A stretch of 37,681 nucleotides of DNA from Chloroflexota bacterium. Lineage in GTDB: Bacteria > Chloroflexota > Dehalococcoidia > Lucifugimonadales > Australimonadaceae. The notes beneath the pieces were generated by a model. It searched no databases. It worked only from the letters and a program-made list of their open reading frames with translations, and was not told the origin of the DNA. The stretch is from positions 1 through 37,681 of the forward strand of contig JAPPHT010000004.1 in assembly GCA_028874795.1 (NCBI GenBank), read 5' to 3'. This document shows positions 1 to 37,681 of the stretch, piece by piece; position 1 is the stretch's first letter; each line of letters opens with the position of its first letter. The translations under genes and the position numbers were made by a program.

Positions 1-443
<443 letters not shown>

Positions 444-623
444 GGGAGTCCCCTCCATAGGGAACCCCAGGTCGGTCCGCTCGGAGAGACCTGCCCGCGT
501 CAGACGATCGGTCGAGCTTCTGCTCCTTCGTCCTGACAACGGCGGCCTCACTCCCTCCTTGCGAGGGTCCGGCGGCAACCAAGTCTTTCCTTCCACTATT
601 CACGGGTTAAGGCGCCTGAGCAC

Positions 624-653
624 AGAGAGACCAGCCCCGTGGCTGGTCTCTCT
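624..653 (+). terminator. 13-bp hairpin between 16S and tRNA-Ile
   Basis: A perfect 13-bp stem (624-636 pairing with 641-653, arm AGAGAGACCAGCC) has a 4-base CCGT loop. It is followed by CATTCTC rather than a clean T run. It may terminate the 16S transcript or be a processing stem. The -10-like TATACT at 667-672 just downstream would let the tRNA be transcribed separately, which favours termination. Confidence 0.55.
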
Positions 654-666
654 CATTCTCGGGCGC

Positions 667-672
667 TATACT
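667..672 (+). promoter_or_regulatory. candidate -10 box for tRNA-Ile
   Basis: TATACT (5 of 6 matches to TATAAT) lies just after the hairpin and 12 bases before the tRNA. A transcript would start about six bases ahead of the mature 5' end. No convincing -35 box is seen at the usual distance, since that region falls in the hairpin stem, so this is only a candidate. Confidence 0.3.
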
Positions 673-684
673 CGCTCAGCGCGT

Positions 685-761
685 GGGCCACTAGCTCAGT
701 CGGTTAGAGCGCAGTCCTGATAAGACTGAGGTCCCTGGTTCGATTCCAGGGTGGCCCACCA
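685..761 (+). tRNA. tRNA-Ile (anticodon GAU)
   Basis: A full cloverleaf can be drawn. The acceptor stem GGGCCAC (685-691) pairs with GTGGCCC (751-757). The D arm is GCTC/GAGC. The anticodon stem CAGTC/GACTG encloses the loop CTGATAA with anticodon GAT at 719-721. The T stem CCTGG/CCAGG encloses TTCGATT. The discriminator is A758, and CCA is encoded at 759-761. tRNA-Ile is the usual 16S-23S spacer tRNA, yet here it stands alone after 16S with a hairpin between them. Confidence 0.97.
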
Positions 762-953
762 CCTGTTACCAATCTCACAACGCGGCGGCTGAGGGCGACG
801 TCCGCGACGTCCGCCCCGTCGATATAGGAATGGATCGTCGGTCGGACAGCTGGCGACCACTTGGCGACGACGTGGGGTGTCGCCCCCCTGAGCGCACCAA
901 CCCGGGTCCTCGTGCTATTCTCAGTTGCCGTCTACTCGTGAGGTGAACCGGAG

Positions 954-2888
954 ATGCGTCTCAGAGCTCCGCTTGCGTTCGTCCTGCTCTTGCCAGTCCT
1001 TTTCCTGTTGCCGGGATGCACCGGGGAAGAGGTCACTCCTGAACCGGGGGCTGGCGAAGTCCCTGTGGGGACATCGGCGGCTCCGTCCGAAGCGGCGGCG
1101 GAGAACGTCTACCGGATCGGCATCGCTGAGGACCTGACCACAACCAACCACTGGGCCTACCTGGGGCCGGACGGGACCGTATGGAACGGCTACGTGCTCG
1201 CTGGAGGCAAGCCGGCCCTCTATGCGTATTCGGCCCAGAGGTACGACTGGGTCCCATCGCTGGCGGCCGACTTCCCCACTCCCCTTGAGGAGGAGGTGGT
1301 GGAAGGCGAGACATTCTGGACCACGGAAGTGGAGCTGATAGAAGGCGTGAAGTGGAGCGACGGCAGCGACGTCACCGCAGAGGACTTCGCGTTCACGGCC
1401 AATACAGCCGCGGAGATGCAGCTCACCGGGAACTGGCCTTCGATAGTAGACCCGGAGTTCTTCGACCACGCCGAGGCCGACGGCCTGTATCGGCTCAAGA
1501 TCTTCTTCAAGCAGAAGCCGGGCCTGGCGCGATGGCAGTTCGGGCTGGCGTTCATGCCCATCTTCTCGAAGGCCTACTGGGAGCCGGTGGTGGCCGAGGC
1601 CTGGCAGGCCGGCGACACGACCGAGCAGCAGAAGGTGCTGTTCTCCCATGTCCCCGAAGGGGAACCGAGCGCCGGTGGCTTCATCTTCGACCAGTGGGAA
1701 CGGGGCGCCTTCGCAGAGAAGGACAGGAACGAGGACTACTCCTTCAGCGGGACGGAGGTCGCGCTGTATGCCAGCGGCGCCTACTCCGCCACCACTACCG
1801 AGCTCAACGAGTTCACGGCCTACGGTGAGCCCGGCGGCGAGACGGTGCTGGAGTACGTGGAAGGCCCGTTCGCGGCAAGCACCATCTACTCTATCTACGG
1901 CAGCCAGGACGCAGCCGTCCTGGCCCTCAAGAAGGGCGACATCGACTTCATGCTGAACCCGCTGGGGCTGTCCAAGGGGCTGCAGGAGCAGCTGGCGGGG
2001 GAGGACGGCCTGACAACCATCGAGAATGCATCCGACGGGGTCCGCTACCTGGGGTTCAACTTCCGCAGAGCACCCATGGACAACAAGGCTTTCCGGCAGG
2101 CGGTTGCAACCCTGATAGACAAGGAATTCCTGGTGGACACCGTGCTGCAGGGCGTAGCCATCCCCATATACACGATGGTGCCGGAGGGCAACGGCGCCTG
2201 GTACAACGCCGACGTACCGCTCATCGGGAAGGGACTGACCCGCCAGGAGCGCGTCGGCAGGGCTATAGACCTGCTCAAGGAAGCAGGGTTCACCTGGGAG
2301 ACGGAGCCCCGGGTCAGCGAGGACGGCAACTTCGTCGAACAACGGGGTGAGGGACTGAGGATGCCCGACGGCGAACCCGTACCTCCGATGGAGGTGCTGG
2401 CGCCCAGTGCGGGATACGACCCTCTGCGCTCCACCTTCGCCATCTGGATCGAGCGGTGGCTGAGCGACCTGGGCATTCCTGTGCGGGCCAACCTCACCGG
2501 GTTCAACGTCATCGTTGAGCAGGTGTTCGACCAGCAGGACTTCGACATGTGGATCCTTGGCTGGGGCCTCAGTCCCTTCCCGGACTACCTCGAGTCGTTC
2601 TTCCACAGCCGTCATTCGGCACTGGAAGGGTACAATCCGGGCGGGTACAACAACCCGGACTTCGACCGCCTGGCCGACGGACTGCTTGCCGAAACCGACC
2701 TGGAGGCGGCGCGTCAGCAGGCCTTCGAGATGCAGGCGTTCCTCGCGGAAGACCTGCCCTACGTCGTGCTGTTCGACACGCCCATCGTGGAAACCTACCG
2801 GAGCGAGCGGATCGAGTTCCCCTACACTGACACATGGGGCGGTCTGCAAAGCGTTTCCGGGATGCCCACTCTGGTGGACTTCAGGTAG
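954..2888 (+). CDS. peptide/oligopeptide ABC transporter substrate-binding lipoprotein
   Basis: The 644-residue product begins with a lipoprotein signal peptide: basic MRLR, a hydrophobic core, and lipobox LPGC with Cys22 as the predicted lipidated residue. The mature part reads as an SBP family 5 (DppA/OppA-like) protein, with segments such as GVKWSDGSDVTAEDFAFT and the late GWGLSPFPDYLESFF. It should capture peptides or related solutes outside the membrane and deliver them to the permeases encoded next. GGTGAACCGGAG lies before the ATG. It heads a five-gene importer operon with 93 bases to the first permease. The substrate cannot be told from sequence; peptides, nickel chelates or sugars are all used by this family. 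Confidence 0.93.
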   Translation: MRLRAPLAFVLLLPVLFLLPGCTGEEVTPEPGAGEVPVGTSAAPSEAAAENVYRIGIAEDLTTTNHWAYLGPDGTVWNGYVLAGGKPALYAYSAQRYDWVPSLAADFPTPLEEEVVEGETFWTTEVELIEGVKWSDGSDVTAEDFAFTANTAAEMQLTGNWPSIVDPEFFDHAEADGLYRLKIFFKQKPGLARWQFGLAFMPIFSKAYWEPVVAEAWQAGDTTEQQKVLFSHVPEGEPSAGGFIFDQWERGAFAEKDRNEDYSFSGTEVALYASGAYSATTTELNEFTAYGEPGGETVLEYVEGPFAASTIYSIYGSQDAAVLALKKGDIDFMLNPLGLSKGLQEQLAGEDGLTTIENASDGVRYLGFNFRRAPMDNKAFRQAVATLIDKEFLVDTVLQGVAIPIYTMVPEGNGAWYNADVPLIGKGLTRQERVGRAIDLLKEAGFTWETEPRVSEDGNFVEQRGEGLRMPDGEPVPPMEVLAPSAGYDPLRSTFAIWIERWLSDLGIPVRANLTGFNVIVEQVFDQQDFDMWILGWGLSPFPDYLESFFHSRHSALEGYNPGGYNNPDFDRLADGLLAETDLEAARQQAFEMQAFLAEDLPYVVLFDTPIVETYRSERIEFPYTDTWGGLQSVSGMPTLVDFR

Positions 2889-2981
2889 CCTTCCCGGCAG
2901 CATGCGGCGTTCGGCACGGTCAGCCCGGACTCACGGCGGGGGAGCAACGACTCTGAGCATCGCGTTGAGAAGTCAGGCCTG

Positions 2982-4133
2982 ATGACGGGCTATCTGGTCA
3001 GGCGAACCGGGCAGATGGTGTTGACGCTGTTCCTCATCATCACGTTCACCTTCTTCCTGGTGCAGGCGCAGCCGGGGGACTACGCTTCCTTCTACGTGCT
3101 CAACCCGGACCTGCCGCCCGAAGTGAAGGACCAGATCAGGGCTGCGTTCGGGCTGGACAAACCGGCGTGGCAGCAGTACCTGATCCATCTCAAGAACACC
3201 CTCACGGGCAATCTCGGGGTGTCCTTCGGGAACTTTCCGCGGCCCGTGCTGGACGTGCTGGCGGAGCGGGTACCTCGGACGCTGGTGCTGTTCCTCACCG
3301 CCACCGCCGTGTCCTTCTACATCGGGTTCTTCCTGGGCAAGGCCATCGCCTGGCGCCGGGGCGGCCTGTTCGAGTACGGTGCCACCATCTCGGGAGCGAT
3401 GCTGTTCACGGCCTTCACACCGGCCTTCGCTCTCATGATGATCTGGGTGTTCGCCTTCAGGCTGGGCTGGTTCCCGGTGGGCAAGTTCCTGGACCCCCTG
3501 GTGTGGCGGGGGGCCGATGTCAGCGCCAACTACGTCTTCGGCAATATGCTGCTCAGCGCGGCGGCCTTCATCACCTTCGCGCTGCTGGTCATGCTGTTCC
3601 TCAAGAGGTTTGGACGGCGGGTACCGTCTGTGGTTGCCCTTCCCATACTCCTCGGTGGCGCGCTGGTCATCGTGGTGGCCTGGACCCTTTCGGGGATCGG
3701 CGGGTTGGCGCTGGACATCGTGAAGCACATGGTCCTGCCTGTCGCTACCCTCACGCTCATATCCTTCGCCGGGACGATGCTTCTGACCCGCAACAGCATG
3801 CTCGAGACCATCCGCGAGGACTACGTGATGGCTGCGCGGGCCAAGGGCCTGCCCGACAAGCAGGTGCGTGACCGCCACGCCGCCCGGAACGCCATGCTGC
3901 CGATCGTTACCAGCCTGGTCTACAGCCTGATATTCGCGATAGATGGCAGCGTGATTATCGAGAGTGTCTTCTCCTGGCCTGGCACCGGCTTGACCCTCCT
4001 CGAGGCCGTGAGGAGCGAAGACCTGCCGCTGGTCATGGGCGCCATGCTCTTCATAGGGACTCTCTCGCTCCTGGCCCACGTCATAGTCGATGTCCTTTAC
4101 GTCTACCTCGACCCCAGGATCCGCTACCAATGA
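2982..4133 (+). CDS. ABC transporter permease, DppB/OppB type
   Basis: Integral membrane permease of 383 residues. The N-terminal segment (about 12-30) is the first membrane span, and the family's N-terminal region follows. The conserved cytoplasmic EAA loop that docks the ATPase reads DYVMAARAKGLPDKQ near residue 285. At 383 residues it is longer than the usual 300-340. The extra length lies around residues 180-245, where additional hydrophobic segments flank a basic stretch (KRFGRR). Its stop overlaps the start of the next permease (ATGA at 4130), indicating translational coupling. Confidence 0.93.
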   Translation: MTGYLVRRTGQMVLTLFLIITFTFFLVQAQPGDYASFYVLNPDLPPEVKDQIRAAFGLDKPAWQQYLIHLKNTLTGNLGVSFGNFPRPVLDVLAERVPRTLVLFLTATAVSFYIGFFLGKAIAWRRGGLFEYGATISGAMLFTAFTPAFALMMIWVFAFRLGWFPVGKFLDPLVWRGADVSANYVFGNMLLSAAAFITFALLVMLFLKRFGRRVPSVVALPILLGGALVIVVAWTLSGIGGLALDIVKHMVLPVATLTLISFAGTMLLTRNSMLETIREDYVMAARAKGLPDKQVRDRHAARNAMLPIVTSLVYSLIFAIDGSVIIESVFSWPGTGLTLLEAVRSEDLPLVMGAMLFIGTLSLLAHVIVDVLYVYLDPRIRYQ

Positions 4134-5122
4134 CTACCCCAGTGCCGGTCGGCCCCATACCCACCCCGGAGTTCGAGGTCGAACTCGGCCGCGGCCGGGT
4201 GCGGTTCGTGCTGGCGCGACTGCGGCTGATGTGGCGTTCGTTCAGGAGTGGCTGGGGCATCTTCATGGAAAGCCGGATGGGCAGGCTGTCCCTCTTCACC
4301 ATAGTCGCCTTCGCCCTGATGGCGGCCGCTCATCCCATCCTGATGGCGTTCGTCTGGGACCCTGCCACCTACGACCCCGTGACGGGATACTCCTTCGACC
4401 AGGTGGAGCAGCCGGCGCCGCCGAGCTGGAAGCATCCCCTCGGGACCGATCCGTTGGGCCGGGACGTGCTGAGCCAGCTCCTCTACAGCACCCGCTCCGA
4501 GTTCGTGCTGGGGATAACCGCCGCACTGGTGACCGTGGGCATCGCGACCTTCGTCGGCGCGGTGGCCGCCTACTACGGCAGGCTGCTGGATGCCTTCTTC
4601 ATGCGGCTGGCTGACCTGATCATCGCTCTGCCGGCTATATCGCTGTTGATAGTGTTGAGCGCCCTGTTCCATCTCAACCTGTTCTACCTGGCGCTGATAA
4701 TCGGTGTGCTGGGGGGGTTCGGCGGAACGGCCATCATCCTGAAGTCTCAGGCGCTCAGCATCAAGGTGAAGCCCTTCATCGAAGCCGCGCGCGTGGCTGG
4801 CGGCGGCGACTTCCACATCATATTCGTACACATCATCCCCCACCTGTTGCCCCTGGCCCTGCTTTACATGATGTTCACCGTCACCAGCGCCATCTTTGCC
4901 GAGGCTGTGCTGTCGTTCCTCGGCCTCCTGGACCTCAGGATGAGCTGGGGAATCATGATCCATACCGCCAACACCGGCGGGTATCTGCTGGGCGGCACCC
5001 GGTATTGGTGGCTGATAGTGCCTGCAGGAGCTTCCATCACCCTTCTCTGCAGCGCGTTCTACCTGGCAGGAAGAGCCCTGGACGAGGTGGTGAACCCCCG
5101 GCTGAGGCGGCGCAATGACTGA
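4130..5122 (+). CDS. ABC transporter permease, DppC/OppC type
   Basis: Second membrane subunit, 330 residues. A long cytoplasmic N-terminus precedes the first span (about 55-75). The DppC-family signature HPLGTDPLGRDVLSQLLY lies near residue 102, followed by further hydrophobic spans. The EAA loop EAARVAGGGDFHIIFVHIIP is near residue 220. It pairs with the preceding DppB-type permease to form the channel. The start overlaps the upstream stop by four bases, and its own end overlaps the first ATPase gene by eight bases. Confidence 0.93.
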   Translation: MTTPVPVGPIPTPEFEVELGRGRVRFVLARLRLMWRSFRSGWGIFMESRMGRLSLFTIVAFALMAAAHPILMAFVWDPATYDPVTGYSFDQVEQPAPPSWKHPLGTDPLGRDVLSQLLYSTRSEFVLGITAALVTVGIATFVGAVAAYYGRLLDAFFMRLADLIIALPAISLLIVLSALFHLNLFYLALIIGVLGGFGGTAIILKSQALSIKVKPFIEAARVAGGGDFHIIFVHIIPHLLPLALLYMMFTVTSAIFAEAVLSFLGLLDLRMSWGIMIHTANTGGYLLGGTRYWWLIVPAGASITLLCSAFYLAGRALDEVVNPRLRRRND

Positions 5123-6107
5123 CCGGAGCGACCCCTTGTTGACGGTGGACGGTCTGAGCCTGAGCTATCAGACCAGGCAGGGAGAGGTGCAGGCCATCCG
5201 GAACGTCAGCTTCGAGTTGGCCCGAGGCTCCGCGCTGGGGCTGGTGGGTGAGTCCGGCTGCGGAAAGACCTCCGTCGCCAACTGCCTCATGCGCCTGTTG
5301 CCCGACAACGCACGGTTGTCGGCTGGCCGCGTGCTCCTGGACGGGCAGGACGTCTTCCTCTTGACCGAGGAGGAGATGCGACTCCAGCGGTGGCGGCGCA
5401 TCTCCATGGTCTTCCAGGCCGCCATGAACGTTCTGAATCCGGTGTACCGCGTGGGCCAGCAGATCATCGAAGCCATCGAGACGCACAACGTCGAGCCCAC
5501 AGACACCGCAGCCAGGGAGCGGGTGGCCCGCCTGTTCCGGATGGTGGGGCTGGACCCCCAGTTGATGGAGCGTTACCCCCACGAATTCAGCGGCGGCATG
5601 CGCCAGCGGGCGGTCATCGCCATGGCCTTGTCGTGCGACCCCGACCTGATGATCGCCGACGAGCCGACCACTGCTTTGGATGTCATAGTGCAGGACCGGA
5701 TACTCCGGGAGCTGAAGGCCATTCAGCAGCAACTCGCCATGAGCATCATCTACATCAGCCACGACATAGGGGCGGTCGCGGAAGTGACGGACGTGGTAGG
5801 AGTGATGTACGCCGGGCGACTGGTGGAGATGGGAGACACCGCTGACGTGTTCCAGACCCCCGCTCATCCCTACACTGCAGCGCTGATGTCTTCATTCCCG
5901 AGCATCAGCGGGGAAAGGCGTCCGTTGACCAACCTCCCCGGCGAGCCGCCGAACCTATCGGACCCTCCCCCGGGTTGTCCGTTCCATCCCCGCTGCGCTT
6001 ACGCCACAGACGTATGCCGCACCGAGTACCCGCCCCAGGTCAAGTCCGGCAGTCATTGGGCCGCCTGCTGGCACCCGCTGGATGTAACGCTGGTCCCACA
6101 GAGCTGA
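5115..6107 (+). CDS. ABC transporter ATP-binding protein, DppD/OppD type
   Basis: ATPase of 330 residues that powers the importer from the cytoplasmic side. Walker A is GESGCGKT at residues 45-52, the signature is FSGGMRQR, Walker B runs through [12 protein letters not shown], and the switch His is in YISHD. The C-terminal oligopeptide/dipeptide extension ([17 protein letters not shown]) carries the Cys-rich motif typical of peptide transporter ATPases; in some relatives it holds an iron-sulfur cluster. The gene overlaps the upstream permease and is followed after three bases by its partner ATPase. Confidence 0.95.
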
Positions 6108-6110
6108 CGG

Positions 6111-7184
6111 ATGGAAAGCGTAAGTAACACTCCTGAGGCCCCGAACGCCCGGACCCCTGGCTCTGAGGCTTCAGACGGCGAGCCATTGGTGGCCGTTCAC
6201 GGCTTGACCAAACTGTTCCCCGTGGGCGCCGGTCCGTTCCGCAAGCCATCGAGCTTCATCCATGCCGTTGACGACGTCAGTTTCCAACTGGGGCACGGGG
6301 AGAGCCTCGGGCTGGTGGGAGAGTCGGGCTGTGGCAAGACGACCGTAGGCAAGCTCCTCGTCAAGCTCCTCGAGCCTACCGACGGGGAGATAGTGTTCCG
6401 GTTCGCCGATGACTCGGTTGCCCCTGCGGCTGATGACCCCTGGGACTCCGCCGCCATCAGGGGGCGGCTGTTGCGCTCCTTCCGCAGGCGCGTGCAGATG
6501 ATCTTCCAGGACCCCTATGAGTCAATGAACCCCCGGCGGACCATCTACGACATCATCTCCGAGCCACTGTCCGTGCAGGGCATGGGCGACGTTCAGTACC
6601 GGGTCGACCGCGTGCTGGAGATCCTGACGCTGGTGGGCCTTGCACCGGCAGGAGCCTTCCTGTTCCGCCACCCCCACGAGCTTTCGGGTGGGCAGCGTCA
6701 ACGGATAGCCATCGCCCGAGCGTTGGTCATCCGGCCTTCATTCGTGGTGGCCGACGAGCCGACTTCCATGCTCGACGTTTCCAGCAGAACGGGTGTGATG
6801 TCCTTGATGCAGGACCTGGCCACCGAGCTGGGGGTAGCCTACTTGTACGTTACGCACGACCTAGCGGTCGCGCGCTATATGTGCCACCGCATCGCTGTGA
6901 TGTATCTGGGGAAGGTGGTGGAACTGGCTGAGACGGAGGAGTTGCTCCGCAATCCGCTGCATCCGTATACGAAGGCGCTGTTGTCTGCCGTGCCCGTGGC
7001 TGACCCGGGACGCCGACGCCAGGTGCCGGACATACGCGGCGACCTAGCTACGCCGATAGACCCACCTTCCCGCTGCCGGTTCTACGAAAGATGCCCCGCT
7101 GCCACCGAGCGTTGTCTGAACCATCCGCATCCCCCCATAGAAGAAAAGACTCCCGGGCATCTCGTGGCTTGCTACGAGGTCTGA
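6111..7184 (+). CDS. ABC transporter ATP-binding protein, DppF/OppF type
   Basis: Second ATPase of the importer, 357 residues. Walker A is GESGCGKT near residue 70. The Q-loop [11 protein letters not shown] is typical of the DppF/OppF subfamily, followed by [19 protein letters not shown] and the switch YVTHD. The C-terminal Cys-containing extension ([14 protein letters not shown]) is present. The first roughly 25 residues, before the core begins, look like a low-complexity tail. It is the last gene of the operon; a strong hairpin follows about 90 bases later. Confidence 0.95.
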
Positions 7185-7273
7185 TCAACCGGCTTCGGGC
7201 GATGCTCCCGACTCCGCGGGTTCCACAGGAACAAGCAGGACCCTGCCAACCCTTATATCCTTCCGCAGATGTG

Positions 7274-7301
7274 AGTGGGGAGGCCCGAAGGCCTCCCCAC
7301 T
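7274..7301. terminator. bidirectional hairpin between the dppF-type gene and katG
   Basis: A perfect 12-bp stem (7274-7285 with 7290-7301, arm AGTGGGGAGGCC) is closed by a CGAA tetraloop. It sits between the ends of two convergent genes, 7184 on plus and 7331 on minus. There is no long T run on either side, so efficiency is uncertain, but position and stability fit a shared terminator. Confidence 0.6.
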
Positions 7302-7330
7302 GTGTCGCTAACGCCGTTGCGAGCCCTCGT

Positions 7331-10892
<3,562 letters not shown>

Positions 10893-10926
10893 CCGCCGCC
10901 TGGATGGGGCGTTCTCTACCGGCCTG

Positions 10927-13059
10927 TCATTCCAATGGCTGGAGCGTTACCGCCGACACGTCCGGCTGGCCGAGCGCATTTACCCTGAAGCCCTGCACGC
11001 GCGGGCGCACGAGCACGTAGTCGTTGACGTGGAAGAGCGGAAAGATGCCCGCTTCGTCGATCAGCAACTGCTCCGCCTCCCCGTACATGCGCAGCCGGGT
11101 TTCACGGTCCCGTTCAGTGCGGGCGCTCTCGATGAGGCTATCGAAGCCGTCGTTCACGTACTTGCCCTCGAGGGCGTGGGAGTGCAGCAACAGGTCCAGG
11201 AAGTTCTCAGGGTCCGGGTAGTCCGCCACCCAGCCGCCGTGCCACATGTTCCCGACGACGTTCTTCAGGGAGTAGTAGTAGACGTCCGTCTCGATCAGGT
11301 CCACCTGCACCTCGATCCCCAACGCCTCCCGCCAGGCCGCGATTATGAACTGCACCATGTCCGAAGGTTCTCCGCCCCGGTCCACCGCGCTGAACACGAC
11401 GTCGGGGAAATCGTCCGCGTATGTCGATCCGGCGAGCAACCGGCGCGCCTCCTCAGGGTCGTAGGGGATCTCCCGCAGCGACTCAGAGTAGCCCGGCATG
11501 CCCGGCGGCAGGAGGCCCTTCGCGAGTTGCACGTTCCCGTCAAAGACCACCTCGATCAGCCGCCCGCGATCGAGCGCCAAGAGGAATGCTCGCCGCACGT
11601 CGGGGTCGTCGAACGGCGGCTGAGAGCCGTCCACACCCACGTAATGCGTCGTGAGTTGCGGGAACTCACGGAGTTGGCCACTCAAAGTCTCGCTCTCTCG
11701 TACAGAATCGAGTGAACCAGTGCCAACAGGTATGGCATCCCAGGCGTCCGAGAGGTACATCGCGAGTCCGCTGACGCCGGGCAAGGTGCCCAGTGGCGAG
11801 ACCACGTGCCCCAGCGATGCCGGCCTGTGGTAGTCGTCGAAACGCTGGAGGATGACGACCTCTCCTTCTTCCCAGCGGGCCAATCGATAGGGCCCGGAGC
11901 CATTGATGTCGTCGCTCATCCACCAGTCGAATCCGAGAGGTTCGACGGTGCGCCGGTCCACGATAGCGCCTGAGGGATACGTCAGTTTCGCCAGGAAGTA
12001 CTCCTTGGGCTCATCTATCGTGATGCGGACGGTGCGCTCGTTCACTACCTGCACACCGGAGACTTCCTCCGCCTCGCCATTCAGCTTTGCCAGAACCCCC
12101 ACTATGTCACCGAGGTAGGAGTGGGCCGTTTCGCTATGGAGTGCAGGGTCGGCGGCGCGCTCTATCGAGTATTTGAAGTCCTCAGCGGTGATGGGGGTCC
12201 CGTCGTGGAACGTTATGCCGTCGCGGAGGGTGAACGTGTAGACCATCCCCGCATCGTCGACTTCCCAGCTCTCGGCGAGGTCCGGTTCGATGCCGAGATC
12301 GCTCGTTATGCGAACGAGGCCGCTGAACAGGCTCGCCACGAAGAAGTGTGAGGTCGTCTCCCTGGCGATAGCCGGGTCGAGTGTCGTGGGTTCTCCAAGC
12401 GGCATCGTGAATGCGCTGTTGCGCGGGATGCCATAGGGGGCAGGAGGGAAGCTCCTGAAACTCAGCATCATTGTCTCAAGGGTCTCCTGCTGCCGTTCGA
12501 CCTCGGTCAGGGGGGCGATGAGCACCATCAGGTACGCCAGTTCACTGCGCTGCATCAACTGCACGCGCCCGACGTTGGTGCCGCCCTCGACTTCGTAGAG
12601 GATGTTCGCTCGCTCGGCCTGAGTGCCGTCGTCCAGTGTCACCATTCCGGTGCGCTCCACGCGCGGGTTACCTACTCCCTGCGTGAGGCTCAGGATGATG
12701 GCCTCCGTCTGCTCGTTGAGTGACCCCGAAGCCGCCTGCCTTGCGAACAGTAGCAGGCGCGTGATGCCCTCGCTGTCCTGGATCACCAGCCAGGCTCCCT
12801 CTCCGCCTGTCGGCGTGATCGTCCACTGTGAGGGGTAGTGCAGCGATACTCCCAACTCCTGGCTCACGAAGGGCGTGAATCCCTCCGGCACGGGGTCGGG
12901 AGTGGGCGTTGCCGTCTGTGCAGGGGCGGCGGTCGGAGTTGCCGTTGGGTCCGCGGTCGGCGTCGGCACCGGCGTTGCGGCTGGCTCTGTTTCTCCTGAA
13001 CAACCGGAAGCCAGGGCGGCAGTGAGCAACAGAAGAGCGGGCAGAAGGACACGTCTCAT
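10927..13059 (-). CDS. ABC transporter substrate-binding lipoprotein with N-terminal PsbP-like domain
   Basis: A 710-residue predicted lipoprotein with signal MRRVLLPALLLL and lipobox LASGC (Cys20). A Thr/Pro/Ala-rich tether (about 23-60, repeated ATPTPT-type units) follows. Residues about 60-203 look like a PsbP/DUF1795-type domain (LGVSLHYPSQWTITP, with a late METMMLSF-like helix). From about 205 to the end it is an SBP family 5 binding protein, shown by PLGEPTTLDPA, SWEVDDAGMVYTFTLRDGITF and GGWVADYPDPENFL. The combination is unusual. No permease or ATPase genes adjoin it, so it may feed the importer at 954-7184 or act as an orphan receptor. The PsbP-like call rests on pattern alone. Confidence 0.85.
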   Translation of the reverse strand: MRRVLLPALLLLTAALASGCSGETEPAATPVPTPTADPTATPTAAPAQTATPTPDPVPEGFTPFVSQELGVSLHYPSQWTITPTGGEGAWLVIQDSEGITRLLLFARQAASGSLNEQTEAIILSLTQGVGNPRVERTGMVTLDDGTQAERANILYEVEGGTNVGRVQLMQRSELAYLMVLIAPLTEVERQQETLETMMLSFRSFPPAPYGIPRNSAFTMPLGEPTTLDPAIARETTSHFFVASLFSGLVRITSDLGIEPDLAESWEVDDAGMVYTFTLRDGITFHDGTPITAEDFKYSIERAADPALHSETAHSYLGDIVGVLAKLNGEAEEVSGVQVVNERTVRITIDEPKEYFLAKLTYPSGAIVDRRTVEPLGFDWWMSDDINGSGPYRLARWEEGEVVILQRFDDYHRPASLGHVVSPLGTLPGVSGLAMYLSDAWDAIPVGTGSLDSVRESETLSGQLREFPQLTTHYVGVDGSQPPFDDPDVRRAFLLALDRGRLIEVVFDGNVQLAKGLLPPGMPGYSESLREIPYDPEEARRLLAGSTYADDFPDVVFSAVDRGGEPSDMVQFIIAAWREALGIEVQVDLIETDVYYYSLKNVVGNMWHGGWVADYPDPENFLDLLLHSHALEGKYVNDGFDSLIESARTERDRETRLRMYGEAEQLLIDEAGIFPLFHVNDYVLVRPRVQGFRVNALGQPDVSAVTLQPLE

Positions 13060-13176
13060 CGAGGGGCGTCTCTAAGGGGTAGTCCGGATAGTGTCTTCGC
13101 AGCCATGGCGGGTGGAACAGCGAAATGCTAAACCCGTCCCGGAGGGAGGGCTACCAGCGAGGCTCGAGCGCCGATG

Positions 13177-14278
13177 CTATTCGCCTTCCACATTGGAGAG
13201 CAGGTAGGCGCGCATGAAACCCTCCAACTCGCCGTCCAGAACGAGGTCGGGATTCGTGGACTCGAAATCGGTCCGATGGTCCTTCACCATCTTGTACGGG
13301 TGGAGCACGTAGCTCCTGATCTGGCTGCCCCACCCTGCAGCCACGTGCTCTCCCTTCAGCGCCGCGCGCTCTTCCGCACGCCTGCGCATCTCCACCTCCA
13401 TCAGCCGGGCGCGGAGGATCTTCATCGCCACTTCGCGGTTCTGAAGCTGAGAGCGCTCGTTCTGGCAGGAGACGACGATGCCGGACGGTATGTGCCGTAT
13501 GCGGACGGCCGTGGAGTTCTTCTGCACGTGCTGGCCCCCGGCCCCGCTCGCCTTGAAGACGTCCATCTCGATATCGTCCGGGTTGACCTGCACGGACACG
13601 TTGTCTTCCGCCTCCGGCAGGACTTCCACGAGGGCGAACGACGTATGGCGCGCATGCGCCGCGTCGAACGGCGACAGGCGCACGAGCCGATGGACGCCGC
13701 GCTCCGCCTTGGCGTACCCGTAGGCGTACTCCCCGGCTACCTCGAGAGTGACGCTCTTGATGCCTGCCTCTTCGCCGGTGGAGAGGTCGAGCACCTGCGC
13801 CTTGTACCCGCTCTGCGCCGCCCAGCGCGTGTACATGCGCAGCAGCATCTCCGTCCAGTCCTGGGCGTCGGTACCCCCCTCCCGAGCGTGGATCGCGAGT
13901 ATCGCACTGCGCTCGTCGTACTCGCCGGAAAGCACCAGCAGCAACTCGCGCTCCTCGGCCTCGGCGAAGATGGCCTCGCTCTCCTGCGCAAGCTCGTCCC
14001 CCATCGACGCATCATCCGCCTCGATGGCCATCTCCAGCAGTTCGATGGTGGAACGTATTCGGGACTCGAAACCGCGCCAGCCGTCGATGGAGGAACGCAG
14101 GCGCGAGAGCCGCTGCATGACGGTCTGCGCGCGCTCAGGGTCGTCCCAGAGACCCGGTTCGGCGGCTTGCTCTTCTAGGTGTTCTGCTTCCGCTTCCTGG
14201 CCGGGGAGGTCAAAGCCGCACCATGATGCCAGTGACGTGTCCGGCGAGATCGGTGAGGCGTTGTCGCAGCTCTTCCAT
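13177..14278 (-). CDS. prfB: peptide chain release factor 2 (programmed +1 frameshift)
   Basis: RF2 ends translation at UGA and UAA. The gene starts at the ATG at 14278 (MEELRQRLTDLAGHVTG...) and stops in frame after 22 codons at CTT-TGA-C (14215-14209). A +1 shift resumes at GAC (14211) and continues with DLPGQEAEAEHL to the stop at 13177. The joined product is 366 residues, against 365 in E. coli. The specificity tripeptide SPF is at 202-204 and the catalytic GGQ at 247-249, both offset by 3 from E. coli. Low RF2 lets the ribosome stall at UGA and shift, so the gene autoregulates. GGGAGGGAAG upstream of the ATG is the ribosome binding site. Confidence 0.96.
14209..14215 (-). promoter_or_regulatory. 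RF2 programmed frameshift site CTTTGAC
   Basis: The minus strand reads CTT TGA C at codons 22-23 of prfB, identical to the classic RF2 slippery heptamer. A weak internal Shine-Dalgarno-like GGTG sits three bases upstream of CTT, where E. coli has AGGGGG. The zero frame ends at this TGA, while the +1 frame is open through to the RF2 stop. Confidence 0.93.
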
Positions 14279-14409
14279 CGGGTATCTTCCCTCCCGCAGA
14301 CCAGTGGACTTACCCGCCATTCTACCATCCGCCGTACCGTCCGCCCTCCGGTGCGCCGACTGCCTCGATGGACGATGCGCGTCCCGGTGTGCTACGCTCG
14401 CTCCACGGT

Positions 14410-14486
14410 CGGGGTGTGGCGCAGTCCGGAAGCGCACCTGCATGGGGTGCAGGGGGCCGTTGGTTCAAATCCAATCACCCCGACCA
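14410..14486 (+). tRNA. tRNA-Pro (anticodon GGG)
   Basis: The acceptor stem CGGGGTG (14410-14416) pairs with CACCCCG (14476-14482). The anticodon stem CCTGC/GCAGG encloses ATGGGGT with anticodon GGG at 14444-14446. The T loop is TTCAAAT, the discriminator is A14483, and CCA is encoded at 14484-14486. It is divergent from prfB and ends 28 bases before the next coding start. TACGCT at 14393-14398 is a weak -10 candidate. Confidence 0.97.
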
Positions 14487-14514
14487 TTTCCCACCTTCGC
14501 ACGGGAGAGAACGC

Positions 14515-14943
14515 GTGACGACATCCGGCAGTGGCAAGCCTCCGTGGGTGGTGGAACACCTGGAGCGCTACCTGGCAACCGACGGCGAAGAGGGCCACGT
14601 CTGGCGCGGTATGCAGACCCTCTTGCTCACAACGACGGGTCGGAAGTCCGGCAAAGAGTTCACAACCCCACTCATCTACGGCACACATGAAGGCCGCTGG
14701 ATAGTTGTGGCCTCGCGCGGCGGCGCGCCTGACCACCCGCAGTGGTACTACAACCTCAGCGCGAATCCCTCCGTTCGCGTGCAGGTGGGTGCGGAGCGGT
14801 TCGACGCCACCGCGAGCACAGCCGGCCCCGACGAGAAACCAGCGTTGTGGCAACTCATGAACGGCGTCTATCCACGCTACGACGAGTACCAGGCGGGGAC
14901 GGAGCGGCAGATCCCCGTCGTCATCCTGGAGCGCGCCGGCTAA
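14515..14943 (+). CDS. deazaflavin (F420)-dependent nitroreductase family protein
   Basis: A 142-residue protein resembling the Ddn/DUF385 family, split beta-barrel enzymes that often use F420. Diagnostic stretches are LLLTTTGRKSGKEFTTPLIY and WIVVASRGGAPDHPQWYYNL, followed by NPSVRVQVG. The GTG at 14515 is chosen because GGGAGAGA precedes it. A longer frame reaching back to 14368 would run through the tRNA and is not credible. With the LLM oxidoreductase at 24394-25350, it suggests an F420-using host. The physiological substrate is unknown. Confidence 0.9.
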   Translation: MTTSGSGKPPWVVEHLERYLATDGEEGHVWRGMQTLLLTTTGRKSGKEFTTPLIYGTHEGRWIVVASRGGAPDHPQWYYNLSANPSVRVQVGAERFDATASTAGPDEKPALWQLMNGVYPRYDEYQAGTERQIPVVILERAG

Positions 14944-14973
14944 CGCGTCTCACGACGTTCATCTCTGGCTGCA

Positions 14974-15008
14974 AGAGGGGCCGGGACAGCGTGTGTCCCG
15001 GCCCCTCT
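14974..15008. terminator. 15-bp hairpin between convergent genes
   Basis: A perfect 15-bp GC-rich stem (14974-14988 with 14994-15008) with a 5-base GCGTG loop. It lies between the end of the nitroreductase-like gene (14943, plus) and the end of the Cys-cluster/HTH gene (15055, minus). No T run follows, but the position and perfect pairing fit a bidirectional terminator. Confidence 0.65.
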
Positions 15009-15054
15009 GCTTCGGTGTTGCCTCGGTTGGTGCTCATGCTATGGGACGCGCGGA

Positions 15055-15369
15055 TCAGGCCGCAGCAGCAAGGGGCGTTTGTATCCGGCGCAGCGCGCGG
15101 TGCACCGTGCGCACGCTGATGCCGAACCGGGTCGCCACCTCGTAGACGTGCAGGTTCTCATACTGGTAGGTCCAGGCGATCTCTTCGTCGCGTTCCCGCA
15201 GCTTGTAGGCCTGGTACCAGGCAGGGTCGTCGAACTTGCAGCGGGGCAGGGGGCACTCCAGGCACGACATCGACGCCTCGCAGCCTGTGTCGGCGTAGTG
15301 CATCTGCTCAGGTAGTCCGTCCACGGTCGGCTCGTCCCGCCTTCGCCTTGTCTTCGTGTACATGCTCAT
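15055..15369 (-). CDS. small Cys-cluster helix-turn-helix protein, second gene of the LexA-box operon
   Basis: A 104-residue protein of unrecognised family. An Arg-rich start (KTRRRR) is followed by four cysteines, Cys30, Cys36, Cys39 and Cys44, in GCEASMSCLECPLPRC. This C-x5-C-x2-C-x4-C pattern could bind zinc or an iron-sulfur cluster. Residues about 66-96 form a helix-turn-helix (VYEVATRFGISVRTVHRALRR). The likely role is a small DNA-binding, possibly redox- or metal-sensing regulator. The ATG at 15369 is preceded by AAGGAGGAAGAG. An alternative GTG at 15450 overlaps the upstream stop as GTGA but lacks a ribosome binding site. It is cotranscribed with the terminase-like gene. Confidence 0.8.
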   Translation of the reverse strand: MSMYTKTRRRRDEPTVDGLPEQMHYADTGCEASMSCLECPLPRCKFDDPAWYQAYKLRERDEEIAWTYQYENLHVYEVATRFGISVRTVHRALRRIQTPLAAAA

Positions 15370-15446
15370 CTCTTCCTCCTTCCGGTCATTCCGCTTCATA
15401 ACGGCTGTCCATCCGTTGTCGAAACCGTCCGTCCAGGCAACACTCC

Positions 15447-16751
15447 TCACGACGCGATCGCGATGGGGAATACCAACTGCTGTTCTTCTCCCTGCTCCGC
15501 GCCTTCACTGATCAGCATGGACAGGCCTTCCAGGAATCCCTCGTCCTGTCCCTCTACAACCACCGTGAACCCACGCCCCTCCCCGAGGCGCAGCACCGCC
15601 CATTCCATCTCCCGGCGCAATGCCCTGTACTCGGGAGAACCGTCCATGTCGTACAGAGAGAGCTTCCCCGTCAGCAACGCTGCGAGAATGGAGGTCGATT
15701 CCCGTTCGCGCTGCCGTCCCGTATCGGGGACCCACCGCACGCCGCCGGGGCGCAGACTGTGCTGCAGCAGCAGTCGCATCTGTCCCTCGTCCTGACAGCG
15801 CATCCGCACCAGCAGGCTCTCACAGGGCCAGGTCCTCTCCAGGAAACGCTCGATCGCCGCTACGAGTGGCGGCACGTCCGGCGCCTTGATCCACTTGTGA
15901 TCGAGCACGCGAAGCCCGCCTCCCGTACAAGACGCCACAGTCACGACGGCCGTCGCCGGCGTACCCCCCTCCGCAAGCCGCGTGACGACGACGGAGGCGA
16001 TGAGCCGACCGGCCACGGCAAGCCGCCGCGGACCGCCCCCTCCGAAGAGTCCGCGCAACCGCCCCCGCGAGAACGCCGCAGCGCCCTGAGAAACCGGGCG
16101 CAGCTCGTAGGACGTCTCGAACTCCGGGTGCGCGACTCCAAGCCTCTCCCGTTCGACTTCAACCCTTCCTGCGTAGCCGGGCAGCTCCGCTTCTGCCCGG
16201 GCCAGCGGAACCCGGAGATGCCTGCGGACTCCTTCCGTGCGGACGGCGTCCTTGTTGGCCAGCTTGATGCGTTCGAACGGCGTCGCTCCGTTCCACGGGC
16301 GTCCGTAGAGCACGACCGTCGCGCCGGATGCACCCGCGATCTCCTGCAAACGCGCTATCTCAGCCGGCCGGAGGAGCTGGGCGTCAACCGCCTGTATCAG
16401 TTCGAACGGTCCGGCGGTGCGCGGGAGGTCCTCCGGCGCCGCATAGTGCGCGTGGGCGCGACCCAGGCGCACACATCCGCGTTCATCCGACCAGAGACCC
16501 CTCAGCGCGCTCTCGCGCAGGTTGCTGATGAGCCGCCCCTTCACATCCGGATGTCCTCCCGGAACGACGCGCAGCAGCGCTCCGCCCGCGTTCACACCGA
16601 CGCCCATCACCAGCATCTCCAACTGCGATGCCAGCTCGCTCACACCTGAGCCGAGCGGCATCTCTACCGTGAAAGTCGATCCCCGCTGCCCGAACACGTC
16701 TCCAGCGACCGCTGTCGCTATCTCACGCTGATATGTCGTTGGCGTCTTCAT
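15447..16751 (-). CDS. degenerate terminase large subunit-like protein under LexA-type control
   Basis: A 434-residue protein whose segment order resembles a phage terminase large subunit. An ATPase-like part includes VEMPLGSGVSELASQLEML (28-46) at the Walker A position and FELIQAVDAQLL (116-127) at Walker B. VVLYGRPWNGATPFERIKL lies at the coupling motif, then HPEFETSYELRP, then an RNase H-like C-terminal half from about 250. Key residues look lost: no P-loop Lys (GSGVS), no DE pair at Walker B, and no Asp in the first nuclease strand (SVVVTRLAEGG). It may be a domesticated, non-catalytic protein. ATG at 16751 follows AGGAGA. The promoter carries LexA-type boxes. The assignment is by eye and tentative. 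Confidence 0.6.
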   Translation of the reverse strand: MKTPTTYQREIATAVAGDVFGQRGSTFTVEMPLGSGVSELASQLEMLVMGVGVNAGGALLRVVPGGHPDVKGRLISNLRESALRGLWSDERGCVRLGRAHAHYAAPEDLPRTAGPFELIQAVDAQLLRPAEIARLQEIAGASGATVVLYGRPWNGATPFERIKLANKDAVRTEGVRRHLRVPLARAEAELPGYAGRVEVERERLGVAHPEFETSYELRPVSQGAAAFSRGRLRGLFGGGGPRRLAVAGRLIASVVVTRLAEGGTPATAVVTVASCTGGGLRVLDHKWIKAPDVPPLVAAIERFLERTWPCESLLVRMRCQDEGQMRLLLQHSLRPGGVRWVPDTGRQRERESTSILAALLTGKLSLYDMDGSPEYRALRREMEWAVLRLGEGRGFTVVVEGQDEGFLEGLSMLISEGAEQGEEQQLVFPIAIAS

Positions 16752-16766
16752 CTCGGTTCTCCTGCA

Positions 16767-16778
16767 GAACGTATGTGC
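16767..16778. promoter_or_regulatory. imperfect LexA-type box in the 5' leader
   Basis: GAACGTATGTGC differs at one base from the GAAC-N4-GTTC palindrome. It lies in the transcript leader, starting exactly 33 bp from the box in the promoter spacer. On its own it would be weak evidence; the equal spacing to two perfect boxes supports it. Confidence 0.55.
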
Positions 16779-16793
16779 TACTACGCTGGGCGC

Positions 16794-16822
16794 ATATTAG
16801 AACGCTTGTTCTACGCTGTCAA
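16794..16822 (-). promoter_or_regulatory. strong sigma70 promoter of the LexA-box operon
   Basis: The minus strand reads TTGACA (16822-16817, perfect -35), a 17-base spacer, then TAATAT (16799-16794, 5 of 6 matches to the -10 consensus). Transcription should start near 16787, about 36 bases before the ATG at 16751. It is the best promoter match in the window. The spacer is occupied by a GAAC-N4-GTTC box, so a bound repressor would block RNA polymerase directly. Confidence 0.88.
16800..16811. promoter_or_regulatory. perfect LexA-type (DinR) box between -35 and -10
   Basis: GAACGCTTGTTC matches the GAAC-N4-GTTC core known for LexA/DinR in Bacillus and other Gram-positive bacteria. It is flanked by TA on each side (TA-box-TA). 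It fits entirely inside the 17-base promoter spacer. Confidence 0.85.
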
Positions 16823-16832
16823 CACCCTTTTA

Positions 16833-16844
16833 GAACGAATGTTC
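16833..16844. promoter_or_regulatory. perfect LexA-type box upstream of -35
   Basis: GAACGAATGTTC is a second exact GAAC-N4-GTTC site, starting 33 bp from the spacer box and 11 bp upstream of the -35 hexamer. Spacing near three helical turns puts the boxes on nearly the same DNA face, suitable for cooperative binding. Confidence 0.8.
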
Positions 16845-16988
16845 CCCGGATTTCCCGGCTCGTGCGGTTGCCGTCCAGCCTTGCGAGGCGTACGTTGCCG
16901 GCGCGCGTCCCCAGACAGGGAAACAAGCCCCGCGAAGACGTGGTTCGGGGCGCCGGACAAGCGCATACAAGGGGCCAAGGAGAGCATC

Positions 16989-18065
16989 ATGGGCTGGACG
17001 ATCCATCACCCCAACGGCCTGCTGTACCACGATCCCGCGAAGGCCTTTCCGGGCTACACCCTCATTTCCATGTCAAGCGGCAGGGATGCCTACCTCATCG
17101 ACATGGAGGGTCGCGTCTGCCATCGCTGGCATCGGGACGAGGGCATCTCCTACGGTTTCCTGCTGGACAACGGCAATCTCCTCTCGAGGACGCACTCGAG
17201 CGGTGGGTTCCTGCCCCCGCCCGGCACTCCCACCGGCATCCTCGAACTGGACTGGGACAGCAACCTCGTGTGGAGCTACTCGGACCCGCTCGTGCACCAC
17301 GACTTCGAGCGGCTGCCGGACGGGCACACGCTCATGGTGCTCTACGACCTGATGCCGCAGGACATCGCTCGCCGGGTGCGCGGGGGACGGGGGAGCGTCG
17401 AGGAGCCGATGTACGGCGACCTGGTGCGCGAGGTCGACGCCGCCGGAGCGACCGTGCGGGAGTGGAGCATGTGGGCGCCGCTCGACCCGGAACAGGACGC
17501 CATCTGCCCGCTGGAAGAGCGCCACCAGTGGTTGCACCAGAACGCGCTGAACCTCACGGCCGACGGCGACCTGCTGGTGAGCTTTCGCCAGATAGACACC
17601 GTGGGCATAGTGAGCCGCGAGACCGGTCAGTACACGTGGAAGTGGGGGCCGGGGGAGGTATCCCACCAGCACCACCCGACGCAGCTGCCCAACGGACACA
17701 TCCTGCTGTTCGACAACGGGCCGCATCGCGGCGGGGCGACCTACTCCCGCGTCATCGAGGTCGACCCGGAGAGCGGGCGTATCGCGTGGGAGTACAAGGG
17801 CGCTCCGCCCATCTCGTTCTACAGCTACCACATCAGCGGAGCGGAGCGACAGCCGAACGGCAACACACTGATCTGCGAGGGAGCGCCGGGGCGGCTCTTC
17901 GAGGTCACACCGGACGGCGAGGTCGTCTGGGAGTACGTGAACCCGCACGTCATACCGGAGGGCGCGCCCATGGGCTCCGGCGGCCCGAGCTCCGTCTTCC
18001 GGGGGCACCGCTACGCGCCGGACCACCCGGCGCTCGCCGGCAGGGACCTTACCCCGCTCGATTAG
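16989..18065 (+). CDS. arylsulfotransferase (ASST)-like beta-propeller protein
   Basis: A 358-residue protein with repeated propeller-type units: IDMEGRVCHRW, LDNGNLLSR, LELDWDSNLVWSY, LPDGHTLMVLYD, TADGDLLVSFR and LPNGHILLFDNG. This pattern is typical of the arylsulfotransferase/ASST families. His-rich stretches (VHHDF, HQN, SHQHHPTQ) occupy the positions where ASST active-site histidines are found, which hints at catalysis but is not proven. There is no signal peptide, so it is predicted cytoplasmic, unlike classical ASST. AAGGAGAGCATC precedes the ATG at 16989; a longer frame from 16773 would cross the LexA-box region and is rejected. It ends convergently, sharing three bases with the DUF1501 gene. 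Confidence 0.8.
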   Translation: MGWTIHHPNGLLYHDPAKAFPGYTLISMSSGRDAYLIDMEGRVCHRWHRDEGISYGFLLDNGNLLSRTHSSGGFLPPPGTPTGILELDWDSNLVWSYSDPLVHHDFERLPDGHTLMVLYDLMPQDIARRVRGGRGSVEEPMYGDLVREVDAAGATVREWSMWAPLDPEQDAICPLEERHQWLHQNALNLTADGDLLVSFRQIDTVGIVSRETGQYTWKWGPGEVSHQHHPTQLPNGHILLFDNGPHRGGATYSRVIEVDPESGRIAWEYKGAPPISFYSYHISGAERQPNGNTLICEGAPGRLFEVTPDGEVVWEYVNPHVIPEGAPMGSGGPSSVFRGHRYAPDHPALAGRDLTPLD

Positions 18066-19324
18066 TTCGCAGCAGCGCCAGGCACGAAGAGCGGCAGGCG
18101 CTCGAAGCGGCCTCCGAGCACGGCCTCCGACGGCGCGCCGAGCCAGCCCTCCAGCACCGAGGCGTACACCTGCCTGAAGTCCGTCGTGAACCGGAGATTG
18201 TCCTTCTCGAGCGAGGCGAGGCTGGGGCGTTCGCCGTAGAGTCCGCCCGCCACCGGGGCGCCCACGACGAACATCGGCCCGGCGGAGCCGTGGTCGGTGC
18301 CGTCGCTTGCGTTCCCGGTCACCCGCCGCCCGAACTCGGACCAGGTCATCATCACCACGTCATTTGCATGTCCGTGCGCCTGCAGGTCCCGGTAGAAGGC
18401 GAGCATGGCGTCCGCCGTCTCCGCCAGCAGTGCTTCGTGCCGACCCTTCTGTGCAGCGTGTGTATCGAACCCGCCTATCTTCACGTGCCCTACCCGCAGC
18501 CCCAGGTCCGCGTCGATCGCCTCGGCCATGAGCCGAAGCCCTTGCGCGAGCCCGGATTCACCGTACTCGACGGCAGGCTCGTACCGGGCGTGCGCCTGTT
18601 GCACGGCGTCCGAGCTGCGCTGCGCCGCTTGCAGGGTGTTGTCCAGCAGCGCGCCGAAGCGCGTGGCGCCGGGCGACGAGGCGTAGAGCCGGAGGAGTGC
18701 CTCTGTCCGCGCCTGCCGGTTCGAGGCGTTGCGCGGGTCGTCCTGCAATTGGTAGGCGTCCACGCTCTCCACGAGCGGCACCGTGACGTTGGCCGTGACC
18801 ATCGCCCGCGGCATCCGCTTGTCGGCCACCAGCGCGAGGAAGACGTCCTCCTGCTCCGCAGCGATGCCCTCCAGGTACCGCCCGAGCCATCCCTCGTACC
18901 CTCTCCTGCCCGTCTGTGCCGTCTGCCAGATGTCCATCGACTCGAAGTGCGAGAAGCTCGGGGCCGGGTAGCCGACGCCCTCCACCACCGCAAGGGCGCC
19001 TTCATCCCACAGCTCCTTCAGCGCCGGGAGGCTGGGATGGAAGCCTGCCTGCCCGTCGATGGCGAGCACGTCGTCCTGAGGGATGGCGAGGTCGCCGCGC
19101 AGCTCGTAGTACCTCCGGTCATTCGCGGGGACGACCGTGTTCAGGCCGTCGTTCCCGCCGGCCATCTGCACGATCACGAGCGTGCGGTTTCCCAGGGGGG
19201 CGGCGACGGACGGCTGCTCGTGGATGGCGGCGGCGACGGCCCGGCTGAAGACAGCGGGCATGGCCGCCGCCGCGGGGACGGCCACCATGCTGGTCTTGAG
19301 GAACTGACGCCTGCTGATCAACAT
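18062..19324 (-). CDS. DUF1501 family protein, Tat-exported
   Basis: A 420-residue protein with a twin-arginine signal: SRRQFLKTSMVAVPAAAAMPAVFSRAVAAA contains the SRRxFLK motif and an Ala-rich core. The mature part matches the DUF1501 pattern (LVIVQMAGGNDGLNTVVP, VIDGQAGFHPSLPALKELW-like and SEFGRRVTGN, DGTDHGSAGPMFVVG). The fold is alkaline-phosphatase-like in this family, though the function is not established. It is exported folded, possibly with a cofactor. It follows the DUF1800 gene by nine bases, the common pairing of these families. Its TAA and the arylsulfotransferase-like gene's TAG share bases 18063-18064. Confidence 0.92.
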   Translation of the reverse strand: MLISRRQFLKTSMVAVPAAAAMPAVFSRAVAAAIHEQPSVAAPLGNRTLVIVQMAGGNDGLNTVVPANDRRYYELRGDLAIPQDDVLAIDGQAGFHPSLPALKELWDEGALAVVEGVGYPAPSFSHFESMDIWQTAQTGRRGYEGWLGRYLEGIAAEQEDVFLALVADKRMPRAMVTANVTVPLVESVDAYQLQDDPRNASNRQARTEALLRLYASSPGATRFGALLDNTLQAAQRSSDAVQQAHARYEPAVEYGESGLAQGLRLMAEAIDADLGLRVGHVKIGGFDTHAAQKGRHEALLAETADAMLAFYRDLQAHGHANDVVMMTWSEFGRRVTGNASDGTDHGSAGPMFVVGAPVAGGLYGERPSLASLEKDNLRFTTDFRQVYASVLEGWLGAPSEAVLGGRFERLPLFVPGAAAN

Positions 19325-19333
19325 CGCTCCGCC

Positions 19334-20890
19334 TCACACCACCTGGAAGTCCGGCGACGCCAGCATGAGATAGACGGCATTCCTGATCTTCCGGTCGAGG
19401 GACACCCTGCCCAGTTCGTCCAGGAACGCGGTCAGCACGTCTCGACCGGCGCGGCTGAGACGCCCGCCAAGAAGGAGGTCGTCGAGGAAGTCGACGATAC
19501 CGCCGGACGTTCTCACGTCCTGCCCGCTGACGAGGTCCTTTGGAGTGAACCGCAGCCGCCTGCCGCGCGCCTCCGCGATCTTGTTGGCGGCGTTGACGCG
19601 CTCCAGCAGCGCCGAGCTGTTGATCCAGGTCGCGCCTCCCGGCCACCCTGCGACGTTCGGCGGCATGAAGAGCTCCTGTCCCATCCGTTCGATGGGCTTG
19701 TAGAGCGGCCTGAAGTCGGTCTCCACGCCGAGCGCGCGCACCGCGCCGACGGCCAGCTCGACCGGAGACTTGACGATCGCGGCCCTGGCCCGGTTGCCGT
19801 AGAACTCGTCGGACTCGAACATCGCCCGAACGACGGGGCGTATCTCGGTGCCGCTCGACCTGAAGACGTCCGCGAGACGCTGGATCACCTCGGGCTCGGG
19901 GTCGGGGTAGGCGAAGAACGTCCAGAGCCGGGTACAGATGTACTCGGCGGCTGCGGGCTGCTCCATGATGATGTCCACGATGTCGTCGCCGTCGAACCTG
20001 CCCGTACGCCCCAGGAACGTCTTGCGCCCGTTGTCGTGCTGTCTTGCGTTGATGTAGAAGCCTCTCTTGCGGCTGAGCTGCCAGCCGGTGAAGGCCCGCG
20101 CGGACTCGCGGACGTCCTCTTCGGTGTAGTGGCCGATGCCAAGGGAGAAGAGCTCCATGAGCTCGCGGGAGTAGTTCTCGTTCGGGGCGGCCTTCTTGTT
20201 GGAGCGGCTGTCCAGGTAGGTCATCATCGCCGGGTCGCGGGAAACCGCCTTCAGCAGGTCGTCGTACCGCCCCATCCCCTGCTCGCGGAGGAGGCGGTTC
20301 TGCTGGACCGTGTACGGCCCCTTGCCGACGATCCTGAACGAGCTGGTCAGGATGCCGTGCCAGAAGAGCGTCATCTTCTCCTGCAGCGGGCGGGCAGTGT
20401 AGGCCATGCGCTGCAGCCACCACCGCTGGAGCTGGTTGAGGCTCTGTTCCAGGTCCAGCTCCTGCGCCGCGAGCCGCTCCTCCAGCGCACTGTCGTCGAC
20501 AGCCTCGAAGTCGACCAGGTGATCGATCGTGGCCTGGAGGCCCATCGCGCGGAAACGCGCAAGCTCGGCGGGCGACGCGCCGAACCCCGCACGCCACAGC
20601 ACGTGGCTTACGCGGGACTCCTCATCGAGCGGAGCGTCGTCCTGCGACAGGAGGCCCGAGAGTCGTGAGGACGGCCCCTGTCCGGCGCCGTCGAAGGGAG
20701 TGGGCCCAAGGGACCGCTCTTTGCCTGCCGGCGGGGCTTTCGGTTGCGCGGCGGCGATGAAGACGGGCGCAGTAGCGGCGGTCAGGCCGAGCAGCGCGGC
20801 GCGCGCCATGAAGCCGCGCCTGTCCATGCCAAGAGCGAGGACGGGGTCGTCCAGTCGCGGACGTTGGTCGGTCAACGGTTCATCGTCCAT
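19334..20890 (-). CDS. DUF1800 family protein, Tat-exported
   Basis: A 518-residue protein. The N-terminal DRRGFMARAALLGLTAATAPVFIAAA is a twin-arginine signal that begins about 22 residues in. DUF1800 features include HVLWRAGFGASPAELARFRAMG, MTLFWHGILTS, NENYSRELMELFSLGIGHYTEEDVRE and PPNVAGWPGGATWINSSALL. The family has no settled function; it is nearly always found with DUF1501, as here. Together they may form an extracytoplasmic pair. The CAT at 20888-20890 gives the start, and the preceding 460 bases contain a helically phased repeat array that could regulate the pair. Confidence 0.92.
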   Translation of the reverse strand: MDDEPLTDQRPRLDDPVLALGMDRRGFMARAALLGLTAATAPVFIAAAQPKAPPAGKERSLGPTPFDGAGQGPSSRLSGLLSQDDAPLDEESRVSHVLWRAGFGASPAELARFRAMGLQATIDHLVDFEAVDDSALEERLAAQELDLEQSLNQLQRWWLQRMAYTARPLQEKMTLFWHGILTSSFRIVGKGPYTVQQNRLLREQGMGRYDDLLKAVSRDPAMMTYLDSRSNKKAAPNENYSRELMELFSLGIGHYTEEDVRESARAFTGWQLSRKRGFYINARQHDNGRKTFLGRTGRFDGDDIVDIIMEQPAAAEYICTRLWTFFAYPDPEPEVIQRLADVFRSSGTEIRPVVRAMFESDEFYGNRARAAIVKSPVELAVGAVRALGVETDFRPLYKPIERMGQELFMPPNVAGWPGGATWINSSALLERVNAANKIAEARGRRLRFTPKDLVSGQDVRTSGGIVDFLDDLLLGGRLSRAGRDVLTAFLDELGRVSLDRKIRNAVYLMLASPDFQVV

Positions 20891-20990
20891 GGCGTCCGTT
20901 CAGCAAGCGGCTCGCTGCGCCGTTCCACCCTCACGGTTAAGTGTATAGCGATGAGAATCCCGCCGTTCAGTCGTCAAGGCGAATACGCCG

Positions 20991-21143
20991 TGTCGGGATG
21001 GAGGAAGTTCCCTCCAACTGTCGGAAACTGCCGGATAACCACGTCACCTCTCTCCTGCGGAGGCGCCGGATGCCCTGCAGCGTCTCTCAAACTCCCTACG
21101 GCCAACCCGACAGAAACCGACAACATATCGACACAATCCGACA
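20991..21143. repeat. TGTCGR motif array with 10-11 bp phasing
   Basis: The minus strand has four TGTCGR units; on plus coordinates they start at 21107, 21117, 21128 and 21138, spaced 10, 11 and 10 bp. The plus strand has TGTCGG at 20991 and 21019 and TGCCGG at 21029, the last two 10 bp apart. The two groups form an imperfect inverted repeat (GGAAACTGCCGG versus CCGACAGTTTCC). One-turn direct-repeat spacing is typical of sites for winged-helix response regulators. Function is inferred. Confidence 0.6.
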
Positions 21144-21272
21144 GTTTCCAAACGCGAGCCTGCGGAAGCATTCGGCCAAGCTGGATAGGGCCGCTAGAGA
21201 CAGGGTACGCACAGCGTATCGTCCGCACAACGGTCAGATGTCACCAATAAAACGAGCTCCTCGCTCTGGGGA

Positions 21273-21325
21273 GCGCGGGAATGACGGGCAAGGGCTGCGA
21301 GGTTCCCGCCTACGCGGGAACGACG
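21273..21325. repeat. dispersed inverted repeat, family A (copy 1)
   Basis: Contains GCGCGGGAATGACGGG and, 14 bases on, TTCCCGCCTACGCGGGAA, a palindrome able to fold into a 7-bp hairpin. Copy 2 at 22559-22605 has the same elements in the reverse order. This is a REP-like intergenic repeat and probably occurs elsewhere in the genome. Confidence 0.65.
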
Positions 21326-21351
21326 AAGAAAGGCGCAAGAACGGCGTAGGC

Positions 21352-21933
21352 TCAGCACGCGAGGGCGATGAGGAGGCTGTTGCGGGTCTCCGCGCTCATG
21401 GGATGGATCAGCTCGCGACGCTCGAGGTGTGTCCGCAGCGCGCCATCCAGGAAGGCGAGGACTCCCTCGTGCAGGCCACGGTCGACGGCCGAGCGCACCT
21501 CGGGCTGGAACGGGTATGCCTTCTGCTTCACCGGATCGAGCTTGTCCGCAACGAAGACCAGTTGTCCCACCGGCGCAAGGTCCGGGTGGGCGGTGGTGTG
21601 CCAGTGCACCCCCTCCAGCACCTCCGGATCGCGTATCGCGCCGTCCTCCCGCAACCACGCGGCGCCGACCGGTCCGTGGAGCAGGATGGGCGCGGCGCGT
21701 TCCACGGCGTTGACGGGGATGCCCAGGCGCTCCGCTTCCTCGATGAGCATACGCCCGGGGACGTGGCGGGCGACGTCGTGCGCGGCGGCGGTGAGGTCCG
21801 CGACCGCTGGATCGAGTGCGTGGGTCCCGGCGAGTTCGCGGGCGATGCCCCGCACGCGCTCTACGTGGGCGCGCAGGCCGTCCGGCAGGCGGTCGAGGCG
21901 TGTGGTGAGGCTTGGCGGGAGGTCAGTGGTCAT
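21352..21933 (-). CDS. yqeK: YqeK-like HD-domain hydrolase (predicted diadenosine tetraphosphatase)
   Basis: A 193-residue HD-superfamily protein. Metal-site residues appear as His23 (RAHVERV), His52-Asp53 (AAHDVARH), His86 (ILLHGPVGA), His112 (HWHTTAHP) and Asp130 (VFVADKLDP). LLHGPVGA and ADKLDPVKQ are hallmarks of YqeK, which cleaves Ap4A symmetrically into ADP. The ATG at 21933 is chosen because the protein aligns from there; the upstream 49 codons of open frame are made of a dispersed repeat. No strong ribosome binding site is visible. It lacks the usual NadD/RsfS neighbours. Confidence 0.82.
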   Translation of the reverse strand: MTTDLPPSLTTRLDRLPDGLRAHVERVRGIARELAGTHALDPAVADLTAAAHDVARHVPGRMLIEEAERLGIPVNAVERAAPILLHGPVGAAWLREDGAIRDPEVLEGVHWHTTAHPDLAPVGQLVFVADKLDPVKQKAYPFQPEVRSAVDRGLHEGVLAFLDGALRTHLERRELIHPMSAETRNSLLIALAC

Positions 21934-21948
21934 GGCCGCGCTGCGCTC

Positions 21949-21991
21949 TTTGTCATGCTGAGCGGAGCGCAGTGGAGTCGAAGCATCTCTC
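21949..21991. repeat. dispersed repeat, family B
   Basis: TTTGTCATGCTGAGCGGAGCGCAGTGGAGTCGAAGCATCTC-type element. A related fragment, TTGCTTCGCTCGGAATGACAA, lies at 22061-22081. Both belong to a class of short intergenic repeats (AGCGGAGTCGAAGCAT, GGAATGACAA) and sit between the YqeK and HIT genes. Confidence 0.55.
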
Positions 21992-22094
21992 GGGGAGACG
22001 CTGGCGAGTGGCGGACGCTTGCCTGAGAGATTCCTCGACTGCGCCGTCGGCTGCGCCGGTTGCTTCGCTCGGAATGACAACGCGGACCCACGGC

Positions 22095-22442
22095 TCAGCC
22101 CATGGGGCCGAGGTGCCGACCGGCCAAGATGTGCAGGTGGAAGTGAGGGACCTCCTGCCCGGAGTCCGGCCCCTGGTTGGCGACGAGGCGGTAGCCGCTG
22201 TCAGTGACCGCGAGTCCCCGGGCTATGCCGGGGGCAGCTTCGAGACACCGTGCAGCAGCAGCCACGAGGTCTGAGTCCGCTTCCGAGAGCGCTTCGACGT
22301 GCTCGTGGGGTATGACGAGGACGTGCGTGGGGGCTTTCGGGTTGATATCCCGGATGGCGAAGACGGTCCCGTCGTCGAAGAGCTTGTCGGCAGGAATGTC
22401 GCCTCCCGCAATCTTGCAGAAGATGCAGTTGGGGTCAGCCAT
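22095..22442 (-). CDS. HIT family protein (nucleotide hydrolase/transferase)
   Basis: A 115-residue histidine-triad protein. The N-terminus CIFCKIAGGDIPADKLFDDG is typical of the HINT branch; its two cysteines may form half of a zinc site. HVLVIPHEHVEALSE follows, and the catalytic triad is His100-Phe-His102-Leu-His104 in PHFHLHILAG. Such proteins hydrolyse nucleoside phosphoramidates or dinucleoside polyphosphates in the cytoplasm. The ATG at 22442 fits the family start; a longer frame to 22481 overlaps a dispersed repeat. It sits upstream of the YqeK gene on the same strand; both may act on dinucleotides. Confidence 0.93.
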   Translation of the reverse strand: MADPNCIFCKIAGGDIPADKLFDDGTVFAIRDINPKAPTHVLVIPHEHVEALSEADSDLVAAAARCLEAAPGIARGLAVTDSGYRLVANQGPDSGQEVPHFHLHILAGRHLGPMG

Positions 22443-22472
22443 GATGCCCTTTCGCCCTGGTCCGCTTGGGTA

Positions 22473-22520
22473 CACCCCCATCCTGACCCTCGTTCAACGA
22501 GGGAGAAGGGGTCAGACACC
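22473..22520. repeat. dispersed repeat, family C (copy 1)
   Basis: Begins CACCCCCATCCTGACCCTCG and ends GGGAGAAGGGGTCAGACACC, giving an inverted arrangement centred on TTCAACGAGG. Related copies lie at 24281-24330 and 24349-24389. Confidence 0.65.
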
Positions 22521-22558
22521 CCCTACCCGCTCCCACCGTCTGCCCTGGCGGACACTCT

Positions 22559-22605
22559 GGGTTCCCGCCTTCGCGGGAATGACGGGAGAGAGCGGGAATG
22601 ACGGG
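22559..22605. repeat. dispersed inverted repeat, family A (copy 2)
   Basis: GGGTTCCCGCCTTCGCGGGAATGACGGG followed by AGAGCGGGAATGACGGG; the hairpin arms TTCCCGC/GCGGGAA are shared with copy 1 at 21273-21325. It lies in the gap between the HIT and Lrp-domain genes. Confidence 0.65.
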
Positions 22606-22614
22606 GGTACGGGG

Positions 22615-22854
22615 CTATTCGCCCACCGCGAGACAAGTGACGGTGCGGACGATGCCGCCGATGGTGTGCACGTTCCCGGTTACGGTATCGCCGACGGAAC
22701 TCAGATCGTCGGCCTCGACCACGCAGATAACGTCGTACGGGCCGGTCACGACGTCAACCGACGTAACGCCGCTGACGTCGTGCAGGGCGCTGACGACGTC
22801 CTTGGTCTTTCCGACTGTCGTTTCGATGAGCACGAACGCTTTGGTGGCGGGCAT
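22615..22854 (-). CDS. stand-alone Lrp/AsnC ligand-binding (RAM) domain protein
   Basis: A 79-residue protein matching the effector domain of Lrp/AsnC regulators without the DNA-binding part. KAFVLIETTVGKTKDVVSAL, then VTSVDVVTGPYDVICVVEADD, shows the alternating beta-alpha-beta pattern and the conserved G-x-x-D turn. Such stand-alone domains bind amino acids and may modulate full-length Lrp proteins or enzymes. AAGGAGAGGTAC lies before the ATG. No partner regulator is encoded nearby. Confidence 0.88.
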   Translation of the reverse strand: MPATKAFVLIETTVGKTKDVVSALHDVSGVTSVDVVTGPYDVICVVEADDLSSVGDTVTGNVHTIGGIVRTVTCLAVGE

Positions 22855-22948
22855 GTACCTCTCCTTCTCAGGGCGCCGCTGTAACGGCGGGAGGATGATA
22901 GCAGTTGGACGGAACGTCGCAAGGTGGAAGCGCGGCTCAGACCTACCA

Positions 22949-23580
22949 CTACCACTCCTGCGGCTTGTAGAACGTCCCCCGCTCGTCTATGACCTGATCA
23001 GGGAACTGGCTCCTCATCAGATGGCCGGGCCGAAGGTGTTTGATGTAGGTTGCCGCGTCGGCCAACTGCTTGGGTGGCCTACTCCTCTTGTCAGGATGAA
23101 CCAGCGCAACCCGGAGGCCCAGTTCCTGCCTCACGTACGATATCGCGTTCACGAAGTCGGCATCGCTGGAGATGACAACCGCCTGCTCGTATTTCCTTCG
23201 TATTTCCTATTGAACCCATCCGCCATGAGCTGAACGGCAAGATTTACGTCCGACCCCTTCTCTTCAGTGTGAAACACCTCGATGGTACTTGAGGGATTCC
23301 GGGTTGGAACAGCCCGTCTCGTGCCTGACCTGAACGTACCGTAGTGAATCTGTAGATCGGGTAGCGTTGCCAGCGCCCGCAGATATGCCTGCTGCCTCTG
23401 AGGCTGAGTCGGGTCATTGGGTCGGCGAGTCAGCAAGGCGGTGAAGTAATGAATGGTGCGGACTGTGTCGTTGGGGAAAAGCGTTCCAGCAAGAGCCCTC
23501 AGGTCAAGCCACCTGTACGCCGTTCCTCGCAACGCGCGGTAGTACAGATTGAACCCATCCACGTAGACGTTCGTCAGCAT
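22949..23580 (-). pseudogene. NYN-domain nuclease gene broken by an 11-bp tandem duplication
   Basis: The first part starts at the ATG at 23580 (TNVYVDGFNLYYRAL, with catalytic-type Asp8) and reaches EEKGSDVNLAVQLMADGFNRKYE before leaving frame. The rest, AISYVRQELGLRVALVHPDKR to PQEW, continues in another frame to 22949. The break coincides with two exact copies of TCGTATTTCCT (23187-23197 and 23198-23208). Removing one copy restores YEQAVVISSDADFVNAISYV, including the second acidic motif SSDADF. The restored product has 206 residues. NYN proteins are PIN-like RNases. The exact repair implies recent inactivation, phase-variable slippage or an assembly error. Confidence 0.88.
23187..23208. 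repeat. 11-bp tandem duplication
   Basis: Two adjacent exact copies of TCGTATTTCCT within the NYN gene. Since 11 is not a multiple of three, the duplication shifts the reading frame. Confidence 0.95.
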
Positions 23581-23584
23581 GAGG

Positions 23585-23614
23585 AAAAAAAGAGGCCACC
23601 GCTGGGGTGGCCTC
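23585..23614 (-). terminator. intrinsic terminator just ahead of the NYN gene
   Basis: On the minus strand a perfect 9-bp stem GAGGCCACC/GGTGGCCTC with a 5-base loop is followed immediately by seven T residues (A tract 23585-23591 on plus). This is the most canonical rho-independent terminator in the window. It lies only four bases before the NYN start codon. It could end the upstream deoxyribosyltransferase-like transcript or attenuate a leader that begins at a TTGACA box (23678-23673). Confidence 0.85.
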
Positions 23615-23649
23615 AGCCCTACGGCCGAAGCGGTAGGGGGGATAATACA

Positions 23650-23678
23650 TGGATATAGGACTACGCTCCGATTGTCAA
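23650..23678 (-). promoter_or_regulatory. candidate promoter upstream of the terminator
   Basis: The minus strand has a perfect TTGACA (23678-23673) followed after 15 bases by TATATC (23657-23652) or after 17 by TATCCA (23655-23650). The -10 match is mediocre. If active it would give a leader of about 60 bases containing two hairpins and ending in the T run. Confidence 0.4.
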
Positions 23679-23764
23679 CCTGCTTGTTGCCTCCTCTGAC
23701 CCTTCATCCATGGTGCTGACGAAGTGACTTCCCTGCTTCCCGCGATGTGCTCCTTGAGGTCGGC

Positions 23765-24169
23765 TCAGACCCCTTTGGCGACGCCGTTCATGACCGGGCC
23801 GAACTGTTCCGCGAGCCGTTCGCCGATGGGATGCGGCGCCTCGGAGGCGCTGAACACGCCCGGAAGGTGGTAGAAGATGTTCCGCGCCATGTGCTTCGTG
23901 TTGATGAAGTACACGGGTTTGTCCAGTGCGATGGCCATGCCGATCTCGACCAGCGAACCGGCGTACGGCAGGTCAGGGTCCACGTTGACGAAGAGCAGGG
24001 CGTCCGCGTCCTTCACCCCTTCCATGTCGTCTTTGGCTTCCACGGGCCCGCCGAAGGCCTCGGCCATGGTCCAGTCGTGGGTGATCTCGTGCCCCGCGGC
24101 CTCGATGCAACTCTGCGCCAGGCGCACCCGCTCCTTGTCCTCGAACTTTCCGGCAACGTAGAACTTCAT
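23765..24169 (-). CDS. nucleoside 2-deoxyribosyltransferase-like protein
   Basis: A 134-residue protein of the nucleoside 2-deoxyribosyltransferase-like fold. It starts MKFYVAGKFEDKERV; the conserved core is DADALLFVNVDPDLPYAGSLVEIGMAIALDKPVYFI, whose G-x-x-x-E-I-G motif supplies the catalytic-type Glu. Family members transfer deoxyribose between bases or hydrolyse nucleotide N-glycosidic bonds. The GGAGG before the ATG is clear. The next gene on the strand is the NYN nuclease, about 185 bases downstream past a terminator. The exact substrate is not determinable. Confidence 0.85.
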   Translation of the reverse strand: MKFYVAGKFEDKERVRLAQSCIEAAGHEITHDWTMAEAFGGPVEAKDDMEGVKDADALLFVNVDPDLPYAGSLVEIGMAIALDKPVYFINTKHMARNIFYHLPGVFSASEAPHPIGERLAEQFGPVMNGVAKGV

Positions 24170-24280
24170 CAGGCCTCCGTGGAACGCAACGCGAGGGCGG
24201 TACTTGCAACGTATTCTATCCGGTGAGGCAGGCGTCCGGGGAAGGGCCGCGTGTCACTGTTCAGCCTTGAGCCCGCGATC

Positions 24281-24389
24281 CACCCCCATCCCAACCTTCC
24301 CCCATCAAGGGGGAAGGGAATCAGGCACCTCCTCGCCCCCAAGGCCCTCACCCCCATCCTGACCTCCCCCATCAAGGGGAAGGGATCAG
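24281..24389. repeat. dispersed repeat, family C (copies 2 and 3, in tandem)
   Basis: Two units, 24281-24330 and 24349-24389, both begin CACCCCCATCC, continue with a TTCCCCCATCAAGG-type core and end GGAAGGGA-TCAG. The core can fold (TTCCCCC/GGGGGAA). They fill the gap between the deoxyribosyltransferase-like and LLM genes, a few bases from the LLM stop at 24394, where they may aid termination. Confidence 0.7.
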
Positions 24390-24393
24390 TCCA

Positions 24394-25350
24394 TCAGGAG
24401 GAGCGGGCGAGGTCGGCGAGCAGGGCGAGCGTGCGCTCGCGCGATGCGGCTGCATCCGACCCGGCAGCGACGATGGAGACGATGATCTCGCTTGCCCCGA
24501 AATCGAACAGTTCGGCGATCCGCCCCGCGACGCGCTCCTCGTTGCCGGAGAGGACGACAGCCTCGATCATCGCGTCGCTCCATCCCTCGTCCGCTGCCGC
24601 CTCGGGGAAACCGGCCTCGGCGAACATCGCCTGGTAGAACGGCAGGCGCGGATAGTTGGCGAGCTGCTCCCGCGCCGCGGCGCGGACGTCGTCCGGGTCG
24701 TCATGGACGCATACCGGAGCGTGCGCGATCAGCGGCGGACACGCACGGCCCGCGCGGTCTGCGCCCCGATGCATCGCTGGAAGAGCGACGTCGCGCAGGT
24801 AGACGCCGGGCGACACCCAGCTGATCGCTCCGTCCGCCACTTCGCCGCACAGTTCGTAGGACTTCGGCCGCAGTGCGGAGGCCATCACCTGCACGCCCGG
24901 CACGGGCGCGGGGAGGCTGACGTTCGCGCGGTACATCCGGCCCTCGAACTCGACCGCGCCGGTGTGCAACAGCGTGCGCGTGATGGTCAGGTACTCGCGA
25001 AGGGCGGTGAGCGGCGTACGGTAGTCTGCTCCGAAAACGGTGGTCATGGCGCGCACGTGGCTGGGGCCGATGCCGAACCGGAAGCGACCGCCCGAGAGCT
25101 GCGCCGCGACCTGCACCTGCTGTGCAGCGGCGACGGGATGCCGCCCCCAGGTGGGCACGATGCAGGTGCCGAGCAGGATGCGCTCCGTCCGGGCTCCGGC
25201 GGCCGCCATGAGGGTGATGCCGTCCAGGCTCGCGCCGCCGACGGTGAGCCAGGCGGCGTCGATGCCACGCTCCTCGCTGTCCTCGATGCGTGCGAGCACT
25301 GCGTTGCTGTCGCCGCCCATGACGGCAAGGCCGACGGTTCCTGCGCCCAT
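24394..25350 (-). CDS. LLM-class flavin/F420-dependent oxidoreductase
   Basis: A 318-residue luciferase-like monooxygenase family protein with a TIM-barrel pattern. Segments include IEDSEERGIDAAWLTVGGA, TERILLGTCIVPTWGRHPV, the central SGGRFRFGIGPSHV typical of F420-dependent members, and a late SGNEERVAGRIAELFDFGASEIIVS. Such enzymes oxidise or reduce small metabolites with F420 or FMN. The ATG at 25350 is preferred over 25365 because GGAGGG lies seven bases upstream of it. Substrate unknown. Confidence 0.88.
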   Translation of the reverse strand: MGAGTVGLAVMGGDSNAVLARIEDSEERGIDAAWLTVGGASLDGITLMAAAGARTERILLGTCIVPTWGRHPVAAAQQVQVAAQLSGGRFRFGIGPSHVRAMTTVFGADYRTPLTALREYLTITRTLLHTGAVEFEGRMYRANVSLPAPVPGVQVMASALRPKSYELCGEVADGAISWVSPGVYLRDVALPAMHRGADRAGRACPPLIAHAPVCVHDDPDDVRAAAREQLANYPRLPFYQAMFAEAGFPEAAADEGWSDAMIEAVVLSGNEERVAGRIAELFDFGASEIIVSIVAAGSDAAASRERTLALLADLARSS

Positions 25351-25407
25351 GCGGGGTCCCTCCATTCGGACATCTTACGAAATCTCCAAGCCCTACGCTC
25401 CCCCGGA

Positions 25408-25462
25408 TGCCCTCACCCGACGCGCCGACGCGCGCCGACCTCTCCCACGAGGAGAGGTGCCG
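25408..25462. repeat. dispersed repeat-like element between the LLM and permease genes
   Basis: GCCCTCACCCGACGC, then CCTCTCCCACGAGGAGAGG, an imperfect hairpin. It resembles family C in composition but not closely in sequence. It lies directly after the permease stop and could act as a terminator. Confidence 0.4.
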
Positions 25463-25474
25463 GTCCCAGTGGAA

Positions 25475-26287
25475 CTATGAGGAGCGGTGACGGAGTTTGC
25501 GAAAGGCAATGGACACGACGAGCAGGGCCACGGCGACGAGTACGATGGCGCCGCCGCCGGGAACGTCCTGGTAGAAGGCGATCGTGAGACCGGTGACGGC
25601 GCTGAACATACCTACGACCGACGCAACGATGAACGCGGTGCGCAGGCTGTTGGTGACTCCCTGCCCGACGAGGACAGGGATGACGATGAGCGCGCCGACG
25701 AGCAGCACTCCCATGATCCGCATGGCGAGCGTGATGGTGGCCGCTGCAAGCACCGCCAGCCCGAGGTTGACCCAGTCCACCTTGATGCCGGACACCCGGG
25801 CGAGCGCGTCGTCGAACGACGTCTGTGCGAGTTCCGTGAAGAATGCGGTCACGCCGATGACAACGAAGAATGCCAGCCCGCCAAGGAGCCAGAGGTCCAA
25901 CTCCGTGATGGTGAGGATGGAGCCGAAGAGGAAGCCGAGCAGGTCCACGTTGAACCCGCGGGCGGCGCTGATGACGACCACTGCTGATGCGAGTGAGGAG
26001 TAGAGCGCGACCGCGAGGACGGCATCGCCGGGGAGTCTGCCGCGCGAGCGCAGCACTTCCATGACTACGGCCGCGATGGTGACGGCGACGAACGTGGTGA
26101 GCGTGGGGTAGACGTTCACTGCGAACCCGACAGCGACGCCGAACAGCGCAACGTGCGCGAGCGTGTCGGAGAGCAGCGAGAAGCGGCGCAGCACGAGGAA
26201 CGTGCCCAGAACGGGGGCGAGACCGCCCACGAGGACCCCACCGATGAGCGCGCGGACCATGAAGTCGTATTGCAGTATGGCTGGCAT
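25475..26287 (-). CDS. znuB: zinc/manganese ABC transporter permease
   Basis: A 270-residue ABC-3 family permease. MPAILQYDFMVRALIGGVLVG opens the typical N-terminus, with FLVLRRFSLLSDTLAHVALFGVA (the signature LLSDTLAH segment) next. About eight hydrophobic spans run to the basic C-terminus RKLRHRSS. The ATG at 26287 is chosen because it begins the conserved part and lies five bases after the ATPase stop. The 64 codons upstream in frame overlap the ATPase gene and are Arg/Pro-rich shadow. Metal (Zn or Mn) cannot be decided from the permease alone. Confidence 0.92.
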   Translation of the reverse strand: MPAILQYDFMVRALIGGVLVGGLAPVLGTFLVLRRFSLLSDTLAHVALFGVAVGFAVNVYPTLTTFVAVTIAAVVMEVLRSRGRLPGDAVLAVALYSSLASAVVVISAARGFNVDLLGFLFGSILTITELDLWLLGGLAFFVVIGVTAFFTELAQTSFDDALARVSGIKVDWVNLGLAVLAAATITLAMRIMGVLLVGALIVIPVLVGQGVTNSLRTAFIVASVVGMFSAVTGLTIAFYQDVPGGGAIVLVAVALLVVSIAFRKLRHRSS

Positions 26288-26292
26288 GGGGT

Positions 26293-27120
26293 TCAGCGGT
26301 GCGCGTGGGGCGTCAGTTGGTCGAACTCGTCGTGGCGGACGGCCTCTTCGCCGTGCGCGTGGTGGTCGTGGTGCCTGCCGTGGTGCAGCACCTCGACGGG
26401 GAAGCCGTAGAGCTGCACCAGGTCCTCCTCGGTCAGCTCCTGGGGTGGGCAGTGGCACAGGAGCGTGCAGTTCATGCACGCGACAGTGCCGGCCTCGCGC
26501 ATGACCGTACCGACGTCGTGGGAGATGATGAGGATGGTGACACCGTTCTCGCGGAGTTGGCGGAGCAGCATATAGACCTCTTCGCCGCCCTGGACGTCCA
26601 CGCCCGCGATGGGCTCGTCCATCACGAGCAGGTCCGGCTTGCGGATGAGGGCGCGGGCGATGAGGGCGCGCTGCTGCTGCCCGGTGGAGAGCTCGCCGAT
26701 GCGGCGCCGCTTGAAATCCGCCATATCCACCATCTGCAGGACGCCGTCGACGTCGGCGCCGTTCCCCCGCCGCCAGAACTCGAACGGCGAGAAGCCGGTG
26801 TACCGCCCATGCGAAACGACCTCGCCGACGGTGATGGGGAACATGGCGTGGATGCCGGTAGCAACCTGAGGGACGTAACCGATGCGGCGCCAGTCCTTGA
26901 ACTGCTCGATATCGGTGCCGAAGACGCGCACCTTCCCGCTGTCCGGCTTGATCAGCCCCAGGATGACCTTGATGAGGGTGCTCTTGCCGCTGCCGTTGGG
27001 GCCGACTATGGCGGTGAAATCGCCGCGCTCGATGCGCAACGTTACGCCGTGCACCGCGGGAGCGCCCGCGTAGGTGTAGGAGACGTCCTCCAGTTCAACT
27101 GCCGGCGTGTCCTCGTCCAT
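26293..27120 (-). CDS. znuC: zinc/manganese ABC transporter ATP-binding protein
   Basis: A 275-residue metal-importer ATPase. Walker A is GPNGSGKST, the Q-loop is IGYVPQ, the signature LSTGQQQRALIARAL, Walker B LLVMDEPIAGVD and the switch ISHDVG. The C-terminus is His-rich (LHHGRHHDHHAHGEE), as in several zinc systems. Start: AAGGAG precedes ATG-GAC-ATG; the second ATG (27120) has better spacing, the first (27126) is possible. It is tightly coupled to the permease and follows the binding protein by about 85 bases. Confidence 0.93.
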   Translation of the reverse strand: MDEDTPAVELEDVSYTYAGAPAVHGVTLRIERGDFTAIVGPNGSGKSTLIKVILGLIKPDSGKVRVFGTDIEQFKDWRRIGYVPQVATGIHAMFPITVGEVVSHGRYTGFSPFEFWRRGNGADVDGVLQMVDMADFKRRRIGELSTGQQQRALIARALIRKPDLLVMDEPIAGVDVQGGEEVYMLLRQLRENGVTILIISHDVGTVMREAGTVACMNCTLLCHCPPQELTEEDLVQLYGFPVEVLHHGRHHDHHAHGEEAVRHDEFDQLTPHAHR

Positions 27121-27206
27121 GTCCATCTCTCCTTAAGTTGCCCGACAGGGCTGGGGGGCGCGCCGGGGAGGATTTCGGCGCACCCCCCAAGAGGGGGCCG
27201 TTCGAT

Positions 27207-28439
27207 CTACGAACACTCCATCGCGGCACGCAGGCTGTTCAGGTTGTCGCGCATCAGGCCGAAGTAGTCTCCGTGCTCGTCCAACTCGTCCTGGGTTATG
27301 CCGTCCATCGGGTGGATCATGTAGATGCCCGCGCCGGTCTCACTGGCGAGCACCTGCTCATTCGAGCCGGAGAGCACGGGCTCCACCAGCACGGCTTCCA
27401 GGCCGAGGTCGTTGATCCGGTCGGCTATGCTTGCAAGACGCTGCGCCGACGGCTCGAAGCCGGGAGAGAGACCAGCCACCGACACCTGCTCCAGTCCATA
27501 GGCGAGCGCGAGGTAGCCGTACGCAGCGTGCGAGGTAACAAACTCATCGTAGGCGCACGAGCTGAGGCCCGTTTCGAACTCGCCGTGCAGCGCCCGGAGC
27601 TCGGATGAGAGCGCGGCGAGGTTCGCCTGGTAGACGTCGGCGCCTGCGGGGTCGGCTTCGATCAGCGCCCCGGCGATGCGCTCCGCCTGGGTGATGGCGC
27701 GCAGCGGGTCCAGCCAGAAGTGCGGGTCGAGTTCGCCGTGACCGTGGCCGTGACCGTCCTCCTCGTCGCCATGGTCCTCTTCCTCGTCCTCGTCGTGGTG
27801 CTCGCCTTCTTCCTCCTCCTCGTCCTCCTCGTGGTGCTCGCCTTCCTCCTCTTCCTCATCCTCGTCGTGGTGCTCGCCTTCCTCTTCTTCCTCGTCCTCG
27901 TCGTGATGCTCGCCTTCCTCTTCTTCCTCGTCCTCGTCGTGGTGCTCGCCCTCTTCCTCCTCGTGGTCGTCACCCTCGGCTTCGTGGTCCTCGAACTCCA
28001 GCGCCGCCTCAGCATCCGCGGCCTCGACGACAACGCCGGTAACGTCGTCGCCCAGGGACTCGAGCGCACGCTCCAGCCACGGCTCCAGCTCGATGCCGTT
28101 CATCGCGATGACATCAGCCTCGCCGATCGTGCGCAGGTCACTCGCCGTCAGTTCAAACGTGTGGCCCTCGGCGCCGGGCGGCACGAGAGCAACCACCTCC
28201 ACGCGGTCGCCGCCGACGCGCTCGGCGAAGTACTGCATCGGGTAGATGCTCGCGACGACGAGCAGCGGTTCGGACATACTCGCCGGCGTGTTCGTGGGTG
28301 GGGCACCAGCGGGCGTGTTCGTGGGTGGGGCACCAGCGGGCGTGTTCGTGGGCTCGGCATCCCCCGAACAGGCAACGATCGCCAGGGCCAGGGCCCCGGC
28401 GGCAAGCAACGCGTACAGTTTAGTGAGATTAAGTCTCAT
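27207..28439 (-). CDS. znuA: zinc/manganese-binding lipoprotein with His/acid repeat loop
   Basis: A 410-residue ZnuA-type solute-binding protein. The lipoprotein signal (MRLNLTKLYALLAAG) has Cys24 in IVAC. A short tether of about three GAPPTNTPA repeats follows. The core starts ASIYPMQYFAERVGGDRVEV. Metal ligands are seen as His in PPGAEGHTFELT, His in LDPHFWLDPL and His in SHAAYGYLA. Between them an acidic His-rich loop (EGEHHDEDEEEE repeated about five times, then GHGHGHG) far exceeds the usual ZnuA loop. It should collect zinc, or another divalent metal, for the permease. It follows the regulator by 31 bases. Confidence 0.93.
   Translation of the reverse strand: MRLNLTKLYALLAAGALALAIVACSGDAEPTNTPAGAPPTNTPAGAPPTNTPASMSEPLLVVASIYPMQYFAERVGGDRVEVVALVPPGAEGHTFELTASDLRTIGEADVIAMNGIELEPWLERALESLGDDVTGVVVEAADAEAALEFEDHEAEGDDHEEEEGEHHDEDEEEEEGEHHDEDEEEEEGEHHDEDEEEEEGEHHEEDEEEEEGEHHDEDEEEDHGDEEDGHGHGHGELDPHFWLDPLRAITQAERIAGALIEADPAGADVYQANLAALSSELRALHGEFETGLSSCAYDEFVTSHAAYGYLALAYGLEQVSVAGLSPGFEPSAQRLASIADRINDLGLEAVLVEPVLSGSNEQVLASETGAGIYMIHPMDGITQDELDEHGDYFGLMRDNLNSLRAAMECS
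27784..27960. repeat. 36-bp in-frame tandem repeats in znuA
   Basis: Four full 36-bp units start at 27784, 27820, 27856 and 27892, then a 33-base partial unit at 27928. Each encodes an acidic His-containing dodecapeptide. Units differ by a few bases. Because 36 is a multiple of three, copy number could vary without breaking the gene. Confidence 0.92.
28288..28355. repeat. 27-bp in-frame tandem repeats in the znuA tether
   Basis: Two perfect 27-bp copies (28288-28314, 28315-28341) and a partial third encode the GAPPTNTPA-type linker behind the lipidated cysteine. Confidence 0.85.
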
Positions 28440-28470
28440 CTAGCATCTTCTCCAGGTGTCTTGTTGGGCT

Positions 28471-28968
28471 TCAGTGCACGTGCATATGGGTGCCGTGCAT
28501 GTGAGCGTCCACGCCTTGCCCGCTCTCGCGGCAGACCGCGCAACGGTGATACAGCTCGAGCCGGTGCCCGATCAGTTCGCCGCCAACGTGGTTCTTCATG
28601 GCGCGGAGCATGCGTTCTACAGCCGGATGACGGAACTCGTCTATACGGCCGCAGGAGACGCAGACCAAGTGATGATGGTGGTGCGCGTCGTCCAGCGAAT
28701 ACCGGGGAGACCCATCCGGCATGGCCGTCTTGCAGAGGATGCCGACCTCAACGAGGAGGCGCAGCGTACGGTAGATGGTGGCGCGTCCCAGGCTCGGCAG
28801 TCCGGCGACGATCTCTTCAGCGCTGAACGAATCGGTCCGCCGGGCGAGCATCGCGGCGAGTTCCCGCCGCGGCCACGTCATACGGCTCCCGTGCTCCTCC
28901 AGCGCGGCGAGGATGTTGGACTCCGTCTGCGTGGCGGCTGTCGAAGCTCTGCCTGTAACCGTCGTCAT
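28471..28968 (-). CDS. Fur/Zur-family metal-responsive repressor
   Basis: A 165-residue Fur-superfamily protein. The DNA-binding winged helix includes FSAEEIVAGLPSLGRATIYRTLRLLVEVGIL. The metal-binding half has HHHHHLVCVSCGRIDEF (Cys103, Cys106) and CAVCRESG (Cys143, Cys146), the structural zinc site. A His-rich tail (HMHGTHMHVH) is unusual and may sense zinc. It directly precedes a zinc-type importer, so Zur is the likely role. ATG at 28968 is chosen on family start; an upstream in-frame ATG at 29004 has no better support. TGATAC-type motifs lie upstream, suggesting autoregulation. Confidence 0.9.
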   Translation of the reverse strand: MTTVTGRASTAATQTESNILAALEEHGSRMTWPRRELAAMLARRTDSFSAEEIVAGLPSLGRATIYRTLRLLVEVGILCKTAMPDGSPRYSLDDAHHHHHLVCVSCGRIDEFRHPAVERMLRAMKNHVGGELIGHRLELYHRCAVCRESGQGVDAHMHGTHMHVH

Positions 28969-29000
28969 AGCGAAGAAAGTACGCGCTCCCGGAGCGGCAG

Positions 29001-29057
29001 TCAATACTTAGTATCAACAACTACGCTAAATGATACCTTGCTCGGCGAGTTTGATAC
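29001..29057. promoter_or_regulatory. candidate Fur/Zur operator region
   Basis: ATACTTAGTAT (29004-29014) is an 11-base palindrome extended by TCA and CAA. TGATAC or its complement occurs at 29011-29016, 29031-29036 and 29052-29057, the last two 21 bp apart. The AT-rich patch stands out from the GC-rich surroundings and lies directly upstream of the regulator gene. Confidence 0.45.
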
Positions 29058-29131
29058 CCGCTGTGCCTGCGCCCTTCAGCAACAAGACATGGTACACGTA
29101 CCCGGCGGCCCTTACAGCCGGGCGGCAGCGC

Positions 29132-29764
29132 CTAGAAGTCCTGGCGACCCTCGAAGGCGCGCGTAAGGGTGAGAGCGTCAGCATATTCGAGGTCGCCGCC
29201 GACGGGGAGGCCGCGCGCGAGGCGGGTAACGCGCGGGCCGAGGGGAACGAGCAGCTGGTGGAGATACATCGCCGTGGCCTCCCCTTCCACGGTGGGGTTC
29301 GTGGCGATGATGACTTCGCTGACCGGCTCCTCGCTCATCCTGCGGAGCAGCTCGCGGATGCGGAGGTCGTCCGGGCCGATGTTCGCCATCGGGTCTATGA
29401 GTCCGTGAAGGACGTGGTAGAGGCCTCGGAAGACGCCCGTGCGCTCCAGCGCAAGCACGTCCAGCGGCTCCTGCACCACGCAGAGCCTTGTCTGGTCGCG
29501 TACGGGGTCGGAGCAGATGGCGCAGACGTCCGGCTCCGTTATGTTCTGGCACCGGGAGCAGAAGCCAAGGGAGTCCTTGACGGCGCTGATGGCGTCGACA
29601 AGCTGCCGAGCTTCCCGCTCCGGCATCCGTATGAGGTAGTAAGCGAGGCGCTGCGCGCTCTTGGGGCCGATGCCGGGCAGCTTGTGGAGCTGTTCGATGA
29701 GCCGGGCGACGGCAGGTGCGAGAGCGGGGCCACCGCCGTAGCCGCCGTCGGGCGACGACGTCAT
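29132..29764 (-). CDS. recR: recombination protein RecR
   Basis: A 210-residue recombination mediator that works with RecO and RecF to load RecA at gaps. A helix-hairpin-helix segment (LPGIGPKSAQRLAYYL, about 29-44) is followed by a zinc finger, Cys69-x2-Cys72...Cys81-x2-Cys84, and a Toprim domain with acidic motif VVQEPLDVLALE and a late EGEATAMYL. Length is near the family norm of 200. It starts three bases after ybaB, the usual dnaX-ybaB-recR order. RecO is encoded at 35400-36218. Confidence 0.96.
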   Translation of the reverse strand: MTSSPDGGYGGGPALAPAVARLIEQLHKLPGIGPKSAQRLAYYLIRMPEREARQLVDAISAVKDSLGFCSRCQNITEPDVCAICSDPVRDQTRLCVVQEPLDVLALERTGVFRGLYHVLHGLIDPMANIGPDDLRIRELLRRMSEEPVSEVIIATNPTVEGEATAMYLHQLLVPLGPRVTRLARGLPVGGDLEYADALTLTRAFEGRQDF

Positions 29765-29767
29765 GTG

Positions 29768-30070
29768 CTACATCCCCGGGATCTTCAAGCCGCCCGTCAG
29801 GGCGCCAAGCCGCTCCGCCGCCAGCGCCTGGGACTTCGCGAGTGCTTCGTTCACAGCGGCGAGCACCATGTCCTGCAGCAGTTCCACGTCGTCCGGGTCC
29901 ACGGCAGCGGGGTCTATGGCGACGGACTGGACCGTCTGCTTTCCGGTGGCGACCACCTTTACGGCGCCCCCTCCTGCTGAAGCTTCGACCGTCTCGGTCT
30001 CCAACTCCTCCTGCGCCTTCAGGAGGCGGGCCTGGAGCTGTTGGGCCTGTTTCATCATGTTTCTGTTCAT
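29768..30070 (-). CDS. ybaB: YbaB/EbfC family nucleoid-associated protein
   Basis: A 100-residue small DNA-binding protein. NRNMMKQAQQLQARLLKAQEEL is the N-terminal helix, and VEASAGGGAVKVVATGKQTVQSVAIDP is the conserved beta core, followed by a C-terminal helix and GALTGGLKIPGM. It lies between dnaX and recR. The ATG at 30070 overlaps the dnaX stop as ATGA; an upstream in-frame ATG at 30079 would add three residues. Confidence 0.95.
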   Translation of the reverse strand: MNRNMMKQAQQLQARLLKAQEELETETVEASAGGGAVKVVATGKQTVQSVAIDPAAVDPDDVELLQDMVLAAVNEALAKSQALAAERLGALTGGLKIPGM

Positions 30071-31962
30071 CTCTCCCATCCCTCGGGTGGTTCGTCAGGA
30101 TCGTCGGGTGAGGCGCGCACTGCGGCGTGCTCGGGTTCCGGTCCGGCAGCGTAGGAGGCGCCGTTCGGACTCGCGTTTGCAGCCTCCTCCGAGTGGTGAG
30201 GCGTGTCGTGGCCGTGTGAGGTGGGGGCGGACGCATCGGTCGTTTCGCCGGCGTAAGGTGCCGGGGCGGACACGTCGGGTGTTTCGCTGGCGTAGGGGGC
30301 CGGGGCGGGCGGAACGGCAGGCTCCAGCTGACCAGCCTCGGCAACGACCTGCCCGCCATAGTTGACGGCAGCACGGATCAGGTGCCCGCCACCCGCTTCG
30401 CCTGAACGTTCCCCGTTGGAACGCTGTTCGCCGGTATCCACGACGATGGTGAGTTGCTGGCCCAGAGCTTCCTGCAGCCGACGCTCCACCTCCATCCGGC
30501 AGCGGGGGTCCTCCAGTTCGCCCATCAGCCTTTCGCTGTTCGACTGGTGCGGGAAGGTAACGACGAGGTCGGAGCCTCGTATCGCCCGGTGCCCCGAACT
30601 ACGGAGAAGCGCGGCGACGTCGAACTTGCGTTTGGGCACGCCGCTGAGCGACTTGAGGATGCTCGGCCAGAGGGCCGTGAGCCGTTGGTCGATGGGAGCG
30701 GATGGGTCCACCGAAGCCGCCGGGGCGGCAGCGGGAGGGGGAGGAGAGCGCCGGTAGGCGGGCTGCGGCGCCACAGGCGCTGCCGGGCGGGGAGCAGGCG
30801 ACCCTGCCGAAGGCTGCGCGGGACGGGGCGGGGCTGCGGCAGGCGCAGGGGCCTGAGCAGCGGGCGCGGGCGCGGCGGTTTCGGGCGGCAGGCCCAGCTC
30901 GACCGCGGCGAGTTCCAGCGGCAGTGGAGAAGGCTGGTCGAACCGGAAGGAGACGTGCCCGAAGAGCCTGAGCGCGCGCATGATCTGGTCCAGCGGCACG
31001 CTCTCCGCGACGAACGTGAGCTGTGCCTGCGTGTCTTTCGAGAGGTCGAGGGAGGACGCCGCGCCGCTCTTGACGAGCAGGGCCGCCCGCAGGAGCTCCA
31101 CCGTCATGCGGTGGAGCGGCCTGAGGTCCACTCCCTCGTCCGCAACGCCGTTGATGACCTCCAGCGCCTGCGCCGTGTTGCCGGTCAGCAGATGCTTGAC
31201 GAGCGCGAGCGCACTCTCCTCGCCGCTGATGCCGAGCAACTCCCGCGCCTGCTCGACGGTGACGCGTGAGCCGAAGGAGGTGATGAGTTGGTCCAGGAGG
31301 TTGGTGGCGTCGCGCAGGCTGCCGCCGGACGCGCGCCCTATGAGGCGCAGCACTTCAGGCGAGACTTCCGCTCCCTCTTCCTGCGCGATGCCTGCCAGCC
31401 TGTCCGTCATGTCCTGCATCGCTATGCGATGGAAGTCGAACCGCTGGCACCGGGAGATGATGGTGGGCGGCAGCCGCTCGGGCTCCGTCGTAGCCAGGAC
31501 GAAGACGCTATGGGGAGGGGGCTCCTCCAGCGTCTTGAGGAACGCGTTGAACGCGTCGTTGGTGAGCGCATGGGCCTCGTCGATGATGTAGACCTTGTTC
31601 CTGCCCACCGTGGGGGCGAAGCGCACCTTCTCCCGCAGGTCGCGTATCTCGTCGATCCCCCGGTTGCTGGCGGCGTCGACCTCGATGAGGTCCATGAAGC
31701 TGCCGTTGTCGATGGCGCGGCAGCTATCGCACGCGCCGCACGGGTCGCCCACGGAAGGCGGGCGCATCGTGCAGTTGAGCGACTTCGCCAGTACGCGCGC
31801 GGTACTCGTCTTCCCGGTGCCGCGCGGTCCGCAGAAGAGGTAGGCGTGCGCGGTGCGTCCGTGCGCGACCGCCTGGGTGAGCGTCTGCGTGATGGGGCCC
31901 TGCCCGACGATGTCGGAGAAACGCGGGGGCCGCCACTTCCTGTAGAGCACCTCTCCAGCCAT
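30067..31962 (-). CDS. dnaX: DNA polymerase III subunits gamma and tau
   Basis: A 631-residue clamp-loader ATPase. Walker A is GPRGTGKT (45-52), the zinc module is Cys64, Cys75, Cys78, Cys81, Walker B YIIDEAH starts near residue 125, and sensor 1 lies in FVLATTEPERLPPTI. Domain III follows to about residue 360. A Pro/Ala-rich linker, with repeated APAP and PPPPAAAP-type runs, leads to a conserved region near 420-520. The last 100 residues are low complexity with PYASETPD and PYAGETTD repeats. The ATG at 31962 overlaps the ybeY stop (ATGA) and gives the family start MAGEVLYRKWRP. No slippery A run for a gamma product is visible. Confidence 0.96.
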   Translation of the reverse strand: MAGEVLYRKWRPPRFSDIVGQGPITQTLTQAVAHGRTAHAYLFCGPRGTGKTSTARVLAKSLNCTMRPPSVGDPCGACDSCRAIDNGSFMDLIEVDAASNRGIDEIRDLREKVRFAPTVGRNKVYIIDEAHALTNDAFNAFLKTLEEPPPHSVFVLATTEPERLPPTIISRCQRFDFHRIAMQDMTDRLAGIAQEEGAEVSPEVLRLIGRASGGSLRDATNLLDQLITSFGSRVTVEQARELLGISGEESALALVKHLLTGNTAQALEVINGVADEGVDLRPLHRMTVELLRAALLVKSGAASSLDLSKDTQAQLTFVAESVPLDQIMRALRLFGHVSFRFDQPSPLPLELAAVELGLPPETAAPAPAAQAPAPAAAPPRPAQPSAGSPAPRPAAPVAPQPAYRRSPPPPAAAPAASVDPSAPIDQRLTALWPSILKSLSGVPKRKFDVAALLRSSGHRAIRGSDLVVTFPHQSNSERLMGELEDPRCRMEVERRLQEALGQQLTIVVDTGEQRSNGERSGEAGGGHLIRAAVNYGGQVVAEAGQLEPAVPPAPAPYASETPDVSAPAPYAGETTDASAPTSHGHDTPHHSEEAANASPNGASYAAGPEPEHAAVRASPDDPDEPPEGWER

Positions 31963-32501
31963 CAGCACGCCCCCGTCCCGTTCGCAGAGGGGAACAGTGC
32001 GCTCAGCGCCCGTTGTTCTATCGCGCGCATCGCCGCTTCCTCCTCCGGCTTCGCGTGATCGTGGCCCAGCAGGTGCAGGATGCCGTGCACGATGAGCAAC
32101 GCGGCTTCCCGCTCCACCGGCACATTGTGCTCTCGCGCCTGGCGTTCCGCCATCGGGTACGACAGCACCACTTCACCGAGGCTGGAGGGCGCGTCGGGGA
32201 CCAACGGGAACCCGACGCTGGAGGACTGCCCGGACGGGGGGAACGCCGTGTCCTCCATCGGCGCGCCGTGCTCGCCGAACGACAGCACGTCGGTCACCTC
32301 GTCGAACCCGCGGAAGCGCAGGTTCAGGTCGCGCAGCGTCTCATCGTCGGCAACGACGACGCTCGCCCCGGCGCTTCCGTCCGGGTCGGCGAGGGCAAGC
32401 GCAGTGGTCGCGGCGCGCCGCACCGATGCCGCAGGCGCCGCCTTCTTGTAGAAAGGGAACACCCGGACGTCGACGCGTCGCTTCTGAGGTCGCAAGGGCA
32501 T
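31962..32501 (-). CDS. ybeY: endoribonuclease YbeY (rRNA maturation factor)
   Basis: A 179-residue zinc-dependent RNase involved in 16S rRNA 3' processing and ribosome quality control. The metal motif HGILHLLGHDH (His139, His143, His149) is intact. The central FDEVTDVLSF is conserved. An insertion of about 20 residues (GAPMEDTAFPPSGQSSSVGF) precedes the SLGEVVLSY strand. ATG at 32501 is chosen for GGGGAGG nine bases upstream; longer starts at 32543 and GTG 32558 remain possible. It leads the dnaX-ybaB-recR operon by a four-base overlap. Confidence 0.94.
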   Translation of the reverse strand: MPLRPQKRRVDVRVFPFYKKAAPAASVRRAATTALALADPDGSAGASVVVADDETLRDLNLRFRGFDEVTDVLSFGEHGAPMEDTAFPPSGQSSSVGFPLVPDAPSSLGEVVLSYPMAERQAREHNVPVEREAALLIVHGILHLLGHDHAKPEEEAAMRAIEQRALSALFPSANGTGAC

Positions 32502-32666
32502 GCCGTTCCGCCTCCCCGGAACCAGCGGATAGTAACAGTCCATGACGACGCCCTGCACTCACCAACCGGCAGTCCGATGGGCCTCACTCGACCCGGTCTG
32601 TACGGCCCGCGTATGATGCTGAACGGCGCGGAGTCGGACGCAACCACATCCCGGAGGAGCACCCCC

Positions 32667-33194
32667 ATGGAAGGCAATGAGCTGATCGCGGACGGCCTCG
32701 GACGAGTCAATCAACTGCTGCATCGTGCGCTGGAAGGCGCGTCCGCCGAGACGCTGAACCGGATGCCCAACAGCGATTCCAACTCGATGACCTGGCTCGC
32801 CTGGCACCTGACGCGCATCCAGGACGACCAGATCGCCAACCTCGCGGGCGAACCGCAACTCTGGACAAGCGAAGGTTGGCACGAGCGGTTCGGGATGCCC
32901 GCTGACGACTCCATCACCGGCGGAGGCCACACTCTGGAAGAGGCCGCCGCGGTGAAGGTGGACTCGGCGGAAGTGCTGCTCGGCTACAACGACGCAGTGT
33001 ACGAGCGGTCGAAGCGCTACCTGGCAGGCGTCACCCCAGACGACCTGGACCGGGAGCTGAACGAGCCGCGGTGGAATCCACTCCCCACCGTGGGCGTGCG
33101 TCTCGTCAGCACCGTCTCGGACAACACGCAGCACGCGGGGCAGGTCATGTACCTGCGCGGCTATTTCGACGGGTTCGGATGGCAGCGGAGATAG
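32667..33194 (+). CDS. DinB-like superfamily protein, paralog 1
   Basis: A 175-residue four-helix-bundle protein of the DinB/YfiT-like superfamily. Metal-ligand-type histidines lie in WLAWHLTRIQDDQI and the late NTQHAGQVMYLRGYF; GWHERFGMP sits between them. Family members are metal-dependent thiol transferases or of unknown function; despite the name they are not the Y-family polymerase DinB. GGAGGAGC precedes the ATG. A paralog with the same WHERFGM and HxGQ-YLRG pattern follows 20 bases later, indicating tandem duplication. Confidence 0.88.
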   Translation: MEGNELIADGLGRVNQLLHRALEGASAETLNRMPNSDSNSMTWLAWHLTRIQDDQIANLAGEPQLWTSEGWHERFGMPADDSITGGGHTLEEAAAVKVDSAEVLLGYNDAVYERSKRYLAGVTPDDLDRELNEPRWNPLPTVGVRLVSTVSDNTQHAGQVMYLRGYFDGFGWQRR

Positions 33195-33214
33195 CCTTTA
33201 CGGAGAACGCATGC

Positions 33215-33730
33215 ATGAATGCAACTGACCTCTACTTCAACGCACTGGACCGGGCGGACGGCATCCTGCGCCGCGCCCTGGAAGGCCTGACCGTTGACGA
33301 GCTCCGCGCCCAGCCCTCCGGCGAAGGCAGCAACCCTATCGGGTGGATGGTCTGGCACATGACGTGGGTGCGCGACTACATCACCGCCGGCGTGACCGGT
33401 GAACCGTCGCTCTGGGAGGCGGACGGCTGGCACGAGCGGTTCGGCATGGAAGCCCGCCCTCCCCGCTTCACCCCTGAGAACGTGCACACATTCGACCCGA
33501 AGGATCCGGAGACCCTCGCCGGTTATTTCGAAGCCGTCGCGGAGAAGACGGCGGCGATCGTCCGAGGCCTCTCACCCGACGACCTGGACCGCCTCCTCCC
33601 TCCGGTGTCGGCCGACAGGCCGCCGCAGTCCGTGGGTTCCCGGCTCGGCGCGGTCCTGAACGACAACATCCAGCACGTCGGCCAGATCGCCTACCTCCGC
33701 GGCGTCATCCGCGAGCAGGGGTGGTTCTAG
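33215..33730 (+). CDS. DinB-like superfamily protein, paralog 2
   Basis: A 171-residue paralog of the preceding gene. It shares WMVWHMTWVRDYI, GEPSLWEADGWHERFGME and NIQHVGQIAYLRGVI in the same order. The presumed metal-ligand histidines are kept. ATG at 33215 follows GGAGAACGC; another ATG four bases upstream (33211) is out of frame. It is followed after two bases by an SDR gene. Substrate unknown. Confidence 0.88.
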   Translation: MNATDLYFNALDRADGILRRALEGLTVDELRAQPSGEGSNPIGWMVWHMTWVRDYITAGVTGEPSLWEADGWHERFGMEARPPRFTPENVHTFDPKDPETLAGYFEAVAEKTAAIVRGLSPDDLDRLLPPVSADRPPQSVGSRLGAVLNDNIQHVGQIAYLRGVIREQGWF

Positions 33731-33732
33731 GC

Positions 33733-34545
33733 ATGACCGAGGCGCTTCCCGAAGAGACGAGTGTCCCCGGCTTCAGCCTCGACGCCTTCTCCCTCTCGGG
33801 ACGCACGGCCATCGTGTCGGGCGGCAGCGACGGCATCGGCCGGATGATCGCGCACGGGTTCGCTGACGCGGGGGCGAACGTTGTCGTCGCAGCCCGCGGC
33901 TCGGAGAAGATCGACAACGTCGTCGCCGAGATCGAGGCCAAGGGTCATACCGCGCTCGGCGTCCCCACCGACGCCACCGACCCGGACGCGGTTCGAGTCC
34001 TCGTCGAACGCTCCATCGAGCGATTCGGACAGGTGGACATCCTGATGAACGTGGTCGGCGGCTCGCAGGGACCGACCTTCAAGCGCGGGCCGCTGCTGGA
34101 ACTGACCAAGCACGACTTCAACGAGGCGTTCAACATCAATGTCACGAGCGCGTTCCTGTGCAGCCAGGCCGTCGTGCCGCACATGCTGGAGCGCGGAAGC
34201 GGCGTCATCATCAACATGGCGTCCATAGGAGCGCGGGACTACCGCCTGCCGGAACCGGGGATGAGCGTCTACAACATGACCAAGGCGTCGGTGATGCACC
34301 TCACGCGGAGCATGGCGAAGGAGTGGGCCCCCGCCATCCGGGTGAACTGCATCAACGCAGGTCACTTCATCACGCCGCGCCGCGCGCGGACCGAGCACCC
34401 TGACCGGCGGGCGCGGAGCCTCGCCGAGATCCAGGTCGGCAGGTTCGGAACGCCGGAGGACATCGCGGGAGCCGCGGTCTTCATCGCGTCGGACGCGGGA
34501 GCGTTCTTCAACGGCTCTTATCTGGACCTGCACGGCGGCACCTAG
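33733..34545 (+). CDS. short-chain dehydrogenase/reductase, paralog 1
   Basis: A 270-residue SDR. The nucleotide-binding motif is SGGSDGIG (29-36; the usual first Thr is Ser), the NNAG site reads NVVGG, the catalytic Ser is about 164 and the active pair is Tyr180-x3-Lys184 (YNMTK). AARGSEKID after the second strand favours NADP. The C-terminus (GRFGTPEDIAGAAVFIASD) is typical of classical SDRs. The start is two bases after the DinB-like stop. The substrate is not identifiable. Confidence 0.92.
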   Translation: MTEALPEETSVPGFSLDAFSLSGRTAIVSGGSDGIGRMIAHGFADAGANVVVAARGSEKIDNVVAEIEAKGHTALGVPTDATDPDAVRVLVERSIERFGQVDILMNVVGGSQGPTFKRGPLLELTKHDFNEAFNINVTSAFLCSQAVVPHMLERGSGVIINMASIGARDYRLPEPGMSVYNMTKASVMHLTRSMAKEWAPAIRVNCINAGHFITPRRARTEHPDRRARSLAEIQVGRFGTPEDIAGAAVFIASDAGAFFNGSYLDLHGGT

Positions 34546-34572
34546 CAACAGACTGAGCACCGGGGAGGCTTC

Positions 34573-35358
34573 ATGGACCTGTCGCGTTTCTCCATGGAAG
34601 GGCGCACCGTCATCATCACGGGCGGCAGCGGCGGCATCGGACGGGGCTGCGTGCGTGCGTTCGCGCAGGCGGGCGCGAACATAGTCGTGGCTTCCGTGCC
34701 CGCCGACACCATCCCGCCCGCGGTCGAGGAGGCCGAGGCGCTCGGGGCGCAGGCCCTGGGCGTGACGGTGAACGTCGCCGAGCCGGATGAGATCGACGCC
34801 ATGGTCGCGCAGACGCTCGACCGGTTCGGGCGCATCGACGCGTTGGTCAACGTCGCGGGAGGCTCCTACAGCCGCAACCCGGACATGCCCCAGTACAGTC
34901 GCGCGCCGCTCCTTGAGATGAGCAGCGACGACTTCCTCGGCGCATACGTCGGCAACGTCAAGACGGCCTTCCTCGTGTCGAAGGCGGTCGTGCCCCACAT
35001 GAAGTCGCTCGGCAAGGGCGCGATCGTCAACATCGGCTCCACCTCCGGCCTCGACCGGCACCCGAGCGCGCCCGACATCGCTGCCTACGGCACGGCGAAG
35101 GCGGCCGTCCACAGCCTCACCTTTCACATGGCGCACCAGTGGAAGCCCGAGGTGCGCGTTAACTGCATCGCACCCGGGACCATCGACACGCCCCGCCCTG
35201 CCGGCATCGTGCGCCCGGAGATGGCCACTGCCGGCCAACGTATCGCCGTCGGCAGGGTCGGCGTCGGCGACGACATCGGCAGCGTGGCCCTGTTCCTCTG
35301 CTCGGACGCAGCGGGATTCGTGAACGGCATCGTCGTCCCGGTGCACGGCGGCGAGTAG
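34573..35358 (+). CDS. short-chain dehydrogenase/reductase, paralog 2
   Basis: A 261-residue SDR. The cofactor motif is TGGSGGIG (16-23), NVAGG replaces NNAGG, the catalytic Ser156 lies in NIGSTSG and Tyr172-x3-Lys176 in AYGTAK. It has the same VVPHM and PRP or PRR segments as its neighbour, supporting duplication with divergence. GGGGAGGCTTC lies before the ATG, 27 bases after paralog 1. The two may act in consecutive steps or form a heteromer; function unknown. Confidence 0.92.
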   Translation: MDLSRFSMEGRTVIITGGSGGIGRGCVRAFAQAGANIVVASVPADTIPPAVEEAEALGAQALGVTVNVAEPDEIDAMVAQTLDRFGRIDALVNVAGGSYSRNPDMPQYSRAPLLEMSSDDFLGAYVGNVKTAFLVSKAVVPHMKSLGKGAIVNIGSTSGLDRHPSAPDIAAYGTAKAAVHSLTFHMAHQWKPEVRVNCIAPGTIDTPRPAGIVRPEMATAGQRIAVGRVGVGDDIGSVALFLCSDAAGFVNGIVVPVHGGE

Positions 35359-35387
35359 CACCGCGAACGTCTCCCCGGTCCCGCGGG

Positions 35388-35393
35388 TACACT
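35388..35393 (+). promoter_or_regulatory. candidate -10 box for a leaderless recO transcript
   Basis: TACACT ends six bases before the GTG at 35400, so transcription would start at or next to the start codon. There is no Shine-Dalgarno sequence, consistent with a leaderless mRNA. It sits inside a GCGGGT/ACCCGC inverted repeat. The -35 region is not obvious. Confidence 0.4.
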
Positions 35394-35399
35394 ACCCGC

Positions 35400-36218
35400 G
35401 TGACAGCGCAGGCGTACCACGACGGCCTCCGACGTCCCGCTCCGGGAGCGCGCCCCCGCGCCTACAAGACGGACGGCATAATGCTGCGCGCCTACCGCAT
35501 GCGCGACGCCGACCGGCTCGTGACCGTGCTGACCCCTTCCCTGGGCAAGCTCAAGCTGACGGTGCGCGGCGCGCGGCGCCTTACGAGCAAGCTCGGCGGA
35601 CATCTGGACGTGCTGAACCGCGCCCATCTCTCTATCGCCATCGGGCACACGTTCGATGTCGTTACCGGTGCGGAGTCAGCGGAGTCCTTCGCCGGAGTCA
35701 AGGCGGACCTCGCTTGCCTGGCGGAGGCGCTCTACCTGATGGAACTGGCCGACCTCCTGCTGCCGGAAGCGGCCCCGCATCCGGATGCGTACCGCCTGCT
35801 CCTGGAGGCGCTGCGCGCCCTCGAAGCCGGGCGCAGCCCCATAGCCGTCGCGCGCCACACGGAGCTCGGCCTGCTGCGCGATGCAGGCTTCATGCCCGAG
35901 ATCCGCTCGTGCGTGATGTGCCGCAGGGCGATCGAACCGGGGCGCCACCGCTACGCCGCCGCGATCGGAGGCGTCGTCTGTGACACCTGTCCTGCGCCGT
36001 CCCCGGCCCTGCTGTCGCTGTCGACGGACTCGCTCAAGGTGTTGCGCTACTTCGCTGACCGGAGCGTTGCGGAAGCCTCGCAGGTCGCGCTGAGCGCCCT
36101 CGTGCATGACGAGTTGGAGACGGCGCTGGGAGCCTCGATACGCTACGTGCTGGAGCGGGAGCCGCACACCGCCGGGTTCGTCGAGCGCGTCGCGCAACTG
36201 CGCGTGCGGGGAGCGTGA
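35400..36218 (+). CDS. recO: DNA repair protein RecO
   Basis: A 272-residue recombination mediator: an N-terminal OB fold (KTDGIMLRAYRMRDADRLVTVLTPSLGKLKLTVRGAR), a helical middle, and a zinc finger Cys171-x2-Cys174...Cys194-x2-Cys197. It anneals DNA and, with RecR, loads RecA. GTG at 35400 adds about 20 residues before the OB fold; the next in-frame start could be at the first Met (35481). There is no ribosome binding site, so it may be leaderless. Its stop and the JAMM stop lie in one hairpin. Confidence 0.95.
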   Translation: MTAQAYHDGLRRPAPGARPRAYKTDGIMLRAYRMRDADRLVTVLTPSLGKLKLTVRGARRLTSKLGGHLDVLNRAHLSIAIGHTFDVVTGAESAESFAGVKADLACLAEALYLMELADLLLPEAAPHPDAYRLLLEALRALEAGRSPIAVARHTELGLLRDAGFMPEIRSCVMCRRAIEPGRHRYAAAIGGVVCDTCPAPSPALLSLSTDSLKVLRYFADRSVAEASQVALSALVHDELETALGASIRYVLEREPHTAGFVERVAQLRVRGA

Positions 36219-36231
36219 GGCGGACCTCACG
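36214..36231. terminator. hairpin holding both convergent stop codons
   Basis: CGTGAGG (36214-36220), CGGA loop, CCTCACG (36225-36231): a perfect 7-bp stem. It contains the recO TGA (36216-36218) and, on the other strand, the JAMM gene TGA (36229-36227). There is no T run; it is possibly a short bidirectional terminator. Confidence 0.45.
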
Positions 36232-36625
36232 TAATGACCACCGGCTCCTCCGCAACCATCCCCTCTGAGATGGTGAAGAGCCGTACGTCCGGCGACCGCT
36301 TGTCCATGAGCGAGACGAGCAGGTAGTACGGGTCCGGCCAGTTTGCGGCGAGGCGCACGTCGGTGTCGGAGGGATATGCGGGGCTGTGCGTGTGGGAGTG
36401 GTAGATCACCTGCATCTCCCAGCCGTTGTCGTCGAGTTCGCGGAGCACCTGGTTGAGCTCCCGCCCGTCCATGCTGTAGCGGTAGGGACTCTTCTCCGTG
36501 TTGGTGATGCGGTAGTGCTGCAGCACGATGCCCCCCGCGCCGGCGAGTATCCCGCAGCATTCGTTGGGGTCCTCCTCCAGCGCATGCTGCACCATGGCGT
36601 CTCGTATCTCGGCGGGTATCTCCAT
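36227..36625 (-). CDS. JAMM/MPN+ family metalloprotease
   Basis: A 132-residue Mov34/MPN/PAD-1 family protein. The complete zinc motif is present: Glu22 (PNECCGIL) and H-x-H-x7-S-x2-D with His76, His78, Ser86 and Asp89 in HSHTHSPAYPSDTD. Bacterial homologs such as Mec+ cleave the C-terminus of ubiquitin-like sulfur carriers. No ThiS/MoaD-like or cysteine synthase gene adjoins it here. GGAGAAGAG lies before the ATG. It is divergent from the small gene at 36734. Confidence 0.93.
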   Translation of the reverse strand: MEIPAEIRDAMVQHALEEDPNECCGILAGAGGIVLQHYRITNTEKSPYRYSMDGRELNQVLRELDDNGWEMQVIYHSHTHSPAYPSDTDVRLAANWPDPYYLLVSLMDKRSPDVRLFTISEGMVAEEPVVIT

Positions 36626-36733
36626 CGTCGTCTCTTCTCCGGAGCCGGTTCACTCCCCGGCAGGATTATACCGGTACGCACGAGGGGCCTCGTCGCTGGT
36701 TATACTGATAGATGAGGCTACAGGAGGCTGGCC

Positions 36734-36985
36734 ATGCCGAACGGCATTACGGTGAAGTTGGACAAGGGCGGCACACGGGTCGAGGTGCGCTCACAGAACC
36801 AGGCGGGGCTGCTGTACGCGGTGCCGGCTGAGGCGAGTTGGGTCGCGACGCCGGACCAGTTGCACGCGCATGCCATCGCCGGCTTCTTCACCGACCTGAT
36901 GAAGATCGATTCGCCGGAGGTATCCCGCCTCATGGAGAAGTGGGGGCTGTACTTCCGCCCCCTGGAGTTGGAGCCGCAGGAGTAA
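36734..36985 (+). CDS. small protein of unknown function
   Basis: An 83-residue acidic-to-neutral protein, not recognised. A beta-rich start (GITVKLDKGGTRVEVRSQNQAGLLYAV) is followed by helices (LHAHAIAGFFTDLMKIDSPEVSRLMEKWGLYF). It has an excellent AGGAGG ahead of the ATG and a TATACT -10 candidate at 36701-36706, so it is probably expressed. Divergent from the JAMM gene and upstream of ftsH. Its length recalls sulfur-carrier proteins but it lacks a C-terminal Gly-Gly, ending EPQE. Confidence 0.75.
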   Translation: MPNGITVKLDKGGTRVEVRSQNQAGLLYAVPAEASWVATPDQLHAHAIAGFFTDLMKIDSPEVSRLMEKWGLYFRPLELEPQE

Positions 36986-37127
36986 GACCCCCGTTTGCCG
37001 GCTCCCCATTGTCGTCGTCCGAGGCAGGTGGCGGGCAGCAACGGTGCACACGTGAGCTTTGCCGCCTCACTCGTAGTGCGGTAAGCTAGATGAAGGCGCA
37101 GGGCGCGCCTCTGGAGCGACGAGTTCG

Positions 37128-37681
37128 ATGGGCAACCGCTGGATCGGCAACACGTTCATCTACCTCATCATCTTCGTGGCGGTCATCGCCGTCTTCTTCA
37201 TGCTGTTCTCCCCCGGGCAGAGCGGGACGGAGACCAACCTGACCTCCATCCTGGCGATGGCGGAGAACGGCGAGGTCTCGAGCATCACGGTGGACGGCGA
37301 CCGTCTCGTGGCTGTCACGCGGGCCAACCAGTCGCTCACGACCACCAAGGAACCGGGCACGAGCATCTTCGAGATACTCGATTCTGCGGGGATCAACCCT
37401 GTCGAGAAGGGCATCAACGTCGAGGTCCAGCGCAGCGGCGGGCTCGGCAATCTGTTCGGCATACTGCTCCAATTCCTGCCGCTCATCTTCTTCGGGGCGA
37501 TCCTGCTCTTCATGATGCGCCAGGCACAGGGGAGCAACAATCAAGCTCTCGGGTTCGGGAAGAGCCGCGCCCGCATGAACACGGGCAACCGTCCGACGGT
37601 GATGTTCTCTGACGTCGCGGGCGTGGAGGAGTCCAAGACCGAGCTGCAGGAGGTCGTGGAGTTCCTCAAGTACCCGGAGCG
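37128..37681 (+). CDS. ftsH: ATP-dependent zinc metalloprotease FtsH, N-terminal part (runs off the window)
   Basis: 184 codons are visible. The first membrane span is at about 9-27 (TFIYLIIFVAVIAVFFMLF), and the extracytoplasmic FtsH domain contains SILAMAENGEVSSITVDGDRLVAV. The second span is at about 108-130, followed by a cytoplasmic linker and the start of the AAA domain, VMFSDVAGVEESKTELQEVVEFLK. The Walker motifs and zinc site would lie beyond the end. It degrades membrane and regulatory proteins. CTGGAGCGACGAG precedes the ATG at a somewhat wide spacing. Confidence 0.96.
   Translation, partial: MGNRWIGNTFIYLIIFVAVIAVFFMLFSPGQSGTETNLTSILAMAENGEVSSITVDGDRLVAVTRANQSLTTTKEPGTSIFEILDSAGINPVEKGINVEVQRSGGLGNLFGILLQFLPLIFFGAILLFMMRQAQGSNNQALGFGKSRARMNTGNRPTVMFSDVAGVEESKTELQEVVEFLKYPE

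Follow-up and report, generated by a model that had tools for sequence, protein, structure and literature searches.

A predicted pseudo-terminase and a Cys-cluster helix-turn-helix protein behind LexA boxes in Dehalococcoidia: probable remnant of a class-wide phage-derived head-gene set

Introduction

How does a gene for a phage-type terminase large subunit (TerL) without any intact catalytic motif come to stand, together with a small helix-turn-helix (HTH) gene, behind LexA-type boxes in a bacterial chromosome, and what could its product still do there? The locus lies in a window of 37,681 nucleotides, the whole stretch of DNA that was analysed, which is one contig (C31) of the 3.33-Mb genome of a Chloroflexota bacterium of the class Dehalococcoidia (G000). 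The favoured explanation, given a probability of about 0.68, is that the two genes, a pseudo-terminase and a regulator, have been exapted as a pair into the SOS regulon and are a remnant of a phage-derived head-gene set found across the class. It draws on computational evidence for the fold, the loss of catalytic residues, the LexA operator, the pairing of the genes, their origin and the selection on them.

The operon and its promoter

Two genes behind a LexA-type promoter were placed at 15055-16844 by an initial annotation, and both open reading frames lie where it put them (Table 1). The operon is a single chromosomal copy. The second frame was first called as 15055-15450 on the minus strand with a GTG start at 15450; judged from the sequence, the ATG at 15369 is the more likely start, because it comes after AAGGAGGAAGAG and relatives start there. 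No phage genes adjoin the operon, the neighbours being prfB, tRNA-Pro and genes for an F420H2 quinone reductase, an arylsulfotransferase-like protein and a DUF1501 protein. The initial annotation, which had reported no phage genes nearby, is right for the adjoining genes, but an unrelated lone portal gene and a capsid gene are present elsewhere in the genome.

Table 1. Genes and promoter elements of the operon, in positions of the window
Feature	Position	Strand	Description
Pseudo-TerL	15447..16751	-	434 aa; ATPase domain ~1-220, nuclease domain ~223-423; all catalytic motifs degenerate
Cys-cluster HTH protein	15055..15369	-	104 aa; C30-x5-C36-x2-C39-x4-C44, long helix 49-70, HTH 75-97
-35 element	16817..16822	-	TTGACA
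-10 element	16794..16799	-	TAATAT; 17-bp spacer
LexA box	16800..16811	-	GAACAAGCGTTC; inside the spacer between -35 and -10
Second LexA box	16833..16844	-	GAACATTCGTTC; upstream of -35
Third, weaker LexA-like box	16765..16780	-	CAGAACGTATGTGCTA on the + strand; downstream

Matches to the 16-mer TAGAACNNNNGTTCTA with up to two mismatches number four in the 37.7-kb window, against 0.22 expected, and three of the four fall in this promoter. The promoter box can be taken as a LexA operator because the same box precedes lexA, directly, in the same genome (G000:C36:987) and in G005, as well as imuB/dnaE2-type genes in G000 and G009. At least one box is found near the TerL start in every sampled locus of the family. 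A test for membership of the LexA regulon, an operator common to the operon and to lexA of the same genome, was met, and as far as sequence alone can tell the operon is a LexA-repressed member of the SOS regulon; its derepression by damage is inferred, without transcript data. The SOS control originally suggested is further supported by the box being kept before the TerL operon across the class. While the operon has the same operator as the SOS genes lexA and imuB-dnaE2 of its genome, it is unlike them in that its products lack a DNA-repair domain. With a 20-bp box pattern and 3 mismatches allowed, hits did not exceed those of the pattern's control in most genomes, and therefore only strict palindromes and a positional test were used. 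The LexA boxes before the imuB/dnaE2-type gene pair of the window's genome are at L090:6992 (G000:C61) and L089:6317 (G000:C27), and contig C27 seems to carry a second copy of that pair.

Fold of the 434-residue protein

Searched alone, the window TerL matched no family in Pfam or PHROGs and no defence family in PADLOC. Of 39 related genomes, 19 encode a relative of it; relatives outside its own family but within the order match PHROG TerL families (PHROG 2; best 6.9e-11). An AlphaFold model of the window protein (pLDDT 88.1, pTM 0.84) retrieved the TerL proteins of Sf6, D6E and HK97 in Foldseek at E ~1e-14, and superposed on D6E TerL (VIA) with a Z of 25.1 over 375 residues and an rmsd of 5.0. 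According to this model the protein is predicted to have the full TerL fold, and tests for a two-domain fold and for sequence homology via intermediates were both met. Intact relatives were part of the input alignment for AlphaFold, so the evidence from the fold and that from homology overlap to some degree. The description of the protein as terminase-like is thus backed by structure, by alignment to intact relatives and by the relatives' profile matches to TerL families, with a profile link that runs only through those relatives and not through the window protein alone.

In two-domain fold, domain order and length the protein resembles the TerL of phages (D6E, Sf6 gp2, HK97, P74-26/G20c), and intact relatives in the class keep the motifs RQGGKNE, DEAQ, D, DATG and GHDD. 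Unlike phage TerL, the window protein has lost all catalytic residues, has no portal or capsid of its own, and is encoded by a LexA-controlled chromosomal gene.

Lost active sites and selection

The Walker A Lys, the Walker B Asp-Glu, the first and second nuclease Asp and the His-Asp-Asp are invariant in 25 intact relatives (24/25 at one position). The window protein has V37, V122-D123, V255, R316 and D403-E404-G405 at those sites, and neither active-enzyme test, Walker A Lys with Walker B Asp-Glu or nuclease acidic residues, was met. Loss of the P-loop Lys, the Walker B DE pair and the first nuclease Asp had been noticed before; the second nuclease Asp and the HDD motif can now be added. Within the family, the Walker A Lys and first nuclease Asp are lost in all 12 members checked, the second nuclease Asp is retained in three, and the earliest branch (G011) retains E-E at Walker B. 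New residues have become fixed at the old active sites (such as R258 and G405, each 12/12) and are absent from the five intact relatives in the alignment.

Family TerL proteins are full length, without stop codons, in 12 family genomes and have 53 invariant positions. Nei-Gojobori estimates of dN/dS are 0.15-0.35 for TerL within the genus, and for the HTH protein 0.05-0.09 among closer members and 0.27-0.49 against G001; synonymous sites are near saturation in some of the pairs compared. Lost catalytic residues, fixed family residues and low dN/dS together argue, on these alignments, for a retained, non-catalytic protein, and it is unlikely that the window protein itself packages and cleaves DNA. 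Family TerL also evolves fast, with a long branch in the tree, and this, along with truncation in other families, fits slow decay too.

Such truncation is seen twice. Only a degenerate N-terminal half of TerL is left in one family (f25), usually behind paired LexA boxes and always with the Cys-HTH gene following it, and only a degenerate C-terminal half in another (f59), there too with the Cys-HTH gene after it. Kept beside half-only dead TerL in both, the Cys-HTH is therefore the constant partner of the pair. Structural genes of the operon's own kind are absent from all 16 family genomes searched (SPP1-type portal 0/16, SU10-type capsid 0/16), while the portal is present in 5/5 order-mates with intact TerL; elsewhere, capsid frames with internal stops show decay in G027 and G028 too. 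This absence, with purifying selection and the single chromosomal copy, upholds the earlier view of a domesticated module. Head genes (portal, capsid) with a terminase, as expected of a gene transfer agent (GTA), were not met in the window operon.

A class-wide gene set in Dehalococcoidia

A profile search found TerL in 233 of 393 class genomes and 143 of 229 genera, mostly as one copy and mostly with intact motifs. The SPP1-type portal was found in 184 of the 393, and 170 genomes have both portal and TerL (Fisher p 1e-39); Dehalococcoides sp. JdFR-56 is among the class genomes. The set is chromosomal and comprises TerS, TerL, Cys-HTH, SPP1-type portal, scaffold-like protein, SU10-type capsid and adaptor. 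At locus L331 (G155) the order is a box, a small membrane protein, a TerS-like protein, TerL, a second box, Cys-HTH, SPP1 portal (Pfam 3e-14), a scaffold-like coiled coil, SU10-type capsid (PHROG 212, 2e-54), SU10 adaptor (3.5e-8), a holin-like protein (weak) and tail-type proteins, followed by gyrB. The TerS call rests on a Dehalococcoides-type homologue (PHROG 6e-8). No integrase or replication genes were seen in L331, the sole set read end to end (to gyrB); the others were read in part. The genes can also be dispersed: G035 has TerL, portal and capsid each on a contig of its own, two of the three with a box, and in the closed genome G100 the TerL copies and an HTH-portal-capsid block are ~48-115 kb apart.

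Eighty named loci were scanned for the box, and 76 had enough upstream sequence. At 62 of these 76 the 2.5 kb upstream of TerL contain a box with at most one mismatch, compared with 1-4 of 76 for control palindromes (n=6), and box density upstream of TerL is 0.39 per kb vs 0.03 elsewhere. Most of the upstream boxes carry one mismatch (TAGAACNNNNGTGCTA or GTACTA), and LexA binding at these is less certain. Among related viral contigs, 13 of 67 have a box upstream.

Judged by eye, the TerL tree mostly groups proteins of the same host family, with f44 split; the window family, represented by 12 true family rows only, forms a long branch with full support. The GTA test of chromosomal head genes inherited with the host was met for the intact relatives, subject to the clustering by eye and to the split of f44. 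In several host families (L151, L159, L161 and L170) the neighbours of TerS/TerL include genes for a zinc-ribbon-type coiled-coil protein and an RNase H-type protein, a sign of a fixed position in the chromosome.

Homologues with intact catalytic residues in a complete prophage had been named beforehand as evidence that would refute the interpretation. Intact homologues do exist, beside portal and capsid, and to that extent the condition is partly fulfilled; but they represent the ancestral state, and the domestication of the window copy stands. Every proposal of the initial annotation that lent itself to testing held up; what it missed is the class-wide LexA-controlled head-gene set itself, intact in other families.

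The class-wide set looks like a LexA-controlled gene transfer agent or another domesticated prophage. As in RcGTA of Rhodobacter capsulatus and CcGTA of Caulobacter (PMC9632790, PMC11841831), the head genes of the intact relatives are chromosomal, mostly single-copy, host-regulated and sometimes dispersed, with no integrase seen in the one set read end to end. They are unlike these agents in having LexA boxes directly on structural operons, an SPP1-type portal with an SU10-type capsid, and the Cys-HTH, and no close sequence kinship was shown; the window has only a stripped-down remnant. Within the class, starvation of the KB-1 culture is reported to activate a Dehalococcoides prophage (Waller et al. 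2012, as cited in PMC3462421). This prophage is similar in that phage-type Dehalococcoides genes are switched on by stress and different in being described as Siphoviridae-like; it may or may not be related to the class set. The open-licence literature yielded no description of a gene transfer agent from Dehalococcoidia or any other Chloroflexota, and none of the class-wide set, which is no proof of novelty.

The Cys-HTH protein

The spacing C-x5-C-x2-C-x4-C was given correctly in the initial annotation, and the four Cys, which precede a long helix and an HTH, are invariant in sets of 30 and 32 homologues. A test for a zinc-finger HTH regulator (four invariant Cys plus HTH) was met on sequence features. 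By fold, the closest matches were Mor of phage Mu, sigma region 4 and DeoR, each of them weak, and a relative matched PHROG 836 weakly (2.7e-5). No full-length match lies outside the class, where similarity is limited to the HTH part. Most simply the protein is a transcription regulator, a view that rests on fold type and on weak matches to phage late activators, with DNA target and zinc binding inferred. It is similar to phage Mu Mor/C-type and late transcription activators and to sigma region 4 in the HTH after a long helix and in the weak PHROG 836 and Mor-fold matches, and differs from them in the N-terminal four-Cys cluster; the matches are weak and generic. On the IMG/VR viral contigs L324, L316, L326, L328 and L329 a relative follows the capsid region and is not beside TerL.

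Other phage-type genes

HK97-type portal and capsid genes were considered as parts of the same system and rejected: they are of another type and lie elsewhere, with no LexA boxes nearby, and are missing in operon-bearing family members. In the window's genome they consist of a lone portal gene without phage neighbours (G000:C22:17694-18707, L048:9685-10962 on the minus strand; PF04860, 3e-59) and, on a separate contig, a pair of prohead protease S78 and capsid PF05065 genes (G000:C4:57116-58438, L047:9116-10438 on the plus strand). Both occur in 6/6 genus genomes and are ~1.76 Mb apart in the closed genome G001. They make up a second phage-derived gene set, its members dispersed. A tandem repeat in G001 covers the end of the capsid gene together with the next gene, for a large membrane protein (L049:11165-13468 and 14373-16682; L047 and L049). 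In G020 a TerL of another type (GRGFGKT P-loop) lies directly upstream of an HK97-type portal (L054:7545-10731), and the pair is preceded by an imperfect LexA-like box, AAACATATGTTC, at 7565.

Proposed mechanism and rival explanations

In the ancestor, LexA boxes would have controlled TerS, TerL, the Cys-HTH regulator, portal, scaffold, capsid and adaptor. The window lineage would then have lost portal and capsid, and its TerL the ATPase and nuclease sites, with selection keeping LexA control, the TerL fold and the Cys-HTH gene. Repression by LexA and its release by damage are established SOS biology. DNA damage would thus activate RecA, LexA would be cleaved, and the pseudo-TerL and Cys-HTH would be made together. 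The Cys-HTH may act as a transcription regulator that binds DNA and depends on zinc; the pseudo-TerL, being unable to package or cut DNA like known terminases, should work without catalysis, by binding. Derepression by damage, zinc binding, the DNA target and the role of the pseudo-TerL remain inferences, as there are no transcript, protein or phenotype data. For the pseudo-TerL the favoured role is that of a cofactor which helps the Cys-HTH by binding DNA or a partner, but taken alone this is an inference that may well be wrong.

The main rival is a dominant-negative blocker, in which dead TerL made during the SOS response obstructs, or is incorporated into, the packaging motor of phages or related GTA-like sets and the pair serves as an anti-phage or anti-particle module. 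SOS timing coincides with prophage induction, the fold and surfaces of a motor subunit are retained without catalysis, related TerL-portal-capsid blocks occur in the virus collection, and fast TerL against slow HTH evolution would suit an arms race; yet TerL has no PADLOC match, no defence genes adjoin the operon, and the half-proteins of two families would make poor motor subunits. This explanation is considered unlikely, though not negligible. An equally modest weight goes to slow decay, with only the Cys-HTH useful and TerL persisting as a functionless leader gene of the operon. The TerL halves in two families that always retain the HTH, and the stronger constraint on the HTH, are what such decay would leave, but dN/dS of TerL well below 1, full length without stops in 12 family genomes, 53 invariant positions and fixed family-specific residues are not.

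An ordinary prophage remnant without a host role would account for relatives in viral contigs and for the phage-type gene order of the intact sets. It is hard to square with single chromosomal copies that track host families in the TerL tree, with the class-wide LexA box and purifying selection, or with the lack of integrase and replication genes in L331, the set readable end to end, and is judged improbable. Little credence can be given to a working particle system in which pseudo-TerL and HTH serve the dispersed HK97-type genes: a lone portal and a prohead protease-capsid pair are indeed at hand in the genus genomes, but they have no nearby LexA box, they are absent in G008, G009 and G013, which keep the operon, and a dead motor cannot package.

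Implications

The exapted pair of the SOS regulon remains the preferred explanation. A wider proposal can be advanced only tentatively, with the balance of doubt somewhat against it: that the class holds a LexA-switched, vertically inherited, GTA-like set with a zinc-finger HTH regulator, and that in at least three lineages its motor has turned into a dead SOS protein with a new damage-response role alongside that regulator. Should the intact sets form particles, DNA damage would trigger gene transfer in Dehalococcoidia, among them organohalide respirers employed in clean-up. Lineages with a dead terminase would offer a natural example of how a packaging motor becomes a non-catalytic SOS protein, with intermediate stages in living relatives.

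Follow-up and report, generated by a model that had tools for sequence, protein, structure and literature searches.

Which genes does a promoter overlaid by three LexA-type boxes serve in an uncultured marine Chloroflexota bacterium of the SAR202 group, and would LexA be the repressor that acts there? Both questions arise at positions 16767 to 16844 of the window, the whole stretch of 37,681 nucleotides that was analysed, which belongs to a genome of 3.33 Mb in 90 contigs (G000).

A promoter with three LexA-type boxes

A preliminary description of the window had placed the three boxes at exact 33-bp spacing around a near-perfect promoter. This geometry is confirmed, as both start-to-start distances are 33 bp and the sigma-70-type promoter, TTGACA (16817..16822)-17 bp-TAATAT (16794..16799), is found on the minus strand, with no other promoter-like site in 16600-17100. 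The -35 hexamer is conserved in the family. Box 1 (GAACGAATGTTC, 16833..16844; the boxes are given without strand) precedes the -35 hexamer by 10 bp and has an aligned counterpart in most family members. Box 2 (GAACGCTTGTTC, 16800..16811), whose extended minus-strand form is TAGAACAAGCGTTCTA, lies within the promoter spacer. It had been said to fill the spacer, which is inexact, since it occupies 12 of the 17 spacer bases and abuts the -10 hexamer. Box 3 (GAACGTATGTGC, one mismatch, 16767..16778) falls immediately past the inferred transcription start, spanning about +10 to +21, ahead of the ribosome-binding site AGGAG (16759..16763, minus strand, read from the sequence) and the ATG (16751). 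On the transcribed strand, box 3 reads GCACATACGTTC and matches GAACNNNNGTGC, a form common among the operators of the class, and its counterpart is seen in several family members.

The boxes at 16800 and 16833 are the only two perfect boxes in the window, and the earlier judgement that chance is very unlikely to have brought them so close together holds, given that none of 300 windows simulated with a first-order Markov model contained a perfect pair within 70 bp (about 0.0003 expected). Single matches with one mismatch are not unusual (21 observed in the window vs 12.8 expected). The core promoter with its middle box (TTGACA..AGAACN4-TTCTA-TAT) is conserved in 14 family promoters, all of which (14/14) retain AGAAC-N4-(G/A)TNCTA at the box 2 position, and the outer boxes recur in family promoters at 24-33 bp. 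The exact 33-bp spacing is a local feature that is not conserved among relatives, where the boxes are 24-33 bp, mostly 30-33 bp, apart and the spacing of three helical turns is only roughly retained. Cooperative repression by the boxes, which the equal spacing had suggested, is plausible. On the other side of the promoter, a divergent arylsulfotransferase-like gene (16990..18065, plus strand, inferred start 16990) begins ~145 bp from box 1. Beside it lies a DUF1501/DUF1800 gene pair (18062-20890), which also occurs near the corresponding locus in another genome (G005).

The identity of the repressor can be approached through lexA. G000 has a single lexA (C36:1025-1675), and GAACGTCCGTTC is present at C36:989-1000, 25-36 bp ahead of its start codon. 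The encoded protein has both domains of LexA, LexA_DNA_bind (4e-15) and Peptidase_S24 (1.5e-24), the latter being the domain of autocleavage. In the lexA promoters of 30 relatives, GAAC tops all 256 palindromic half-sites, with matches of at most one mismatch in 26/30 promoters and 8/30 for the runner-up. The proposal that the host LexA uses the Gram-positive type site is thus supported by the palindrome at lexA of G000 and of 26/30 relatives, and the outcome that would have refuted it, a different LexA motif with no box at lexA or recA, did not arise, as lexA carries the box. The suggested check of whether lexA, recA, and other repair genes bear the box gives a mixed outcome: the box accompanies lexA and a Y-family polymerase gene but is missing at recA. 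The recA promoter (L006, G000:C4) contains no box, the perfect palindrome at C4:36446 falling within coding sequence, so RecA amplification would not be LexA-controlled in G000. The Y-family (IMS) polymerase gene (L060, G000:C61:67994) has the promoter TTGACA-GAACATTCGTTC-TAATAT, a layout near-identical to that in the window, and is probably LexA-regulated and ImuB-like.

As with the Gram-positive LexA operators (Cheo box, GAAC-N4-GTTC), the same palindrome lies over a promoter and occurs at lexA and the Y-family polymerase gene, whereas the window differs in having three operators ~30-33 bp apart and a terminase-derived operon, in a genome with a boxless recA. The LexA of Dehalococcoides ethenogenes was reportedly described in 2002 as binding a Gram-positive type sequence. 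If this is correct, the motif itself is already known for this class; the identity of the target gene, which is terminase-derived, is the main novelty. Beyond individual promoters, counting GAACN4GTTC over the whole genome delineates the regulon poorly, as most sites are due to chance: perfect palindromes number 63 vs 34 in a reversed control, and a tighter form of the palindrome 16 vs 12. The regulon of G000 was sampled through pattern searches only. LexA binding and induction by DNA damage are inferred, there being no binding or expression data.

A terminase descendant and a probable cysteine-rich regulator

The promoter is inferred to serve an operon of two genes on the minus strand. The first gene (15447..16751) encodes a 434-aa pseudo-terminase, P0001, with the predicted fold of phage TerL and without its catalytic residues. 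P0001 itself has no match in Pfam, PHROGs, or NCBIfam, and a sequence profile search of the PDB likewise gave no match, thus its identity as a terminase rests on its relatives and fold only. The AlphaFold model (pLDDT 89) has the ATPase and RNase H-like nuclease fold of the terminase large subunit, and a Foldseek search with it recovers Sf6 gp2 (E 9.5e-15) and the D6E terminase (TM 0.65). P0001 thereby shares the whole two-domain fold with phage large terminases (D6E, Sf6 gp2, HK97), but differs from them in that the lysine of Walker A, the two acids of Walker B, and the acidic residues of the nuclease are missing, the changes being K37V, D122V, E123D, D255V, D316R, and HDD -> DEG. The catalytic residues are likewise missing in the full-length TerL members of the family, and in one genus (g4) the TerL-like protein is reduced to approximately its first 200 residues. 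Almost all relatives of P0001 found by sequence search belong to Dehalococcoidia (Chloroflexota), with the nearest in SAR202-cluster genomes. Those beyond the window's family have intact motifs (RQGGKNE, DEAQ, D, DATG, and GHDDF) and match Terminase_6C and PHROG terminase profiles. Within the genus, dN/dS of the TerL-like gene is about 0.16-0.36, so the gene is under purifying selection and is not a drifting pseudogene.

The second gene of the inferred operon (15055..15369, minus strand) encodes a 104-aa helix-turn-helix (HTH) protein in which a C-x5-C-x2-C-x4-C motif is invariant and the HTH is C-terminal. Its dN/dS of 0.05-0.12 points to purifying selection that is tighter than on the TerL-like gene, and the HTH protein, as the more strongly constrained product, is probably the main effector, an SOS-induced regulator. 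Homologs commonly come after TerL in other families too, and one of these has a weak match to phage late-activator profiles. Compared with the PDB, the model of the HTH protein matches nothing significantly apart from generic HTH and sigma-4 folds.

Outside the operon, the conserved neighbor prfB (peptide chain release factor 2; 13177..14328, minus strand) marks a fixed chromosomal site in the family, adjoining the TerL-like gene at 10/11 family loci vs 0/11 loci outside the family. TerL and LexA distances are also correlated (r 0.70 overall, 0.89 within the family). Together, the correlation and the prfB neighbor indicate that the TerL-like gene is vertically inherited. One family genome (G001) has neither perfect boxes nor the prfB neighbor, and in two others (G010 and G014) the search gave no TerL match. 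Portal and capsid genes of the families present in relatives are absent from 16/16 genomes of the window's family. As the genomes are mostly MAGs, absences may be assembly gaps, though the absence of portal and capsid is consistent across the 16 genomes.

Terminase, portal, and capsid loci across Dehalococcoidia

In other Dehalococcoidia, TerL sits behind small genes in an operon, and a GAAC palindrome with at most one mismatch lies ahead of the first small gene at 50/59 loci. The second-best half-site, which represents this site in a shifted register, reaches 30, and the others average 4.8. This ranking is weak when drawn across the full 1.5 kb upstream (59/67 vs 51), and it is the restriction to the upstream region of the first gene that is decisive. 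The commonest operator form in the class is taGAACATATGTGCta, located in the promoter spacer. Intact TerL genes with a LexA-like box upstream include L225-L227, L233, and L235 (G221, G196, G130, G295, and G197). Among these, G130, G295, and G197 are single-chromosome genomes of 1.5-1.9 Mb, which we infer, from size and class only, to be like those of cultured organohalide respirers (Dehalogenimonas/Dehalococcoides). No capsid match was obtained in G130.

In other families, TerL is often followed by a portal gene (SPP1_portal, 2e-16), and some TerL loci go on to include genes for a scaffold-like protein and for the capsid (PHROG major head, 1e-69). Outside the window's family, portal is found in 9/9 genomes and capsid in 8/9, often at separate loci. 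For instance, TerL, portal, and capsid lie at 2.77, 2.49, and 2.40 Mb in G114 and on three separate contigs in G035. The capsid gene occurs in 91/197 genomes of the class, mostly as a single copy. Where it heads its own operon, a box is present upstream in 9/12 cases, in contrast to 0/22 where it lies behind a scaffold gene (p 4e-6); limited to the sample drawn after the hypothesis had been formed, the comparison is 5/7 vs 0/22 (p 2e-4). That a box generally precedes capsid genes across the class was considered and rejected, the usual capsid gene being boxless. For most capsid genes of the class, the lack of an own box follows from their position inside an operon.

Several other genes accompany TerL in these genomes. 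In several relatives, the gene immediately behind TerL lies on the other strand and encodes a conserved protein of 393 aa whose N-terminus is FtsZ/tubulin-like (cluster K7; L077, L105, L109, and L130). A multi-helix membrane protein of ~108 aa (K11) is often encoded first in the TerL operon (L079, L107, and L124), and a single-pass membrane protein of ~75 aa (K10) is also encoded in it. Neither K10 nor K11 has family matches, and both are holin-like candidates.

Phage structural genes that are inherited vertically, lie at dispersed loci, and occur mostly as single copies are characteristic of a gene transfer agent (GTA), thus the system of the relatives is read as a candidate LexA-controlled GTA. 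For the window, the best explanation, to which we give a probability of roughly 0.78, is a LexA-controlled, dispersed GTA-like system that is class-wide and has been reduced in the window's family to two SOS-regulated genes. A three-operator, LexA-repressed (SOS) promoter would govern a two-gene operon encoding a dead TerL descendant and a cysteine-rich HTH regulator. In undamaged cells, LexA dimers on the boxes upstream of the -35 hexamer, in the spacer, and at about +10 would block RNA polymerase, and upon DNA damage, RecA-stimulated self-cleavage of LexA would release the promoter. The operon would be what is left of a GTA-like system that derives from a phage and has been passed on vertically, and whose genes for TerL, portal, scaffold, and capsid are retained intact in other Dehalococcoidia, often dispersed and with LexA boxes at the operon heads. 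In the SAR202 family, the particle genes would have been lost, with the two remaining genes kept under selection. The operon of the window is read as a reduced descendant with a new role, probably exercised via the HTH protein. The functions of these proteins, the formation of particles, and GTA activity in the relatives are all inferences from genomes. The fuller proposal is that the class, the single-chromosome genomes of 1.5-1.9 Mb included, has an unrecognized GTA whose scattered packaging and capsid operons are linked through LexA boxes, so that particles would be produced upon DNA damage, and that SAR202 took this GTA apart and kept the SOS promoter, the dead terminase, and the cysteine-HTH regulator for a new role. 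It stands at even odds.

Known systems offer partial parallels. BhGTA/VSH-1 of Brachyspira is induced by mitomycin C, and its genome is likely dispersed over multiple loci (PMC9662315). The TerL, portal, and capsid genes of the Dehalococcoidia relatives resemble BhGTA/VSH-1 and RcGTA in being phage-derived, vertically inherited, and often at separate loci (PMC9662315), and the proposed response to DNA damage has its counterpart in the induction of BhGTA by DNA-damaging agents. They differ from BhGTA and RcGTA in belonging to another bacterial class and in having LexA boxes at operon heads, and the window's family lacks portal and capsid. The Dehalococcoidia system is probably of independent origin, though no tree has been made. 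In Caulobacter, the GTA is under RogA, a LexA-like repressor without the self-cleavage residues that acts through GTA activators (PMC9632790). A LexA-fold repressor would govern GTA production in both cases, whereas the evidence from Dehalococcoidia points to SOS LexA itself acting on structural operons. A literature search found no report of a GTA in Dehalococcoidia or Chloroflexota, which is not proof of novelty. If the proposal is true, a class of largely uncultured bacteria, including SAR202 of the deep ocean and organohalide-respiring groups of groundwater, possesses a gene-transfer particle that is induced by DNA damage and whose genes are scattered over the chromosome. This would add another GTA origin and a direct LexA-to-GTA control circuit, and offer a candidate explanation of gene exchange in groups without known vectors. 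The window would then provide a clear case of a terminase that has lost its enzymatic residues and retained its SOS promoter.

Alternative readings of the locus

An ordinary decayed prophage, in which the boxes would be the remains of a switch for phage induction and the terminase-like gene a dying pseudogene, is unlikely but survives best among the alternatives. Phage descent is clear for TerL, portal, and capsid, whose genes are carried by many IMG/VR contigs, P0001 has lost its catalytic residues, and broken capsid genes occur in G043 and several other genomes of the class, as would be expected of decaying prophages too. However, a dying gene would not be expected to keep an open frame under such constraint (dN/dS 0.16-0.36, and 0.05-0.12 for its HTH partner), nor its core promoter in 14 genomes at a site with a constant prfB neighbor and a signal of vertical descent. 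The loss of residues is uniform in the full-length members of the family, unlike random decay, and the genes of the relatives are dispersed and mostly single-copy.

It is also conceivable, though a good deal less probable, that the dead terminase serves as a decoy against phages, induced in the SOS response, which would join or compete with the packaging motor of an infecting phage. Retention of the fold without ATPase and nuclease residues, together with purifying selection, would suit such a protein, and the SOS-type promoter would give expression at prophage induction. Yet PADLOC gave no defense-family match beyond a partial one of the HTH protein to mad1, no defense neighbors were seen, and the truncated proteins of genus g4 are contrary to assembly into a motor; the relatives point to an origin in packaging rather than defense.

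Least credible is a repressor other than LexA, for instance a phage-type or XRE protein whose site resembles GAAC-N4-GTTC. The motif can be common to other repressors, and similar boxes precede XRE-pair genes in G000. Yet the sole lexA of G000 is itself preceded by this box, no palindrome ranks higher at the lexA promoters of relatives, and the promoter of the Y-family polymerase gene is laid out identically. The XRE genes form two mutually related XRE/HTH two-gene operons, L062 (G000:C76:5621) and L067 (G000:C86:66397), each with a perfect box upstream, and may be SOS-controlled regulators of another element. A further perfect box lies in or beside a DUF3226 gene adjoining an AAA_21 ATPase gene (L061, G000:C63:17708), a pair that is possibly SOS-controlled and of defense type.
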